Shown here: positions 1 through 64,000 of the stretch, one piece after another | Layout: each line of letters starts with the position of its first letter | How positions within the stretch are numbered: the stretch's first letter is position 1 | Assembly (NCBI GenBank): GCA_026415715.1 | Contig: JAOAGO010000008.1 | Coordinates: forward strand, 9,895 to 73,894 | Length of the DNA: 64,000 bases | Reading direction: 5' to 3' | Origin: Chitinophagaceae bacterium | Lineage (GTDB): Bacteria; Bacteroidota; Bacteroidia; Chitinophagales; Chitinophagaceae | Translations under genes and position numbers: made by a program | The notes under the pieces: generated by a model | Database searches by the model: none | What the model saw: only the letters and a program-made list of their open reading frames with translations | Told to the model about the DNA's origin: nothing

Positions 1-183
1 ATCATAAAAGTATACAAAGGGGCTTTCAGCGCCCGCTTTTATCAGACACTGGCCTGGTTTGTGGGCGGAAATCTGAAGCAGGAATGGAATTTGAAAGAAA
101 GCAAACTGGACAGAGACATAGAAAATATCGTGAGAGAAATTGACGGCAGTTGGTATGCCAATCCTTACCGTGCGCTGAACTGA
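1..183 (+). CDS. C-terminal end of an unidentified protein (5' truncated by the window)
   Basis: Frame 1 is open for 60 codons from the first base and ends at TGA 181-183. The translated tail is rich in Trp, Tyr, Lys and Glu and looks like a real soluble protein end (it finishes ...WYANPYRALN). I do not recognise the family. It lies 68 bp upstream of bshB1 on the same strand and could share its transcript. That it is coding is likely but not certain, because only the tail is visible. Confidence 0.55.
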   Translation: MIKVYKGAFSARFYQTLAWFVGGNLKQEWNLKESKLDRDIENIVREIDGSWYANPYRALN

Positions 184-251
184 TTATCACTTTTTCGGAT
201 GACACGTACTTTCCTTTATTTTTACTTGTTAAATTCAGCGGAATTATATCT

Positions 252-986
252 ATGAAAATTGACATATTGGCTATTGGAGTACATCCGGATGATGTGGAAC
301 TTGGCTGTTCCGGCACATTGATTCGGGAAATTCAAAGTGGTAAAACGGCCGCCATTGCAGACCTCACCGAAGGCGAGCTGGGCACCCGGGGCACGGTTGA
401 AATCCGTTATCAGGAATCAGCCAAAGCAGCATCAGTTATGGGCATCACCCAAAGGGAAAATCTGAAAATGAAAGACGGTTTTTTTGAGCATAATGAAGAA
501 AATCTTCGGCGCATCATATCCGTTATCCGCCATTACCGGCCTGATATAATTCTGGCCAATGCGCTGGAAGACAGACACCCGGATCACGGAAGGGCAGGAA
601 AGTTAATTTCAGACGCCGCATTTTTATCGGGACTTTCAAAAATTGAAACCTTTCGCAACGGCATGAAACAGGAGAGATGGCGCCCTGCCTATGTATTACA
701 TTATATTCAGGACTGGTATCATGAGCCGGATTTTCTGATTGATATTTCAGAAGTGTTTGAACGGAAGATGGAAGCCATAAGAGCATTTGCTTCGCAGTTT
801 TATTCGGGGAAAGAAAATGACCCCGAGCCGCAGACTTATATTTCCAGACCGGATTTTCTGGAAAGTGTGGAAGCCAGGGCACGGATGCTCGGCAAAAAAA
901 TAGGAGTGAAATATGCGGAAGGATTTATTTCCGTAAAAAAAATCGGATTAAAATCTCTGGATGCTTTAATAAAAATTGAAACCTAA
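252..986 (+). CDS. bshB1: Bacillithiol biosynthesis deacetylase BshB1
   Basis: Predicted 244-aa zinc-dependent deacetylase of the LmbE/PIG-L family. It would remove the acetyl group from GlcNAc-malate, the second step of bacillithiol synthesis in the cytoplasm. The N-terminus carries the metal motif HPDD in GVHPDDVELGCSGT, the downstream metal His is in EDRHPDHGRAG, and the C-terminus has the family's GVKYAEGF segment. The frame is open upstream to 150, but the ATG at 252 puts the LDILAIG-like strand directly at the N-terminus as in the family and gives the usual length. No other bsh gene is in the window. Confidence 0.9.
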   Translation: MKIDILAIGVHPDDVELGCSGTLIREIQSGKTAAIADLTEGELGTRGTVEIRYQESAKAASVMGITQRENLKMKDGFFEHNEENLRRIISVIRHYRPDIILANALEDRHPDHGRAGKLISDAAFLSGLSKIETFRNGMKQERWRPAYVLHYIQDWYHEPDFLIDISEVFERKMEAIRAFASQFYSGKENDPEPQTYISRPDFLESVEARARMLGKKIGVKYAEGFISVKKIGLKSLDALIKIET

Positions 987-1101
987 ACCGATCGGCGTAT
1001 TATCACAGCCAGACTACTGGAAAAAGAGTTATGCGGTATTGATATTTTGCTGCAAACATAAACACCCCTAACTTGCACCGCTTTTTGGAACTTTTTTATC
1101 T

Positions 1102-2151
1102 ATGGCCGACCTCCAACATCACGACCCGAACAGTGTGGGCAATCCCGATTATAACATTTTTGGTTTACCTACATCAGAAGAAGATTCCCGGGTGATTATT
1201 CTGCCCGTACCCTGGGAAGTAACGGTGAGTTATGGCGCCGGAACGGCCCGTGCCCCCGAAGCTATTATGAAAGCCAGCGTCCAGGTAGATATTTTTGATC
1301 CAGACATGCCCGACGCCTGGAAACAAGGCTTCTTTATGCGAAATTCAGATAGAAAAATTCTGATGAAGAGTGATTATCTGCGCAAGGAAGCTGAATTATA
1401 TATAGACTATATCTCACGAGGTGAAGATGTGAACGCCAACCAGTTTATGTGTAAAACACTCAAGGAAGTTAATGAAGGAAGCGCTTTTCTGAACAAGTGG
1501 GTGTATGAACAAACAAAGGCTTTACTGGACAAAGGAAAATTAGTAGGCGTACTGGGCGGCGATCACAGTACACCGCTGGGTTTTTTTAAAGCAGTAGCTG
1601 AAAAACACGGACCGTACGGTATTTTACAAATTGACGCCCATTGCGATTTACGTGAAGCCTATGAAGGATTTATTTATTCGCATGCCAGCGTAATGTATAA
1701 TGCGCTTAAAGAAATACCCCAGCTTGAAAAACTGGTACAAGCCGGCATCCGCGACTACAGTCACAGCGAATGGGAATTTATACAGCAACATCCGGACAGG
1801 ATAAAAACTTTTTTTGACCGTAATATTCGCTACCGGATGTACGAAGGAGTAACATGGAAACAAATCGCCGAAGAAATTGTGAGCAGTTTGCCGCAAAAAG
1901 TTTATATCAGTTTTGATATTGACGGACTCGACCGCAAATTGTCTCCCTTTACGGGCACACCGGTACCGGGCGGCTTCGAACTGGAGCAGGTTTTCTATCT
2001 TTTTCATAAAATTCTCGACAGCGGAAGACAGATTATTGCTTTTGACCTGAATGAAGTGGGAACCGGCGGCGACACGGACTGGGATGCTAATGTTGGCGCC
2101 AGGACATTATTTAAACTATGCAACCTGCTAGTAACCAGCAATCCGTTATGA
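1102..2151 (+). CDS. Agmatinase/arginase-family ureohydrolase
   Basis: 349-aa member of the ureohydrolase (arginase/agmatinase/formimidoylglutamase) superfamily, enzymes that split a guanidino or formimino group using a Mn2+ pair. The metal-binding motifs are visible in order: GGDHS near residue 154, DAHCD near 178, and SFDIDGLD near 272. The long N-terminal region with VPWEVTVSYGAGTARAP is typical of the Bacteroidota 'agmatinase family' group. The substrate cannot be read from sequence; agmatine or another guanidino compound is inference. Its stop overlaps the start of the next gene (ATGA), so the two are probably translationally coupled. Confidence 0.85.
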   Translation: MADLQHHDPNSVGNPDYNIFGLPTSEEDSRVIILPVPWEVTVSYGAGTARAPEAIMKASVQVDIFDPDMPDAWKQGFFMRNSDRKILMKSDYLRKEAELYIDYISRGEDVNANQFMCKTLKEVNEGSAFLNKWVYEQTKALLDKGKLVGVLGGDHSTPLGFFKAVAEKHGPYGILQIDAHCDLREAYEGFIYSHASVMYNALKEIPQLEKLVQAGIRDYSHSEWEFIQQHPDRIKTFFDRNIRYRMYEGVTWKQIAEEIVSSLPQKVYISFDIDGLDRKLSPFTGTPVPGGFELEQVFYLFHKILDSGRQIIAFDLNEVGTGGDTDWDANVGARTLFKLCNLLVTSNPL

Positions 2152-2699
2152 CCGAATACATCCTGTACCCAAAGCATGAAAAAAAGAAATATTATCAATC
2201 ACTGGGCTGGTTTCTTATTCTGCAGATAAGCTTTTTCTTCATCTTCCGCGGAATCAATGCCGGGGACAGAATTACACTTTATGCATCCTTTGTTTTAGCC
2301 GGACTCCTGCTGGTTTTTTTATGGATACGAATATTCCTTCGCATCAGATTTATAAATCATCATCTCTTTTTTTTCCTGCTTTCTGTTTATGCATTCCTTT
2401 TTTCAGCTATTGAGTCGGGGCTTCTGATATTGCTTTTTTGGGGAATGCATTCTCTGGCCGTTCAATCACCGAAACTTAAATTTTCCCCGCAAGGCATATT
2501 TATTCTGTATGGCAGTGTTTTTTTAGGTAAAAAAATACAATGGAAAAATGTAGAACATGTAGTGCTCAAGGATAATCTTTTAACTATAGAAACAACAAAC
2601 AACCGCATCATTCAAATGGAAATTGCGGAGCAAAATAATTCAGTACCTGAATCTGATTTTAACGAATTTTGCAAAAGACGGATTGAGTCAACGCCCTGA
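2148..2699 (+). CDS. Small multi-pass membrane protein with a C-terminal soluble domain
   Basis: 183 aa. The start is the ATG in an ATGA overlap with the preceding ureohydrolase; an earlier in-frame ATG at 2118 would overlap it by 34 nt. About four hydrophobic segments (roughly residues 18-35, 44-62, 68-85 and 88-105) precede a soluble tail of alternating strands (SPQGIFILYGSVFLGKKI, WKNVEHVVLKDNLLTIE) that resembles the bacterial PH-like domain of small membrane proteins. No known function. It sits between the ureohydrolase and the radical SAM gene (8-bp gap), so it probably belongs to that operon. Confidence 0.7.
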   Translation: MTEYILYPKHEKKKYYQSLGWFLILQISFFFIFRGINAGDRITLYASFVLAGLLLVFLWIRIFLRIRFINHHLFFFLLSVYAFLFSAIESGLLILLFWGMHSLAVQSPKLKFSPQGIFILYGSVFLGKKIQWKNVEHVVLKDNLLTIETTNNRIIQMEIAEQNNSVPESDFNEFCKRRIESTP

Positions 2700-2707
2700 A
2701 TCTACGC

Positions 2708-3997
2708 ATGGAACAACCTTATTTACTATACTCGGACGGGAAAGGAAATATTTTTGAAGACAGAACGCTGTATGCCGCGGGCCGTTGCGGATGGGATGCC
2801 ATTCCCGTTCCCGAAAAAGACTGGATGGAATTACCCCGGGGCGGTAATTTATATGAATTGCCCGGACGAAGGGGTATCGGGCTGGATGTTCGCACGGGGG
2901 AGATGAGGCTTTGCGATAAAGGATGGGCGGTGGCAGCTTTTGTGCCCCCGGCTTATACCGGATTATACCTTTCTGCTTATGAAACAGAACCTCAAGCGCC
3001 TACCTTACCCTTGTTTTGCTACACCGCAGCCGGTTGGAGAAAAAACAAATTTTATGTTCCGGCCATTCGCATTGAAAAAGATATCCGGCAAGACTGTAAA
3101 GGGTATGACCCGGAAAAAATAAAAACCGGGGCCGAAACTCTGTTACAACTGTATCCGAAAAACAGGTTGGTAAAACATTTGATGAAAAACTGTGCGCTGA
3201 CTTACCATTGTCCGGCCGCAAGAAATTTCAGTTTAGGTCGTTGGGAATGTCCGGTACCGGTTTCGCCGGCCTGTAACGCCAACTGCGTAGGATGTATTTC
3301 GCTGCAGCCCGACGAGGAGCAGGTGGTTGCCTCTCATGACAGATTATCTTTTATTCCGTCTGTAGAAGAAATTGTGGAATTTACGGTTCCTCATTTGATG
3401 ACAGCTCCTTTTCCGATTATCAGTTTTGGTCAGGGGTGTGAAGGAGAGCCGCTGCTGGTGTGGGAAACCCTTCGCGATGCGATCCGAGAAATCCGGAAGC
3501 ATACTTCGCGGGGAAGCATCAATATTAATACAAACGGGTCAAAACCTGATGCAGTGGAAGAATTATGCAAGGCCGGACTGAACTCCATCCGGGTAAGCAT
3601 GAATTCAGCCCGACGTGAAATATACATGGCCTACTATCGCCCCAACAATTATGATTTTGAAGATGTCGTAGAAAGCCTCCGAGTGGTGCATCGGTATGGC
3701 GGGTGGACTTCCATAAACTATTTTGTGTTTCCGGGCATGACGGATTCGGAAGACGAATATGAAGCGCTTCGCCGGCTGATTCGCAAAACCGGCCTGAACA
3801 TGATACAATGGAGAAATTTCAACATAGATCCCGACTGGTATCTTGGAAAAATCGGTGTGTCCGATACCGGCGCTTATATGGGTATAAAACAACTCATGTC
3901 GCTCATCCGGAAGGAATTTCCTTCAGTACGCTTTGGTTATTTCAATCCACCAATGGAACGCATAAAAGGAAACTTTGAAAAAGATTTTGCACATTAA
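2708..3997 (+). CDS. Radical SAM protein of unknown function
   Basis: 429 aa. The 4Fe-4S/SAM-binding cysteines are clear in CNANCVGCISLQP (CX3CX2C, near residues 195-202), followed by the glycine-rich strand SFGQGCEGEPLL and the usual (beta/alpha) barrel features (NINTNGSKP, GLNSIRVSMNS). About 190 residues precede the cluster, an unusually long N-terminal part with extra cysteines (CDKGWAV, CKGYDPEK, CALTYHCPAARN). The reaction is unknown. It is 8 bp after the membrane protein gene and directly followed by the EamA transporter, suggesting one transcription unit. The family call is secure; any function is speculative. Confidence 0.85.
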   Translation: MEQPYLLYSDGKGNIFEDRTLYAAGRCGWDAIPVPEKDWMELPRGGNLYELPGRRGIGLDVRTGEMRLCDKGWAVAAFVPPAYTGLYLSAYETEPQAPTLPLFCYTAAGWRKNKFYVPAIRIEKDIRQDCKGYDPEKIKTGAETLLQLYPKNRLVKHLMKNCALTYHCPAARNFSLGRWECPVPVSPACNANCVGCISLQPDEEQVVASHDRLSFIPSVEEIVEFTVPHLMTAPFPIISFGQGCEGEPLLVWETLRDAIREIRKHTSRGSININTNGSKPDAVEELCKAGLNSIRVSMNSARREIYMAYYRPNNYDFEDVVESLRVVHRYGGWTSINYFVFPGMTDSEDEYEALRRLIRKTGLNMIQWRNFNIDPDWYLGKIGVSDTGAYMGIKQLMSLIRKEFPSVRFGYFNPPMERIKGNFEKDFAH

Positions 3998-3998
3998 G

Positions 3999-4910
3999 AT
4001 GAAAGCTTCGGAATCCGCTTCTCCGAAAAAAAAAGCATATCTGTTTGCCGTTCTGGCTACGTTAATCTGGTCGGGTAATTTTATTGTAGCCCGCAGCGTA
4101 ACTCATGAAATTCCACCTTTTACCTTAGCCTTTTATCGTTGGTTTTGTGCCAGCGTGTTATTGTTGCCTTTTACCAGAACCTATCTGGTGAAAAGTGAAT
4201 GGAAGATTTTTAAATCGGCGTTGTTATATTTTTTTATTACCGCTTTTACCGGTATCACGTTGTTTAATACGCTCATTTATGTTGCCGGATACCACACGTC
4301 GGCTATCAACATGGCCTTGCTGGGCACCTGTTCTTCGCCGGTATTTGCACTGATACTTGCCCGTATTTTTCTGAAAGAAAACATTACCGCTGCGCAGGTG
4401 GCCGGCATGCTGATTTCCATTACCGGCGTAATGATTTTATTGAGCCGTGGTTCGCTGAGTGCACTGACGGAATTTCGGTTTGGCCGCGGCGAACTTTGGA
4501 TCCTCGCAGCCGCTTTTTCCTTTGCCATATACAATACCTGTGTCAAAAAGAAACCCCTTGGCATGAAGCCGATAGCTTTTTTATGTATTGTTTTTTTTAC
4601 CGGCACTTTGCTGCTTCTTCCGTTTTATGTTTGGGAGTACAGCACGACGGGAGGAATTCGGGTTAACCTCAAAAATTTAAGCATTATATTTTATCTCGGG
4701 GCCGGCGCATCCGTGCTCTCTTTTTTTCTATGGAATAAATCCATTCAGATTCTCGGCGCGGCCAAAACGGCGCTGTTCGGAAATTTAATCCCCGTATTCA
4801 GCAGCATGGAAGCCATTCTGTTGCTGGGAGAAAAAATCAGTATTTATCATTTAATAAGTTTCGGCTTGGTGGTAACGGGATTACTGTTAGCCAACCGATT
4901 AAAGAAATAG
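3999..4910 (+). CDS. EamA-family (DMT superfamily) transporter
   Basis: 303 aa with ten predicted membrane segments arranged as two EamA repeats. The first opens with AVLATLIWSGNFIVARSVTHEIPPF and the second with ELWILAAAFSFAIYN. Proteins of this superfamily export or import small metabolites across the inner membrane; the substrate is not predictable. The ATG at 3999 lies one base after the stop of the radical SAM gene and fits an operon better than the upstream ATG at 3975, which overlaps it. Co-transcription with the ureohydrolase and radical SAM genes suggests a related small molecule, but that is inference. Confidence 0.85.
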   Translation: MKASESASPKKKAYLFAVLATLIWSGNFIVARSVTHEIPPFTLAFYRWFCASVLLLPFTRTYLVKSEWKIFKSALLYFFITAFTGITLFNTLIYVAGYHTSAINMALLGTCSSPVFALILARIFLKENITAAQVAGMLISITGVMILLSRGSLSALTEFRFGRGELWILAAAFSFAIYNTCVKKKPLGMKPIAFLCIVFFTGTLLLLPFYVWEYSTTGGIRVNLKNLSIIFYLGAGASVLSFFLWNKSIQILGAAKTALFGNLIPVFSSMEAILLLGEKISIYHLISFGLVVTGLLLANRLKK

Positions 4911-4970
4911 AAAAAATGCTGCAGGGGTTTACGAATTTTTAAAACATTTTTTCCTATTCAAGCAGCCATT

Positions 4971-4990
4971 AATATGCTGGTTTTTTTTAT
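4971..4990 (+). terminator. Weak candidate terminator after the EamA gene
   Basis: A short CAGC/GCTG hairpin is followed by a run of eight T on the plus strand, about 60 nt after the EamA stop. The stem is only 4 bp, so this is a weak call. Confidence 0.3.
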
Positions 4991-5003
4991 TAGAATTTCC
5001 TGA

Positions 5004-5011
5004 TATATTTG
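5004..5011 (+). promoter_or_regulatory. -7 promoter element for the interrupted lipoprotein gene
   Basis: TATATTTG matches the Bacteroidota -7 consensus TAnnTTTG and ends 26 nt before the ATG at 5038. A convincing -33 TTTG is not present at the expected spacing (TTTT is seen). It suggests that the original start of the gene was the ATG at 5038. Confidence 0.4.
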
Positions 5012-5037
5012 TATTTTCTCTGATGTAAATCTTTTTT

Positions 5038-5934
5038 ATGATACGTTTTATCTTTTTTGTGATGTTGATTGTTTAGGTACAGTCATGTCAGCGCGAAATT
5101 GATTTCGGAATCACAGAAACCGGAAGTAGCGGTAATTTCAGGGCCAAAATTAACGGTACGCAATGGACAGCCAAAACTGCATCAGCCAGTCGCACACAGG
5201 GTAGAATTTCAATAGCGGGAATCGGCGGTGACAGAAAAATAATGGGTTTTGTTTTGATTGATTCCGGTGCAAAACGGTATATACTTTCCAATGTATCCAA
5301 TCATATAGGATATTATCAGGATAGCGTTTTGTCCAACCCGGCTGGTTACGCTACCAATGCCGGCGCCTATCCGACCGAGGCCGGGGGAGAAGTAGTCATC
5401 ACCTCCATAGACACCGCAAGAAAAAGAATCAGCGGTACATTTTCGTTCAAAGCCTATCGCTCCTTCGACCCGAAACAGGTTACTATCACCGAAGGTGTAT
5501 TTACGGATATTTCATACAGTACAGGCGGAACGATGAATTCTTCGGATACCTTCAGAGTGAAAAAAGACGGGGTTTCGTGGTCAGTAAAAACATTATCAGC
5601 CACAACAAATCCACCCTTTCCGCCAATACCGGAATTGATAACCATCGAAACGGAAAATCCACAAAATCAAACTCTACACATATTATTTCCTAAAGCCATA
5701 GCTCCCGGAACCTACAACATCAGTTACCTTACGGATTATCATGCTCAGTTCATACCTGACCCGAATAATATGGACTTTCTTCAACTAGCAGAAACCGGAA
5801 CGCTTACCATTTTGTCAAAAAATCCGGCTACACGAAGAATACGCGGCACTTTCAGTTTTGAAACGAGGCAACTAACCAATCAAAGCGTAAAAACGAATTT
5901 TACCGAAGGGTATTTTTCTATGACCTATTACTAA
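5038..5934 (+). pseudogene. Lipoprotein gene interrupted by an in-frame TAG in the signal peptide
   Basis: Reading from ATG 5038 gives a lipoprotein signal peptide MIRFIFFVMLIV, then TAG at 5074-5076, then VQSC with the lipobox Cys at 5086-5088, and 282 further residues in the same frame to 5934. Without the TAG this would be a normal secreted lipoprotein of about 298 aa. The next in-frame ATG, at 5242, would lose the whole export signal and the first strand of the fold. The mature part is two similar beta-rich repeats, each starting with F-R-x-K-x-x-G-x-x-W and ending with a (R/K)RI(S/R)GTFSFE-like strand and TEGxF, resembling small Bacteroidota lipoproteins of the DUF6252 type (uncertain). 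Downstream codons look undamaged. A recent nonsense mutation, a sequencing error, or readthrough are all possible. Confidence 0.75.
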
Positions 5935-6006
5935 AATCTGAAACCGGGATAAGAAAGCAGAAGAATGAGGCGTGAGATGAATGGATTAATGTATTGTCAA
6001 TACCTG

Positions 6007-6034
6007 GTTTTTATTGAAAATTTTCAATAAAAAC
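6007..6034. terminator. Perfect 28-bp AT-rich palindrome between convergent genes
   Basis: The two halves match exactly over 14 bp with no loop (centre AAAATTTT, ends GTTTTTATT/AATAAAAAC). It lies between the convergent lipoprotein gene and the DUF2279 gene, where a bidirectional transcription end is expected. The run of T/A on both sides fits that role; a dyad protein-binding site is the alternative. Confidence 0.5.
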
Positions 6035-6076
6035 AATCTCAATCTGAAGCTGATTCCTAACCCGGGAATATTCACT

Positions 6077-7117
6077 TTAAAAATGTAATGCATTTAACTT
6101 AAATCTTCCGTTTGAAAATTCAAGTGAGGGAGCCGGAAATTTGAAGGCGCTGAGAACCGTTAAGGCAAAGTTGAGCGCTTTGCTTCGGGTTTTGATTTTA
6201 CTCAGGTCAATATCGGGTGCGAGATACCATTGTCGTATTCGTTTTATGTCGCGGCGGTCAAAGATGATGTTTCCGTTGGCATCTCGGGCTATGTTTTCTT
6301 CACCGCCAAACATACCGTCGGCACCATAGCCTACGGAAATGCAGAGCCAGTCGGGCAGCCGTTTGTTTTTAATCAACAAATTAAGGGGTGCGCTCACCCA
6401 GTACGTATGGGTATTGTAATCCTTAAACAGTCTTTCGTGAAAGGTGCTGCCAAACAGTTCTTTGCTTCGGTTTTGAAGCGACGGGTCTTTATAATTTCGT
6501 TTGTGAAAAGACCATTTAAGTTTTATTTTCTGATCGTCCCATACGTATTCCTGTGCGGCGAAAGTGCCAATGCCCAGTACGTTGGCTGCAAAATCGCTCC
6601 AGCTCCAGCCCCATTTGGCGCTGAAGCCGTCTAAAAACTCAATGGCTGTCTGAAATCCGAATGCCGATGCCGCGCTGATCCAGATTCTTTTCTTTTTTTC
6701 CATGCCGGCCCATCGCCACAATTCGTTGCCGGCCCTGCATTCAATCCATGTGCCGTACCAATGTCCCACTTTATCTATCTGCAACCATTCCCTGCTGTCA
6801 TTGAAAGCATGCAGCCCGGTTCGTTCGTAATTTTTATACCATGCCGTAGCCAGCGCTGCCATTACGCCGCCGTAGCCCGCCACATGCATGCCGGCTACCA
6901 GTTTTTTTCGGAACGATAGGCGACGAATATCCTGAGGCGGGGGATTTGCCGTGTCTTGCCCTGTGTGTGCGGAATAGGAAGGCGGTATCTGTATTTGATT
7001 TGAGCCGGATGAGGCAAGCGATGTGGAGGTAATAAAACCAATAAAGAAGATTAGCGGCAGGAACGATGAAGTGTGCGACGCAACAGGCGATGACAGATGT
7101 ACAGGCGATGACCCCAT
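6077..7117 (-). CDS. DUF2279-family predicted exported protein
   Basis: 346 aa. A hydrophobic export segment near residues 20-38 (FLPLIFFIGFITSTSLASS) is followed by a domain with the DUF2279 signature: IDKVGHWYGTWIECR, then ISAASAFGFQTAIEFLDGF and WGWSWSDFAANVLGIG. These glycine- and tryptophan-rich segments look like short membrane-embedded helices. The function of the family is unknown; it is widespread in Bacteroidota. The frame runs upstream to a TTG at 7144, but ATG 7117 is preferred because a TATATTTG promoter element lies just upstream of it. It is divergent from the phospho-sugar mutase gene. Confidence 0.75.
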   Translation of the reverse strand: MGSSPVHLSSPVASHTSSFLPLIFFIGFITSTSLASSGSNQIQIPPSYSAHTGQDTANPPPQDIRRLSFRKKLVAGMHVAGYGGVMAALATAWYKNYERTGLHAFNDSREWLQIDKVGHWYGTWIECRAGNELWRWAGMEKKKRIWISAASAFGFQTAIEFLDGFSAKWGWSWSDFAANVLGIGTFAAQEYVWDDQKIKLKWSFHKRNYKDPSLQNRSKELFGSTFHERLFKDYNTHTYWVSAPLNLLIKNKRLPDWLCISVGYGADGMFGGEENIARDANGNIIFDRRDIKRIRQWYLAPDIDLSKIKTRSKALNFALTVLSAFKFPAPSLEFSNGRFKLNALHF

Positions 7118-7127
7118 AATAATAAAA

Positions 7128-7135
7128 CAAATATA
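7128..7135 (-). promoter_or_regulatory. -7 promoter element for the DUF2279 gene
   Basis: On the minus strand this reads TATATTTG, a full match to TAnnTTTG, 10 nt before the ATG at 7117. It supports that ATG over the upstream TTG. No clear -33 element is seen. Confidence 0.45.
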
Positions 7136-7192
7136 CGGCTGCAAGCATGAACAGATAATGAAATTTTATCAATACCTTTCAGGCAAAAAAAT

Positions 7193-8914
7193 ATGGAGAA
7201 GTTTATTGCTGAAAAAATTCAGCAGTGGCTGCAGGGAAATGTTGATGAAGCCACCAAAGAAGAAATCAGAAGGTTGCAACTGGAAAATCCGGCCGAACTG
7301 GAAGATGCATTTTACCGGAATCTGGAATTCGGCACGGGCGGACTGCGCGGGATAATGGGGGCCGGCACGAACCGGATGAACAAATACACCGTGGGCATGG
7401 CCACGCAGGGATATGCCAACTATCTGAAGCAATGTTTCGAAAACCCATCGGTGGTGATTGCTTATGACAGCCGCAACAACAGCCGTTTTTTTGCGGAAAC
7501 GGCAGCTAAGGTATTTGCCGCCAACGGCATTAAAGCTTACCTGTTTGACGATATGCGGCCCACACCGGTGCTGTCGTTTGCCATTCGCTACCTGAAATGC
7601 CAGGGTGGGGTAGTGTGCACCGCATCGCATAACCCGAAGGAATACAACGGGTATAAAGCATACTGGGACGACGGTTCGCAGCTGGTGCCGCCTCACGATA
7701 AAAACGTGATTCGGGAAGTGGAAAACATTTCATCATTTGACGAAGTGAAATGGAGCGGCGGAGAAGAAAACATCATTCTCATAGGTGAGGTAGTAGATAA
7801 GGCCTATATTGAAATGGTAAAAAGCCTGAGCATTTATCCCGAAGTGATTTCAAAACACAGTGAACTGAAGATTGTTTATACACCGATTCACGGCACGGGC
7901 ATCAAACTGGTGCCCCGTGTGCTGGACGCTTTCGGATTCCGCAACGTGCACATCGTAAAAGAACAGGCAGAGCCTGACGGTAATTTTCCGACGGTGGTGT
8001 ATCCGAATCCCGAAGAAAGCGAAGCCATGAGCCTGGGACTGGAACTGGCCCGCTCGCTGGATGCGGATATTCTTTGCGGTACCGATCCCGATGCCGACCG
8101 GGTGGCTATCGGCGTGAAAGACAATAAAGGCGAATGGCGATTGCTGAACGGGAACCAAACGGCAGTGCTGGCTTTCAACTACATGATAGAAGCACGAAAA
8201 GCCAAAGGCCTGGCCCGGCCAAATGATATGGTGATTACAACTATAGTTACCACGCCCATGATCAGCCGGATGGCAAAAGCAAACGGAGTAGCCTGTTATC
8301 ATGTGCTGACGGGATTCAAGTGGATAGCCGAAATGATTCGCCAAAAAGAAGGAAAAGAAAATTACATCATCGGCGGAGAAGAAAGTTTCGGCCTGATGAT
8401 CGGCGATAAACTGAGAGACAAAGACGGTGTAAGCGCCGTGGCCATACTGTGCGAAATGGCGGCTTACGAAAAAGAAAAAGGACGAACACTGTACGAGAAA
8501 CTGATTGACCTGTATGTGCAATACGGATTTTTCAGGGAACACCTCATTTCCATTACCAAAAAGGGAATGGACGGACAGCGACAGATAGCCGACATGATGG
8601 AGCAGTATCGCAACCATCCGCCACGGCAGATTGCCGGCATTTCCGTAACTCAATTGCTGGATTTTGAAAAACAATTTGGACAGAATCTGAAAACGGGAGA
8701 GCAATGGAAAATTGAGTTGCCCAAATCCAACGTGCTGCAGTTTATACTGGAAGACGGAAGCGTAATTTCGGCAAGACCCAGCGGCACCGAACCCAAGATA
8801 AAATTTTATTTCAGCGTGAATGCACCGCTGCCCGACGCTTCCCGATTTGATGAAGTGCAATCGGCGCTGGATGAGAAAATCAGAAACATCATCAGCGATA
8901 TGAAGCTGAAGTAA
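7193..8914 (+). CDS. Phospho-sugar mutase (phosphoglucomutase/phosphomannomutase)
   Basis: 573-aa alpha-D-phosphohexomutase that interconverts hexose 1- and 6-phosphates in the cytoplasm. All four family loops are present: the phosphoserine loop TASHNPKEYNGYK (Ser near residue 145), the Mg2+ loop GTDPDADRVA, the sugar-specificity loop GGEESFG and the phosphate-binding loop RPSGTEPKIKFY. The length and the NKYTVGMATQG segment match the PgcA/PGM2-like long form typical of Bacteroidota and Firmicutes. Substrate preference (glucose or mannose) is not decided by sequence. ATG 7193 leaves 75 nt between this gene and the divergent DUF2279 start. Confidence 0.92.
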   Translation: MEKFIAEKIQQWLQGNVDEATKEEIRRLQLENPAELEDAFYRNLEFGTGGLRGIMGAGTNRMNKYTVGMATQGYANYLKQCFENPSVVIAYDSRNNSRFFAETAAKVFAANGIKAYLFDDMRPTPVLSFAIRYLKCQGGVVCTASHNPKEYNGYKAYWDDGSQLVPPHDKNVIREVENISSFDEVKWSGGEENIILIGEVVDKAYIEMVKSLSIYPEVISKHSELKIVYTPIHGTGIKLVPRVLDAFGFRNVHIVKEQAEPDGNFPTVVYPNPEESEAMSLGLELARSLDADILCGTDPDADRVAIGVKDNKGEWRLLNGNQTAVLAFNYMIEARKAKGLARPNDMVITTIVTTPMISRMAKANGVACYHVLTGFKWIAEMIRQKEGKENYIIGGEESFGLMIGDKLRDKDGVSAVAILCEMAAYEKEKGRTLYEKLIDLYVQYGFFREHLISITKKGMDGQRQIADMMEQYRNHPPRQIAGISVTQLLDFEKQFGQNLKTGEQWKIELPKSNVLQFILEDGSVISARPSGTEPKIKFYFSVNAPLPDASRFDEVQSALDEKIRNIISDMKLK

Positions 8915-8920
8915 TTTATT

Positions 8921-8952
8921 CCCTGACTCCGGGGCAGGGGGGTGAGGTGAAA
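8921..8952. repeat. GC-rich repeat, left copy, before the DUF559 gene
   Basis: The 22-nt stretch at 8931-8952 (a G-rich run, then GGTGAGGTGAAA) recurs exactly at 9455-9476, and its core GGGGGGTGAGG appears inverted at 9379-9389 just after the DUF559 stop. The DUF559 gene is therefore bracketed by inverted copies. Base composition here differs sharply from the surrounding AT-rich spacers. Confidence 0.7.
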
Positions 8953-8979
8953 TTTACAATCATGTCATAATTTTCAATC

Positions 8980-9372
8980 ATGTCATCTCCGATAAAATTT
9001 GCGAGGGAGCTTCGCCAACAAATGACGGAGGAAGAAAGCCTGCTTTGGGAATTGTTAAGGTCAAGAAAACTGAGCGACATGAAATTCAGGCGCCAGCATC
9101 CCATCATCATACGCACTGAAGGAGTAGATAAAGAATTTTATATCGCGGATTTTTACTGTGCAAAAAAACGGCTGGTTATCGAATTAGATGGACATCATCA
9201 TCGTTGGCATGAACAGAAAAAATATGATGAAGTGCGGGATGAACTGATCCGAAATAAAGGAATAAGAATTTTGAGAATTTCAAACGAAGAACTGAAAAAT
9301 ATATCTCAGGTTTTAAAAAAGATTCAGCATGCTTTGTTTGGGAAGAGCACTTTTCAAAAACGGGAATTGTGA
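8980..9372 (+). CDS. DUF559 endonuclease-like protein
   Basis: 130 aa. It matches the DUF559 family, small proteins with a PD-(D/E)XK fold related to Vsr-type very-short-patch nucleases. The candidate catalytic core is FYIADFYCAKKRLVIELDGHHH (residues 48-69), where an Asp, then Glu-Leu-Asp and a His run provide metal ligands. The N-terminal ARELRQQMTEEESLLWELLR and the FRRQHPI strand are family hallmarks. The biological role is not established. The gene is an isolated insertion between two housekeeping genes and is flanked by GC-rich inverted repeats, consistent with lateral spread. The start region is duplicated (CAATCATGTCAT at 8957 and 8975); only the second ATG opens the frame. Confidence 0.85.
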   Translation: MSSPIKFARELRQQMTEEESLLWELLRSRKLSDMKFRRQHPIIIRTEGVDKEFYIADFYCAKKRLVIELDGHHHRWHEQKKYDEVRDELIRNKGIRILRISNEELKNISQVLKKIQHALFGKSTFQKREL

Positions 9373-9378
9373 TTTTTC

Positions 9379-9476
9379 CTCACCCCCCGAACAAACATTT
9401 TTTAAATAACGAAATTCCGTTCCCCCCCTCTCCATTCGCCAGCGAATGGAGAGGGGGGCAGGGGGGTGAGGTGAAA
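9379..9476. repeat. GC-rich palindromic repeat unit after the DUF559 gene
   Basis: The unit begins with CCTCACCCCCC (9379-9389) and ends with its inverse GGGGGGTGAGG (9460-9470). Inside is a perfect 16-bp stem (9423-9438 with 9443-9458) with the 4-nt loop CCAG. The 3' end repeats the left copy before DUF559 exactly over 22 nt. It has the form of a REP-like or miniature mobile repeat. It ends just before the pcm leader. Confidence 0.75.
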
Positions 9477-9505
9477 CTTCTCTTCATCCATAATGACAAT
9501 CCCTG

Positions 9506-9513
9506 TAATTTTG
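9506..9513 (+). promoter_or_regulatory. -7 promoter element for pcm
   Basis: TAATTTTG matches TAnnTTTG and ends 21 nt before ATG 9535. It lies inside the reading frame that begins at 9493, which supports 9535 as the real start. Confidence 0.4.
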
Positions 9514-9534
9514 CTTCTTATTTTCTACCCGCTT

Positions 9535-10191
9535 ATGCGATCAACCGAAGATACCTATCGTCATCAGGGATTGCGGAAGAAACTGGTGCAGGACATTCAC
9601 AAAAAAGGAATTACGGATGAACGGGTGCTTGATGCGTTGCTGGCGGTGCCCCGCCATTTTTTTCTGGACTCTGCTTTTGATGAAATGGCATACGAAGACA
9701 GGGCTTTTCCCATAGGCGAGGGGCAAACCATATCGCAACCTTATACCGTAGCGTATCAGACCGAATTGTTGCAGGTGCAGCCCTTTATGAAAGTGCTGGA
9801 AATTGGCACCGGCAGCGGATATCAGGCCGTTATTCTGGCAGAGCTTGGCGCTTATGTTTATACCATTGAGCGGCAAAAAAAATTATTTGATGAATTAAAA
9901 AAATTTGAGTTCCTCAAAAAATATCCCACCATTAAAATATTTCATGGCGACGGGTATGAAGGACTTCCCGCCTATGCGCCATATGATCGCATCCTCATTA
10001 CGGCAGCCGCGCCGTTTGTACCTCCCCGCCTGGTGGAGCAACTCAAAACCGGCGGCATGCTGGTGTTACCGCTCGGTAAGGGGCAGGTGCAGCAAATGCG
10101 TCGCATCACCAAACTGGAAAACGGCGCCCTGCGCGAAGAAGTATTTGACCATTTTTCTTTTGTTCCCATGGTAGAGGGCAAAAAAAGCTGA
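9535..10191 (+). CDS. pcm: Protein-L-isoaspartate O-methyltransferase
   Basis: 218-aa SAM-dependent repair methyltransferase acting on isoaspartyl residues of aged proteins. Visible motifs are the family's N-terminal DTYRHQGLRKKLVQDI, the substrate loop IGEGQTISQPYTVA, SAM motif I LEIGTGSGYQAVILAELG, the acidic end of strand 2 (YTIER), and the post-motif LITAAAPFVP. Homologues begin close to the DTYRHxGLR segment, so ATG 9535 is preferred over ATG 9493, which would add a 14-residue hydrophobic stretch that falls in the repeat-derived leader. The gene stands alone. Confidence 0.92.
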   Translation: MRSTEDTYRHQGLRKKLVQDIHKKGITDERVLDALLAVPRHFFLDSAFDEMAYEDRAFPIGEGQTISQPYTVAYQTELLQVQPFMKVLEIGTGSGYQAVILAELGAYVYTIERQKKLFDELKKFEFLKKYPTIKIFHGDGYEGLPAYAPYDRILITAAAPFVPPRLVEQLKTGGMLVLPLGKGQVQQMRRITKLENGALREEVFDHFSFVPMVEGKKS

Positions 10192-10656
10192 TGACTCATC
10201 ACAATCTGTTCAACCGGATTTTTAATGTTTTGGGGCTCTCATCGTCCCGCCTGCGGCAGAGGGCCAGGCCCTTCAGGCGGGGCAGCCCTTCGGCGGAAGA
10301 ATGTCCATTCATCATTTTTAAAGAATTTTTAGAAAGTAAATCCTTATAAAAGAAAGTTGAATAAAAATTTTTCAGCAGTTACCTCCGCCATGAAATTAAC
10401 TAAACTAAAATTTAATCACATTAATAAAACTGCTTTATCTTTTTTTTATTCCTATAAAACTTACTTGTAATAAATAATACAATTTTAAAGTCAGTGCCCT
10501 GTCAACATTTTTCTGACCCTCACCACCGAATGCTTTTCTGTAAAATTTTTTGTCTTTCTTATTTTTCATCAATAAAAAAAGACGGCATTTCGGCCGTCTC
10601 GTTATTTATGTATATAAAAAGTAAGATTTTGATACCTGATAAAACGGAAGACAAAA
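10192..10656. other. 465-bp gene-free spacer with a GC-rich nested inverted repeat
   Basis: I find no convincing gene here. The 5' part holds an isolated GC-rich block: CCCGCCTG (10246-10253) pairs with CAGGCGGG (10274-10281), and inside it AGGGCC pairs with GGCCCT around a single A. This may be a REP-like element, a terminator for pcm, or both. The remainder (about 10310-10570) is AT-rich without features, and the 3' end carries the terminator of the minus-strand TonB-type gene. Confidence 0.6.
10569..10600 (-). terminator. Rho-independent terminator of the TonB-type outer membrane protein gene
   Basis: On the minus strand a 7-bp stem AGACGGC/GCCGTCT with a 6-nt loop is followed immediately by seven T. 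It lies about 57 nt after the stop of the 10657-13344 gene. Confidence 0.8.
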
Positions 10657-13344
10657 TCAACTTCCCATATTGTTTATCATTTCTCCTGCCGGATTATCCT
10701 GATTGCGCAGGTTTTTACGCTTAAACAGGTTGGGGTCGAATTTTCCGAAGCGCCAGTTGAAGTTGATGCGAACCAGTTGCGGGTCGCGCCGGCGGAAAAT
10801 ATTTTGAATAAAGAACGGCGACTCGGAATAAATATCCATGCGTCTCGTTCTGAAAATATCATTTATGTTCAGCGAAACGGAAGCCTGGCGGTTTTTCAGG
10901 AATTCAAAGCGAAAACCTAAATCCACAAAATAGTTAGCCCTCATAAAGCCCTGCGAAGCAATAGGCTGACCGAACATTCCGCCGCCACCGCCCGGACCGC
11001 CCCCTCCAAACATGCCGCCGCGTCCAAATCCGCCTCCGCCTCCTCCGCCACCGCTGCCGCCGGGAGGTAATATGCTACGCGACTGATATTCGCCGGAAAC
11101 CTGCATGGTAAGGTTCTTCGCCAGTTTGAAATTGTTATTCAGCTTTCCGAACCAACTGGTGATGGCCTCCTGGTCGGGCTGGCCGGGTACTCCGGTGTTC
11201 ACTTTTGAATTAAACAAATTCATATTGGTGGTCATATCCCACCATTTGTTTATTTTGGTTTTTAACGTCAGTTCCAGTCCGCCGATATAGCTGGAGGAAG
11301 CATTGATAAAAGTGTTGACAAGCAAAGTATCCGGAAATGTTTCCCTTACCTGAAAACGGGTAATTAAATCCTGTGTGTTTTTGTAGTACAAAGACACCAG
11401 CAGGTTATCCTTGTTTTTCTTGAAGGTTTTCTGGTAAGACAGTTCAAATGAATTGGTGAATTCAGGTTTCAGGCCCGGGTTTCCGCGACTGATATTTAAT
11501 GAATCGGAAAAGTCTGTATAAGGAAACAGCTGAAAGAAATTCGGACGATTAATTTTCCGGGTGTAGTTCAGTTGTAATTCCTGTTCGTTTTTCAGCTTCT
11601 GGGTCAGAAACACGCTGGGAAAAAGGCTGATGGGAAAATCAATGTTGAATGACTGATTTTTATCCGGCAGGCTGCCGTTGTAATCCGAACTTTCCACTCT
11701 TAAGCCTAACTGATATCCGAAATTTTTTATCTGATTGGTAAATGTGGTATATGCGGCATACACTCTGTCCGTACTCATAAAGTTGATGGAGAAATCGGGA
11801 TTATAGATCAGCGTACCGTTAGGGGTTATAAAGTAAAAATCATTAAGATTGGTAACGTTGCGGATGCTTCCGCGAATGCCCGCTTCCATTTTGGATTTTT
11901 CACCAAGGGGTTTGGTATAATCTACCTGAAACACGATGTTTTCATTTGAGCCTTTCCCTTGCTGTTGCTGGGAGTAAGATTTGAGAATATTCTTGGAAAC
12001 AAAATCCAGCGAATCGGTTTTGATGCGGTTGAAATTATTGCTTCGGGCAAAGTTGTAGGTAATATCGGCAGTCAGCTCGTGGCCGTTTTGCGGAAACAGG
12101 TGTTTAAAGCTTAGCATGGTGCCAAGGTTGCGGAATTGATTCCTGGATTCCGCATATCGGCCTGCAAGGGTTTCCGTTAAGGGATTTGTCATGAAATCGG
12201 TTTCCATGGTGCTGGTTGTATTCGGTCTGAACTGCCCTCTGGCGGCATTAGCCGAAAGAGATATAGTATTTCGGTTGTCAATAAAGTAGTCAAAACCCGC
12301 TCTTCCGAACATGAACGTGCCCTGGCCGATATTTTTATCACGCTGAAATAATTCGGTGGTCGGGTTTCCGAAAGTTGTTCTGTCGGTATTGCCCCAGCTT
12401 ATGGTTTTGCGTTGATTGACGTTTCCGCTCAGAAAGAAGTTCACCTTTTCCTGCCGAACGTTGATGTCGCCGCCTAATCCGACACGGGCACGGGAATCAA
12501 TGTTTGAGCGTACATTACCATTATAACCTACCTTTTTATTTTTTTTCAGCACAACATTAATAATGCCGGCCATACCGCCCGATGCGTCGTATTTAGCCGA
12601 TGGGTTTGTAATGATTTCCACATTTTCAATGATATCGGCAGGTATCTGATCCAACGTGAGGGTAGTGGGGCGGCCATCCACAAAAATCTGAGGCGAGTTA
12701 TTCCGCATGGTAATATTGCCGTCTATATCAACATTTAGGGAAGGAATATTGCGCATCACATCAACTGCCGTGCCGCCGGCCGATACTATATTTTTGTCTA
12801 CATTAAACACTTTTTTATCAATGGCCAGTCGTAAACCCGGATTGGAAGTTGATGTCACGGTTACATTTTCCAGCTCTTTTTCTTCAAATTCAATTTTGAT
12901 GTTGCCAAGGTCTTTATCCAGTGCGGCAAGCATTTCAGTAAAGTCGCCGTTCATTCCGCCCGGCTTAAAATCGAACGAAACTTTTTGTTCAAATGTTTTG
13001 AATCCGATAACGGTGATTCGTAAAGTAGACTGGCCGAATACGGGAATGCTGTCAAGCGAAAATTCTCCGTTGGCTTTCGTGAGCATACCGCTGATTACCA
13101 CTTCTTTTCTTTTTTTGGAAACGGAATCAAAACGGGATTGGAGTAATTGCACCGAAGCATATTCAATAGGCTTTCCTGATTTGGCTTCTACCACTTTTCC
13201 GTAAAACCGGCCTTTGAGCATCTGTCCCATACCGTTACGCCCGCCCGGGCCTTGCGCCCATGATGTTAGGGAAATCATTAAAGCGTAACAAGCAAATGCT
13301 GAAATGAAAAATCTGAAATTCACGGTATAAAAATTTTTGTACAA
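10657..13344 (-). CDS. TonB-dependent receptor-like outer membrane beta-barrel protein
   Basis: About 895 aa. Order: signal peptide ending near SWAQG; a carboxypeptidase-like regulatory domain (KGRFYGKVVEAKSGKPIEYA...ANGEFSLDSIP...ITVIGFK); a TonB plug (AVDVMRNIPSLNVD, IFVDGRPTTLTLDQIPADII, YDASGGMAGIINVVLKKN); then a large barrel of the OMP_b-brl_3 type with aromatic-rich strands and a YTRKINRPNF segment. A run of Gly, Met and Phe near residues 760-795 forms an exposed-looking loop. Such proteins import ligands or act in TonB-linked outer-membrane transport; the ligand is unknown, and no SusD partner is adjacent. The start is uncertain: TTG at 13344 or GTG at 13323, the latter giving a clean signal peptide MNFRFFISAFACYAL. 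Confidence 0.88.
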   Translation of the reverse strand: MYKNFYTVNFRFFISAFACYALMISLTSWAQGPGGRNGMGQMLKGRFYGKVVEAKSGKPIEYASVQLLQSRFDSVSKKRKEVVISGMLTKANGEFSLDSIPVFGQSTLRITVIGFKTFEQKVSFDFKPGGMNGDFTEMLAALDKDLGNIKIEFEEKELENVTVTSTSNPGLRLAIDKKVFNVDKNIVSAGGTAVDVMRNIPSLNVDIDGNITMRNNSPQIFVDGRPTTLTLDQIPADIIENVEIITNPSAKYDASGGMAGIINVVLKKNKKVGYNGNVRSNIDSRARVGLGGDINVRQEKVNFFLSGNVNQRKTISWGNTDRTTFGNPTTELFQRDKNIGQGTFMFGRAGFDYFIDNRNTISLSANAARGQFRPNTTSTMETDFMTNPLTETLAGRYAESRNQFRNLGTMLSFKHLFPQNGHELTADITYNFARSNNFNRIKTDSLDFVSKNILKSYSQQQQGKGSNENIVFQVDYTKPLGEKSKMEAGIRGSIRNVTNLNDFYFITPNGTLIYNPDFSINFMSTDRVYAAYTTFTNQIKNFGYQLGLRVESSDYNGSLPDKNQSFNIDFPISLFPSVFLTQKLKNEQELQLNYTRKINRPNFFQLFPYTDFSDSLNISRGNPGLKPEFTNSFELSYQKTFKKNKDNLLVSLYYKNTQDLITRFQVRETFPDTLLVNTFINASSSYIGGLELTLKTKINKWWDMTTNMNLFNSKVNTGVPGQPDQEAITSWFGKLNNNFKLAKNLTMQVSGEYQSRSILPPGGSGGGGGGGGFGRGGMFGGGGPGGGGGMFGQPIASQGFMRANYFVDLGFRFEFLKNRQASVSLNINDIFRTRRMDIYSESPFFIQNIFRRRDPQLVRINFNWRFGKFDPNLFKRKNLRNQDNPAGEMINNMGS

Positions 13345-13437
13345 TGTTTAGACGTTGATTTCCTCCTATCCTTGCACAGAAAAAAAATTATTTGAGTAAA
13401 CAAAAAATAATCCGGAATGTTTCGGACGAGAAAAAAA

Positions 13438-14046
13438 TTAATAGATTGTTAAAATGGTTATGATAACCTGAACAATACCGATTATAAATCCGATAACAGC
13501 CCCAAGGATTTCCACAAAGCGAAATTCCTTTGACATAATTTGAAGCAGAATAGCTTCTAATTTGTCGGAAGAAAAAGATGATACTTTCTGAATCACAATC
13601 TGTTCAAGATCCAGCTCCGAACGAAGTTGTGCAGCGAAATGTTTCATTACGGAAGGAAACAGCGATTCAATTTCGCTCATAAAAGAGCGTTTGATTCTGC
13701 CCATTGTGTTTTCGCCGATAAATAAGCTGAGAAAGGGCAGTTCCTCGGCTATCCGGTTTTGAAGAAAATCATCCACATGCCGTTCAATTATTGGCATTAT
13801 TTTGCGCAGATTATCCGGATTGCTGATTTTTTTTTCAATATCATCATACGACAGAAATTCGCTGCTCACCACTTTGCCGAGATGTTCCGCAAATTGTTTT
13901 TGTCGCTTGGGAAATATACCCTGAAAGGTAAGGCCCAGAATGTTTACGGGGTTTTTGGGATGAAATAACATTTTAATGGCTATCCAGTTGGTTAGCCATC
14001 CGATAATGGCAGAAATAAATGGAATAAAGATCAGCCAGAGGCTCAT
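13438..14046 (-). CDS. DUF445-family membrane protein
   Basis: 202 aa. The N-terminus carries a membrane segment with the family signature FISAIIGWLTNWIAIKMLFHP followed by LTFQGIFPKRQKQFAEHLGK. A long helical middle (residues about 60-165) leads to a C-terminal membrane segment (VIGFIIGIVQVIITILTI). Function is unknown; this is the short form of the family with one transmembrane segment at each end. The frame extends upstream to 14142 but would run through the tRNA-His gene, so ATG 14046 is chosen. It lies 16 nt downstream of the tRNA terminator on the same strand. Confidence 0.82.
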   Translation of the reverse strand: MSLWLIFIPFISAIIGWLTNWIAIKMLFHPKNPVNILGLTFQGIFPKRQKQFAEHLGKVVSSEFLSYDDIEKKISNPDNLRKIMPIIERHVDDFLQNRIAEELPFLSLFIGENTMGRIKRSFMSEIESLFPSVMKHFAAQLRSELDLEQIVIQKVSSFSSDKLEAILLQIMSKEFRFVEILGAVIGFIIGIVQVIITILTIY

Positions 14047-14061
14047 GAGAAAAATTATTAT

Positions 14062-14096
14062 AAATAAAAGAAACCCCGTCTCTTTCGGAAACGGGG
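14062..14096 (-). terminator. Rho-independent terminator after tRNA-His
   Basis: On the minus strand a 9-bp stem with a CGAAA loop (CCCCGT/ACGGGG at its base) is followed by TTTCTTTTATTT. It lies 5 nt beyond the tRNA 3' end and just before the DUF445 start, so the two are probably separate transcripts. Confidence 0.75.
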
Positions 14097-14100
14097 CTTG

Positions 14101-14175
14101 GGTGGCTGATGGGACTTGAACCCACGACCCCCAGATCCACAATCTGATGCTCTAACCGGCTGAGCTACAGCCACC
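14101..14175 (-). tRNA. tRNA-His (GTG anticodon)
   Basis: The minus strand folds as a complete tRNA: acceptor GTGGCTG/CAGCCAC preceded by the extra 5' G characteristic of tRNA-His and followed by discriminator C, D arm GCTC...GAGC, anticodon stem TCAGA/TCTGG around loop TTGTGGA (anticodon GTG), and T arm GTGGG-TTCAAGT-CCCAT. The 3' CCA is not encoded. The 75-nt length includes G-1. Confidence 0.95.
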
Positions 14176-14220
14176 GTATTTCTTTTGCAGCATCGGAAAG
14201 GCAATGCATGCAGGAGGGCG

Positions 14221-14251
14221 CAAAATTAGGAATAAAAATGAAACATTGAAA
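14221..14251 (-). promoter_or_regulatory. Promoter of tRNA-His
   Basis: On the minus strand TTTC, then 19 nt, then TAATTTTG. The -7 element is a full match to TAnnTTTG and the -33 element differs from TTTG at one base. The tRNA 5' end follows after about 45 nt. Confidence 0.55.
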
Positions 14252-14364
14252 ACGAAACAATAAATTGAGAAAAGGAATTACTTCATCCATAAATCAACAC
14301 CTTATTGGTTATCGCAAATACTTGTTAAATTCATTGAAATGAAAAGAAAAACAGGTTTTTGTTA

Positions 14365-14372
14365 TATTTTTG
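14365..14372 (+). promoter_or_regulatory. -7 element directly before the prc start
   Basis: TATTTTTG matches TAnnTTTG and is followed by exactly four bases and the ATG at 14377, the geometry expected of a leaderless transcript. Confidence 0.45.
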
Positions 14373-14376
14373 AACC

Positions 14377-16539
14377 ATGCAAAAAGTGATTAAATACATT
14401 TTTGATATGAAGAGATTGCCTTTTATACTGGTTCTGCTGCTTATCGGGATAATACTTACATTTAATTCTATGGGGAAAGGCTTCAGAAAAAATGAGCCTT
14501 CTTCCCGTTACGATCAGATACTTCGGTTAGTAGGCCGTATGCTTACGCAGTACCATTACAGTCCGCAAAAAATAGATGATGCTTTTTCCCGGAAAATTTT
14601 TCAGCGCTATTTAAATGAATTAGATCCTGAAAAAATTTATTTTCTGAAACAGGATATTGACACTTTAAAAAAATTTGAACTGCAACTGGATGATGAGGTG
14701 AGAGGAAATCAACCTGTTTCTTTTTTTCTGGAAGCCGGAAAAAAATTTGATTTCCGGGTTCAGGAAGCGGCTCAATTCACAAAAGAATTGCTGACAACCC
14801 CCTTTAATTTCAATGTAAACGAAGAAATAGAATTAGATGGTGAAAAACTGAATTTCCCGATTTCCAAAGCGGAGCAAAGGGAACGATTGCGAAAAAAAAT
14901 GAAATTTCTGACGTTGGAACGATATGCCGATTTGCTGGAGATGCGTGAAAAGAACAAAGGGGTGAAAGGTTTTGAGGTAAAGAGTGATCAGGACCTGGAA
15001 AAAGAAGCCAGAGAGCGGGTAAAAAAACTGATGGACCGCACTTTTGAACGTTACCGTTCCAAATTTACCAATGACGATAAATTTAATTTGTACGTTAATG
15101 CGGTAACAAATGCAATGGATCCGCATACGGAATATTTTCCTCCGGTAGATAAACGTTACTTTGACGAAGAAATGAGCGGCCGCTTTTACGGCATTGGCGC
15201 TTCCCTGCAATATGACGACGGGAACATCAAAATCGTCAGCGTTCTTACGGGAAGTCCGGCATGGAAATCGGGTGAAGTGCATGCCGGGGATATCATTCTG
15301 AAAGTAGGGCAGGGAAATGAAGAACCCGTGGATCTTACAGGTTATACGATTACGGATGCCGTAAAAATTATTCGCGGCGCCAAAGGCACCGAAGTACGCC
15401 TTACATTAAAAAAACAAGACGGCACCATAAAAGTTGTTTCGCTCATACGCGATGAAATTGTGCAGGATGAAACATTTGCGAGAAGCGCTATAGTTAAAAA
15501 CGGTACCTCAAAAATAGGCTACATCTATCTGCCCGAATTTTATGCCGATTTTGAACGGGCAAACGGAAACCGCAGCTATCTTGATGTAGCCCGTGAAATT
15601 ACCCGGTTAAAAGAAGAAAAAGTAGAGGGTATCATTATGGACCTTCGTAACAACGGCGGAGGCTCACTGTATGATGTTGTTCAGATGGCCGGGCTATTTA
15701 TTGAGGAAGGCCCGATCGTTCAGGTGAAAGACAAAGACAGCAAGCCCAGCGTCCTGCGGGATAAAGACCGCAATGTACTCTATAACGGGCCACTGGTCAT
15801 AATGGTTAATGAGTTCAGCGCTTCAGCTTCCGAAATTTTTGCCGCGGCCATGCAAGACTATAACCGCGGAGTTGTAATTGGAAGTTCATCCACCTATGGA
15901 AAAGGAACCGTGCAACGTAATCTCGGCCTTGATCCGAATAACGCTTTTTTTGTTTCCAACTCCGATTTGGGTACTATCAAGCTTACACTGCAGAAATTTT
16001 ACCGCATCAACGGACAATCCACGCAACTAAAAGGTGTAAGTCCCGATATTATCATACCGGATCAGCTGGAGTTTCAGAAAATCCGCGAAAAAGACAATAA
16101 AGATGCCCTGCCGTGGGATGAAATCGGAAAAACAACGTATTCCGTCTGGAATCCGGGATATGATATGAAAACGGTGGTCGAAATGAGCCGCCGAAGAATC
16201 CAAAACGACAATACATTCAGGCTGATAAAAGAAAGTACGGAATGGCTGGCAAAACAAAATGATAAAAAGTTTCCTCTGGAATTGAAAAAGTATCAGGAAG
16301 AACAAAAAGCCATCCGCAACACCCGTCAGCAGATAGAATCGTTGATTAAACTGAAAGACAGCCTGGATATTAACTTTCTGGCCGGTGATTTAAACCGATG
16401 GGCAAACGATAAAAACAAACAGGAACGATTCCAGATGTGGCTTAAACTGCTTCGTACGGATATTTATCTGGACCAGGCCGTTAAAGTGATGAACGATATT
16501 ATCAGTCTTCAGAATCTGGCTAAGGCCAGGAAAAAATAA
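14377..16539 (+). CDS. prc: Tail-specific (C-terminal processing) protease, peptidase family S41
   Basis: 720-aa periplasmic protease anchored by an N-terminal membrane segment (LPFILVLLLIGIILTF). It has the Prc-type N-terminal helical region (RYDQILRLVGRMLTQYHYSP, LDPEKIYFLKQDI), a PDZ domain near residues 265-355 (FYGIGASLQYDDGNIKIVSV, GSPAWKSGEVHAGDIILKVG), and the S41 catalytic core. The nucleophile Ser is in NEFSASASEIFA (near residue 486) and the general base Lys in STYGKGTVQ (near 509). A C-terminal helical domain follows, rich in Lys and Gln. Such proteases degrade or mature periplasmic and lipoprotein substrates. An alternative ATG lies at 14407. Confidence 0.92.
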   Translation: MQKVIKYIFDMKRLPFILVLLLIGIILTFNSMGKGFRKNEPSSRYDQILRLVGRMLTQYHYSPQKIDDAFSRKIFQRYLNELDPEKIYFLKQDIDTLKKFELQLDDEVRGNQPVSFFLEAGKKFDFRVQEAAQFTKELLTTPFNFNVNEEIELDGEKLNFPISKAEQRERLRKKMKFLTLERYADLLEMREKNKGVKGFEVKSDQDLEKEARERVKKLMDRTFERYRSKFTNDDKFNLYVNAVTNAMDPHTEYFPPVDKRYFDEEMSGRFYGIGASLQYDDGNIKIVSVLTGSPAWKSGEVHAGDIILKVGQGNEEPVDLTGYTITDAVKIIRGAKGTEVRLTLKKQDGTIKVVSLIRDEIVQDETFARSAIVKNGTSKIGYIYLPEFYADFERANGNRSYLDVAREITRLKEEKVEGIIMDLRNNGGGSLYDVVQMAGLFIEEGPIVQVKDKDSKPSVLRDKDRNVLYNGPLVIMVNEFSASASEIFAAAMQDYNRGVVIGSSSTYGKGTVQRNLGLDPNNAFFVSNSDLGTIKLTLQKFYRINGQSTQLKGVSPDIIIPDQLEFQKIREKDNKDALPWDEIGKTTYSVWNPGYDMKTVVEMSRRRIQNDNTFRLIKESTEWLAKQNDKKFPLELKKYQEEQKAIRNTRQQIESLIKLKDSLDINFLAGDLNRWANDKNKQERFQMWLKLLRTDIYLDQAVKVMNDIISLQNLAKARKK

Positions 16540-16553
16540 AATGCCGAAACTTT

Positions 16554-18257
16554 TTACTGTTTACTGTTTTTGGTATTTGTTCCTTTTTGCTGCGGCCTTG
16601 CAGTTGCCTGAATTTTCTTAACCGGAGTTTTTGGGTTTTTGTTTTTTTCTGACTGTAATGTATAAGCCATTTTAACAGCTTCAAAAGCATTTACTACAGC
16701 ACCGGTTACACACAGGTCGCTTAACAGCACCAAATCCCCGTTACCGGGATTTACTACTTTTTCTTTTATTTTCACGGCCGATTTTTCAATAATGGTTTTT
16801 ACTTCGCCGGCAGTCAGGTCGGGAAAGTAAGACATGAGTAAAGCCGCCACTCCGGATACGACAGGAGCAGCCATACTTGTACCCTGTAGGAACTGATATT
16901 GGTTGCCACCCGGCGCGGTGGAATATATTTTGATTCCCGGTGCAAAGACATCTACTTCTTTTTTACCATAGTTGCTGAAGCGGGTTACAATTCCGCCGGT
17001 TTTCGGGTCGCCGCTTGCGCCTACGGTGAGCCAGTTGGAGGGACGTGTGTTATCCAGCATCAGAGGGCAGGGATAATTGAACGTTGTATCCAGATTTTTG
17101 GCATCATTTCCTGCCGCATGAATTAATAATACACCCTTGCTGTCAGCATATTTTACCGCATCATCCACCCATTTTTTTTCAGGAGAAAAGCTTTTGCCAA
17201 AACTCATATTGATGATACGGGCTCCGTTGTCCACTGCATATCGGATGGAAAGGGCAACATCTTTATCATGTTCGTCGCCATCGGGAACGGCTCTCAGCGT
17301 CATAATTTTTACATTGTCTGCAATTCCGTTTACTCCTACATTGTTATTTCGTTGTGCGGCAATAATCCCCGTGACATGGGTACCGTGCAATGCTGATTTT
17401 TTACTGACATAAACATTATTGTTTCCGTAATATCTGTCGTTAAGGTCGTAATAATTATCCTGAACCACCTCTTGTCGGTAATTTCTGGGCGGAGTTTCCG
17501 AAGCTTCCATTTTACTGAGATCTCCATCCAATTGATCTAACAGCATGACATTGGAAATTTCTTCGTTTTCATTTTCACGACAGATGCTTAACATGATTTC
17601 CTTCATGCGCAAGGCCTGAGAATTTTCCGTAGTTAATTTTTCCAGATCTTTGCAGTCGTACTCATCTTTTTTCAGCAATTTCCGGATGACCGAATCTCCA
17701 CTCTTCATCGTTCTGGCTAAAAAACGGATTTGCATAACTTCAAGGGGATTTACGTTACCAGTCACCTCATTTTTGGCTCTCAGCCACATATTATATTCAT
17801 AGGCTTCATCGGCAGTAAGTCCGTCTGGATTTGTAATATTTTTTTTACCCCATTTTTCCTTCAGGCGATGATAGACCCTTGCCCCTTCATAAGAATCTTT
17901 TTCCACATTTTTACCGTCGCGGCCGCCGATAAAATTCCAACCATATATATCGTCTGTATATCCGTTCTTATCATCGTCAATTCCGTTTCCGGGAATTTCC
18001 TTCGGGTTTTTCCAAAGTACATTTTTCAGGTCTTCGTGCAGCGTATCCACACCTGAATCTATAACGGCCACAATAACCGGCCGGCTTTTTAACTTCTTCA
18101 TCCGTAGAAATTCATAAGCCGGGTTAAGACTGATACCGTAGTATCCGTCTTTCTTTTTATCTGACAAATGCCACCCCCTGAACGCCTCATCATTCTGAGC
18201 AAAACCGGGAATCAAAATCAAAAAGGCAAATACAATAATGCAAAGGAATCGTATCAT
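16554..18257 (-). CDS. Subtilisin-like serine protease (peptidase family S8)
   Basis: 567-aa exported protease with a signal peptide (MIRFLCIIVFAFLILIPGFAQ). The catalytic triad is visible: Asp67 in AVIDSGVD, His291 in LHGTHVTG and Ser461 in QGTSMAAP, with the oxyanion Asn in IHAAGND. An insert of about 220 residues separates Asp and His, where classical subtilisins have about 30-40. It includes a Ca-loop-like GIDDDKNGYTDDIYGWNF and a long charged helical region. The tail is Lys/Gln-rich low complexity. ATG 18257 is chosen because it starts the signal peptide and a TATTTTTG promoter element lies inside the upstream extension. It is convergent with prc. Confidence 0.88.
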   Translation of the reverse strand: MIRFLCIIVFAFLILIPGFAQNDEAFRGWHLSDKKKDGYYGISLNPAYEFLRMKKLKSRPVIVAVIDSGVDTLHEDLKNVLWKNPKEIPGNGIDDDKNGYTDDIYGWNFIGGRDGKNVEKDSYEGARVYHRLKEKWGKKNITNPDGLTADEAYEYNMWLRAKNEVTGNVNPLEVMQIRFLARTMKSGDSVIRKLLKKDEYDCKDLEKLTTENSQALRMKEIMLSICRENENEEISNVMLLDQLDGDLSKMEASETPPRNYRQEVVQDNYYDLNDRYYGNNNVYVSKKSALHGTHVTGIIAAQRNNNVGVNGIADNVKIMTLRAVPDGDEHDKDVALSIRYAVDNGARIINMSFGKSFSPEKKWVDDAVKYADSKGVLLIHAAGNDAKNLDTTFNYPCPLMLDNTRPSNWLTVGASGDPKTGGIVTRFSNYGKKEVDVFAPGIKIYSTAPGGNQYQFLQGTSMAAPVVSGVAALLMSYFPDLTAGEVKTIIEKSAVKIKEKVVNPGNGDLVLLSDLCVTGAVVNAFEAVKMAYTLQSEKNKNPKTPVKKIQATARPQQKGTNTKNSKQ

Positions 18258-18278
18258 GTTTTTCTTTTGAAAATTTTT

Positions 18279-18286
18279 CAAAAATA
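18279..18286 (-). promoter_or_regulatory. -7 promoter element for the S8 protease gene
   Basis: On the minus strand TATTTTTG, a full TAnnTTTG match, ends 21 nt before ATG 18257. A TTTG lies 16 nt further upstream, three short of the preferred 19-nt spacing. Confidence 0.45.
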
Positions 18287-18338
18287 CCGGTTTATTTAAT
18301 AGCAAAATGTAAAAAGATATTTACAACTGAATATTTTG

Positions 18339-19862
18339 TTAAAGATTAAAACGGATGCCTTGCGCAAGTGGAAGTTCTTTGCTGTAATTTATGGTATTGG
18401 TTTGTCGCCGCATGTAAGCTTTCCAGGCATCGCTGCCGCTTTCCCTGCCCCCGCCGGTTTCTTTTTCTCCGCCAAAAGCTCCGCCGATTTCAGCTCCGCT
18501 GGTGCCGATATTTACATTAGCTATGCCGCAGTCACTTCCGGCATGAGACAAAAATGTCTCGGCTTCACGAAGGTTCAATGTCATAATTGAGGAAGATAAT
18601 CCCTGCGGCACACTGTTTTGTATAGCAATGGCTTCTTCAAGTGTTTTGTATTTCATTATATATAATACAGGTGCAAAGGTTTCCTGCTGTACAATCTGAA
18701 AATCAGGTTTTACTTCAGCAATACAAGGTTTTACATAACACCCGCTTTCATAGCCTTTACCGCTCAGCACACCTCCTTCAACCACAAAATGCCCACCTTC
18801 GGCTTTACATTGTTCTATTGCATGCAGATAGGCAGAAACCGCGTCTTTATCAATTAACGGGCCTACATGATTGTTTTCATCCAGCGGATTTCCGATTTTG
18901 AGTTGCTGGTATGCGTTAACCAGTCGCTCTTTTACTTTTTCATATATTTCTTCATGAACGATGAGTCGCCGGGTGGTGGTGCATCGCTGTCCGGCCGTTC
19001 CTACCGCTCCGAAAACACAGGCCGGTATGGCTAAATCCAGATCGGCATGATTTGAAATGATAATAGCATTATTTCCTCCCAACTCCAGGATGGTTTTTCC
19101 CAAACGGGCCGCTACGGTAGCGCCCACGCTTCTGCCCATGCGGGTGGAGCCCGTTGCCGAAATCAAAGGAATACGGGTATCAGACGCCAGCCATGAACCT
19201 ACATCACGCCCCCCCGTAATTAAAACATTCACACCTTCGGGTATATTATTTTTTGCAAACACTTCGGCTACAATTTTCTGACATGCTATGGCGCTGAGCG
19301 GTGTTTTTTCAGAGGGTTTCCAGACACAAACGTTGCCGCACACCCAGGCAATCATGCTGTTCCAGCTCCATACCGCTACCGGGAAATTAAATGAACTGAT
19401 GATGCCAACGATGCCCAGCGGATGATACTGCTCATACATCCGATGCCCCGGCCTTTCGCTATGCATGGTTAATCCGTACAACTGGCGGGACAAGCCTACG
19501 GCAAAATCGCAGATGTCAATCATTTCCTGCACTTCGCCCCATCCTTCCTGCAGACTTTTTCCCATTTCATAAGATACCAGGCGGCCTAAGGCATCTTTAT
19601 ATTCCCGAAGTTTTTCTCCGATTTGACGAACAATTTCACCTCTTTTAGGCGCCGGCATCATCCGCCAGGTGAGAAAAGCTTCGCCGGCTTTTTCAATAAC
19701 TTTATGATAAGTTTCCTTGTCGGTTGCCATTACTTTTCCGATCAGCGCCCCGTCAACAGGCGAATAAGAACTTAATATCTCACCGTTTGATTTCAACCAT
19801 TCCGTTCCGGTACTAACCCCGGAATTCTCTTCTTCAATTTTTAATATTTTAAGAAAATCCAT
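18339..19862 (-). CDS. Aldehyde dehydrogenase, ALDH7 (alpha-aminoadipic semialdehyde dehydrogenase) type
   Basis: 507-aa NAD(P)-dependent aldehyde dehydrogenase. Catalytic Glu260 is in TILELGGNN and Cys294 in [12 protein letters not shown]; the cofactor-binding segments [11 protein letters not shown] and [10 protein letters not shown] are present. The wording of these motifs and the C-terminal [18 protein letters not shown] are characteristic of the ALDH7/antiquitin branch, which oxidises alpha-aminoadipic semialdehyde in lysine breakdown. That substrate is inferred. It starts 4 bp after the stop of the upstream TonB receptor gene on the same strand, so the two are likely co-transcribed. Confidence 0.9.
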
Positions 19863-19866
19863 GTTT

Positions 19867-21777
19867 TCAGAATTTTGGCAAATCTATCTGAAATCCGCCG
19901 GAAATCCATCTGCCGGGCATGCGGGCGCCCAGAATATCACTGTAACGCGTATCAAACAGATTATCGGCCATGACAAATATCATACCCCTTTGTTTCCAGA
20001 ATAAATAAGAGATTTTGGCATTCAGCACGAAATAAGAACGGCTGATTTCTGCCTGTATGGCATTTGCCTTTTGTGCATTTCTGAGTTTATACAAACCATT
20101 CATTGAAAACGTAAATGAACCATAACGTAAAGAGAAACTGAAATTTTTCAGAAACCGGGCAAAACCATTCAGATAAAATGCGGGCAGAGAGTCCGGATTA
20201 CGGTTATGCATCCATATCATACCGGCTGTTAACATAACGTGATTTCCGGTACCCCATTCCTTGTAATAAACAGCATCACACTCGGCGCCCAGCGTTTGTA
20301 CGTCTTCAATATTTCTTGCCAAAGCGTAGTTTCCGTTGGGTATCAGATTCACCTGACGAGGCATCTGGCTGTAGGGGGTTGGCACCCAGTCAATCAGTCC
20401 TTTATGAAAATTTCCGAACCCGGATGATCGTATCGTGAGAGAAGGAGTGAATTTATAATCAAATCCGATTTCCGCGCTGAAAGAACGTTCCGCATTTAAA
20501 AAAGGATTCCCGATTCGTCCGGCGGTTACCACAGGTTTATTATAATTATTATATCGTTCGGTAAAGTCGGCATCGCGGAACGATCTTCCGGCTGAGCTAC
20601 GAAGCGTTAACTTTTCTTTGGTATAAGAGGCACTGAACTGCGGAACAAAAATCCAACCGTAATTTTCATCCCAACCCAGGCGTACGCTTTCATTCAGAAA
20701 GAAATGATTACCGATTTGGTGCTGTAAGATACCGAAGAATGCCGTATGCCACAGTTGATGATTTCCCCGGTCATTGGATTTTATCTGCCTCATCAGTGAT
20801 TGAACGCCGCCGGTAAATTGCAGCTTTTTCCATCGCAGGGAACGGAGCATTTGAGCATTCAGCGAAGTTGTAAAATTTTTGTTAGGTGCAGTGGAAGGCC
20901 TGAAATAAAAAATATCCTGCAGCCTTTTGAATGAAATATCCGACTGCCAGTATCCATTATTTGCTTTTTTATAAATGTGCACATGATTCCACCAGCTTTT
21001 AACGTTTTCTTTTGCCGTATCGCTAAAAAAAGTAGTGTAAAAATTCTGCGCATTAAAATGGCGTATGTCGCCGGCCATCCGAACATGAATCCGCCAATCT
21101 TTTTTCAGAGAAAAGCCGGCCGAAGCTGAAGCTGTTGTATTATGAAAAAAACCGGTTGTGCCTCTTAAAGGCTCACCTTTAGCATGATTTGTAATAAGAC
21201 CTGCCGCGAAGGATGTTTTCCCGATTTGTGAATGGTAAGAGACATCGCCGTTAAACAATTCGTACTCACCCGCCTGACCCCGAAACCGAAAATGCTTCCG
21301 TAATGTATTTTTCTGAAACGTTTTTGTAATGATATTGATAACGCCGCCAACCGCTTCGGAGCCCCAGAGCGCAGCAGCGGGCCCTTTCAGAATTTCAATA
21401 CGCTCAATTTCGGAAGGATGAATCGGAATATACATGCTGAAATGCCCGGTAAGCGGGTCGTTGATTCTCATGCCGTCTATTAAAACAAGCACCTGCTGAA
21501 ATGTTCCTCCTCGGATGACAATATCACTTTGCGAACCCTGCTTTCCCCTTTGCTGAATTTCCACGCCGGGCAAATAGCGGAGAAATTCATCTAACGACTG
21601 AACAGCTTGTGTATAAAATACATTTCCCCTGATGGTAAAAACGTTTCGTCCGGTTTCTGAAATTTTCTTTTCGTTTAAAGAAGAGGTTACGGTTACCGAC
21701 TGAAGCAAATAAACACTGTCCTGAGCATAAAGAACGGATGATAAAGTTAAGGCTGCAAACAAAATTTTAGTTTTCAT
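19867..21777 (-). CDS. TonB-dependent receptor (BtuB/siderophore-receptor-like)
   Basis: 636 aa. A signal peptide ([15 protein letters not shown]) is followed by a plug domain without an N-terminal regulatory extension: [70 protein letters not shown]. The rest is a 22-strand-type barrel ending in the aromatic [15 protein letters not shown]. Size and plug resemble receptors for cobalamin or small siderophores, but no cobalamin riboswitch is recognisable upstream and the ligand is unknown. It is followed after 4 bp by the ALDH gene. Confidence 0.88.
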
Positions 21778-21797
21778 ATTTTCTGTTTAAAACCGCG

Positions 21798-21826
21798 CAA
21801 AGATATTATGGTGAAAAAAATTCAAA
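21798..21826 (-). promoter_or_regulatory. Promoter of the TonB receptor-ALDH pair
   Basis: On the minus strand TTTG, 17 nt, then TATCTTTG. The -7 element is a perfect consensus; the spacing is 2 nt short of the usual 19. The ATG follows 20 nt later. Confidence 0.55.
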
Positions 21827-21959
21827 GTCAGTATTTCGTCATCAAAAAAGGAAAAATCGGTTCAAAAAGAGATATTCATTTGAACTTAAAGAAATAAGGC
21901 TGAAATGAAATCAAAAGATTTAGCCGGAAACAGGAGAAATGTATAAATACCCCTTCTGT

Positions 21960-22859
21960 TTAAGATGCAATTGAATTTTTATTTGTTATTTCTTCGTAGA
22001 GTTGATGAATCAATCCGTCAGCAAGTCCGATTTTGGGCACATAAATTTCATCGGCATCGGCCCACCGCATGACGTTTATATAAATCAACAGCGCCGGTAC
22101 AATCACATCAGCTCTGTCTTCTCTTAATTTATATAATGAAATCCGCTGGGGGAGAGACAACACGCTTAATTCCTTGTAATAATCTTTCAGCATATCTAGC
22201 GTGAGGGGCTTGCCTTCTTTTCTTTTGGAAAGTGAAAAGATTTTATTGATGTTTCCACCCGAACCGATAGCGGTTACTTTTTTGTATCCTTTTGTATTTT
22301 TCTTCAGATATTCTTTCATTTCGTTCCAGGTAGCTTCGCTTACCTGATTTTTTAACAGGCGGATGGTACCGATATTAAATGAATCCTTAAAAATGATTTT
22401 TCCTTCGCTGATAAATGTGAGTTCAGTGCTTCCTCCTCCCACATCAATGTACAGATAAGATTTTTCGGAAGACAATGTTTCGGCAATATGATTTTCATTA
22501 ATCAGACCCGCTTCTTCCTGTCCGGAGAGGATATGTATTTCCATGCCGGTAACCTGTTTTACCTTATGAATAATTTCACGGCTGTTCAGGGCATCCCGCA
22601 TGGCAGAGGTAGCGCAGATTTTTGTATATCTTACTTCATAAACATCAAGAAGTAGTTTGAAGGCTTTCAGTGTTTTAATCAGTTTTTCGGTTTTTGCTTC
22701 GGGTATCACCCCGGTGTCAAAAACTTCCATTCCCAGACGAAGCGGAACTCTTACCAGCAAAACCTTGATAAATTCAGGCTGCATGTTCCAGCCCGGTGTA
22801 ACATCCGAAATGAGCAGGCGGGCAGCATTGCTTCCGATATCAATGGCTGACAGTCTCAA
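21960..22859 (-). CDS. ppx: Exopolyphosphatase / Ppx-GppA family phosphatase
   Basis: 299-aa protein of the ASKHA fold, hydrolysing polyphosphate or pppGpp. Visible motifs are the phosphate-1 loop SAIDIGSNAARLLIS at the N-terminus, phosphate-2 YIDVGGGSTELTF near residue 140, and AIGSGGNINKIF near 195. It is the short form lacking the C-terminal HD-like domain of E. coli Ppx, which is common in Bacteroidota. Its start overlaps the end of ppk1 by 20 bp, so synthesis and breakdown of polyphosphate are coupled in one transcript. Confidence 0.9.
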   Translation of the reverse strand: MRLSAIDIGSNAARLLISDVTPGWNMQPEFIKVLLVRVPLRLGMEVFDTGVIPEAKTEKLIKTLKAFKLLLDVYEVRYTKICATSAMRDALNSREIIHKVKQVTGMEIHILSGQEEAGLINENHIAETLSSEKSYLYIDVGGGSTELTFISEGKIIFKDSFNIGTIRLLKNQVSEATWNEMKEYLKKNTKGYKKVTAIGSGGNINKIFSLSKRKEGKPLTLDMLKDYYKELSVLSLPQRISLYKLREDRADVIVPALLIYINVMRWADADEIYVPKIGLADGLIHQLYEEITNKNSIAS

Positions 22860-24936
22860 GATGACTTAGGGTTTTTTTATATAAGTAATTATAAATTTCT
22901 ACCTGCGATCTGATTTTTTTTCCGGGTGTCCTCACGTATTCGTTACTCAGATTATTATCAAGCAATCGGGCTTTTACGTTGTCCTGTAACTGGATATTCA
23001 GGATGTCCATCAATTCCTGTTTTATCCGTTCATCCCATATCGGACAGGTGGCTTCTACACGATGTTCCAGGTTTCGAAGCATCCAGTCGGCTGAAGAAAT
23101 AAATACTTTATTTTTCCCTTTACTGTGAAAAACCCAAACCCGGGCATGTTCCAGATATTCATCCACAATACTAATAGCCTTCACCGGCGCAACAAATTTT
23201 TTGTGTTCGGAATACATGCAAAAGATACCCCGGACAATCAGTTTGAGTTCCACTCCGTTTTTAGCCGCCTCGTACAGCTTTTCAATCATATCTTCATCCG
23301 AAAGGGAATTCATTTTTAAGATTATGGAAGCCGGCTTTCCCTTTTTGGCCTGTTTGATTTCCTCGTCTATCAGACTCATCATTTCTTTTTTTAAAAAGAA
23401 AGGACTGGGTATTACATAGCGGCATTCCCGCAAAACGGCAAGGCCGGATTTGGGATGTTCCAGAAAGCTGAAAATCCGGTTTACATCTGCCATGATTTTC
23501 TGATTGGAAGTCAGCAGGCAATGATCGCCGTACAACCGGGCTGTTTTTTCATTTAAATTACCTGTACTTACAAATCCGTACATTCGGTAAGAATTATCCG
23601 ACATTCTTTTATGAATAACACAGATTTTGGCATGCACCTTCATATTCGGAAATCCGACAAGCACTTTGGCCCCTTCATCTTCCAGTCTTTTTTTCCATTC
23701 AATATTGGCTTCTTCTTCAAAACGGGCTCTGAGTTCAATCATCACAATCACTTCCTTACCGTTTCGCACCGCATTAATCAGGGCATTGATAATTTTTGAT
23801 TGAGGCGCCAGGCGATAGCAGGTAATCTTAATGGTTGTCACATCAGGGTCAAATGCAGCTTCCCGTATCAGGTCAATCAGCGGGGTAAAGGAGTGATAAG
23901 GAAAATGCAGCATGATATCACGCTCCATCACTACATCAGATACTCTCCGGTCAGTCAATAAAGGATGGTCAAACGGTTTTTTTCTTTGCTTTTTTTCTTT
24001 AAAAATGTGATCGGGAAAATCCATAAAATGCCGGAAATTATGAATACGGCCCCCGGGTATCAGATTATCCCGCTTGGTTAAATTCAGCCTGCGGATAAGA
24101 TACTCCAGCAGTCCCGGATCCATTTCACGGTCGTAAACAAAGCGAACCGGTTGTCCTTTCCGGCGATTCTTTAATCCTTTTTCGATTTTCTGAATAATAT
24201 CCGTAGAAACATCTTCATCAATATCAATTTCCGCGTCCCGGGTTACTTTAAATATGTGAGAAGTGTACTGATCGTAACCAAAATAGGAAAAAATTTCAGG
24301 CAAATTGAAACGAATGACATCTTCCAGCAGAATTATGTGGTGTTCATCCGGACTTGGAGATGGCAGCAAAATAAACCGGGGGTGCATCCGTGTCGGTACT
24401 TCTATAAGAGCATATTTTCTTTTCAATGCGTTTTCTTTTTTCCACATTACAACGCCAAGATAAATGGATTTATCTCTCAGCACCGGGAACTGTGGAATGT
24501 TTTCAATCATCAGAGGTATTACATCCTGGCTTACTTCTTCTTCAAAATACTTTTTAACGAATGCCTGTTGTTCCTTATTCAGATCCTTTTCGGTAAGTAT
24601 AAAAATTTTCTGTTCTTTCAGCTTTTCAAGTACTTCCTCCCAAATCCGGTTAAATTCGCTTTGCTGGTTCAGTACAATCATCTGTATTTCGTCTAGAATT
24701 TCCTGGGGGTTATTTTCAAGATGCATGTTGGCTTTATGGCCCAGTCGTATCATTCGCTTCAGGGTAGCTACCCGCACTCTGAAAAATTCATCCATGTTGT
24801 TGGAAAAAATTCCTAAAAAACGAATCCTTTCCCGCAAAGGCACAGATGGGTCTGCCGCTTCCTGCAATACCCTGGCATTAAAAGACAGCCAGCTGATATC
24901 TCGCGGGATTGTTTTTCGTTTGACAACTTGCTGCAT
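22840..24936 (-). CDS. ppk1: Polyphosphate kinase 1
   Basis: 698-aa enzyme that polymerises the gamma-phosphate of ATP into polyphosphate. The N-terminal domain starts with RDISWLSFNARVLQEAADPSVPL and FLGIFSNNMDEFFRVRVA. The phospholipase-D-like catalytic domains contain the autophosphorylated His in MKVHAKICVIHKR and the second motif ARVWVFHSKGKNKVFISSADWM. Length is as usual for the family. It is the first gene of a pair with ppx. A -7 element lies 30 nt before the start. Confidence 0.95.
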   Translation of the reverse strand: MQQVVKRKTIPRDISWLSFNARVLQEAADPSVPLRERIRFLGIFSNNMDEFFRVRVATLKRMIRLGHKANMHLENNPQEILDEIQMIVLNQQSEFNRIWEEVLEKLKEQKIFILTEKDLNKEQQAFVKKYFEEEVSQDVIPLMIENIPQFPVLRDKSIYLGVVMWKKENALKRKYALIEVPTRMHPRFILLPSPSPDEHHIILLEDVIRFNLPEIFSYFGYDQYTSHIFKVTRDAEIDIDEDVSTDIIQKIEKGLKNRRKGQPVRFVYDREMDPGLLEYLIRRLNLTKRDNLIPGGRIHNFRHFMDFPDHIFKEKKQRKKPFDHPLLTDRRVSDVVMERDIMLHFPYHSFTPLIDLIREAAFDPDVTTIKITCYRLAPQSKIINALINAVRNGKEVIVMIELRARFEEEANIEWKKRLEDEGAKVLVGFPNMKVHAKICVIHKRMSDNSYRMYGFVSTGNLNEKTARLYGDHCLLTSNQKIMADVNRIFSFLEHPKSGLAVLRECRYVIPSPFFLKKEMMSLIDEEIKQAKKGKPASIILKMNSLSDEDMIEKLYEAAKNGVELKLIVRGIFCMYSEHKKFVAPVKAISIVDEYLEHARVWVFHSKGKNKVFISSADWMLRNLEHRVEATCPIWDERIKQELMDILNIQLQDNVKARLLDNNLSNEYVRTPGKKIRSQVEIYNYLYKKTLSHLETVSH

Positions 24937-24966
24937 GGATAATTTTTACTTCGAAGAAAATGATTT

Positions 24967-24974
24967 CAAAATTA
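24967..24974 (-). promoter_or_regulatory. -7 promoter element for ppk1-ppx
   Basis: On the minus strand TAATTTTG, a full TAnnTTTG match, 30 nt before ATG 24936. No -33 TTTG is seen at the expected distance. Confidence 0.4.
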
Positions 24975-25028
24975 GGGATGAAACCGGAAAATTCAGGGTT
25001 AATGTGATTATATTGGTACAATGGGTAA

Positions 25029-25526
25029 TTATGTTTCGGTTTGGATTTTCTGAATTAAAGCAGTGGTGGAGTACCCTTCCAGTAAGGGCACTATCACTAC
25101 CTGTCCTCCTTGTTCGGCTACTTCTTTGGCTCCAACTACCTGTTCTGGCTGATAATCACCGCCTTTAATCAACACATCAGGCATCAACATTTGAATAAGT
25201 TGCAACGGCGTATCTTCTTCAAATATTACCACCATATCAACAAACAGCAGCGAAGCCAGCAGTTTTGCCCTGTTTTCCTGATTCATTATGGGGCGCTGTT
25301 CACCTTTCAGTCTTTTCACTGAAGTGTCACTATTTAGTCCCACTACCAGAATGTCGGCCTGAGCTGCTGCATTTTCCAGCAAATGCAGATGGCCGGCATG
25401 AAGCATATCAAACACACCGTTAGTAAATGCAATCTTTTTTTTCATGAACCTGTGGCGGTAAACGGCACGGGCCGCCTCTTCTGCCGAAACTATTTTTTTC
25501 TGAAGAATAAAATCAGGCGCTTTCAA
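25029..25526 (-). CDS. rfaE2: D-glycero-beta-D-manno-heptose 1-phosphate adenylyltransferase
   Basis: 165-aa nucleotidyltransferase activating heptose 1-phosphate with ATP for LPS inner core synthesis. It has the HxGH motif in TNGVFDMLHAGHLHLLE, the ISSTK-like end GYSTTALIQKI and the LIKGGDY segment of RfaE domain 2 (HldE C-terminal part). The kinase half is not fused and is not in the window. It overlaps the end of the upstream UPF0104 membrane protein gene by 14 bp, so they form an operon. This agrees with the Kdo genes further along in implying LPS with an inner core. Confidence 0.92.
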   Translation of the reverse strand: MKAPDFILQKKIVSAEEAARAVYRHRFMKKKIAFTNGVFDMLHAGHLHLLENAAAQADILVVGLNSDTSVKRLKGEQRPIMNQENRAKLLASLLFVDMVVIFEEDTPLQLIQMLMPDVLIKGGDYQPEQVVGAKEVAEQGGQVVIVPLLEGYSTTALIQKIQTET

Positions 25527-26532
25527 GATTACTTTTTTTTGATTTATTGTAATAAGGAATCAATGCAAAGCTAATCAATCCGCCTATGATTATAACACCT
25601 GTGGTTACAATCCAAAGAATCCAGCCGAAAGCCAGCGCAGTTACCTCATTCAATCCGTAAAGGGGGAGTGTTTTCTGAATCATAAAAGCATAAGCGCCGA
25701 TGCCGCCTGGCGAAGCAATCATGCCAATACTTCCCGCGGATAACACCGAAAACGCTTCCTTAATGCCGAAATGCATGGTTTCCTGAAAAGCATAAAAACC
25801 GATATAACCGGAAATAAAATATAAAAACCAGATCAACAGCGTAAAAAACAAAAAAGAAACTCTTTTTTTCAAATGAAGTATGGAAGATATACCTTTCCAT
25901 ATATTCCGGGCTATTTTTCGAAGAGCGGTTTTCAGTTCGCTGATATTTTTTCTTTTCACAATCAACCATAGTGCGCAAGCTGCTGTGAAAACTAAAAGCA
26001 AAAAACCGATAAATAATAAAACAGCTAATAACCCGCTTTGCTTTTTTTCAGAACCATTAAAAAAAACGGCGTTCAGTTTGGAATATAACTCCGGTTGAAT
26101 GGCGAAAGTGACAAACAGAATAATGAAAAAGGAAAGACTGTCAACCAGACGTTCGGTAATTACGGTGCCGATCAGTTTTTCAAAAGGAGCTTTTTCATAC
26201 CGGCTCAGTAAAGTGCATTTCACCACTTCGCCAAGACGCGGCACACCCTGATTGACCAGATACCCTGCCATGACGGCAAAAAAAGTGTTGATAGTTGAAG
26301 ACTGTACACCCGATGCTTCAAACAATAATTTCCAGCGCAACGCTCTGATGTAATGGCTCAGCATCAGAAGAACAAACACCGGCAAAATGAGACCGTATCG
26401 GGCAGATTGTAAAGAGTAACGGATGTGCCGGATGTCGTTTTGAGTAATGTTTTTTAACGAAAGCCAGATAAATAAAAATCCAATCAAAAGAAATAACAAA
26501 TATTGAATAAGTCTTTTCCATTTAACATTCAT
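25513..26532 (-). CDS. UPF0104 / lysylphosphatidylglycerol synthase-like transmembrane protein
   Basis: 339-aa integral membrane protein with about eight hydrophobic segments and the family motifs LLMLSHYIRALRWKLLF, GYLVNQGVPRLGEVVKCTLL (near residue 85) and SIGMIASPGGIGAYAF (near 275). The family (MprF membrane-domain-like, DUF4956-independent) includes lipid flippases; the cargo here is unknown. Pairing with rfaE2 hints at envelope lipid or LPS work, an inference. ATG 26532 is preferred over ATG 26556, which adds a hydrophilic-poor octapeptide not typical of the family. Confidence 0.82.
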   Translation of the reverse strand: MNVKWKRLIQYLLFLLIGFLFIWLSLKNITQNDIRHIRYSLQSARYGLILPVFVLLMLSHYIRALRWKLLFEASGVQSSTINTFFAVMAGYLVNQGVPRLGEVVKCTLLSRYEKAPFEKLIGTVITERLVDSLSFFIILFVTFAIQPELYSKLNAVFFNGSEKKQSGLLAVLLFIGFLLLVFTAACALWLIVKRKNISELKTALRKIARNIWKGISSILHLKKRVSFLFFTLLIWFLYFISGYIGFYAFQETMHFGIKEAFSVLSAGSIGMIASPGGIGAYAFMIQKTLPLYGLNEVTALAFGWILWIVTTGVIIIGGLISFALIPYYNKSKKSNLESA

Positions 26533-26761
26533 AGGCGGCAAAGTAACTAAAAACATGTAATCGCCGGATTAAATCAGGTAATTCAATAAGGAGGCGGGGC
26601 AAAAAAGGGACTGCATTTTGCATCGTATCTGTTTGCGGAGTGATTCGCAAAGCTTTGATTTATTCGTTGATCTTCAAATGTTTTTAGATTTCCGGCTAAT
26701 GGGTTACATGCATACATCAAGAGAATGAAAGAAGCATTTATTAAAGTTAAATTAAATTAAC

Positions 26762-26769
26762 TAACTTTG
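26762..26769 (+). promoter_or_regulatory. -7 promoter element for the GT5-DUF4270 pair
   Basis: TAACTTTG, a full match to TAnnTTTG, lies 54 nt before ATG 26824. The expected -33 position reads TATT, so the upstream element is poor. Confidence 0.4.
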
Positions 26770-26823
26770 CAGATTTTAGAATATTAAATCAGTCAGGAAG
26801 ATAACCGCCGAAAATTCACCACC

Positions 26824-27639
26824 ATGTCATTTAAGAAAAGACTATTGTTTATTGCCACGGAAATGTCGCCTTATCTGGAACTCACCGATTTTGCCGAAAC
26901 CGTAAATAAATTAGCGATTAAAGCCTACGACAATCAGTTTGAAGTACGCTGCATCATGCCGCGCTTCGGCGTAATCAATGAGCGAAGACACAGGCTTCAT
27001 GAAGTGGTCAGACTTTCGGGAATCAATGTTTCCGTAGATAATGACGATTTACCTCTTCAGATTAAAGTGGCTTCACTGCCCAGTTCAAGACTTCAGGTGT
27101 ATTTTCTGGATAACGAAGAATTTTTTAAGCGAAAATTTGTATTTCATGATGAAAATGAAAACTGGTTTCCAGACAACGATATCCGAACCGTTTTCTTTTG
27201 CAAGGGGGCATTGGAAACCGTAAAAAAGTTCGGATGGCCTCCGGACGTCATCCATTGCAGCGGGTGGATGACAGGATTAATTCCCGCTTACCTGAAAACT
27301 GTTTATAAAAGAGAACCTGTATTTGCACATAGCAAAATCGTATTTACAATCGGACAAATCACTTTTAAGGAAAAACTGGGCCCTGATTTTATCCGGAAAG
27401 CTTTAATTCATACTTCCATAAAAGAAAAAGACCTTGAACCTTTCAAAGAAGGTACCAATGCCGCCATGTTCAGGGGTGGCGCTTCCTTTGCTGATGCTAT
27501 CACGTTTGGCGCCGAAAAAACGGATAAAAAGTTGTTGGAAGAGTTTTCGAAAGTAAAAGGTAAAAAAGTATTGCCCTACCGTACAGACGGAGATTTAACA
27601 GACTATTTGCAACTATATCACGACCTTGCAGCAAAATAA
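26824..27639 (+). CDS. Half-length GT5-type glycogen/starch synthase-like protein
   Basis: 271 aa covering only the N-terminal Rossmann domain of glycosyltransferase family 5 (KRLLFIATEMSPYLELTDFAE, VRCIMPRFGVINERRHRLHEVVRLSG, PDVIHCSGWMTGLIPAYLK, KIVFTIGQITFKEKLGP). Full glycogen synthases are about 480 aa. The KxGGL motif that binds ADP-glucose near the N-terminus is replaced by YLELTDFAE, and the whole donor-binding C-terminal domain is missing, so ordinary glycogen synthase activity is unlikely. This short form beside DUF4270 is a recurrent arrangement in Bacteroidota, so it is a conserved protein of unknown function rather than a fresh truncation. It overlaps the next gene by 14 bp. Confidence 0.8.
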   Translation: MSFKKRLLFIATEMSPYLELTDFAETVNKLAIKAYDNQFEVRCIMPRFGVINERRHRLHEVVRLSGINVSVDNDDLPLQIKVASLPSSRLQVYFLDNEEFFKRKFVFHDENENWFPDNDIRTVFFCKGALETVKKFGWPPDVIHCSGWMTGLIPAYLKTVYKREPVFAHSKIVFTIGQITFKEKLGPDFIRKALIHTSIKEKDLEPFKEGTNAAMFRGGASFADAITFGAEKTDKKLLEEFSKVKGKKVLPYRTDGDLTDYLQLYHDLAAK

Positions 27640-29134
27640 TTATCTGAAACCCTGTAAATTCTGCTTTGTGAATCTCAGGCCATTTATTATTACGGGACTC
27701 AGCATTCTTGTTTTTTTGTTGCTGTCATTTTCCTCCTGCCGCAGAATAAATGACTATACTGAAGTAGGCGATGATTTGATTCCGCCGATTGATAACATTA
27801 CCACCTTTGATACCAGTTTGACAGTGCAGGCATTCAATGATACGTTTAGCCTGCTCATGGATTCTTTGCGGGTCATTGCCAACGATGAACACTTTTTAGG
27901 TTTGATTCAAAACGATCCCATTTTCGGAAAAACCCATGCCGAAATATATCTTGAGCTCAAACCTGATTTTTTCGGATCCTATCCTTTTTCGAGAAGAGAC
28001 AGCCTGATTGTGGATTCTCTGGTTCTGGTTTTGGGATTTACCCAACTTTACGGCGACTCACTTACTCCGCAAACCATCAATGTTTATGAATTGAATCAGG
28101 AACTGAAACTCGACTCGTTTTATTTACTCAGAGTACCTGCTGCCACCCATTTCCCATCGCCCTTGAATCTGCCGGGGCAACTCATTTATCCCAACCGCTT
28201 AGATGACTCCGTGAAAGTATTTCAGGATACTACAGCGGGACAGTTACGCATAAAATTAGATACCAACCTGGCACGACGCTTTTTAAACTACGATACTTCC
28301 AATGCCTATAAAAGCGACTCGGCATTTAAAAGGGCTTTCAAGGGATTTGCCATAAAATCTGAAGGTTCCGGAAATGCCCTCATGGGATTTAAACTGAGAG
28401 ACAACCGGAATACAAAACTGGCCTTTTATTATCGTATTCCTTCCAGGAGCGGAAATATCGACAGCACGGTTGTGAGGTATTTTACCTGCAACCCTGATTG
28501 CAAAACGGCGAATTACATTAAAAGGAATTATACAGGCACTCCCGTTGCGTCCGCTGCCGGACAACCTTCTCCGGCCCAATTCGTTTATCTGCAAAACACA
28601 CCGGGCACTTATGCTATTATAAAAATTCCCGACCTGGCCACCCTTACAAACCGTTTGGTACATCGCGCCGAACTGATCATGGAACAAATCTATCATCCGT
28701 CTGATACAATTTTTCCTCCGCCCTCAGCGTTGTTCCTGGATGCATACGATTCTACCATCACCGGATTTTATAAATACCGCACCGTACCTTTTGCCAATGA
28801 CTATGATCTGCGCACCGGATATGACTTTTTCGGTTTTGGAATTAATCCCTTTAATGGAAAAGACCCCGGCGGAAATAATATCAAAATCTGGCGATTCAAT
28901 CTTACTCGTTACGTGCAGAATATCATAAACGGAAATATCAGGCCACACACATTGCGGCTGTATGCTCCGTTTCTTATTCGCGGAAAATCTAAAATATCAA
29001 ATACCCGGGAAGAAATAGATATTCCGCCCGGCGCTTATATCAATAAAACCTATGCCACCGGAAGGGTTCGTTTGGGCGGCGGTAATCATCCTACACAAAA
29101 AATGAGGCTGCGTATAGTCTATTCCAAACAGTAA
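27626..29134 (+). CDS. DUF4270-family lipoprotein
   Basis: 502 aa. The N-terminus has a membrane segment ending in the lipobox LLSFSSC (Cys near residue 38), followed by INDYTEVGDDLIPPIDNITTFDT, the DUF4270 hallmark. The mature part is beta-rich with no catalytic motif visible. The family is a surface or periplasmic lipoprotein of unknown role restricted largely to Bacteroidota. It overlaps the GT5-like gene upstream, a pairing conserved in the phylum. A GTG at 27668 is an alternative start that would still leave a complete signal peptide. Confidence 0.85.
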   Translation: MQQNNYLKPCKFCFVNLRPFIITGLSILVFLLLSFSSCRRINDYTEVGDDLIPPIDNITTFDTSLTVQAFNDTFSLLMDSLRVIANDEHFLGLIQNDPIFGKTHAEIYLELKPDFFGSYPFSRRDSLIVDSLVLVLGFTQLYGDSLTPQTINVYELNQELKLDSFYLLRVPAATHFPSPLNLPGQLIYPNRLDDSVKVFQDTTAGQLRIKLDTNLARRFLNYDTSNAYKSDSAFKRAFKGFAIKSEGSGNALMGFKLRDNRNTKLAFYYRIPSRSGNIDSTVVRYFTCNPDCKTANYIKRNYTGTPVASAAGQPSPAQFVYLQNTPGTYAIIKIPDLATLTNRLVHRAELIMEQIYHPSDTIFPPPSALFLDAYDSTITGFYKYRTVPFANDYDLRTGYDFFGFGINPFNGKDPGGNNIKIWRFNLTRYVQNIINGNIRPHTLRLYAPFLIRGKSKISNTREEIDIPPGAYINKTYATGRVRLGGGNHPTQKMRLRIVYSKQ

Positions 29135-29175
29135 TCTTTTTGCATTAGAAATTTGTCTATTTCATTTTCAGAGCC

Positions 29176-29206
29176 TTTGATAATTTTCAGGCCGGACTTA
29201 TCTTTG
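29176..29206 (+). promoter_or_regulatory. Consensus Bacteroidota promoter of metK
   Basis: TTTG (29176-29179), exactly 19 nt, then TATCTTTG (29199-29206), matching the full TTTG-N19-TAnnTTTG consensus. The metK ATG is 17 nt downstream. Confidence 0.8.
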
Positions 29207-29223
29207 CGCCTTAAAAATTTTAA

Positions 29224-30480
29224 ATGCCTTATTTGTTTACTTCTGAATCCGTAAGTGAAGGCCATCCGGATAAAATAGCCGATCAGATATCGGATGCGCT
29301 GCTTGATCATTTTTTAGCGTTCGATCCGCAGTCAAAAGTAGCCTGCGAAACTTTAGTTACCACCGGTCAGGTGGTGCTGGCCGGAGAAGTGAAATCCAAA
29401 GCCTATCTTGATGTTCAGGAAATTGCCCGCAGCGTGATTCGTCGTATCGGATATACAAAAAGCGAGTATATGTTCGAGGCTAACTCCTGCGGTATTCTCT
29501 CTGCCATACACGAACAGTCGCCCGATATAAATCAGGGGGTGGATAAAAAAAGAAAAGAAGAACAGGGCGCAGGCGACCAGGGAATGATGTTTGGTTATGC
29601 CACCAACGAAACCGAGCATTATATGCCTCTAGCGCTGGATCTGGCTCATAACCTGTTAATCGAACTGGCCGCTATCCGAAGAGAAAAAAAATCGCCTATG
29701 CCGTATCTGCGCCCCGATGCAAAAAGTCAGGTTACCCTTGAATATGACGACAACAACCGCCCGGTTCGGATTGATACCATCGTGGTGTCCACTCAACATG
29801 ATGAATTTGACAGTGAAGAAAAAATGCTGCAGCGGATTAAAAAAGATGTAATACAAATCCTGATCCCCCGGGTAAAAAAGAAATATAAGAAGTATGCTCA
29901 TTTATTCAATAATCATATCACTTATCATGTTAATCCTACGGGAAAATTTGTGATTGGCGGCCCTCATGGCGATACGGGGCTTACGGGCCGGAAAATTATT
30001 GTAGATACCTATGGAGGAAAAGGTGCACATGGGGGCGGGGCTTTCAGCGGAAAAGACCCTTCCAAAGTGGATCGTTCGGCAGCTTATGCTACCCGTCATA
30101 TTGCAAAAAACCTGGTGGCCGCCGGATTATGCGATGAAGCGCTAGTACAGGTTTCTTATGCCATCGGTGTTGCCAGACCAACCAGCATTTACGTGAACAC
30201 TTTTGGCACTGCCAAAGTAAATATGAGCGACGGCGAGATTGCGCAAATTGTTAGCCGCCTCTTCGACATGCGACCTTATTTTATTGAAAAAAGACTGAAG
30301 TTGCGCAACCCCATATACAGTGAAACGGCAGCGTACGGTCATATGGGAAGAACCCCTCAAATTGTTGACAAGATATTCGTGTCGCCCGAAGGAAAAGTGG
30401 TTAAAAAAAGGGTAGAATTATTTACCTGGGAAAAACTGGATTACGTGGATAAAATCCGAAAAGCCTTTAAATTAAAGTAG
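29224..30480 (+). CDS. metK: S-adenosylmethionine synthase
   Basis: 418-aa methionine adenosyltransferase making SAM from ATP and methionine. The family motifs are all present: [21 protein letters not shown] at the N-terminus, [13 protein letters not shown] (near residue 118), the phosphate loop [18 protein letters not shown], and [20 protein letters not shown]. It has a consensus promoter of its own; no SAM riboswitch is recognisable in the 89-nt spacer, which is too short for the common classes plus promoter. SAM feeds the methyltransferases and radical SAM protein in this window. Confidence 0.97.
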
Positions 30481-30483
30481 ATA

Positions 30484-30511
30484 CCTCCGAACGGCGAGGG
30501 TTTTATTTTTT
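30484..30511 (+). terminator. Candidate terminator of metK
   Basis: CCTC and GAGG form a short stem, followed by GTTTTATTTTTT. The stem is only 4 bp with possible extension, so the call is tentative. Confidence 0.4.
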
Positions 30512-30524
30512 ATCCCTCAATTCG

Positions 30525-30532
30525 TAAATTTG
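30525..30532 (+). promoter_or_regulatory. -7 element directly before the rlmB start
   Basis: TAAATTTG matches TAnnTTTG and is separated by exactly four bases from GTG 30537, implying a leaderless transcript. Confidence 0.45.
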
Positions 30533-30536
30533 ATTG

Positions 30537-31298
30537 GTGAAATCAGGAATTGCCCGAAAACATACATCACCAAAAAAACTTATTGCCGGCGCAGACGCTG
30601 TTACAGAAGCATTGGAAAACGGAATTTCCCTTAATAAAATTTTTGTAAATAAATCACTACCCGCCCGGGAGATACAGAAATTAAAAATTTTATCCCGCAA
30701 ACACAAGGTTCCCCTCAGCCTTGTACCTTTTGAAAAAATCAGAAGTTTTAAAATAAAAGATGAAAGCGGAGTGATAGCCGTACCTTCACCCGTTGCTTTT
30801 CATCGTCTGGATGATGTGATTCATCAAGTCATAACTTCCGGAGATACACCGTTGTTTGTTTTGCTGGACGGAATTACGGATGTACGCAATATCGGGGCAA
30901 TTGCGCGGACTGCCTACTGCACCGGAGTGCATGCGCTGATTATTCCCATGAAAGGTATAGGGGCTTTTCATGATGATGCCATGTCGGCTTCAGCCGGGGC
31001 ATTGGAAAAAATTCATATTTGCCGGGTTGATTATGCTGAACAGGCTGTAAAGGAACTGCATCTTCACGGCATTAAAGTGGTAGCCACCGATTCTCATTCA
31101 CCAAGCAGTCTGCTTAATGCAGATTTTACCGTACCCTGTGCTATTGTGCTGGGAAGCGAAGACAAAGGAATTCGCGATTCAATAAAAAAAATTTGTGACG
31201 AAACAGTGAGTATTCCGATGAAAAATGATTTTGACAGCCTGAATGTCTCTGTGGCTGCCGGAATAATTTTATACGAGGCCATGAAACAACGATTGTAA
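30537..31298 (+). CDS. rlmB: 23S rRNA 2'-O-ribose methyltransferase, TrmH/SpoU family (RlmB-like)
   Basis: 253-aa SPOUT-fold methyltransferase. The N-terminal substrate-binding domain starts LIAGADAVTEALENGISLNKIF, typical of RlmB. The three SpoU motifs follow: DGITDVRNIGAIARTAYCTG, AIVLGSEDKGI and VSIPMKNDFDSLNVSVAAG, which form the SAM-binding knot. No ATG exists upstream of the conserved N-terminus, so the start is GTG 30537 (or TTG 30534). Its TAA overlaps the next ATG by one base. The exact rRNA or tRNA target is inferred from family. Confidence 0.88.
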   Translation: MKSGIARKHTSPKKLIAGADAVTEALENGISLNKIFVNKSLPAREIQKLKILSRKHKVPLSLVPFEKIRSFKIKDESGVIAVPSPVAFHRLDDVIHQVITSGDTPLFVLLDGITDVRNIGAIARTAYCTGVHALIIPMKGIGAFHDDAMSASAGALEKIHICRVDYAEQAVKELHLHGIKVVATDSHSPSSLLNADFTVPCAIVLGSEDKGIRDSIKKICDETVSIPMKNDFDSLNVSVAAGIILYEAMKQRL

Positions 31299-32170
31299 TG
31301 CAGTCATCGCAATCCATAAAACTGATTGAGTGTCCCAGAGATGCCATGCAGGGTTGGCCGGTACCAATCCCTTCCGAAACCAAAATAAATTATCTGAATG
31401 CCCTTTTGCAGGTAGGCTTTCATACGCTTGACTTCGGAAGCTTTGTATCGCCCAAAGCGGTACCTCAGATGGCCGATACGGCTGAAGTGCTGAAACATTT
31501 ACAGCTAAACCAAACAAATACACGGTTACTTGCCATTGTGGCCAACCTTCGGGGCGCTGAAACAGCCGCCGCATTTGATGAAATCAGTTATTTGGGATTT
31601 CCGTTTTCCGTATCAGAAACATTTCAGTTGAAAAACACCAATGCCACCATAGCTGAAGCCATCATACGGGTTGATGAAATTCAGAATATCTGCCTTGCCA
31701 AAGGAAAAGAGCTCGTCATATATATTTCAATGGGATTCGGTAATCCTTACGGCGATCCGTATAATGAAGAAATTGTTTTTGAATGGGTAAATAAATTAGT
31801 GGAAAAAGACATACGCATTATTTCACTGGCCGATACGGTAGGTTTGGCCATACCGTCTCAGGTTTATGAAACCACACGGTATCTGGTGGAATCTTTGCCT
31901 GGAACAGAAATCGGAGTTCATTTGCATGCAGCTCCACAGAATATGATGGAAAAATTAGATGCAGCCATAAAGGCCGGTTGTCGGAGAATAGATGGAGCAT
32001 TAAAAGGGGTGGGAGGGTGCCCGATGGCCGGCGACGAACTGATCGGAAACCTGAATACGGAAATTATTATACAATATTTGGAAAAAAACGGGTTGTTGCC
32101 GGAAATAAATTTTTCCGCTTTACAACATTGTATAACTCTTGCGGAAGAAATTTTTTCAAAAAAAGTATAA
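31298..32170 (+). CDS. Hydroxymethylglutaryl-CoA lyase
   Basis: 290-aa HMGL-like aldolase that cleaves HMG-CoA to acetoacetate and acetyl-CoA, the end of leucine breakdown. The N-terminal catalytic Arg-Asp pair is in IECPRDAMQGW (family EVGPRDGLQ, with two substitutions), the GSFVSPKAVPQMAD segment is near-canonical, the metal His pair is in IGVHLHAAP and the catalytic Cys in VGGCPMAGDEL. ATG overlaps the rlmB stop (TAATG). There are no other leucine-degradation genes in the window. Confidence 0.88.
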   Translation: MQSSQSIKLIECPRDAMQGWPVPIPSETKINYLNALLQVGFHTLDFGSFVSPKAVPQMADTAEVLKHLQLNQTNTRLLAIVANLRGAETAAAFDEISYLGFPFSVSETFQLKNTNATIAEAIIRVDEIQNICLAKGKELVIYISMGFGNPYGDPYNEEIVFEWVNKLVEKDIRIISLADTVGLAIPSQVYETTRYLVESLPGTEIGVHLHAAPQNMMEKLDAAIKAGCRRIDGALKGVGGCPMAGDELIGNLNTEIIIQYLEKNGLLPEINFSALQHCITLAEEIFSKKV

Positions 32171-32214
32171 TAACCCGAAACCGGATAGCCAAAACGGATT
32201 ATTAATTTCAGCTT

Positions 32215-33222
32215 ATGGAATTTTTTCTGCCGCTGACAATAAAAAAACCCGCACATACCATTCATTACAAGGATAAAATTTTACTGATAGGTTCCTGTTT
32301 TACGGAGCACATCGGTCAAGCGCTGGAAACGTTTAAGTTTCAGGTGCTCTCCAATCCGGGAGGCATATTATTTGCGCCTGATGCCGTATGCAGGCATCTG
32401 TCCTATTATCGGGAAAACAAAATCTTTTCTGAAGAAGATGTTTTTTATCTGAATGATGTGTGGAACAGTTGGCAGCATCATTCCCGATTTTCACATACCG
32501 ATAAAACCAAATGCCTTTCACAAATCAATCAAGCGCATCTTCAGGCTCACGTTTTTTTGAAAGAAGTCGATTTCATAATCATTACACTTGGTTCTTCCTA
32601 CACATATTTTTTAACCCCCGAAGCACCGGGATTTCGGGACGGTTGCGAAATTTCGGTTGCCAACTGTCACAGAGCCCCCTCATCCTGGTTTCGGAAAACC
32701 TTGCTGGATATCGAATTCATCAAACATCTTCTTCAGGAAACCGTACGTCAAATCACTGAAATCCGTCCGTCGGTATTTTTTATTTTTACCATCAGTCCTG
32801 TCAGGCATATTCGTGACGGGGCAGTGGAGAATAACCGAAGTAAGGCCCGCCTGATTGAAGCCATGCACGATGTATGTGAACGTTTTTCAAATACGTATTA
32901 CTTCCCCGCCTTTGAATTGGTAATAGACATTCTCAGGGATTATCGTTTTTATGATGCCGATTTGGTACATCCCAATTATCTGGCAACCGAATTTGTGCTG
33001 AAACATTTCAGGGAAACCTGCCTTGTCGAAGAAGCCCGAAAAATGATGACTGAAATAGAAGATCTGATTACAGCCAGAAGGCATAAGCCTTCTTTTCCGG
33101 AAACTCCTTCCCATCGGGCGTTTAAAGAAAAATATTATCAAAAAGCATTACAACTGCAGCAAAAATATCCCTACCTGAATTTTCAGGAGGAACTCGTTTA
33201 CTTTTCAAACGATTACGCTTAA
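32215..33222 (+). CDS. GSCFA-domain protein
   Basis: 335 aa. The eponymous motif appears as LLIGSCFTEHIGQAL (family GSCFA), followed by SNPGGILFAPDAV, LGSSYTYFLTPE and HPNYLATEFVLKHF. The fold is SGNH/GDSL-hydrolase-like: Ser in GSCF and Asp-x-x-His in DADLVHPNY would be the catalytic residues. Substrate is unknown; such proteins may be esterases acting on glycans. It follows HMG-CoA lyase by 44 bp and is convergent with the kinase gene at 33237. Confidence 0.85.
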   Translation: MEFFLPLTIKKPAHTIHYKDKILLIGSCFTEHIGQALETFKFQVLSNPGGILFAPDAVCRHLSYYRENKIFSEEDVFYLNDVWNSWQHHSRFSHTDKTKCLSQINQAHLQAHVFLKEVDFIIITLGSSYTYFLTPEAPGFRDGCEISVANCHRAPSSWFRKTLLDIEFIKHLLQETVRQITEIRPSVFFIFTISPVRHIRDGAVENNRSKARLIEAMHDVCERFSNTYYFPAFELVIDILRDYRFYDADLVHPNYLATEFVLKHFRETCLVEEARKMMTEIEDLITARRHKPSFPETPSHRAFKEKYYQKALQLQQKYPYLNFQEELVYFSNDYA

Positions 33223-33236
33223 TAATTTCTCTTCTT

Positions 33237-34331
33237 TCAAAGGTATTCCGGAATTTCAAAATGGTATTCCTTTTTTAAAAATTTTTCAAGGCGACACAAT
33301 AAGGTAAACTGATTCATTGCCCGGTGTAAATTTTGTTCCGGATATTCTACCCGATAATATGTGTCGCCGCTCAGATAATCGGTCATAAAGCGCAACGCCT
33401 GTATATAAAACATGAATAATCCGGCACAATGAATCCACTTTTTTTCCGTTTCCGAAAATATATCTTTCATCACTATCAGATAGGAATCTAAAATTGTACG
33501 GTAAAACTCCGTTCTTATGCAGAGTTCGTCGGTATTGACATAATTTTCATCTGCCGATGGACAAAGCGTTCTTATCATGTCGCCTAAATCAGAAAAAAAA
33601 TAACCCGGCATAGCCGTATCATAATCCACAAGGCACAGAGGGGTATCGTATTTTTCATGAAACAAAATGTTACCGATTTTGGCATCGTGGTGTATGAGCC
33701 TTAGCCGACAGGCCCCTGAAGCGGTAAGATATCGGAACATCTTCACATAGCGGCTTTTAGACAGTAACATTTCAGTGAGTTGTTGGGCGTCATGTAACCG
33801 TCCGGCAGCGTCATCTTTCAGTGCTTCTTCAAATTGATGATAGCGGAAGTCTAAATCATGAAAATGAGGAATGGTGATGTGCAGCTTTTTCGTATCAAAA
33901 GCAAGAAATGTATACGTGAATAAAGCCACTTTTTGTGCCGTATGCTTCACATGAACCGGATTCTCAGGCAGATCAAAAGTTTTGCTTTCGGCAATCCAGG
34001 CAAAGGCTCTCCACACATTGCCCTCGCTGTCGGAAAATAATGTCATGCCATTTTCAAAGTACAACGGTTCAGGCATCAGAAAATCAGAGGCGTTTTCGTT
34101 TTTAAATTCATAGAGCAACATATAATTTTCCTGAACCTTTTCGGGCGAAACAAAAACGCTTTGATTCATTTGTTGAAGAAAAATCGGGTTGCTTTTGCCA
34201 ACTGTTACTTTGAAAGAACGATGGATGAGGCCTTTACCGACAGGCTCAACGGTGAGAGCGGCAGGTGAGAAATTACCAGGAAAATTTCGTTTGAACAATG
34301 CGGAAATGACATCGTGTAAAATGTTTATCAT
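33237..34331 (-). CDS. Phosphotransferase enzyme family protein (APH/choline-kinase fold)
   Basis: 364 aa. The Brenner motif LIHHDAKIGNILFHE (HxDxxxxN form, near residue 220) and the metal motif LVDYDTAMPGYFFSDLGDMIR (DxD, near 245) identify an aminoglycoside-phosphotransferase-like small-molecule kinase. The family includes N-acetylhexosamine 1-kinases, homoserine kinases and antibiotic kinases. Sequence alone does not pick one, and nothing nearby points to antibiotic resistance. A sugar kinase is the most likely role. Two direct copies of CTTTTACATCAA lie about 90-120 nt upstream. Confidence 0.82.
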   Translation of the reverse strand: MINILHDVISALFKRNFPGNFSPAALTVEPVGKGLIHRSFKVTVGKSNPIFLQQMNQSVFVSPEKVQENYMLLYEFKNENASDFLMPEPLYFENGMTLFSDSEGNVWRAFAWIAESKTFDLPENPVHVKHTAQKVALFTYTFLAFDTKKLHITIPHFHDLDFRYHQFEEALKDDAAGRLHDAQQLTEMLLSKSRYVKMFRYLTASGACRLRLIHHDAKIGNILFHEKYDTPLCLVDYDTAMPGYFFSDLGDMIRTLCPSADENYVNTDELCIRTEFYRTILDSYLIVMKDIFSETEKKWIHCAGLFMFYIQALRFMTDYLSGDTYYRVEYPEQNLHRAMNQFTLLCRLEKFLKKEYHFEIPEYL

Positions 34332-34420
34332 CAGGCCGAAACTAATGAATCAAATTTTCGGAAAAAAATTTACCCTGAATATTTATTGTGTTTTTTTATA
34401 ATCTTCAAAAAAATGAAAGG

Positions 34421-34450
34421 CTTTTACATCAAAATCCCCTTTTACATCAA
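34421..34450. repeat. Two direct 12-bp repeats upstream of the kinase gene
   Basis: CTTTTACATCAA occurs at 34421-34432 and again at 34439-34450, an 18-nt period. It lies in the spacer between miaE and the kinase gene. It may be an operator or chance in AT-rich DNA. Confidence 0.35.
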
Positions 34451-34549
34451 CTGCAACCCATGCCATAAAATTTCCGGTCTGCCATGAAATTTGTTTGATT
34501 CATTCTTTCATCGTGCAAACCTTGTTGAGAACATTTTTGAAAATTTTAA

Positions 34550-35158
34550 TTAATGAATCCTGTCGCCACGCACTTTGAGTTGCGAAATAACTTTCGCTTC
34601 ATAATCAAGCCACTGCTTCCAGCGACGTCTCACTTTTTCTTTTTCAATATACGTTTCTGCAAGTTCAATAAAAAGGGTATAGTGACCGGCTTCGCTTTCC
34701 ATAAATTTCCGGTAAAAGTTTTTCAGATAAGTGTCGCTCAATCCCTCACTCAGGCGCTTGAAACGTTCACAGCTTCGGGCTTCAATCAATGCCATGGTTA
34801 AAAGCTGATCGAGAAGGCGGTCTTCTTCTTTGCCACCTTTTTGCTGAAAAGCAATCAATTGATTGACGTATTCATCCTTTCGTTGTTTACCCAGCTGAAA
34901 TCCTCTTTTATGAATTTCGGCAAGTACAAGGCGGAAATGCCCCCACTCTTCGGTTACAACCGGTGCCAGTTCTTTAACTAATTTTTCCCGGTTGCCGTAT
35001 CGTTGAATAAGGGAAATGCAGGAAGTCGCCGCTTTTTGTTCACAAAAAGCATGGTCGGTTAGTATTTCTTCCAGCGAAATTTCGGCCAGATTTACCCAAC
35101 GGGGGTCGGTAGGAAGCTGTAGCCCAAGTATATTTTTTGCATGCTCAGTATATTCCAT
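34550..35158 (-). CDS. miaE: tRNA-(ms2io6A)-hydroxylase (MiaE-like)
   Basis: 202-aa ferritin-like diiron protein that hydroxylates the isopentenyl group of ms2i6A37 in tRNA. The iron ligands are in FCEQKAA (Glu), EEWGHF (ExxH, near residue 85), EARSCERF (Glu) and SEAGHY (ExxH, near 165). The N-terminal NILGLQLPTDPRWVNLAEISLEEILTDHA region is divided here into typical family segments. ATG 35158 is preferred over ATG 35191 because a TAATTTTG promoter element lies three bases upstream of it. The gene is divergent from rpsO. Confidence 0.9.
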   Translation of the reverse strand: MEYTEHAKNILGLQLPTDPRWVNLAEISLEEILTDHAFCEQKAATSCISLIQRYGNREKLVKELAPVVTEEWGHFRLVLAEIHKRGFQLGKQRKDEYVNQLIAFQQKGGKEEDRLLDQLLTMALIEARSCERFKRLSEGLSDTYLKNFYRKFMESEAGHYTLFIELAETYIEKEKVRRRWKQWLDYEAKVISQLKVRGDRIH

Positions 35159-35161
35159 GGT

Positions 35162-35169
35162 CAAAATTA
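35162..35169 (-). promoter_or_regulatory. -7 element directly before the miaE start
   Basis: On the minus strand TAATTTTG, three bases, then ATG. The -33 position reads ATTG after a 19-nt spacer, one base off TTTG. This implies a leaderless or near-leaderless mRNA. Confidence 0.5.
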
Positions 35170-35234
35170 TCCCGACTTCGTTGAAAATCAATTATCAAAA
35201 CAGGAAATAATCTTATAAAAACAAGCTGGTCTTC

Positions 35235-35265
35235 TTTGAGATTCAATGAATTCGTACTACCTTTG
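35235..35265 (+). promoter_or_regulatory. Consensus Bacteroidota promoter of rpsO
   Basis: TTTG (35235-35238), exactly 19 nt, then TACCTTTG (35258-35265): a perfect TTTG-N19-TAnnTTTG. The rpsO ATG is 49 nt downstream, leaving a leader of roughly 45 nt. Confidence 0.8.
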
Positions 35266-35314
35266 CAAACCTGTAATATGATGAAAATCGGATGAAATTT
35301 TAAAATCTTTTACG

Positions 35315-35584
35315 ATGTCATTAACTAAAGAAAAAAAAGCTGAAATAATTAAAACCTTCGCCGGTTCGGAAAAAAATACCGGCTCCATAGAAGCTCAGAT
35401 TGCGCTGTTAACCGAAAGAATTGCCCAAATCAGCAATCATTTACAGCAAAACAAAAAAGATTTTTCCACCCACAGGGGATTAATGAAACTAGTCGGAAAA
35501 AGAAAACGATTGCTGAACTACTATCAAAAACACAATCTGGAAGGTTACCGTAATCTGATTGAAAAACTGGGTATCAGAAAATAA
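35315..35584 (+). CDS. rpsO: 30S ribosomal protein S15
   Basis: 89 aa, the standard length. The protein binds 16S rRNA helix 22 early in small-subunit assembly. Family signatures are GSIEAQIALLTERIAQISNHLQ, split here by position 28-49, HRGLMKLVGKRKRLLNYYQ and IEKLGIRK at the C-terminus. It has a consensus promoter and precedes pnp, the same order as in E. coli. Confidence 0.97.
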   Translation: MSLTKEKKAEIIKTFAGSEKNTGSIEAQIALLTERIAQISNHLQQNKKDFSTHRGLMKLVGKRKRLLNYYQKHNLEGYRNLIEKLGIRK

Positions 35585-35648
35585 AATACCCTGACTCCCG
35601 GAAATTGAATTTTATTCATCAGGATGTCTGAGAAATATCAAGTATCTA

Positions 35649-35687
35649 ATTCAGGTGTTATAATCTCTGTATTATAAACCTGAATTC
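35649..35687 (+). promoter_or_regulatory. Strong stem-loop between rpsO and pnp
   Basis: The two arms (35649-35665 and 35672-35687) pair over 16 bp with a single bulged G at 35658 and the 6-nt loop CTCTGT. No T-run follows, so it is not a standard terminator. In E. coli a double-stranded leader before pnp is cut by RNase III and mediates PNPase autoregulation; a similar role here is inference from position. Confidence 0.6.
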
Positions 35688-35737
35688 CCGATTGTCGTTA
35701 TTTCTGTATCCGTTTACTCCAAAAGAATTTTTAATTT

Positions 35738-37891
35738 ATGATGAAAGAACCCGTTCGCAAGACTTTTGATATGGGCGACGGCCGTTTGATTACCATTGAA
35801 ACAGGCCGTCTGGCCCGTCAAGCCGATGGAGCCGTAACTGTTCAACAAGGCAACTGCGTAATTCTGGCTACGGTTTGTGCTACCAAAGAACCGAAAGAAG
35901 GGCAGGACTTTTTACCCTTAATGGTTGACTATCAGGAAAAATTTGCTGCAGCCGGCAGAATTCCCGGTTCGTTTTTTAAAAGAGAGGCCAAACTGAATGA
36001 TTATGAAATCCTCACCAGTCGCTTAATTGACAGGGCCCTTCGGCCATTGTTTCCGGATGATTATTATTGCGAAGTACAAATATTGGTAACGCTGATATCA
36101 AGCGACCCTGAAATTATGCCCGACTCCCTTGCCTGCCTGGCTGCATCATCTGCACTGGCCGTGTCGGATATTCCCGTTAAGGATATTGTATCGGAAGTAA
36201 GGGTTTCAAGAGTTGACGGTCGTTTTATTGTAAATCCTACACGAACCGAAATGGAAAAATCCGACCTTGATTTTATAGTTGGCGCAACCGAAAAAAATCT
36301 GGTTATGGTAGAGGGTGAAGCACAGGAATGCAGCGAAGATGATCTGCTAAAAGCGCTGGAAATTGCCCACGAGGCGATAAAAATCCAAATCAAAGCACAG
36401 CGGGAATTGCGTCAAATGGTGGGGATTGACAAGTTTCGGGATTATCCCAAACCTGTTTCTGACGAAGAAATGAAACAAAAAATTTATGCTTTTGCCGAGA
36501 AAAAAGTATATGAAACGGCCTCTTCTGCCCTTAGTAAAAGCGAGAGAAAAGAAAAATTTGATGCCATAAAAGAAGAAATAAAAGAATTTTTCAGAAAAGA
36601 ATTAAACCTGGCCGAAAACGAAGATTTACCTGAAGAAAAAGAAAAACTGATATCCAAATATTTTGATGAGCTGCAGTACGATGTGGTGCGTGACATGATA
36701 TTGAATGAAGGAAAGCGATTGGACGGTCGGGATTTGCATACCATCAGGCCGCTGAGCATGGAAGTGGATGTTTTACCTTCTCCGCACGGTACATCACTTT
36801 TTACAAGAGGTGAAACTCAATCGCTTACTACAGTTACTTTGGGTACTCCTTTAGATGAACTTCTCGTGGAAAGCGCTGCCAAGTCTGTTGATTCCAAATT
36901 TTATTTACACTACAATTTTCCGCCGTTTTCAACCGGCGAGGTCAAGCCCATAAGGGGACAGAGTCGCAGGGAAGTAGGACATGGAAATCTGGCTCAACGT
37001 TCTCTGAAGCAGATGATGCCCGGAAGCGATTATCCTTACACGGTTAGGGTGGTGAGTGATATTCTGGAATCCAACGGTTCTTCCTCCATGGCTACGGTTT
37101 GCGCCGGCTCATTGGCGCTCATGGATGCCGGAGTTCCTATTGCCAAACATGTAGCCGGCATTGCTATGGGACTGATTACAAAAGGCGAGAAATACGCGGT
37201 GCTCACGGATATTCTGGGCGATGAAGACCATCTCGGCGATATGGATTTTAAAATTACGGGCACCCGCGAAGGAATCTGCGGCGTACAAATGGATATAAAA
37301 GTGGACGGGCTGACACTGAAAATCATGCGTGAAGCGCTGGAGCATGCCCGTAAAGCAAGACTTTTCATTCTCGACGAAATGTATAAATGTATTCCCGAAC
37401 CGCGGCCGGATGTGAAACCTCATGCTCCCAGAATGATTAAATTATTTATCGATACAGAATTTATCGGCGCTGTAATCGGGCCGGGCGGAAAAGTAATTCA
37501 GGAAATTCAAAGAGAAACAGGAACCACCATCAGCCTTGAAGAAATCAATAATCGCGGCGAAGTCAGCATTTACGGAACCAATAAAGACGGAGTGGAAAAA
37601 GCCGCCCGGTGGATTAAAGGAATAGTGGCCGTGCCAACGGTAGGTGATGTGTATGAAGCTACCGTAAAATCCGTGATGCCTTATGGCGCTTTTGTGGAAT
37701 TCTTACCCGGAAAACAAGGTTTAGTACATATCAGCGAAATCAGCTGGAAACGCCTGGAAACACTAGAGGGTGTGGTAAAAGAAGGCGATGTGATTAAAGT
37801 CAAATTAATCGGTACAGACCCCAAATCAGGTAAATTCAAACTTTCAAGAAAGGTATTAATACCCAAGCCGGACTCCAAATCCAGAGAATAA
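35738..37891 (+). CDS. pnp: Polynucleotide phosphorylase (polyribonucleotide nucleotidyltransferase)
   Basis: 717-aa trimeric 3'-5' exoribonuclease. Two RNase PH-like domains are visible (first ILATVCATKEPKEGQDFLPL, LTSRLIDRALRPLFP; second FTRGETQSLTTVTLG, GQSRREVGHGNLAQRSL, AGIAMGLITKG), separated by the all-helical linker. A KH domain near residue 570 has the loop VIGPGGKVIQEI, and an S1 domain ends the protein (YGAFVEFLPGKQGLVHISEIS). Length is normal. The first two codons are both ATG. A strong hairpin in the leader suggests post-transcriptional control. Confidence 0.97.
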   Translation: MMKEPVRKTFDMGDGRLITIETGRLARQADGAVTVQQGNCVILATVCATKEPKEGQDFLPLMVDYQEKFAAAGRIPGSFFKREAKLNDYEILTSRLIDRALRPLFPDDYYCEVQILVTLISSDPEIMPDSLACLAASSALAVSDIPVKDIVSEVRVSRVDGRFIVNPTRTEMEKSDLDFIVGATEKNLVMVEGEAQECSEDDLLKALEIAHEAIKIQIKAQRELRQMVGIDKFRDYPKPVSDEEMKQKIYAFAEKKVYETASSALSKSERKEKFDAIKEEIKEFFRKELNLAENEDLPEEKEKLISKYFDELQYDVVRDMILNEGKRLDGRDLHTIRPLSMEVDVLPSPHGTSLFTRGETQSLTTVTLGTPLDELLVESAAKSVDSKFYLHYNFPPFSTGEVKPIRGQSRREVGHGNLAQRSLKQMMPGSDYPYTVRVVSDILESNGSSSMATVCAGSLALMDAGVPIAKHVAGIAMGLITKGEKYAVLTDILGDEDHLGDMDFKITGTREGICGVQMDIKVDGLTLKIMREALEHARKARLFILDEMYKCIPEPRPDVKPHAPRMIKLFIDTEFIGAVIGPGGKVIQEIQRETGTTISLEEINNRGEVSIYGTNKDGVEKAARWIKGIVAVPTVGDVYEATVKSVMPYGAFVEFLPGKQGLVHISEISWKRLETLEGVVKEGDVIKVKLIGTDPKSGKFKLSRKVLIPKPDSKSRE

Positions 37892-37912
37892 TATTGAAAC
37901 AATTTCCGGTAC

Positions 37913-38764
37913 ATGAACAACCAGACTTATATAGAAGCAGAATGTGTTGTTACCGGAATGGAAACGGCTGAAATTCTGATTGCCCGTTTGAGTGAAGCCG
38001 GCTATACCGGCTTTGCCGGCCCGGATACCATTGATAGCCACATATCCCTCAAGGCGTATATTCTTCAAAATGCATTTGATAACAGTATTCTGAATCAATT
38101 GTCAAAACAACTCTCATTCCGATATACTATAAATCCTATTCCGGCGGCAAACTGGAACAAAGAATGGGAAACATCATACGAACCGGTAATTTTAGATGAT
38201 TTTGTCGCTGTGCGGGCTGAATTTCATTCCCCTTTTCCTCATGTAGAACATAACATCATTATACAGCCGGAAATGAGCTTTGGTACAGGCCATCATGCCA
38301 CAACAAAGCTGATGATGAAGATGATGAAAGGAATTCTTTTTAAGGAAAAGCGTGTTTTGGATTTTGGCACAGGAACCGGCATTCTGGCCATTTTATCAGA
38401 ACAACTCGGAGCAAAAGAAATTCTGGCCGTTGATAATGACCGGAACAGCATAAAAAACGCTTTAGAAAACAGCAAAAGAAATAACTGTAAAAAAATCCGG
38501 CTCATTGAAGATTCCGTTCCGCCGGAAACCGGGAATTTTGATATTGTATTAGCCAATCTTACCCGAAATCTGATTCTTGAGCTGATGACTAACTTCAGAC
38601 AATGTGTTTTGCCTGAGGGATATTTAATCGTCAGCGGATTTACCCGTGAAGATATTTCATTTATTGAAAATGCCGCAGCTCAACATTCCTTCCATTTAAA
38701 GAATAAGCTCCACTATGATGACTGGTGCTGCTGTTTATATGTGAAAAAATGTCCCCGGAACTGA
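37913..38764 (+). CDS. prmA: Ribosomal protein L11 methyltransferase
   Basis: 283-aa SAM-dependent methyltransferase that trimethylates ribosomal protein L11. The N-terminal substrate domain leads to FGTGHHATTKLM (PrmA hallmark, near residue 123), SAM motif I VLDFGTGTGILAILSEQLGA, the acidic AVDND and the motif IV-like LANLTRNLILEL. It is 21 nt after pnp and likely on the same transcript. Confidence 0.93.
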   Translation: MNNQTYIEAECVVTGMETAEILIARLSEAGYTGFAGPDTIDSHISLKAYILQNAFDNSILNQLSKQLSFRYTINPIPAANWNKEWETSYEPVILDDFVAVRAEFHSPFPHVEHNIIIQPEMSFGTGHHATTKLMMKMMKGILFKEKRVLDFGTGTGILAILSEQLGAKEILAVDNDRNSIKNALENSKRNNCKKIRLIEDSVPPETGNFDIVLANLTRNLILELMTNFRQCVLPEGYLIVSGFTREDISFIENAAAQHSFHLKNKLHYDDWCCCLYVKKCPRN

Positions 38765-38907
38765 TTCAACTGAGGAAAATTTCAGGTTGAACAGATGACT
38801 TTTTTTTAGCATTCAGCATTTTTAATTTATAATTTGTTTTTTCAGATATCATTCCACTCTTTGGAAGATTGAAATATACAAAATCCGTTTTGCGCATTCA
38901 TTTCGCT

Positions 38908-38915
38908 TAAATTTG
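38908..38915 (+). promoter_or_regulatory. -7 promoter element for the acyl-CoA dehydrogenase gene
   Basis: TAAATTTG matches TAnnTTTG, 14 nt before the ATG. A TTTG lies 15 nt upstream, shorter than the preferred 19 nt. Confidence 0.45.
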
Positions 38916-38929
38916 CAAAAATCTTACTT

Positions 38930-40114
38930 ATGGCTGCCCGTACTGATTTGTTTACAAGTCCCGATTATTATTTGTTAGATGAACTGCTTACCGATGAACA
39001 AAAACTGATTCGTGAAACGGTTCGCAACTATGTAAAAAAAGAAATATCACCGATTATAGAAGATTACGCCCAGCGGGCCGAATTTCCTCAACATATTGTG
39101 AAACAACTGGGCGAACTGGGTTGTTTCGGCCCCACCATTCCCGTTGAATATGGCGGCGGAGGGCTGGATTATATTTCTTATGGTTTAATGATGCAGGAAC
39201 TCGAACGGGGCGACAGCGGCGTACGTTCCACAGCTTCCGTTCAGGGTTCGCTGGTCATGTTTCCCATTTATCAGTACGGAAGCGAAGAGCAGCGCCGGAA
39301 ATTTCTTCCCAAGCTGGCCAGCGGTGAATGGCTGGGTTGTTTCGGGCTTACGGAACCTAATCACGGAAGCGACCCGGGCAGCATGTTATCTCATTTTAAA
39401 GATGCAGGAGATTATGTGATTCTGAATGGTTCAAAAATGTGGATCAGCAATGCACCCTATGCACAGGTAGCCGTAGTTTGGGCTAAAAATGAGCAGGGTG
39501 AAATTCACGGATTGATACTGGAAAGAGGTATGGAAGGATTTTCAACGCCGGAAACCCATAATAAATGGAGTCTTCGGGCATCGGCAACAGGCGAACTGGT
39601 ATTTGATAATGTAAAAGTGCCAAAAGAGAATATTTTACCGAATGTAAAAGGACTGAAAGGACCTCTGAGCTGTCTCACCAAGGCTCGTTACGGAATTGCC
39701 TGGGGCGCCATAGGAGCCGCTATGGATTGTTATGATACGGCGCTGCGGTATTCCAAAGAAAGAATACAGTTCGGTCGTCCCATCGGCAGCTTTCAGCTTC
39801 AGCAAAAAAAGCTTGCCGAGATGATTACGGAAATTACCAAAGCACAATTGTTGAACTGGAGACTGGGCGTACTGATGAATGAAGGAAAGGCTACACCGCA
39901 GCAGGTAAGTATGGCAAAACGAAACGCCTGCGAAGCAGCGGCAAAAATATGCCGTGATGCCCGACAGATTCTTGGCGGTATGGGTATAACAGGTGAATAT
40001 CCTGTCATGCGTCACATGATGAATCTGGAAAGCGTCATCACCTATGAAGGCACCCATGATATTCATCTGCTAATCACCGGTATGGATATTACGGGATTCA
40101 ATGCTTTTCGCTAA
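38930..40114 (+). CDS. Acyl-CoA dehydrogenase, glutaryl-CoA dehydrogenase-like
   Basis: 394-aa FAD-dependent dehydrogenase. FAD-binding signatures are GCFGLTEPNHGSDPGSM and KMWISNAPYAQVAVVWAK; the catalytic base Glu is in VITYEGTHDIHLLI near residue 380. The YEGTHDIH form, RSTASVQGSLVM and the ARYGIAWGAIGAAMDCYDTA segment are those of glutaryl-CoA dehydrogenase, which converts glutaryl-CoA to crotonyl-CoA in lysine and tryptophan breakdown. The substrate is inferred from these motifs. The gene is monocistronic by spacing. Confidence 0.88.
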   Translation: MAARTDLFTSPDYYLLDELLTDEQKLIRETVRNYVKKEISPIIEDYAQRAEFPQHIVKQLGELGCFGPTIPVEYGGGGLDYISYGLMMQELERGDSGVRSTASVQGSLVMFPIYQYGSEEQRRKFLPKLASGEWLGCFGLTEPNHGSDPGSMLSHFKDAGDYVILNGSKMWISNAPYAQVAVVWAKNEQGEIHGLILERGMEGFSTPETHNKWSLRASATGELVFDNVKVPKENILPNVKGLKGPLSCLTKARYGIAWGAIGAAMDCYDTALRYSKERIQFGRPIGSFQLQQKKLAEMITEITKAQLLNWRLGVLMNEGKATPQQVSMAKRNACEAAAKICRDARQILGGMGITGEYPVMRHMMNLESVITYEGTHDIHLLITGMDITGFNAFR

Positions 40115-40157
40115 TAAAGATTGGCTTTTTCAAAAGGGTCGTTAAAAAATTTGGCCT

Positions 40158-40664
40158 ATGCGCATATTTTTGATTGGGTTCATGGGATCGGGAAAAACCT
40201 ATCTGGGACGAATCATCAGCGAAAAACTTCAATTCCCTTTTTTTGATCTTGACGAGTGCATCGTTTCTCATACCGGAAAAGAGCTGAACACCTTGTTTGC
40301 CGAAGAAGGGGAAGAATATTTTCGTCAGCTGGAAAAAGAAATATTGCACATGATAACCGAAAGCCATGAAGATTTTGTGATGGCCTGCGGAGGCGGTACA
40401 CCCTGTTTTTTCAACAATATTGAATACATGAAACAAAAAGGAATGACTGTTTGGATTGATGCACCGTTGCCGGTTCTGGAGGAAAGATTGTTAAAAGAAA
40501 AAAACAACAGGCCATTAATCCGTGACTTGCCTGACGAACAACTCATGTCTTTTATCAGCCGTAAATACGCCGACCGGAAAATTTATTACGAACAGGCACA
40601 TATCCGCGTACAGGAAGAAGCGGATGCTGCCGATGTGATTATCCAAAAAATATTTCATGTATAA
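40158..40664 (+). CDS. aroK: Shikimate kinase
   Basis: 168-aa P-loop kinase phosphorylating shikimate in aromatic amino acid synthesis. Walker A is IGFMGSGKTYLG at residues 4-15, the shikimate-binding Asp is in FFDLDECI, CGGGTPCF is the GGG loop and the lid Arg lies in KNNRPLIRDL. AAAATTTG, one base off the -7 consensus, ends four bases before the ATG. The stop overlaps the DUF423 gene by 8 bp. Confidence 0.94.
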   Translation: MRIFLIGFMGSGKTYLGRIISEKLQFPFFDLDECIVSHTGKELNTLFAEEGEEYFRQLEKEILHMITESHEDFVMACGGGTPCFFNNIEYMKQKGMTVWIDAPLPVLEERLLKEKNNRPLIRDLPDEQLMSFISRKYADRKIYYEQAHIRVQEEADAADVIIQKIFHV

Positions 40665-41058
40665 GAAAGCATTGTTGGCAGGTGCAGTATTTGCCGGGCT
40701 GGCCGTAATTTCAGGCGCTTTTGCCGCGCATGGCTTGCAACGAATTACTCAAGACCCCCAACTGATCGAAAACTTCAAAACGGCTTCGTCTTATCAAATG
40801 TACCATGCACTGGCTATTTTAATTACGGCAGTTTTATTAAAAAACTCAAAGAGCATTTTACTGAATACGGCCGTTTATTTATTTGTTTCCGGCATAGTGC
40901 TGTTCAGTTGTTCACTCTTTCTGATAAGTTATTTAAAAATTCGGAATATTCAGATCCCCGGATATGTAACGCTGATTACACCAATTGGTGGTTTATGTTT
41001 TATATCAGGCTGGTTCTTCCTGATATTATCATTATTCAAACAAAATTCAGTTCATTAA
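40657..41058 (+). CDS. DUF423-family membrane protein
   Basis: 133 aa with four predicted membrane helices. The family signature is AGLAVISGAFAAHGLQ near the N-terminus, followed by FKTASSYQMYHALAILITA and TPIGGLCFISGW. Function is unknown. It overlaps aroK by 8 bp, so it is translated from the same message. Confidence 0.88.
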   Translation: MYKKALLAGAVFAGLAVISGAFAAHGLQRITQDPQLIENFKTASSYQMYHALAILITAVLLKNSKSILLNTAVYLFVSGIVLFSCSLFLISYLKIRNIQIPGYVTLITPIGGLCFISGWFFLILSLFKQNSVH

Positions 41059-41140
41059 CACCATAGAATCGGCAGTTCTACTTCCTCTCGCTTTCTCAGA
41101 CACTAAAACACCTATCGCCTTAAATTCCTTAGAAACTGAT

Positions 41141-41148
41141 TATCTTTG
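41141..41148 (+). promoter_or_regulatory. -7 element directly before the ftsK start
   Basis: TATCTTTG, a perfect TAnnTTTG, four bases, then ATG 41153. This is the same geometry as at prc and rlmB. Confidence 0.5.
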
Positions 41149-41152
41149 TCTC

Positions 41153-43669
41153 ATGGCGTCAAAACCGGGTCAAAAATCAAACGCTTCCAGAAAAAACAGT
41201 TCAGCATCACGTAATCGTACTTCCGGAAAAAAAAATACATCCGGCAAAAAATGGTATCATGATGAGCGGTGGGGTAAAATTACCGGAGTAATTTTCATTC
41301 TTATCGGGTTATTTCTTTTTGTTTCTTTTATATCTTATCTGTTTACCTGGCGTATTGATCAGGATGTAGCCAAAAAAGGATTTTCTGTTTTATTTGATAA
41401 TCGTTTATCGGCTTCCAATGTTTTGGGCCGGCTGGGGGCTTTGATATCTCATTATTTTTTCAGTTACGGATTTGGAGTTGCTTCATTTCTTGTCTGCACC
41501 TTCTTTTTTGTTGTGGGTATAAACCTCATCTTCCGTCAAAACGTTTTTTCAATCCGGCGAAACCTGAAATATGTCACTTTGGGAATGATGGTTTTGTGTG
41601 TGGCCATGTCATTTCTTTTCGGAAATCATGAATTCCCTTTCGGCGGGGCAGTGGGTGATCTGATTCATGATAAACTGGTTGGAGCATTAGGTAAACTGGG
41701 AACGGCTGCCATATTGGTATTTTTGGCTGTCATATATTTTATCTGGCAATTCAATCCTTCCTGGTCATGGCCTGAAAAACAGGTTGAGCCCGAAAAAATT
41801 CCCGCCACAACACCTGAAGCGGTATCAACCGCAACTAATGAAGAAACGATAAATGAGAAAAACATTGAAGAAAAAACCCTATCCCCTTTAGAAAAAGAAG
41901 GAATTCATATCGAATTTCCTGAACAAAAACCGGAATGGAAATTTGAGCTGGTGGAAAAAGATTTGCCGGAAGAAAAAAATTCCGTTTCCGGAAATACTTC
42001 AACAGTTGAACTTCAGCCCGAAATCACATCTGGAAATGTATCGGTAAAACAAAGTATTCCGAAAAAAAAGACAGAAGATAAAGTATCGGGAACGGTTTCT
42101 TCCTTGCCACTTGAAATTCAACCACCGGAAAAACAGGAAGAAGAGTCGGTTTCGGAAAATCTTCCGCCGTATGAGCCTACGCTGGATCTCCGGTTTTATA
42201 AATACCCTACGCTTGACCTTTTAGAGACCCATGGCAGCGAAAAAATCATTCATGATGCCAATGAACTGGAAAACAACAAAAATCAGATTATTTCCACATT
42301 GCGGAATTACGATATTGAAATTCAGAAAATCAGCGCTACGGTAGGGCCTACCGTTACGTTGTACGAAATTGTGCCGGCGCCGGGCATTCGCATTTCCAAA
42401 ATCAAAAATCTGGAAGATGATATAGCGCTAAGCCTTGCGGCATTAGGGATACGAATCATTGCGCCCATTCCGGGCAAAGGTACTATCGGAATTGAAGTGC
42501 CCAACGTCCGGAAATCGGTTGTGAGCATGAAAACGCTTCTATCTTCTGAAAAATTTCAGCACAATAATTACAGCCTCCCCATTGCCATCGGTAAAAAAAT
42601 TGACAATGATAATTTTATCGTAGATCTGACTTCCATGCCGCATTTGTTGATGGCCGGCGCTACCGGACAGGGTAAATCGGTTGGGTTAAATGCCATTCTG
42701 GTTTCGTTGTTGTACCGTAAACATCCTTCGCAACTGAAGTTGGTTTTGATAGATCCGAAAAAAGTAGAATTAAGCATTTACAGAAAGATAGAAAAGCATT
42801 TTCTGGCCAAACTGCCCGGTGAGGAAGATCCCATTATTACCGATACCAAAAAGGTAGTATATACCCTGAATGCCCTGTGTATTGAAATGGATAACCGCTA
42901 TGATTTACTGAAAGAAGCCGGGGCAAGAAACATTAAAGAATACAATGAAAAATTTATAAAAAGAAAACTCAATCCTCAGAAAGGGCATCAATATCTGCCT
43001 TTTATTGTGTTGGTTATTGATGAGTTTGCGGATTTGATCATGACAGCTGGCAAGGAAATCGAACTGCCTATTGCCAGGCTGGCGCAACTGGCCCGTGCGG
43101 TTGGCATACATTTAATCATTGCCACACAACGCCCCTCCGTAAATATCATTACCGGCACCATTAAGGCAAACTTTCCTTCGCGTATTGCCTTTAAGGTATC
43201 TTCTAAAATTGATTCGCGGACAATTATTGATACCGGCGGCGCAGAACAACTGATCGGAAAAGGGGATATGCTTATTTCGCACAACGGAGAAATTACCCGT
43301 TTGCAATGCGCTTTTGTGGACACGCCGGAAGTGGAACGAATTGTGGATTTTATAGGTAACCAACCGGGTTATCCCGAAGCATTCCGCTTACCGGAATATG
43401 TTGACGAGAAAGAGATGGAAGAGAAAAGCTTTGATTTGGCAGAAAGGGATTCGCTGTTTGAGGAAGCAGCCCGGCTGATTGTTCAAACTCAAATCGGCTC
43501 AACTTCTTTGCTTCAGCGCAGAATGAAACTGGGATACAACCGGGCCGGGCGACTTATGGATCAACTGGAAGCTGCCGGCATCGTGGGCCCAAGCCAGGGC
43601 AGTAAAGTGCGTGACGTTCTGATTAAATCCGAAATGGAACTTCAGCAACACCTGAATAATCTGGGATAA
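41153..43669 (+). CDS. ftsK: DNA translocase FtsK/SpoIIIE
   Basis: 838-aa septal ATPase that pumps chromosomal DNA during division. A Ser/Lys/Asn-rich N-terminus is followed by four membrane helices (residues about 43-195) and a Glu/Pro-rich linker (about 210-345). The motor domain has Walker A GATGQGKSVGLN (near residue 502), Walker B FIVLVIDEFADLIM (near 618) and ATQRPSVNIITG. A winged-helix gamma domain at the C-terminus (SLLQRRMKLGYNRAGRLMDQLEAAG) would read orienting DNA sites. It is followed by lolA, a pairing seen in other Bacteroidota. Confidence 0.96.
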   Translation: MASKPGQKSNASRKNSSASRNRTSGKKNTSGKKWYHDERWGKITGVIFILIGLFLFVSFISYLFTWRIDQDVAKKGFSVLFDNRLSASNVLGRLGALISHYFFSYGFGVASFLVCTFFFVVGINLIFRQNVFSIRRNLKYVTLGMMVLCVAMSFLFGNHEFPFGGAVGDLIHDKLVGALGKLGTAAILVFLAVIYFIWQFNPSWSWPEKQVEPEKIPATTPEAVSTATNEETINEKNIEEKTLSPLEKEGIHIEFPEQKPEWKFELVEKDLPEEKNSVSGNTSTVELQPEITSGNVSVKQSIPKKKTEDKVSGTVSSLPLEIQPPEKQEEESVSENLPPYEPTLDLRFYKYPTLDLLETHGSEKIIHDANELENNKNQIISTLRNYDIEIQKISATVGPTVTLYEIVPAPGIRISKIKNLEDDIALSLAALGIRIIAPIPGKGTIGIEVPNVRKSVVSMKTLLSSEKFQHNNYSLPIAIGKKIDNDNFIVDLTSMPHLLMAGATGQGKSVGLNAILVSLLYRKHPSQLKLVLIDPKKVELSIYRKIEKHFLAKLPGEEDPIITDTKKVVYTLNALCIEMDNRYDLLKEAGARNIKEYNEKFIKRKLNPQKGHQYLPFIVLVIDEFADLIMTAGKEIELPIARLAQLARAVGIHLIIATQRPSVNIITGTIKANFPSRIAFKVSSKIDSRTIIDTGGAEQLIGKGDMLISHNGEITRLQCAFVDTPEVERIVDFIGNQPGYPEAFRLPEYVDEKEMEEKSFDLAERDSLFEEAARLIVQTQIGSTSLLQRRMKLGYNRAGRLMDQLEAAGIVGPSQGSKVRDVLIKSEMELQQHLNNLG

Positions 43670-44062
43670 GACCTGTTAATATTGTTTTTATTTTTGATTT
43701 TTGTTAAGACAAAAACATCAAACAGACGAATCAAAACGTTAATTCAGGCATGTTATATTTTTTCAGTATAAAGAATTTTTTCTGAAATGCTTCTTAAGCA
43801 CACCTAAAAAATGACAAAAGAATTTAATCAAAATAGTAACAAAAGCCAATTAAAACATGTCAGCATTAATTTTTTAGGGACTGATTTTAACTCTGATTGA
43901 ATTTTTTCAGGTATTAAACAATTTTCCGGTTCTGTTTATATTTCCGTAAGCATCCTGACATGTGTAAACGACGTCATGATAAATAAATATAGTTTTTTAA
44001 GATAGCAGCCGGGCATGAAACACGACATCATGATTACATGTTTAAATTCATATAAAAAAACT
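43670..44062. other. 393-bp AT-rich spacer between ftsK and lolA
   Basis: No gene is supported. A weak AT hairpin TTTTTGT/ACAAAAA with loop TAAG lies at 43698-43715 without a T-run. The 9-bp sequence ACATGTCAG (43855-43863) recurs inverted as CTGACATGT (43955-43963), 91 nt apart, perhaps by chance. No -7 element of the TAnnTTTG type was found just before lolA. Confidence 0.5.
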
Positions 44063-44713
44063 ATGAGAATTTTAATTTTTTTAAGTTTTCTTTTCGTTTC
44101 AGGAAATTTTCTGAATGCACAGGGCTCAAACGACCCTGATGCCAAGGTTATTCTTGACGCCGTAAGCGCAAAATTTAAAACCTTCTCTTCCTTACAGGCT
44201 TCCTTTACATATAAAGCCGAAGATGCAACCGGAAAAACGCTTTTTACTCAAAAGGGAATACTGAGAATGAAAGGTACGAAATACAGAATCAGTGCCGGTA
44301 GCCAGGAAATTTTTTGTAACGGAACCACGGTATGGAATTATGAAAAATCATCCAAAGAAGTTACCATCAGCACATTGGATGCTTCCAGCGGAATGATTAC
44401 GCCGCAGAAACTTTTTACCGATTTCTATAACAAAGATTACCTCTACATGCTGAACGGGGAAAAACGAGAAGGAAATAAAATCATTCAGGAAATACAATTG
44501 ACACCTACCGATAAATCCAGGTCGTTTCATAAAGTATATTTATGGATTGATAAAAATACAAAAACCATTCAGGGCGCAAGAATTCTGGAAAAAGACGGCC
44601 GCAGGCACACCTACACGGTATCATCGCTCAAAACCAATATTCCGATGACTGATGATACCTTTGTTTTCGACAAAAAAAAATATCCCGGTGTAGAAGAAAT
44701 TGATTTACGCTAA
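44063..44713 (+). CDS. lolA: Outer membrane lipoprotein carrier LolA-like protein
   Basis: 216-aa periplasmic protein with signal peptide MRILIFLSFLFVSGNFLNAQ. The mature part is the LolA half-barrel: SAKFKTFSSLQASFTYKAED, GILRMKGTKYRISAG, ICNGTTVWNYE-like strand (FCNGTTVWNYEKSSKEV) and FHKVYLWIDKNTKTIQGARI. It ferries lipoproteins to the outer membrane; the window encodes several. The frame is open to ATG 44015, but ATG 44063 begins the signal peptide. Confidence 0.88.
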   Translation: MRILIFLSFLFVSGNFLNAQGSNDPDAKVILDAVSAKFKTFSSLQASFTYKAEDATGKTLFTQKGILRMKGTKYRISAGSQEIFCNGTTVWNYEKSSKEVTISTLDASSGMITPQKLFTDFYNKDYLYMLNGEKREGNKIIQEIQLTPTDKSRSFHKVYLWIDKNTKTIQGARILEKDGRRHTYTVSSLKTNIPMTDDTFVFDKKKYPGVEEIDLR

Positions 44714-44772
44714 ATGGCGTAGTTCTTATTAACGTCAGACTTTCTTCTGCATATTTTTCCGCCTGATAACGT

Positions 44773-44780
44773 TATCTTTG
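44773..44780 (+). promoter_or_regulatory. -7 promoter element of the Kdo/Kdo8N operon
   Basis: TATCTTTG, a perfect TAnnTTTG match, 19 nt before the kdnA ATG. The -33 position (44750-44753) reads CATA, so the upstream element is weak. Confidence 0.5.
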
Positions 44781-44799
44781 CAGGTTTAAATTTCAAGAT

Positions 44800-46008
44800 A
44801 TGCCGGGTACGGAACTTTTTGGCGCCGAAGAGCGTAAAGAAATTAACGACGTGCTGGAAACCGGAATTCTTTTCCGCTACAATCATGAGCAACAGCGGAA
44901 AGGAATCTGGAAAGCCAGAGATTTTGAAGAAGAAGTAAAAAAACTGACCGGCGCCCGTTTTGCCCATGCAGTATCCAGCGGGTCAACCGCAGTAGCCACT
45001 GCGCTGGCTGCATCCGGAATCGGTGCGGGAGATAAGGTTATTGTTCCGCCCTTTACCTACATAGCAACCGTAGAAGCAGTGCTGATGCTGGGGGCTTTGC
45101 CCGTTTTTGCCGAAATTGATGAAACGCTTTGCCTGAGCGCTGAAGGTATTGAAAAAGCCGTTACGGCCGATACCAAAGCGGTTTGCCTGGTACACATGTG
45201 CGGCGGTATGGCCCACATGGATGCAATTCTTCCGGTAATTCAAAAACACAATCTGATATTGGTTGAAGACGCCGGACAGGCATTTGGAGCATCGTATCAT
45301 GGTACTCATGTGGGTTTGTTCGGAAAAGCAGGTTGTTATTCTTTTGATTTCTTCAAAATAGCCACTGCCGGCGAGGGGGGTGTGGTTGTTACCAATGACG
45401 AAAAAGTATATAAGCTGGCCGATTCCTATTCCGACCACGGACACGATCATATTGGCACAATCCGCGGCATGGAACAACATCCGGTGTTGGGATTCAACTA
45501 CCGCATCAGCGAATTGCATGCGGCCGTCGGACTTGCACAGACACGAAAAGTACCCTATATCCGATCGGTCAACCGGAAATATAAAAACATGCTCATGGAA
45601 CTGCTGAGCAATACACCGGGTATTTCCTTTGCCAAAGTTCCCGACCCTGATGGCGATTCCGCCACTTTCCTGAATCTGCTGCTGCCCGATCAGCCAACGG
45701 CAGCCCGAACGGTGGAAGCACTGAATGAACACGGAGTGGGAGGCTTCAATTACTGGTTTGTCAATATGTATCATTTCATTAACCAGTGGGATCATCTGAA
45801 GGAAATGCGAACCGCCTCAAAACTTCCCATTGAAATATTCGGAACACCACAGGATTACAGCCAACTGCATTTACCAAAATCACAGGAAGTCATTGGCCGG
45901 TTAATATCCTTTGGCATCCGCTGTACATGGAATGAAGAAGAAGTAAAGACATTAGCCAGGCGAATTTCCGATTGTGTACTAAAAGCCGTTCAGAAAGCCC
46001 ATGTTTAA
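44800..46008 (+). CDS. kdnA: Kdo 8-aminotransferase KdnA (DegT/DnrJ/EryC1/StrS family)
   Basis: 402-aa PLP-dependent sugar aminotransferase. The PLP Lys is in DFFKIATAGEGGVVVTND (near residue 187), with SGSTAVATALAASGIGAGDKV and VEDAGQAFGASYHG upstream. In Shewanella, KdnA transfers an amino group to the 8-oxo form of Kdo to give 8-amino-3,8-dideoxy-octulosonate (Kdo8N). The assignment rests on the aminotransferase motifs plus the adjacent KdnB-like dehydrogenase and the Kdo genes that follow. It overlaps kdnB by 8 bp. Confidence 0.87.
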   Translation: MPGTELFGAEERKEINDVLETGILFRYNHEQQRKGIWKARDFEEEVKKLTGARFAHAVSSGSTAVATALAASGIGAGDKVIVPPFTYIATVEAVLMLGALPVFAEIDETLCLSAEGIEKAVTADTKAVCLVHMCGGMAHMDAILPVIQKHNLILVEDAGQAFGASYHGTHVGLFGKAGCYSFDFFKIATAGEGGVVVTNDEKVYKLADSYSDHGHDHIGTIRGMEQHPVLGFNYRISELHAAVGLAQTRKVPYIRSVNRKYKNMLMELLSNTPGISFAKVPDPDGDSATFLNLLLPDQPTAARTVEALNEHGVGGFNYWFVNMYHFINQWDHLKEMRTASKLPIEIFGTPQDYSQLHLPKSQEVIGRLISFGIRCTWNEEEVKTLARRISDCVLKAVQKAHV

Positions 46009-47080
46009 AAATATCAGAAATATTGAAAAAATATTATTCGGCAGGGGCAGTTACCGGATGCTGAAAGATATAATAGAACCGAACAGAAATCAAAACAACG
46101 GTTTTTTTCTTTTTATAGTCGATCATTTTTTTCACCCGAAAAATCATCATCTCAGCATACCGGCAGAGCCGGAAGATGCAGTGGTTTACATTGACGTAGA
46201 TCCGCACGAACCTACCACAGAGCAGGTTGATCACCTGCGCGATGAGATAAAAGAATCCAAAGGAATACCCGCCGGTGTAATCGGTATTGGTGGCGGAAGC
46301 ATTCTGGATATTGCCAAGGCCGTTTCACTAATGTTTACCAACGAGGGCTCTTCCGCTCAATATCAGGGCCTGAATCTGATTAAAAATCCCGGAGTGTACC
46401 ACGTTGGCGTGCCGACTATTTCCGGAACCGGCGCCGAATGTTCTTCAACCGCAGTATTAACGGGGCCTCAAAAAAAACTGGGAATCAAATGCGAATGGAC
46501 GGTATTTGATCAGGTAATACTCGACCCGGAACTGACTGCTACCGTACCTGCGGAAAAATGGTTTTACACGGGAATGGATACCTACATCCATTGTATTGAA
46601 TCGGAAAAAGGTATCATGAACAATGCATTTAGCCGTGCCTTTGCCGATGAAGCGCTGAAACTTTGCCGGGAAGTTTACCTTGGCGCATCTGCGGGACAAA
46701 CTCCCGAAAATGATGATAAACTTATGGTTGCTTCGTTGATGGGAGGAATGAGTCTTACTTATTCTGAAGTCGGGGTTTGTCATGCTTTGAGTTACGGATT
46801 GTCCAAAATTCTGGGTTATCGTCACGGCTATGCCAACTGTGTGGCGTTTCAGCATCTGAATGATTTTTATCCGGAGGGTGTTTCAGAATTTCAACAAATG
46901 CTTGCAAAACACAAGATACGTCTGCCACAACATCTCAGCCGTGAATGGAGCGAATCGCAGATTCATGCCATGGCTGAAGTGGCTTATAATCTTCCGCACA
47001 TGTGGCATCATGCACTGGGAGATGATTGGAAGAATCAGATTAGTGTGGAATCCGTTACGGCACTTTATAAAAGATTATAA
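46001..47080 (+). CDS. kdnB: 3-deoxy-alpha-D-manno-octulosonate 8-oxidase KdnB (iron-containing alcohol dehydrogenase family)
   Basis: 359 aa. Iron-ADH signatures are GIGGGSILDIAKAVSLM (NAD-binding glycine motif near residue 97), TISGTGAECSSTAVL and metal ligands Asp and His in MDTYIHCIES, HALSYGLSKILGYRHG. KdnB oxidises the C8 hydroxyl of Kdo to the aldehyde, the substrate of KdnA. Position between kdnA and kdsA supports this over a general alcohol dehydrogenase. The stop overlaps the kdsA start (TAATG). Confidence 0.87.
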   Translation: MFKNIRNIEKILFGRGSYRMLKDIIEPNRNQNNGFFLFIVDHFFHPKNHHLSIPAEPEDAVVYIDVDPHEPTTEQVDHLRDEIKESKGIPAGVIGIGGGSILDIAKAVSLMFTNEGSSAQYQGLNLIKNPGVYHVGVPTISGTGAECSSTAVLTGPQKKLGIKCEWTVFDQVILDPELTATVPAEKWFYTGMDTYIHCIESEKGIMNNAFSRAFADEALKLCREVYLGASAGQTPENDDKLMVASLMGGMSLTYSEVGVCHALSYGLSKILGYRHGYANCVAFQHLNDFYPEGVSEFQQMLAKHKIRLPQHLSREWSESQIHAMAEVAYNLPHMWHHALGDDWKNQISVESVTALYKRL

Positions 47081-47931
47081 TGAGCAAAAAGAAAGTACAA
47101 GTCGGTCCTATTGTTTGCGGTGACGATACGCTGTTCCTGATTTCAGGGCCGTGCGTAATTGAAGACGAAACGGTAATGATGGAAACTGCCGAACACTTAA
47201 AGAAAGTTTCTGAAACGCTAAAGATTCCGGTTATTTTTAAATCTTCTTTTTCAAAAGACAACCGGAGCAGTGTTTCTTATTACAGAGGGCCGGGACTGGA
47301 AGAAGGACTGAAAATGCTGAACCGCATCAAAAAAGAATTCGGATTTCCGGTGTTAACCGATATTCATTATCCTCAGCAGGCAAAACCGGTAGCAGAAGTT
47401 TGTGATGTAATTCAGATACCGGCCTATTTGTGCATGCAAACAGAGCTGATGGAAGCGGCTGCCCGAACCGGTAAAGTGATCAACATAAAACACGGACAGT
47501 TTCTGGCGCCCGAAAACATGAAACATCCCGTAAAAAAATGCGAAGATTCCGGCAATGACAGAATCATTGTAACGGAAAGAGGTTATACCATGGGGTACAA
47601 TGACCTGGTGGTGGATCCGCGAAGCTTTTATCATTTGGGGAAATTAGGTTATCCTGTTGTTTTTGATATTACGCATTCCATTCGGAAATACGGAATACCC
47701 AGTGCAGACAGTCGCGGCGGCGCCCGGGAATATCTACCGGTACTAAGCAGGGCAGGCGTGGCCGCCGGAGTGGATGGTGTATTTATTGAAACACACCCTG
47801 CGCCCGAAAAAGCGCTTTGCGATGCGGCAAGCCAGCTTTGCGTTTATGACCTGGAAGAATTTCTGAAACCCGTTCTGGAAATTCATGCCGTGGAAGTAAA
47901 ATACCGGAATGCCGGATCATCTTACATTTGA
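47080..47931 (+). CDS. kdsA: 3-deoxy-8-phosphooctulonate synthase, metal-dependent type
   Basis: 283-aa aldolase condensing D-arabinose 5-phosphate with phosphoenolpyruvate to Kdo 8-phosphate. Clear motifs: SGPCVIEDE, FKSSFSKDNRSS, YRGPGLEEGLKML, IKHGQFLAPENM and VVFDITHSIRKYG. The Cys in SGPC replaces the Asn of the metal-free E. coli enzyme, and the other metal ligands (His in DITHS, Glu in FIETHP, Asp in ALCDAAS) are present, so this is the metallo form known from Aquifex. It is the third gene of the operon, one base overlapping kdnB. Confidence 0.95.
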   Translation: MSKKKVQVGPIVCGDDTLFLISGPCVIEDETVMMETAEHLKKVSETLKIPVIFKSSFSKDNRSSVSYYRGPGLEEGLKMLNRIKKEFGFPVLTDIHYPQQAKPVAEVCDVIQIPAYLCMQTELMEAAARTGKVINIKHGQFLAPENMKHPVKKCEDSGNDRIIVTERGYTMGYNDLVVDPRSFYHLGKLGYPVVFDITHSIRKYGIPSADSRGGAREYLPVLSRAGVAAGVDGVFIETHPAPEKALCDAASQLCVYDLEEFLKPVLEIHAVEVKYRNAGSSYI

Positions 47932-47951
47932 TAAAATTTTAAACGAGAAAT

Positions 47952-48959
47952 ATGGAACTCTATCTGGATTCAGCCAACCTGCAGGAAATTGAAGAAGGCT
48001 TTAAACTTGGATTTTTAGACGGACTGACGACTACACCTACCTTTATGCAACGGGAAGGAATTACCGATATTGACGGGGTAATTGTAAAACTTTCCCGCAT
48101 GGTTCCCGTACTTCAGATTGAAGCGCTGGGAAATACAGCCGAAGAAATTGTTGCGGAAGCCAAAAGGCAACTGGCGCTGGGATTGAATCCGGAAAAAACG
48201 GTGTTTAAAATTCCGGTCTCGCTGGAAGGGGTTCGTGCCTGTAAATTGTTACGTAACGAAGGGCTTTTGGTGAATGTTCATCTGGTATATACTTTACAGC
48301 AGGCCTATATGGCCATGCATGCGGGAGCCAACTATGTTTGTCCGCTAGTGGGCAGGCTTCAGGATCAGGGGCATGATGCGCTGGCATTGATTGAACAGTG
48401 CGTAAAAGCCGTAGAACGTTATCATTATCCTACCAAAATTATGTTCAGCTCCGTGCGGCATGTGGAACATGTACGAAATGCCATCAATCTGGGCGTACAT
48501 ACGGTAACGGTACCGATGAAAGTATTAAAAGCACTCACGGATAATAATCTCACCTATCTGGGTACGGAACAATTTTTCCGCGATAACCGATTGATGACGG
48601 TAAAAGTAAAAGATATTATCAACGGAATTAATCCCCTGGTTATCGAAAATACTTCTTTAAAAGATGCCATCATAAAAATGACGGAATACGGATTCGGCGC
48701 CGTAACCGTTGTAACTCAGGAGGGCAACATCAAAGGCGTATTTACCGATGGTGACCTTCGCCGCCTGCTGCAAAAAGAAGGAGAACATATTCTGGACAGA
48801 CAAATAGGGTCTTTAACATTCAAAACACCCATCACCATAGATTCAGACGCTTACCTTAACGAAGCCGTTACGGTTTTCAAACGAACCAATGTAGATACAC
48901 TTCTGGTGACAGAAAACGGAAAACCGGTAGGCATGCTTGATATTCAGGATCTGAACTGA
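47952..48959 (+). CDS. Transaldolase/FSA-like domain fused to a KdsD-like CBS pair
   Basis: 335 aa. Residues 1-215 form a small transaldolase domain like fructose-6-phosphate aldolase: LYLDSANL with Asp6, Schiff-base Lys86 in VFKIPVSLEG, AGANYVCPLVGRLQDQG, and MFSSVRH. Three residues differ from E. coli FsaA by eye alignment: Asn28 is Thr (TTTP), Thr109 is His (NVHLVYT), and Tyr131 is Leu (CPLVGR). Residues 222-335 are two CBS motifs with GVFTDGDLRRLL and a terminal GMLDIQDLN, the pattern at the end of KdsD arabinose-5-phosphate isomerases. It occupies the operon slot between kdsA and kdsC where KdsD is expected. I infer it supplies or controls arabinose 5-phosphate; a purely regulatory protein is the alternative. 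Confidence 0.82.
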   Translation: MELYLDSANLQEIEEGFKLGFLDGLTTTPTFMQREGITDIDGVIVKLSRMVPVLQIEALGNTAEEIVAEAKRQLALGLNPEKTVFKIPVSLEGVRACKLLRNEGLLVNVHLVYTLQQAYMAMHAGANYVCPLVGRLQDQGHDALALIEQCVKAVERYHYPTKIMFSSVRHVEHVRNAINLGVHTVTVPMKVLKALTDNNLTYLGTEQFFRDNRLMTVKVKDIINGINPLVIENTSLKDAIIKMTEYGFGAVTVVTQEGNIKGVFTDGDLRRLLQKEGEHILDRQIGSLTFKTPITIDSDAYLNEAVTVFKRTNVDTLLVTENGKPVGMLDIQDLN

Positions 48960-48965
48960 TTGCCG

Positions 48966-49673
48966 ATGAACTCTACTCATCATTTTTCAAATATTCCGTT
49001 TTCCGGACGTTTTCTCAGTTCGGCAGATGGCATTAAAAAAAAATTTAAAAAAATAAAGGCTTTTTTGTATGATTGGGACGGTGTATTTAATGACGGCACG
49101 AAAAACGCAGACGGCAGCCCTTTCAGTGAAGTAGATTCCATGGGGACCAACTTATTGCGTTATGCCTTATTTCTTGATGAGAAAAAAGTTGCTCCCGCCG
49201 CTATCATTACCGGAGTAAATAATCATACAGCGCTTCGCTTTGCTCAACGGGAACATTTTCAGGCCGTTTATTTTGATATAAAAAATAAAACGGTGGCATT
49301 TCGGCATTTTCTTGAATTTCATAAACTGCAAGCAGCTGAAGTTGTTTATTTTTTTGATGATGTGGTGGATCTTGACATAGCCCGTTATGCAGGGCTTCGT
49401 ATTTTTATTCCTCATCCGGCTACTCACCTGCTTACAGAATATGTCCGACGTAACGGCCTGGCAGATTATATTTGTTTCTTTTCCGGCGGACAACATGCCG
49501 TTCGGGAAGCTGCCGACCTGCTTTTATATCTTTCCGGGTATTATGAACAGATAATACAGGAGCGTTCCGCCTTTTCCAAACAATACGAAACGTATCTGAC
49601 AGAAAGAAAAACAATTGAGACAAAAATATTTCATGCACCTTCCGAAACCGGAATAAAAGAGTTGGCTTTATGA
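48966..49673 (+). CDS. kdsC: KdsC-like HAD phosphatase (Kdo 8-phosphate phosphatase), divergent
   Basis: 235 aa. The HAD nucleophile motif is FLYDWDGVFNDGTKN (Asp36 and Asp38), motif II Thr is in AAIITGVNN, the Lys is in FDIKNKTV and the acidic motif IV is YFFDDVVDLDIA. Usual KdsC proteins are about 165-190 aa with GDDxNDLP in motif IV; here the Gly is Phe and there are extra residues at both ends (about 30 N-terminal, 50 C-terminal). Operon position supports the role. The frame begins at a TTG (48960), but ATG 48966 is preferred. It overlaps kdsB by 4 bp (ATGA). Confidence 0.78.
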   Translation: MNSTHHFSNIPFSGRFLSSADGIKKKFKKIKAFLYDWDGVFNDGTKNADGSPFSEVDSMGTNLLRYALFLDEKKVAPAAIITGVNNHTALRFAQREHFQAVYFDIKNKTVAFRHFLEFHKLQAAEVVYFFDDVVDLDIARYAGLRIFIPHPATHLLTEYVRRNGLADYICFFSGGQHAVREAADLLLYLSGYYEQIIQERSAFSKQYETYLTERKTIETKIFHAPSETGIKELAL

Positions 49674-50410
49674 TTGCCGGAATCATTCCTGCCCGTTATG
49701 CGTCCACCCGGTTTCCGGGTAAGCCTTTAATTGATATAAAGGGCAAATCCATGATCCGACGGGTATATGAACAGGCAATAAAGGCGGAAAGTTTGTCGTT
49801 TGTTGCCGTAGCCACCGACGATGAACGAATTTATCAGCATGTCAAATCGTGGGGTGGGCATGTTATCATGACTTCTGCACAGCATCAGAGCGGAACGGAA
49901 CGATGCCTTGAAGCCATAAAAAAAGCCGAAGGGAATTTTGAATATATCATAAACATTCAGGGCGATGAACCTTTACTGAATCCTGAACAAATTAACCAAT
50001 TGGCTGCCGCACTGAAGTCAGATTCCGTAGAAATTGCCACGCAAATAAAAAAAGCAGAGCGGTATGAATGGCTTGCCAACCCCGGCGAGGTGAAGGTAGT
50101 CATCAATTCCCGTAAAGAAGCGCTTTATTTCAGCCGTAATATTATTCCTTATGTAAAAGATATTCCTGAAAACGAATGGCACAAGGCATTTACGTTTTTC
50201 CGTCATGTGGGCCTCTACGCTTACCGGAAAGACATCCTGGAACAAATTGCCAGTCTCCCTGCTTCTCCCCTGGAAAAAGCCGAATCGCTTGAGCAGTTGC
50301 GCTGGCTGGAAAATGGATACCGGATTTTATGTGTGGAAACAGAATATGAAAGTCTTTGTGTAGATACGCCGGAAGATTTTGAAAGAATTCTTCCATTGAT
50401 AAAAGAATAA
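49670..50410 (+). CDS. kdsB: 3-deoxy-manno-octulosonate cytidylyltransferase
   Basis: 246-aa CMP-Kdo synthetase that activates Kdo with CTP before transfer to lipid A. The start IAGIIPARYASTRFPGKPLI is canonical; TDDERIYQH, SGTERCLEAI and INIQGDEPLL carry the CTP- and Mg2+-binding residues, and YAYRKDILEQIASLP follows. It is the last gene of the operon. Whether this enzyme handles Kdo, Kdo8N or both cannot be seen; Shewanella KdsB prefers Kdo8N. Confidence 0.95.
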   Translation: MIAGIIPARYASTRFPGKPLIDIKGKSMIRRVYEQAIKAESLSFVAVATDDERIYQHVKSWGGHVIMTSAQHQSGTERCLEAIKKAEGNFEYIINIQGDEPLLNPEQINQLAAALKSDSVEIATQIKKAERYEWLANPGEVKVVINSRKEALYFSRNIIPYVKDIPENEWHKAFTFFRHVGLYAYRKDILEQIASLPASPLEKAESLEQLRWLENGYRILCVETEYESLCVDTPEDFERILPLIKE

Positions 50411-50601
50411 GATTTCCGAAATTTTTAAAATCAGGTTTAAAACCCAGAATAAATGATTTAACATGATCTGTCTGAAATTTTTCTAAACCAAAACTTCAAT
50501 TTCATACTCAATTTAAAAACTTAAATTTAAGCTTTAGATAATATTGCAAAAAAGACCTAAATTAATTTCGTATTGTAACAAATAATCCGAAAGCATCCAA
50601 T

Positions 50602-51555
50602 ATGCAAAAAGAAAAAATTCTGGTCATTGGCGCCAGCGGTCAGATAGGTGTAGAACTCACACTGGCGCTCAGAAAAAAATACGGCAATGCGAATGTACTG
50701 GCATCTGATTTACGGGAACAAAATCCGCTGCTGGAAGGAACCGGTCCCTATGTAACACTGGATGTAATGAATAAAGAAATGCTGCATGTACAGGTCATTC
50801 GCCAGGGCATTACTCAGATTTATCATTTGGCTGCCATCTTATCCGCAACAGGAGAAAAAAATCCTTCACTGGCCTGGAACCTCAATATGCAGGGATTGCT
50901 GAATGTGCTGGACATAGCCCGCGAAGAAAAACTGCATAAAGTATTCTGGCCCTCTTCGATTGCCGTTTTCGGGCCTACCTCGCCCAAAAATAAATGCCCT
51001 CAGCATACCATTATAGAGCCCGTCACTGTATATGGCATCAGTAAATATGCCGGAGAATTCTGGTGCAACTATTATCATCGCCGCTACGGAGTGGATGTGC
51101 GAAGTCTGCGCTACCCCGGACTTATTTCCTATAAATCTTCGCCGGGTGGCGGCACTACGGATTATGCCGTAGAAATATTTCATGCGGCGCTGGAAGAAAA
51201 AAAATTTGTTTGCTACCTCGAAAAGAATACTTACCTGCCTATGATGTATATGCCCGACGCCATTAGGGCCACAATTGAACTGATGGAAGCACCGAAAGAA
51301 AATCTTTCCGTCCGCACCTCATACAACATCTCGGCCATGAGTTTTTCACCCAAAGAAATAGCTGAAGAAATAAAAAAACATATTCCGGAATTTAAAATAG
51401 AATATCGTCCCGATTACCGCCAACCGATAGCAGAAAGCTGGCCGCAAAGCATTGATGATTCCATAGCCCGGAAAGACTGGGGTTGGAAAGAAAAATACAA
51501 TCTTACCGAAATGGTGAAAGATATGCTGAAGAATCTCAAAAAGAACCGACAATAA
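50602..51555 (+). CDS. NAD-dependent epimerase/dehydratase, short-chain L-threonine 3-dehydrogenase type
   Basis: 317-aa extended short-chain dehydrogenase. The nucleotide motif is ILVIGASGQIGVELTLAL, with the catalytic Ser in WPSSIAVFGP and Tyr-Lys in VYGISKYAGE. The segments TLDVMNKE, IYHLAAILSATGE, LRYPGLISYKSSPGGGTTDYA and WPQSIDDSIARKDWGW are those of UDP-galactose-epimerase-like L-threonine 3-dehydrogenases of Bacteroidota, which oxidise threonine to 2-amino-3-ketobutyrate. No Kbl partner is adjacent. It stands alone between spacers of about 190 and 170 bp. Confidence 0.88.
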   Translation: MQKEKILVIGASGQIGVELTLALRKKYGNANVLASDLREQNPLLEGTGPYVTLDVMNKEMLHVQVIRQGITQIYHLAAILSATGEKNPSLAWNLNMQGLLNVLDIAREEKLHKVFWPSSIAVFGPTSPKNKCPQHTIIEPVTVYGISKYAGEFWCNYYHRRYGVDVRSLRYPGLISYKSSPGGGTTDYAVEIFHAALEEKKFVCYLEKNTYLPMMYMPDAIRATIELMEAPKENLSVRTSYNISAMSFSPKEIAEEIKKHIPEFKIEYRPDYRQPIAESWPQSIDDSIARKDWGWKEKYNLTEMVKDMLKNLKKNRQ

Positions 51556-51727
51556 AGCGGGAGATGTGAAACAATAAACAATATGCTAAAATAAAGTCTG
51601 TTTGTTCTAATGTTTAATGAGCCTGAAATGTAAATTTTTATCATATTCTTTTTTTCCATCGCATCTCCTATATTTTTCTATTCCGGAAAGCGTATCATTT
51701 TTGTATATTTCCATAAAATATCATTAG

Positions 51728-52315
51728 GTGAAAAAAAGTAAGATTTCACCCAACGAATTCTCCATTGTGCTTGATTTTATTACACAAATTTTTTCTCAGC
51801 AGCCTTTTCTTCCAGGAGCAATAGAAGGAAAAAAACGAACAAAAATATTTATGAGCATTGCACTGAATTTTTTGAAAAAGCTGAACAGTTTTCGCCTTTT
51901 TTCCCTGAAAAACAATCATGAAGAATTCATCGGGGCGGCAATAACCGCAGACTTTTCCGACCACGGATCCCGACTACGGCAACTGGTTTTTGCATTATAT
52001 ATTCTGTTTCGCCTTGGTTTTCGCACGTTACAAGCACTGCTAAAAGCCGGAAAGGCAAGGCCTTCTTTCAAAGATAAAATTCTGGAACTTCATGTGCTGG
52101 CCGTACATCCGGAACTTCAGGGAAAAGGAATCGGTTCTTCGCTTTTGAAAATGATAAACGATTATATGATGAAAGAAGGCTATAAAGGCCTCGTATTTTT
52201 TGTTGAATGTAACAGTGCGGCTTATTCTTTTTACCGGAAGGCAGGTTGCATTGACCTGAATTATTTTACCGTATCAGACATGAAATTTTTCTGGATGAAA
52301 AAAGAAATTTCATAA
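51728..52315 (+). CDS. GNAT-family N-acetyltransferase
   Basis: 195 aa, GTG start. The acetyl-CoA-binding motif A is LELHVLAVHPELQGKGIGSSLL (residues about 121-142, R/Q-x-x-G-x-G/A form QGKGIG), followed by motif B FVECNSAAYSFYRKAGC. The N-terminal part is basic and hydrophobic without recognisable substrate determinants. The acceptor is unknown. Its stop is 12 nt from the end of the convergent nnr gene. Confidence 0.85.
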   Translation: MKKSKISPNEFSIVLDFITQIFSQQPFLPGAIEGKKRTKIFMSIALNFLKKLNSFRLFSLKNNHEEFIGAAITADFSDHGSRLRQLVFALYILFRLGFRTLQALLKAGKARPSFKDKILELHVLAVHPELQGKGIGSSLLKMINDYMMKEGYKGLVFFVECNSAAYSFYRKAGCIDLNYFTVSDMKFFWMKKEIS

Positions 52316-52327
52316 CGTAAACCTTGT

Positions 52328-53836
52328 TTATTCAGCAATCTTAGCAAATGCTTTTGCGGTGTAAAAAGCAATATCCGATGCCGTCAGTCCTTCTTCCGAT
52401 AAATCGGCAGCCGCCAGGTCGCCGGCCAACCCGTGAACATAAACACCCAATACGGCAGACGCAAAAGAAGAATATCCCTGAGCCAGCAAAGATGTAATGA
52501 TACCGGTAAGCACATCGCCGCTGCCTGCCGTAGCCATTCCGGCATTTCCCGTAGCATTAAAATAGCCTTTGCCGTCAGGCGAAGCGATAAATGTATGATG
52601 CCCTTTCAAAACAATAATGCATTGCAAACGGGCAGAAAACTCTTTTGCTTTATGTATTCTTTCGTAATCGTTTGCCGATGTGCCCGCTAACCTTTCAAAT
52701 TCCCTGGGGTGCGGGGTAAGTACAGATTGCTTCGGAATCAGGGAAAGATTGTTTTTTTCAGTAGATAAGATATTCAGGGCATCGGCATCAATCACTACGG
52801 GTTTACGAAATCCGGTCAGTAATGCAAATAGCATTTGGGCAGTTTCTTTCGCGGTACCCAACCCCGGCCCGATTCCCAACACATCATACCGGCCTGTGTC
52901 ATCAGGCAGGCAGGAGATGTAATCATCGGAAGCGTCATCGCTGACCATGGCTTCAGGAACAGCCGTCTGCAGAATTTCATAACCGCAACGGGGTACATGA
53001 CAGGTGAGTAATCCGACGCCGCTGCGAAAGCAGGCTTTGGCAGCTAATATCGCAGCCCCCATTTTACCTCGGCTTCCGGCTATCAGCAAGGCATGTCCGA
53101 AATCACCCTTATGGCTAAAGCGATTTCTTTTTTTATAGATTCCACGAATAATTTCGTTATCGGTTAATTCAAACTCTGTTTGCAAGGTTCGATAAAAATC
53201 AGGATGCAGTCCGATATCAAGTAAATGCACCGTGCCGAGAGCATCCTTGTTTTCAGACATCAGAAAAGCCGGCTTGTAACATTGAAAACTCAACGTATGA
53301 GTTGCTTTCACCATGGGAAAATTTTTACAAGAGGTATCGGCGAACATTCCGCTGGGAATATCAACCGAAACAACTTCGCAGCCTGATTGATTAATGTGTT
53401 CGGCCAAGGCGGCTGCCAGGCCTTCCAGGGGGCGGTTCAGGCCGGTTCCGAAAAGCGCATCAATTATCAGGGTTCCGGGGGCAAGAGCCGGAAGCTGACT
53501 TTTAGACTGGATATAATGGATTTCATGATAATTATATTGATGCAGCCGGTTCAGATTGGCCTGAAAATCGGGAGTTCCGAGATGGCCGAATTCCAGAATA
53601 TAAACTACAACTTCAAAATTCTTTTTCAGCAGCATGCGGGCTATGGCCAGGCCGTCGCCTCCGTTATTTCCTTTTCCGCAAAAAACGGCTACGCGTTTGG
53701 CTTTGGGATATAATCTGACGATATGTACGGTACAGGCTTCAGCGGCACGTTCCATCAGCCGGAGCGAACTGACCGGTTCATGACCAATGGTATATTCATC
53801 CCATTCCCGGATTTGGGAAGCCGTAAGAATTTTCAT
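52328..53836 (-). CDS. nnr: Bifunctional NAD(P)H-hydrate epimerase / ADP-dependent NAD(P)H-hydrate dehydratase
   Basis: 502-aa repair enzyme for hydrated NAD(P)H. The N-terminal YjeF epimerase domain has VAVFCGKGNNGGDGLAIARML (residues about 48-68) and IIDALFGTGLNRP. The C-terminal ribokinase-like dehydratase domain has HALLIAGSRGKMGAAILAAKA, LTPHPREFERL and the catalytic NATGNAGMATAGSGDVLTGI. Both halves look complete. It is transcribed divergently from nothing obvious; the gene upstream on the same strand is a serine hydrolase 27 bp away, so the two may be one unit. Confidence 0.94.
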   Translation of the reverse strand: MKILTASQIREWDEYTIGHEPVSSLRLMERAAEACTVHIVRLYPKAKRVAVFCGKGNNGGDGLAIARMLLKKNFEVVVYILEFGHLGTPDFQANLNRLHQYNYHEIHYIQSKSQLPALAPGTLIIDALFGTGLNRPLEGLAAALAEHINQSGCEVVSVDIPSGMFADTSCKNFPMVKATHTLSFQCYKPAFLMSENKDALGTVHLLDIGLHPDFYRTLQTEFELTDNEIIRGIYKKRNRFSHKGDFGHALLIAGSRGKMGAAILAAKACFRSGVGLLTCHVPRCGYEILQTAVPEAMVSDDASDDYISCLPDDTGRYDVLGIGPGLGTAKETAQMLFALLTGFRKPVVIDADALNILSTEKNNLSLIPKQSVLTPHPREFERLAGTSANDYERIHKAKEFSARLQCIIVLKGHHTFIASPDGKGYFNATGNAGMATAGSGDVLTGIITSLLAQGYSSFASAVLGVYVHGLAGDLAAADLSEEGLTASDIAFYTAKAFAKIAE

Positions 53837-53863
53837 ACTGCGAAATTTGGCAAATGAAATTAA

Positions 53864-55180
53864 TTAAATGTTTTTCTTTTTCCTTTTTTTAGGCTTTCCT
53901 TTAACGGAAGATGGCACTGATTTTTCAGACAAGGAATCTTTTACCGGTTGTTGCATATATTGTTCTTGCCGGTAATCGCCAAAAATATCATACGCTAACT
54001 GTGCGGCAGTATATATATTTTTATTAAACCGGTTTCCTGTAATAATAATCGTTACTTTTTCATCGGTGAGCCGGGCGAACGCCGTATTAAATCCATGCCA
54101 TCTTCCAAAATGATATTTAACCTTCTTTCCGTTTGGCAAAAACTGTAGTCGCCATCCTAACCCGTAGTGATGTATTGAATCTTCCATATCATAGCCATAA
54201 TAAGCAGAGTCTAACCATGACTGCGGTAAAATATTACCCTTGTATAACGCTTTATCCCACAAAAGCAAATCTCTTGGCGTGGAATAAATATTTTTATCCC
54301 CGTAAGTTCCGTCAAATATATCATAAGGCCAAAGAGTACCTTTTGCCTGAAAGGATGGAATAACCCGGGCTGTATCTGCCTGCACAAAAACAAAACTGTG
54401 GTTCATGCCCAGGGGTTGAAAAATATTTTCATGTATAAAGTCTGGAAATTTTTTCCCCGATATTTTTTCAATGATCAGCGCCAGCAGAACAAAATTCGTA
54501 TTACTGTAAAAATGCTTTTTTCCGGGTATAGCTTCAGGCGGTGGCCTGCGGGAAATCAATTCATTAAGCACCGATTCATTGGTCATCCAATCTTCATCGA
54601 TTTGTATTTTTTTATTTTTTCGCCTGATAAAATACAGATATTCCGGTAGTCCGCTTCGGTGATTTAATAAATGCCGGACCGTTATACCGTGATATGGAAA
54701 ATGAGGAAAAAACTTCTGCAGGGTGTCATCCAAAGACAATTTCTTTTCATGTACCATTTTTAAAATGGCAGCCGATGTAAAGGTTTTAGTAGTTGATGCA
54801 ATATGAAAAGGGGTGGTGGGAAGAATGGTATCTTTTTTCCGCAAATCGGCATAGCCCCGGTATGTTTCATAAATCACTTCACCGTCTTTGGCAATCAAAA
54901 TGCCGCCGTTAAATGACTGTTGAAACAGCAAAGTGTCAAAAAGCAGATTCAGACGTCTGAAATAATTTCTGAAATCTTCTTTTTTTAAAACCGAAGGGGT
55001 AGGGGGGTACACATCCAAAGAATCATCCTTCTTTTTGCCTGCATGACCATGGTTGCGGCAAGAAGCCATGAAAAGCAAAAAAGACACCAGCCAAAAGAAC
55101 GGATTCCGGAAAAGCGACAAACGGCAATAAACGTTTGTAAGAATAAAAACCGGGCTTACTCCTGATAAATTGTTCTTCAT
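53864..55180 (-). CDS. Serine hydrolase, beta-lactamase/penicillin-binding-protein class C family (lipoprotein)
   Basis: 438 aa. The export signal FFWLVSFLLFMASC contains a lipobox, so the protein is probably a lipoprotein. The catalytic SxxK is HIASTTKTFTSA (Ser near residue 142), the YxN motif is FYSNTNF, and the later region KVKYHFGRWHGF takes the place of the KTG/HxG box. The C-terminus is a Lys-rich tail (KGKPKKRKKKNI). Such proteins are DD-peptidase-like or esterases; true beta-lactamase activity is not implied. The frame opens at 55252, inside the divergent serA promoter region, so ATG 55180 is chosen. Confidence 0.85.
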   Translation of the reverse strand: MKNNLSGVSPVFILTNVYCRLSLFRNPFFWLVSFLLFMASCRNHGHAGKKKDDSLDVYPPTPSVLKKEDFRNYFRRLNLLFDTLLFQQSFNGGILIAKDGEVIYETYRGYADLRKKDTILPTTPFHIASTTKTFTSAAILKMVHEKKLSLDDTLQKFFPHFPYHGITVRHLLNHRSGLPEYLYFIRRKNKKIQIDEDWMTNESVLNELISRRPPPEAIPGKKHFYSNTNFVLLALIIEKISGKKFPDFIHENIFQPLGMNHSFVFVQADTARVIPSFQAKGTLWPYDIFDGTYGDKNIYSTPRDLLLWDKALYKGNILPQSWLDSAYYGYDMEDSIHHYGLGWRLQFLPNGKKVKYHFGRWHGFNTAFARLTDEKVTIIITGNRFNKNIYTAAQLAYDIFGDYRQEQYMQQPVKDSLSEKSVPSSVKGKPKKRKKKNI

Positions 55181-55240
55181 TATGCAATGAAAAAAATGAA
55201 AAGCAGCATACCTTAGCGCAAATAAACGAAAACATTTCAC

Positions 55241-56476
55241 ATGGCAGAACAAAAAACCAGTTATCCGAAAGAAAAAATCAAAATTTTACTTCTGGAAAAT
55301 ATCAGCGACACGGCAGTAAAACAATTCAGACAATATGGTTACAGCCAGATTGAAAAGAAAAATAAAGCGCTATCGGAAGTAGAATTATTGAAAGAAATTC
55401 AGGATGTCCACATTCTGGGCATCCGTTCAAAAACAAAAATTACCGATAAAGTACTTTCACAGGCCCGCAAATTACAAGCCATCGGCTGTTTTTGCATTGG
55501 CGTAAATCAGGTGGATTTAAAGTCGGCTACAAAACATGGTGTGGCGGTATTTAATGCACCCTATTCCAATACCCGTTCCGTTGCTGAATTAGTTATCGGT
55601 GCAGCCATAATGCTGATACGACGTATTCCCGATAAAAATAAAGCAGCGCACGAAGGAATCTGGTTAAAAGATGCAACGGGCAGTTATGAACTCAGAGGAA
55701 AAACATTAGGCATTATCGGTTACGGAAATATCGGAAGCCAGGTAAGCGTACTGGCCGAAGCCATGGGCATGAAAGTGTTGTTTTACGATGTGGTAAGCAA
55801 ATTGCCTTTAGGTAATGCCGTGTCCGCCCGCTCACTGAATGAATTACTTCGGAATGCTGATATTATCACGCTTCATGTGCCGCAAACCGAACATACTAAA
55901 ACGCTTTTAAATAAAAACAATCTGAAGTTAGTCAAAAAGGGGGCATTGATCATCAATTTTGCCAGGGGAGAAGTAATTGATCTGGATGCCCTGCGACGTT
56001 TTATTCTGGATGGCCATATCGGGGGCGCCGCCATTGATGTTTTTCCCTGGGAGCCTGAAAAAAACGGTGATCCTTTTAAAACTCCTCTTCAGGGACTTCC
56101 CAACGTGTTGCTTACCCCGCACATTGGCGGAAGTACGGAAGAAGCACAACGAAATATCGGAGAAGATGTGAGCGTAAAGTTGCTAAACTATCTTGAAAAA
56201 GGTAATTCATTTGGCTCTCATACCATCCCTGAACTCTCACTTCCTTCGCTGGAAGGCAGCCATCGGATTCTGCATATACATAAAAATGTACCCGGAGTAT
56301 TGTCTGAAATCAACAGCCGGTTATCTGAACACAACATCAACATACTCGGACAATATCTGAAAACAAACGAAGAAATCGGATATGTCGTGCTCGATGTGGA
56401 CAAAACCATTTCTCAAAGAGCAAAACAACTGCTTCAGGCAGTTAAACACACCATAAAAGTCAGGATTTTATACTGA
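55241..56476 (+). CDS. serA: D-3-phosphoglycerate dehydrogenase
   Basis: 411-aa first enzyme of serine biosynthesis. NAD-binding GIIGYGNIGSQVSVLAEAMG, catalytic Arg in INFARGEVIDLDAL, Glu in the DVFPWEPEKNG region and His in LTPHIGGSTEEAQRNI are all present. A C-terminal ACT domain (residues about 340-411, HKNVPGVLSEINSRLSEHNINI) would give feedback control by serine. It resembles the E. coli-length form. It is divergent from the serine hydrolase gene and followed after 17 bp by the nitrilase-family gene. Confidence 0.95.
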   Translation: MAEQKTSYPKEKIKILLLENISDTAVKQFRQYGYSQIEKKNKALSEVELLKEIQDVHILGIRSKTKITDKVLSQARKLQAIGCFCIGVNQVDLKSATKHGVAVFNAPYSNTRSVAELVIGAAIMLIRRIPDKNKAAHEGIWLKDATGSYELRGKTLGIIGYGNIGSQVSVLAEAMGMKVLFYDVVSKLPLGNAVSARSLNELLRNADIITLHVPQTEHTKTLLNKNNLKLVKKGALIINFARGEVIDLDALRRFILDGHIGGAAIDVFPWEPEKNGDPFKTPLQGLPNVLLTPHIGGSTEEAQRNIGEDVSVKLLNYLEKGNSFGSHTIPELSLPSLEGSHRILHIHKNVPGVLSEINSRLSEHNINILGQYLKTNEEIGYVVLDVDKTISQRAKQLLQAVKHTIKVRILY

Positions 56477-56493
56477 AAGCATTAGCATAAACC

Positions 56494-57666
56494 ATGAAAC
56501 GAAAAAAGCGGTTGCCGAGGGTATTGCTTATTATTTCGATATGGATTATCGGATATTTTCTTTGGGCCGAAACTGACGTTATCAGAGAAGGTGCAACAGC
56601 ACAAAAAGAAAAATTCCACATACCCGAAGAGCCTGAACTCATTGAATGGGGTTCGCTCAGCCGTAAGATTTTAATAGGAATTCAACCCTATCTTAATGCT
56701 GAAGATTACGCCACGGAATCCCGTTTTAAAAATACCCTTTCCACCTATTTTCAATTTCTTAAAAAGAAAGGCAAATGGCATGACTCTTCGGTGGTTGTTT
56801 TTCCGGAATACATTGGCACCTGGTTAGTGGCTTTACATGAAAAAAAAGGTCTCTATAAAGCCAAAACCATTTCAAAAGCAATGATACCGCTGGTGTTGCG
56901 GCACATCCCTGCCTTTATCAGAAATTACTTTCGCTCAACGGGAAAAGACAAATTCACGGAAGCCGTATTGCGCACCAAAGCCAAAAAAATGGCTTCCAGT
57001 TATCAATCCGTTTTTTCTTCACTTGCCTCTGAAAACCGCTGTACCATTGTGGCCGGTTCCATTGTATTGCCCGACCCCTATATTGATAAAAACGGAAATC
57101 TCAAGGTAAATCTTGCCGGTCCTATATACAACACGTCGGTAATTTTTCGTCCCGACGGTACCATCCAAACACCGCTTGTAAAGAAATCATTTCCCATAAA
57201 CGAGGAGTTAAAATTCACAGCCTGCGGTAAGCCGGACACTGCGGCTGTTTTTGAAACGAAAAACGGCAAAATGGGAGTACTCATCTGTGCAGACAGCTGG
57301 TATCCTGAATCATATTCAATCTTGAAAAACCGTGTGGATTTTGTGGTTGTACCCTCATTATCCGGACCTGACAGTATCTGGCTCGGCAAATGGAATGGAT
57401 ACAACGGGTTTCCGCCCCCGGCCGATGTGGATAGCGGGCATATCGGAAAAATCAGTGAAGGGGAGGCCTGGCTTAAATATAGTATGTCAAAAAGAGCGCC
57501 GGAAAACAATATTCATTACGGATTAAATGTGTTTTTTTCCGGTAAATTATGGAATATGAAACCCGAAGGACGTACCATAGGAATTATAAAAGACAGCGTT
57601 TTCGTATCTGACCCTGCTTTTAGTAAAGGTAGAATTACATGTTTATATTTAACTGATTTAAAATAA
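56494..57666 (+). CDS. Membrane-anchored nitrilase-superfamily (carbon-nitrogen hydrolase) protein
   Basis: 390 aa. One N-terminal membrane segment (VLLIISIWIIGYFLW, residues about 10-24) precedes a CN-hydrolase domain. The catalytic triad is Glu in VVFPEYIG (near residue 107), Lys in PLVKKSFPIN (near 230) and Cys in VLICADSWYPE (near 265). An insert between Glu and Lys carries a Lys-rich helical region (SKAMIPLVLRHIPAFIRNY). Most nitrilases are cytoplasmic; the anchor suggests work at the membrane, perhaps facing the periplasm. Substrate is unknown. The 17-bp gap suggests co-transcription with serA. Confidence 0.82.
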   Translation: MKRKKRLPRVLLIISIWIIGYFLWAETDVIREGATAQKEKFHIPEEPELIEWGSLSRKILIGIQPYLNAEDYATESRFKNTLSTYFQFLKKKGKWHDSSVVVFPEYIGTWLVALHEKKGLYKAKTISKAMIPLVLRHIPAFIRNYFRSTGKDKFTEAVLRTKAKKMASSYQSVFSSLASENRCTIVAGSIVLPDPYIDKNGNLKVNLAGPIYNTSVIFRPDGTIQTPLVKKSFPINEELKFTACGKPDTAAVFETKNGKMGVLICADSWYPESYSILKNRVDFVVVPSLSGPDSIWLGKWNGYNGFPPPADVDSGHIGKISEGEAWLKYSMSKRAPENNIHYGLNVFFSGKLWNMKPEGRTIGIIKDSVFVSDPAFSKGRITCLYLTDLK

Positions 57667-57706
57667 AATAAATTATTTAACTAATTATTTTATTCAATAA
57701 TTTCTT

Positions 57707-59047
57707 ATGTATGATTGCATCATTGCGGGAGCAGGATATGCCGGGCTAACAGCAGCTTTAGAACTTAGAAAACATAATAAAAACATACTGATTCTTGAAG
57801 CAACGGAAAGAGTAGGGGGTCGGGTTTTAACCGAATGGAAGGATAATGATTATTATCTTGATCTTGGTGGTCAATGGATCGGGCCTACGCAAACGGAGAT
57901 GTACAGATTGTGCAACTCGTTAAATATCCGGATTTTTCCGACTTATGCAAAGGGAAGGAATTCGTTAATTATAAATGGAAAACTTACCAGATACAAAAGT
58001 TTAATCCCTCCCTTATCCATCAAAAGCCTTTTTTATTTATACAGAGGTATTAAAAGATTGAATAAACTTGCCGGTACCATACCGTTACAAGGGTTGATTA
58101 CGGAAGAACAAACAGAAAAATGGGGAAAAATCTCATTACAGGACTGGTTGAATAAAAATGTACCTGACAACAAGGCCCATGCTTTATTGAAATTAGCCCT
58201 GGAAGCTATTTTAGCTGCCGCGCCGGATGAAGTTTGTTTTCTTCATGCACTTTTTTATATCCATAGCGGCGGAAAACTGGAACGATTAATGGAAGTGCGA
58301 AACGGTGCACAACAGGACCGAATTTTGGGAGGCGCTCAGCTTCCCTGTATTAAAATGGCCGAAATCATAGGTTACGAAAATTTTCGTTTTAATACGAATT
58401 TAACAAAAGTGATTCAAAAAGAAAACGAGGTTGTTTTACAAACACCAGAAAATCAATATGTTGCAAAAAAATTGATTCTTGCCATGCCGCCTGTTGCGCT
58501 CAATTCAATCATATTTGAACCTGAACTGCCAGAAAAAATAAAATTTATTACAAATCACCAATGGATGGGCAACGTAATAAAGTGCTATGCCATTTATGAA
58601 AAGCCGTTCTGGCGTTTGAAAAATTTATCCGGATTAGCTGCATTGCCGGGAATGCCGGTATCCGTATGTTTTGATAATTCGCCTGCTGACGGACGTTTCG
58701 GGATTATTATGGGATTTTCATTGGCTGATTCGGCCAAAAAATTAATTAACCTATCACAGGAAGAAAGAAAAAATATTGCCCTGGAATGTTTTTCTTCATA
58801 TTTAGGTCCGGAAGCTTTTGCATGTATCCGTTACACCGATTATTCTTTTCATCATCACGATTTTATAAAAGGTTGTTATGCTGGAATGTTTCATCCGGGA
58901 AATTTTGTTAATGATATTATCTCGGTTTATAAACCTTTTCGCAATATTCATTGGGCAGGCACCGAAACCAGTCCGGTTTGGTACGGTTATCTTGAGGGTG
59001 CCGTAAGAAGTGGAATCAGGGCTGCAAAAGAAGTATTAAACTGCTAA
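57707..59047 (+). CDS. Flavin monoamine oxidase family protein
   Basis: 446-aa FAD-dependent amine oxidase. The dinucleotide motif IIAGAGYAGLTAALELRKHN and GGRVLTEW, DLGGQWIGPTQTEMYRL at the N-terminus, and the C-terminal WAGTETSPVWYGYLEGAVRSG are characteristic of MAO-like enzymes oxidising primary or polyamines. The flavin-linking Cys of mammalian MAO cannot be assigned with confidence. Codons and flanks are more AT-rich than neighbouring genes. It lies 40 bp after the nitrilase-family gene and may be in the same unit; amine oxidation followed by amide or nitrile hydrolysis is only a guess. Confidence 0.9.
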   Translation: MYDCIIAGAGYAGLTAALELRKHNKNILILEATERVGGRVLTEWKDNDYYLDLGGQWIGPTQTEMYRLCNSLNIRIFPTYAKGRNSLIINGKLTRYKSLIPPLSIKSLFYLYRGIKRLNKLAGTIPLQGLITEEQTEKWGKISLQDWLNKNVPDNKAHALLKLALEAILAAAPDEVCFLHALFYIHSGGKLERLMEVRNGAQQDRILGGAQLPCIKMAEIIGYENFRFNTNLTKVIQKENEVVLQTPENQYVAKKLILAMPPVALNSIIFEPELPEKIKFITNHQWMGNVIKCYAIYEKPFWRLKNLSGLAALPGMPVSVCFDNSPADGRFGIIMGFSLADSAKKLINLSQEERKNIALECFSSYLGPEAFACIRYTDYSFHHHDFIKGCYAGMFHPGNFVNDIISVYKPFRNIHWAGTETSPVWYGYLEGAVRSGIRAAKEVLNC

Positions 59048-59150
59048 TTTACCTTTTCTTCTTATAATTTATATTATGTTAAGTGGAAGATTTTAGTTAA
59101 TATAATAATTGAGATTAATTAGTATTCACCCTTCCCTTCAATTGCTCAAA

Positions 59151-59190
59151 TAAAATAACAAAGCCCGAGGCTGGCCCGGGCGGTAAATTT
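59151..59190. terminator. Bidirectional terminator between the amine oxidase and T9SS cargo genes
   Basis: A GC-rich stem (59163-59181, GCCCG/CGGGC extended to 7 bp with one G-T pair, 5-nt loop) is flanked by T-rich tracts on both strands: TTTGTTATTTTA on the minus side and a T8 run shortly after on the plus side. It lies between convergent genes. Confidence 0.65.
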
Positions 59191-59197
59191 TTTTTGT

Positions 59198-60577
59198 TTA
59201 AAAATTTATTTTTTTTAGAACCATTATTGTTTTCTTAAAACCGTTTTGCATCTGCTTCAGCGAAAACTGATACGTTCCCGGGGGTAAATGTTCTATAGAT
59301 AATGGGAATACATTTACTCCCTCATTTGAAATCAGATTTTTTTGCAGGTAGATTCTGCCGGCAGCATCAATAATATTCAGTTGCCAGTTTTCTTTTTTAG
59401 AACTTATGATTTTAATATTTGCCGTAGAATGTGACGGATTAGGATAAACTTCTATCCATCCGTCTTTCTCAGTAATATTTTTATAAATAACAATAATTGA
59501 GCTCAATTTTTGTGAGCCGTTTAAATCCTGTTGGGCTAAACGATAATAATGCCTGTTGCCTGAAAGCGGTTGATCGGTAAACTCATAGTAAAGCGGAGAA
59601 TCGCTGTTCCCCCCTGCCGCTTTCGATTTTACAAAACCCACGGCAGCAAAATGTATTCCGTCATCAGAACGCATAATGTAAAAGCCGTCATTCTGCTGTT
59701 CATGGGAAGTTGTCCACCGCAATACATTTTGATTTTCTTTTCTGAATCCTGAAAAATGAATGAGTTTTACCGGTAGCGTGCCCGTCGGGGTAACGGAAGC
59801 CCATGTTGTTCCGGTTCGGATTTCATCAATAAAAGCATTTGGGGTTGCGGAGGAATTTCTGATACATATTGAAGCAAATGTTGTTGGACTGGTTGAACTG
59901 CTGGATTGATTGGATATGCCACCCGCCGGCTCGGACCCCCCCAGCGAAGTGGGATTTACCCAAATTGTTGCAATATCGTTTGAGGAACCGTTGAAATCAT
60001 ATTTTACAACAACAAGGTAGGTTTCGTTAAAATTCAGATCAACCGGAACATCCGTGTAATTTGCTCCTGTTCCACTTGTATTCTGAATTCCCAACCTGTA
60101 ATTTGATCCGCTATTCACGGAACGAGCCGATACTCTGCCAAAAAGTATAGTAACTGAACTCCCTGATGTATTTCCAAAATGAATAAAATATCCGTTATCG
60201 CCGTGTGATGTACCTAATTGGGTGTTATCAATCACATTCAGCAAAAAAGAAAAATAAGCAACGGTTGGCGAACCAGTAATTTGTGTAGGCCTGTTGATAT
60301 CTCTGGGAGTAGTTGTATTATTTCCTGGAATATTTATCCGGTTGCCTGAAGAACTGGCCAATCCTGAATAACTGAGACTGCCCGACACAACATTTATTGT
60401 TCCGGTGGTTGATGATCCGTTGCTGTGTGTTGTCCAGTTATTATTGTTACAAGATGAACCAGCGCAGTTTCCACCCACATTATCTCCTGCCGTATAATTA
60501 AAATCTTCGTAAAGCTGGGCATTTGAAACCGAGAAAAGAAAAAAGAAAAAAAGAAACAAAGAGTAATTTTTTTTCAT
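59198..60577 (-). CDS. Secreted protein with type IX secretion C-terminal sorting domain
   Basis: 459 aa. Signal peptide MKKNYSLFLFFFFLFSVSNAQ; a Ser/Asn/Gly-rich beta domain (residues about 22-265) resembling lectin or laminin-G-like modules; a second beta domain with LPVKLIHFSGFRKENQNVLRWTT split by position and NDGFYIMRSDDG; and a C-terminal T9SS type A sorting domain (VYPNPSHSTANIKI ... LPPGTYQFSLKQMQNG ... KTIMVLKK). It would be exported by the type IX system and attached to the cell surface. No enzymatic motif is seen; binding or adhesion is a plausible role. Confidence 0.87.
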   Translation of the reverse strand: MKKNYSLFLFFFFLFSVSNAQLYEDFNYTAGDNVGGNCAGSSCNNNNWTTHSNGSSTTGTINVVSGSLSYSGLASSSGNRINIPGNNTTTPRDINRPTQITGSPTVAYFSFLLNVIDNTQLGTSHGDNGYFIHFGNTSGSSVTILFGRVSARSVNSGSNYRLGIQNTSGTGANYTDVPVDLNFNETYLVVVKYDFNGSSNDIATIWVNPTSLGGSEPAGGISNQSSSSTSPTTFASICIRNSSATPNAFIDEIRTGTTWASVTPTGTLPVKLIHFSGFRKENQNVLRWTTSHEQQNDGFYIMRSDDGIHFAAVGFVKSKAAGGNSDSPLYYEFTDQPLSGNRHYYRLAQQDLNGSQKLSSIIVIYKNITEKDGWIEVYPNPSHSTANIKIISSKKENWQLNIIDAAGRIYLQKNLISNEGVNVFPLSIEHLPPGTYQFSLKQMQNGFKKTIMVLKKINF

Positions 60578-60682
60578 GATGTTATTTTTTTTGATGCGAT
60601 ACCTGTAAAAGTATTGTTAGAAAATAAACAAAACATTAATCTATTATTAAAATACTATGTAATTTATTAGAATGGGAAAATC

Positions 60683-60734
60683 ATAAAAAAATTGCAACAT
60701 TCAGATTTTTATGCATAACATTACTGAATGTTGC
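60683..60734 (-). terminator. Rho-independent terminator of dnaK
   Basis: On the minus strand GCAACATTCAG and CTGAATGTTGC form an 11-bp stem with a 19-nt loop, followed by AATTTTTTTATG. It begins 27 nt after the dnaK stop. Confidence 0.75.
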
Positions 60735-60760
60735 GGTTCAATATTGAAAAGCCAAGAAAT

Positions 60761-62659
60761 TTATTTTACTTCTTCATAAGGCACATCGGTAACATTATCC
60801 GTAGCGCCGTTGCCGGCTTCGGCGGTTTGCTGAGAGCCGGTTCCGTCTGTTGTTTGCTGACCTGATTTATAGATGTATTCGCTGGCGGCAGTCCATGCTG
60901 CATTCAGGCTTTGCATGGCCGATTCAACAGCGTTAAGGTCTTGTTGTTTATGTGCCTCTTTCAGTTGTTCGCAGGCATTTTCAATGAGTGTTTTTTTATC
61001 CTGCGGAATTTTATCTCCGTATTCCTTTAGCTGCTTTTCGGTCTGAAATATCAGGCTGTCGGCCATATTCAGCTTTTCAACTTTTTCCCGTGCTGCTTTA
61101 TCAGCGGCTTCATTGGCTTTTGCTTCGGCCTTCATTCGTTCAATTTCTTCTTTTGTGAGTCCCGAACCGGCTTCAATGCGTATTTTTTGTTCCTTGCCGG
61201 TACCTTTGTCTCTGGCCGAAACGTTCAGAATTCCGTTTGCGTCAATATCAAAAGTAACTTCTATTTGCGGCACGCCACGCGGGGCAGGCGGAATACCGTC
61301 AAGATTAAATATTCCCAGGCTTTTGTTGTCTTTAGCCATAGTTCTCTCCCCTTGCAGCACATGAATTTGTACGCCGGGTTGATTATCGGTTGCCGTAGAG
61401 AATATTTCCGACTTTCTTGTGGGGATAGTGGTATTAGCCGGAATGAGCACGGTCATTACTCCGCCCAGGGTTTCAATTCCGAGGCTCAGGGGAGTAACAT
61501 CCAGCAGCAAAATATCTTTTACCTCTCCGGTAAGCACAGCGCCCTGTATGGCAGCGCCAATGGCAACAACTTCATCCGGATTCACACTCTTATTAGGTTT
61601 TTTACCGAAAAATTTTTCTACCAGTTCCTGTACTTTCGGAATGCGTGTGCTTCCACCTACCAGAATCACTTCATCAATTTGCGAGGCAGATAAACCGGCA
61701 TCTTTTAGTGCCTGCTCGCAGGGCTTGAGCATCCGGTTGAAAAGATGATCGGAAAGCTGCTCAAATTTGGAACGGGTAAGTTTTTTAACCAGGTGCTTAG
61801 GAATACCATCAACTGCGGTAATGTATGGAAGATTAATTTCCGTTTCCATGGAACCGGAAAGCTCAATTTTAGCCTTTTCTGCAGCATCTTTAAGTCGCTG
61901 CAAGGCCATAGGATCTTTGCGTAGGTCCACTCCTTCTTCCTTTTTAAACTCGTCAGCCAGCCAGTCCATAATTACCTTGTCAAAGTCATCACCTCCGAGA
62001 TGTGTATCACCATTCGTGCTTTTTACTTCAAATACTCCATCGCCCAGTTCCAGTATTGATATATCGAAAGTGCCGCCTCCCAGGTCAAATACGGCAATTT
62101 TCTGATCATTTTTTCTTTTGTCAAGGCCATAGGCCAATGCAGCTGCGGTAGGTTCGTTCACTATGCGCCGCACATTCAGTCCGGCAATTTCACCGGCCTC
62201 TTTGGTGGCCTGACGCTGTGCGTCATTAAAATAGGCAGGTACGGTAATTACAGCTTCAGTTACTTCATGGCCCAGATAATCTTCGGCGGTTTTTTTCATT
62301 TTTTGTAAAATCATGGCCGATATTTCCTGCGGGGTGTACAATCTGCCATCAATGTCAATACGAACTGTATTATTGTCACCCCTTACCACACTGTAACTCC
62401 AGTGGCTGATTTCTTCAGTTACTTCATCATAACGGCGGCCCATGAACCGCTTTACGGACATGATGGTATTTTTCGGATTAGTAATAGCCTGACGTTTGGC
62501 AGGATCACCCACCTTGCGCTCACCGTTTTTCATGAAAGCAACTACCGAAGGAGTTGTTCTTCTCCCCTCGTCGTTAGGAATCACAACCGGTTCGTTGCCT
62601 TCCATAACCGCAACGCAGCTATTTGTAGTTCCAAGGTCAATTCCTATAATTTTTTTCAT
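60761..62659 (-). CDS. dnaK: Chaperone protein DnaK (Hsp70)
   Basis: 632 aa. The ATPase domain has [18 protein letters not shown] at the N-terminus, the phosphate-2 motif [20 protein letters not shown] and the adenosine motif [13 protein letters not shown]. The substrate domain begins after [16 protein letters not shown], and the helical lid leads to a Gly/Thr/Asp-rich tail ending in EEVK. ATG 62659 gives the canonical N-terminus; the upstream in-frame ATG at 62692 adds a non-family stretch. No dnaJ or grpE is adjacent and no CIRCE inverted repeat is recognisable upstream. Confidence 0.97.
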
Positions 62660-62879
62660 ATTTATCAGAATTAATTCACAATAAATTATCAACCGACGTG
62701 CCGTAATTTAAAAACATGAAAAAATGACAGTAAAATATGGGATATTTTCTTAAGAATAACGCCCCTACCCCTGCTTCCTAAATCAAAAAAATGGAGGTAA
62801 AAAATGCTGTAAAATACCGGTGCTGTCCAACGTTGATTTGAAATGATACTCTGATACTTAAAGAAATTTATAATAATAA

Positions 62880-63161
62880 TTAATGGATAACTACCTCTTT
62901 TACAATTTCTTTTCCAAAGGCTTCATTTATTCTTTGACGAATTTTTTCCCGTTGAAAAACCAGCTCTGTTTTTAAGGGTGCCACGGAAGTGTTTATGATT
63001 AATGTATCTCCGGATAGTTGAATTTTATCGGTATAACGGGCAATGGTTTTACCCATGATTTCTTCCCAAATATCTTGTATCTGCAGCGCCTGAATTCCGC
63101 TTTTGAGTCGGCTTCCCTCCAGAAATTTCTGTAAAGCTTCTTTTAAGGAATATTCGCTCAT
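62880..63161 (-). CDS. DUF721-family protein
   Basis: 93 aa. Family features are SLKEALQKFLEGSRLKSGI at the N-terminus, IQDIWEEIMGKTIARYTDKI in the middle and TLIINTSVAPLKTELVFQRE towards the end. DUF721 proteins are small DciA-like factors, some linked to replicative helicase loading. It lies 9 bp after recF on the same strand, the usual arrangement near recF in this phylum, which supports a replication or repair link. Confidence 0.87.
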   Translation of the reverse strand: MSEYSLKEALQKFLEGSRLKSGIQALQIQDIWEEIMGKTIARYTDKIQLSGDTLIINTSVAPLKTELVFQREKIRQRINEAFGKEIVKEVVIH

Positions 63162-63170
63162 ACTTCTAAG

Positions 63171-64000
63171 TTATAATGAAATCAGCTGAAAATTCGGGTC
63201 ATAATGTTGAATAATATCCTGCATTCGTTTTGCATTTGTATCTGTAATAAAAACCTGTCCCTGATATTCTTTACAGGCAATTGTCAGTAAATTGTGTATT
63301 TTATGTTCATCCAACTTTTCAAAAATATCATCAAAAAGTAAGACAGGAGAGATTCCTTTTTTTCGGCTCAGCCATTCAAACTCGCCCAGTTTCAAAGCAA
63401 ATAAAAGGCTTTTTCGCTGACCTTGTGAAGCTCTGTTTTTAAAAGGTTTACCGTTAACTGTAATAATCAGGTCGTCGCGGTGTATTCCTTCGGTAGTGCG
63501 TCCTGATTCTGTATCTTTTTTTAAATTTTGTTTTAATATTTCGTGCATATTACGGGTTTTCAGATCGCTGTAATATTCTATCTCAGGCGCTTCATCCGAT
63601 CCCATAATTTTTTTAAACAATTCTTTTACAGTTTCAATAAATGGTTCCATATAGGCACACCTTGTTTGGTAAAGGATTTGCGAAACACGAATCAACTGTT
63701 CATCCAAAGTATTCAGCAGCTCATGATGGCGGGGTGCATAACCTCGCATCGTAAAAAGCAAGGCATTTCGCTGTTCCAGATATTTTGTGTAGATAATTAT
63801 ATTCTTTAAATAACCGGGATCACTTTGTGCTATCAGTAAATCCATAAATTTTCTTCGTTCTTCACTCCCGCCTATAATTAATTTTACATCATCTGGAGCT
63901 ATGAATATACAGGGAAATTTTCCGATATGAGCAGAAAACTTATCGTACCGGATATCGTTTAAAAAAAATTCTTTTTTCCCGTTTTCTCTTAAAATACATA
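63171..64000 (-). CDS. recF: DNA replication and repair protein RecF (3' part; 5' end beyond the window)
   Basis: The minus-strand frame is open from the window edge to 63171, giving 276 residues. Identifying segments are the RecF motif FIAPDDVKLIIGGSEERRKF near the edge, YLKNIIIYTKYLEQRNALL, TTEGIHRDDLIITVNGKPF, the ABC signature ASQGQRKSLLFALKLGE, the Walker B LLFDDIFEKLDEHK and FITDTNAKRM. Walker A lies in the missing N-terminus. RecF loads RecA at gaps with RecO and RecR. The start cannot be given. Confidence 0.93.
   Translation of the reverse strand, partial: CILRENGKKEFFLNDIRYDKFSAHIGKFPCIFIAPDDVKLIIGGSEERRKFMDLLIAQSDPGYLKNIIIYTKYLEQRNALLFTMRGYAPRHHELLNTLDEQLIRVSQILYQTRCAYMEPFIETVKELFKKIMGSDEAPEIEYYSDLKTRNMHEILKQNLKKDTESGRTTEGIHRDDLIITVNGKPFKNRASQGQRKSLLFALKLGEFEWLSRKKGISPVLLFDDIFEKLDEHKIHNLLTIACKEYQGQVFITDTNAKRMQDIIQHYDPNFQLISL

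Follow-up and report, generated by a model that had tools for sequence, protein, structure and literature searches.

We propose that a fusion gene in the 64,000-nucleotide stretch of DNA analysed here (the window), which couples a TalC/FSA-type transaldolase domain to a KdsD-type pair of CBS motifs, replaces the arabinose 5-phosphate (A5P) isomerase KdsD and feeds A5P to the neighbouring KdsA via a Schiff base on Lys86; this is the best overall explanation of the observations, and its probability is put at roughly 0.75. Most Gram-negative bacteria require Kdo, whose precursor A5P is, in the textbook account, made by SIS-type isomerases. The data point to a second, undescribed start of the Kdo pathway in many Bacteroidota, wherein KdsD is lacking and an unrelated aldolase-like enzyme sits on a KdsD-type regulatory half. 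The initial annotation had considered the gene either an alternative first step of Kdo synthesis or a regulatory pseudo-enzyme. The replacement of KdsD is strongly backed by the genome evidence, namely a genome in which no KdsD was found, the near-perfect mutual exclusion of the two enzymes, the loss of kdsD from its site and a reciprocal gene swap. The pseudo-enzyme option is disfavoured for this protein.

A transaldolase-type domain and a KdsD-type CBS pair in a Kdo operon

The fusion gene (47952..48959, + strand) starts with ATG, has no internal stop and encodes 335 residues, and its assignment is based on Pfam, NCBIfam, its homologues and an AF2 model. Residues 1-211 (47952..48584, +) form the catalytic TAL/FSA domain, as judged by residue comparison with plain TalC and by alignment to 3s0c, and residues 212-335 (48585..48956, +) form the CBS pair. 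Pfam TAL_FSA matched residues 3-201 with 123.5 bits against a cut-off of 27 (E 1.4e-35), which places the first half in this family, and the two CBS stretches reached 62 bits (E 6.9e-17); no Pfam match to a SIS domain was found in the fusion, and the match to TIGR00393 was confined to the CBS part (residues 215-329). The top NCBIfam match of the first half was fsa_talC_mipB (TIGR00875), which with 165.8 bits fell short of the model's 245.95 cut-off, and the leading CBS-type models of the second half were KpsF (TIGR00393, 65.7 bits), followed by KdsD and GutQ. In a PDB sequence search the first half came closest to TalC-type transaldolases (1vpx, E 3.4e-37); for the second half, the closest match was to an A5P isomerase, in its CBS pair (4o9k, E 6.1e-16).

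An AF2 model of the fusion built from 46 sequences had a mean pLDDT of 91.0 and a pTM of 0.66, and VIA-align superposed modelled residues 1-218 on the Thermoplasma acidophilum transaldolase 3s0c with Z 29.5 and rmsd 1.5 over 215 residues; such fold searches do not separate an aldolase from an epimerase. Modelled by itself, the CBS pair gave a pLDDT of 88.9, and its nearest Foldseek matches were the CBS pairs of the putative A5P isomerases 3k2v and 4o9k, the latter of which we take to have CMP-Kdo as its ligand. The kinship of the CBS part with KdsD was judged from profile, PDB sequence and fold matches, and NCBIfam, the PDB sequences and Foldseek agree on a KdsD-type C-terminal pair. Both halves are as the initial annotation had described them, a KdsD-like CBS half behind an FSA/transaldolase half that keeps Asp6 and Lys86. 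Because the TAL+CBS architecture is shared by 110 distinct full-length homologues, the window's among them, the fusion is no assembly accident.

The gene lies in the order kdnA-kdnB-kdsA-fusion-kdsC-kdsB, all on the + strand. The Kdo8N transaminase gene kdnA (44800..46008) is assigned from its top PDB match, 5k8b, 8-amino-3,8-dideoxy-alpha-D-manno-octulosonate transaminase (445.6 bits), and the Kdo 8-oxidase gene kdnB (46001..47080) from 5k8c, 3-deoxy-alpha-D-manno-octulosonate 8-oxidase (402.5 bits), which came second by 0.2 bits to the iron-containing alcohol dehydrogenase 3rf7 (402.7). The Kdo8P synthase gene kdsA (47080..47931), placed by tree in a fusion-associated clade, exceeded the cut-off of TIGR01362 (338.5 bits against 314), and the CMP-Kdo synthetase gene kdsB (49670..50410) that of TIGR00466 (229.5 bits against 155.2). 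The KdsC-like HAD phosphatase gene (48966..49673, with an alternative TTG start at 48960) scored 58.2 bits, below the cut-off of 208, with the KdsC model PRK09484 and carries a DWDGVFNDG motif. Thus the placement given at the start, between kdsA and kdsC, is correct, kdsA being directly upstream and the KdsC-like gene directly downstream. The combination of kdnA and kdnB with Kdo genes is that of a CMP-Kdo8N operon and, since close relatives of KdnA and KdnB are encoded upstream, the operon should, judging by sequence, yield Kdo8N, with CMP-Kdo8N as the end product. The fusion does not depend on Kdo8N for its association with the Kdo genes, because in another genome (G146) the 19.5 kb that were read contain kdsA-fusion-kdsC but neither kdnA nor kdnB.

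Distribution of the fusion and of KdsD

The genome from which the window comes (2.63 Mb in 96 contigs, completeness 100, contamination 0.21) yielded no A5P isomerase in a whole-genome search, the matches to TIGR00393 being CBS parts only, and PF01380 found MurQ, GmhA and a frame of 616 residues that contains two SIS domains and is presumably GlmS (names by reading of the matches). The lack of a SIS isomerase, noted at first for the window, therefore extends to the whole genome, and the genome-wide search for KdsD/KpsF proposed in the initial annotation returned none. A hidden KdsD elsewhere in this genome was ruled out by the same two models.

Genomes were sampled from the window's phylum together with control genomes, and other phyla were covered by a two-pattern scan of one genome per species over 84,980 species, from which the best 80 of 490 related places were taken. 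Bacteroidota was the titled phylum of 78 of these 80, the other two being L061 and L112. The former (JANLJF010000062.1), titled Azovibrio restrictus, a betaproteobacterium, holds a complete six-gene operon with a fusion 77% identical, and is probably a misbinned contig. Among the neighbours in the best 80 of 490 loci, many of them on short contigs, the strongly diverged KdsC-like HAD gene was the commonest (60), with kdsB in 54, kdsA in 46, kdnB in 40 and kdnA in 39. At least one of kdsA, kdsC and kdsB was present in 70 of these 80 loci, and none of the three in 10 within the stretch read; the homologues of the best-scoring set are thus mostly found inside Kdo operons, where the initial annotation had expected them. 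In an even draw of the phylum a full-length fusion was found in 3 of 148 genomes, and in the class sample a fusion match at E 1e-80 or better in 56 of 295, one of which (G452) is a fragment.

In the same class sample, KdsD matched at E 1e-50 or better in 156 genomes (154 over the cut-off) and KdsA in 211 (202 over the cut-off). The 211 genomes with KdsA comprise 147 with KdsD only, 48 with the fusion only, 2 with both and 14 with neither, so that KdsD and the fusion exclude each other almost perfectly. Both genomes with the two enzymes (G425 and G447) belong to one genus of family f66. Ten of the 14 with neither carry a CBS-less SIS isomerase (E 4.8e-43 to 4.3e-49), and another (G210) has a fusion fragment (model residues 240-334, in a 102-residue frame on contig C132) and a partial fusion-type kdsA on a different contig, which suggests a broken assembly; this leaves G438 (98% complete), G351 (80%) and G429 (60%) as KdsA genomes with neither enzyme. 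Fisher's test on the exclusion gave 3e-32, a value that ignores relatedness, and therefore a count by families was made: six families (f1, f8, f37, f43, f67 and f92) contain fusion-only as well as KdsD-only species, with an overlap of 0.

When TIGR00393 was applied at E 1e-10 to all 56 fusion genomes of the class sample, it returned full-length KdsD in 2, a CBS-less SIS isomerase in 1 and CBS parts in the rest. A CBS-less KpsF in fusion genomes was accordingly rejected, since at this threshold only that one of 56 (G329) has it and is itself without a KdsA match. The genomes of 50 named loci from the best 80 of 490 gave a similar picture, with KdsD over the cut-off in 3 and CBS parts only in 47; two of the 3 match the coordinates of G425 and G447, and the third (G161) is new.

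The replacement can also be followed at conserved sites, where genes outside the Kdo pathway were named by reading of their sequences. A genome of the window's genus (G115) shares with the window a neighbourhood of acyl-CoA dehydrogenase, shikimate kinase, ftsK, lolA-like and NAD-epimerase genes, and between the last two a lone kdsA of the other type (44% identical) replaces the six-gene cassette. The site of this lone kdsA (L179) is the one occupied in the window by the Kdo8N cassette (44800-50410). In G115 kdsD adjoins recQ, and the order recQ-kdsD-manC is found in G126 and G033, of the window's family and without the fusion; three fusion genomes (G000, G091 and G146) have recQ-manC without kdsD, and a tblastn search between these two genes with the KdsD of G115 detected no remnants: its matches spanned 7-12 residues, with E values of 0.79 and above. 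One genome with both enzymes, G425, has kept recQ-kdsD. The reciprocal case is G458, a genome in one contig, in which kdnA, kdnB, a fusion-type kdsA (71% identical), kdsC and kdsB lie together and the fusion alone is missing: the kdsA and kdsC frames are separated by 94 bases, kdsD stands beside recQ, and no full-length fusion was found elsewhere in that genome. A member of the same family (G414) has the fusion, no kdsD at recQ and no kdsA within the 18 kb read around the fusion. The simplest reading of these swaps is that the fusion and KdsD supply the same compound. Counting against KdsD replacement are the three genomes that keep both enzymes, the 10 of the 80 best-scoring loci without kdsA, kdsC or kdsB in the stretch read, and the three KdsA genomes with neither.

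Active site, proposed reaction and alternatives

A full-length, stop-free match was given by 130 loci, some of which are the same gene, and these reduced to 115 distinct sequences, 110 of them in the main set; the active-site set covers 45 of the 56 fusion genomes of the class sample. Asp6, Thr26, Thr27, Thr28, Glu57, Lys86, Asn108, His110, Cys130, Leu132, Arg135, Ser166, Ser167 and Arg169 are identical in all 110 fusions. Plain TalC (n=28: the TalC of the window's own genome and the 27 top-scoring loci without the fusion from the search of the phylum) has Asp6, Glu57, Lys86, Asn108, Arg135, Ser167 and Arg169 in common with them in 28/28, and in every case has Asn28, Thr110, Ser130, Phe132 and Ala166 where the fusions have Thr28, His110, Cys130, Leu132 and Ser166. 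Therefore the Schiff-base machinery and the phosphate site (roles that we presume for Arg135, Ser167 and Arg169) have been retained; the pocket has been remodelled and is invariant among the fusions. In other words, the Schiff-base lysine and catalytic Asp that mark the TalC/FSA family are invariant, and the Asn28/Thr110/Phe132 pattern of F6P aldolases and transaldolases proper is absent from the fusion; the three pocket replacements by Thr, His and Leu noticed in the initial annotation are real, against Asn, Thr and Phe in plain TalC. Positions 28, 110 and 132 presumably equal Asn28, Thr109 and Tyr131 of FsaA, and we likewise assume the functions of the corresponding TalB residues (Asn35, Ser176, Glu96, Thr156, Phe178, Arg181, Ser226 and Arg228).

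We propose that the transaldolase-type domain would act through a Schiff base on Lys86, the participation of which in catalysis is highly probable. The phosphate site and Lys86 would be spaced for a phosphosugar whose phosphate-bearing carbon lies four carbons beyond the imine carbon, a spacing that would fit fructose 6-phosphate counted from C2 and A5P counted from C1. A5P is fructose 6-phosphate without C1, the remaining centres having the same configuration, and a Lys86 imine at C1 of A5P would for this reason place the phosphate as in fructose 6-phosphate; ribulose 5-phosphate would fall one carbon short of the phosphate site, because its carbonyl is at C2. By its entry title, PDB 3upb is a F. 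tularensis transaldolase covalently bound to arabinose-5-P. In the key step, a Lys86-bound glycolaldehyde enamine would add to glyceraldehyde 3-phosphate and form the C2-C3 bond of A5P, and such an aldol bond step is on balance the favoured chemistry. The glycolaldehyde unit might be free, as for an aldolase, or might come from ribose 5-phosphate (R5P) by cleavage and re-addition on the enzyme, as for a 2-epimerase. The CBS pair would probably mediate feedback by a CMP-sugar, and from its kinship with the KdsD type there is about an even chance that its ligand is a compound from late in the pathway, for example CMP-Kdo or CMP-Kdo8N.

According to the accessible text of the reports, FsaA and FsaB join glycolaldehyde and glyceraldehyde 3-phosphate to A5P (PMC6298115), FsaA is reported to form A5P in this way both in vitro and inside engineered E. 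coli cells (PMC6298115, PMC9947464), and from the same two pieces FsaA gives A5P only, TalB F178Y both A5P and R5P (PMC9947464). These aldol reports, together with the geometry of A5P and fructose 6-phosphate, leave two routes with one shared bond step, each of which we regard as possible and hold only tentatively. One is a R5P 2-epimerase, in which R5P would be bound as a C1 imine on Lys86 and turned into A5P with no need for free glycolaldehyde, either by cleaving and re-forming the C2-C3 bond or by removal and return of the C2 proton by His110 and Glu57. This pair is fixed in all fusions where plain TalC has Thr and Glu, the aldose register would suit the phosphate site, and the two products of TalB F178Y reported in PMC9947464 imply that the scaffold can reach both epimers; however, the 2S,3R configuration that the accessible part of PMC8208507 gives for the product of TalB F178Y/Fsa from glycolaldehyde and erythrose 4-phosphate does not favour R5P.

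The other route, proposed in the initial annotation, is an aldolase working on free glycolaldehyde and glyceraldehyde 3-phosphate, for which FsaA provides the precedent and with which the relation of A5P to fructose 6-phosphate agrees. The residues that we take to hold the hydroxyls of the donor are among those replaced (N28T and S130C). Against it, no source of glycolaldehyde is evident within the operon, and folate synthesis, the known source, looks too small for the large demand of Kdo synthesis. In addition, the affinity of FsaA for glycolaldehyde is described in the accessible text of PMC9947464 as insufficient for flux in vivo.

The partner enzyme bears on whether A5P is the product at all. 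For a KdsA tree, 65 sequences from fusion-genome loci were thinned to 22, the window's included, and set beside 17 from genomes with SIS isomerases (16 with KdsD; G292 with a CBS-less one). Of the 22, 21 form one clade, and the remaining one (L217), which the fusion genome G335 carries as its second kdsA, groups with the 17; in G300, too, one of two kdsA copies is of the other type. The fusion clade has CMQ for CRQ and KHGQ for KKGQ (M and H in 21/21 against R and K in 17/17), and KDNR for KANR (D in 20/20 filled rows against A in 17/17), differences that lie near what we take to be the A5P/sugar site. The window's KdsA (47080-47931) and those at L215, L216 and L221 are in this separate clade with the fixed changes, and the complete genome G458 combines the clade with KdsD. 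Because of the fixed changes, the substrate of the fusion-associated KdsA could differ, and the fusion might then make another phosphosugar; this is improbable, since G458 has the same KdsA clade, operon and partners with KdsD and without the fusion, and since KdsA and KdsB score above their curated thresholds and the PDB matches of KdnA and KdnB include solved Kdo8N enzymes. A5P thus remains, very probably, the product of the fusion.

The reading as a regulatory pseudo-enzyme, with a catalytically dead TAL half and a CBS half that senses CMP-Kdo, fits a side branch. In family f35, Arg or Ser replaces Lys86 in 5/5 distinct copies and most of the active site has gone, Glu57 being retained in all five; their CBS pair is intact, and no KdsA match at E 1e-50 was found in the five genomes. 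The losses of KdsA and of the catalytic lysine therefore coincide, and these copies are possibly CBS sensors with a new role. At their loci (L158, L159, L160, L161 and L162) the fusion gene immediately follows a frame of 571-616 residues, the start of which looks similar in 4/5. The CBS-less KpsF-type SIS gene of G329, a member of this degenerate branch with no KdsA match, lies at L197 (G329:C67:77789-78247). Only one further fusion genome is without a KdsA match, G332, which has an intact active site and is 67% complete. For the window's protein, a dead TAL half is very unlikely: the site is intact in the other 110 distinct copies, the TAL half is the more conserved (96/211 columns at least 98% identical, against 24/124 in the CBS half), and the KdsA of 48 class-sample genomes would be left without a known A5P source. 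An ordinary transaldolase sitting in the operon by chance, suggested by the fold and the Schiff-base lysine, is hardly credible given the fixed rewiring at 28, 110, 130, 132 and 166, the mutual exclusion with KdsD and a separate plain TalC-type gene in the genome (C55), owing to which the fusion is not needed in that role.

Based on the exclusion, the swaps, the conserved site and the loss of Lys86 in f35, the fusion very probably supplies A5P to KdsA through Lys86. More broadly, it is probable that a dedicated natural Schiff-base former of A5P, whether aldolase or R5P 2-epimerase, has displaced KdsD repeatedly across Bacteroidota, retaining a CBS pair of KdsD type for feedback sensing of the CMP-sugar and accompanied by a KdsA lineage of its own.

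Comparison with known systems

We know of no biochemistry on the fusion. No published transaldolase-CBS fusion or alternative A5P source was found in the open-access literature searched, which is no proof of absence in print, because most subscription journals lay outside that scope. If the proposal is true, the pathway annotation of many Bacteroidota would change and their apparent lack of the first Kdo step would be explained; a natural A5P aldolase or epimerase would be useful to synthetic glycolaldehyde pathways, which have employed FsaA and a TalB mutant; and the fusion would be a clear case of a catalytic domain exchanged in front of a retained regulatory domain.

The fusion resembles KdsD/KpsF/GutQ, the A5P isomerases made of a SIS domain and a CBS pair, in the type of its CBS motifs, in its place in the Kdo pathway and in its complementary distribution, but lacks the SIS domain and has a transaldolase-type barrel as its catalytic half. 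With the TalC-type transaldolases and F6P aldolases (FsaA, TM0295 and T. acidophilum Tal) it shares the fold, Asp6, Glu57, Lys86, Asn108 and the phosphate site, whereas it differs by the five substituted pocket positions, by the added C-terminal CBS pair and by a score well under the family cut-off. The idea of retro-aldol cleavage and re-addition is that of aldolase-fold epimerases such as L-ribulose-5-phosphate 4-epimerase, which, unlike the fusion, have a metal-dependent class II fold and no Schiff base. The proposed bond between glycolaldehyde and glyceraldehyde 3-phosphate is the one formed in the engineered A5P routes with FsaA and TalB F178Y, as the accessible text of PMC6298115 and PMC9947464 describes them; however, those are activities recruited for synthetic pathways, and the fusion would be a dedicated natural enzyme.
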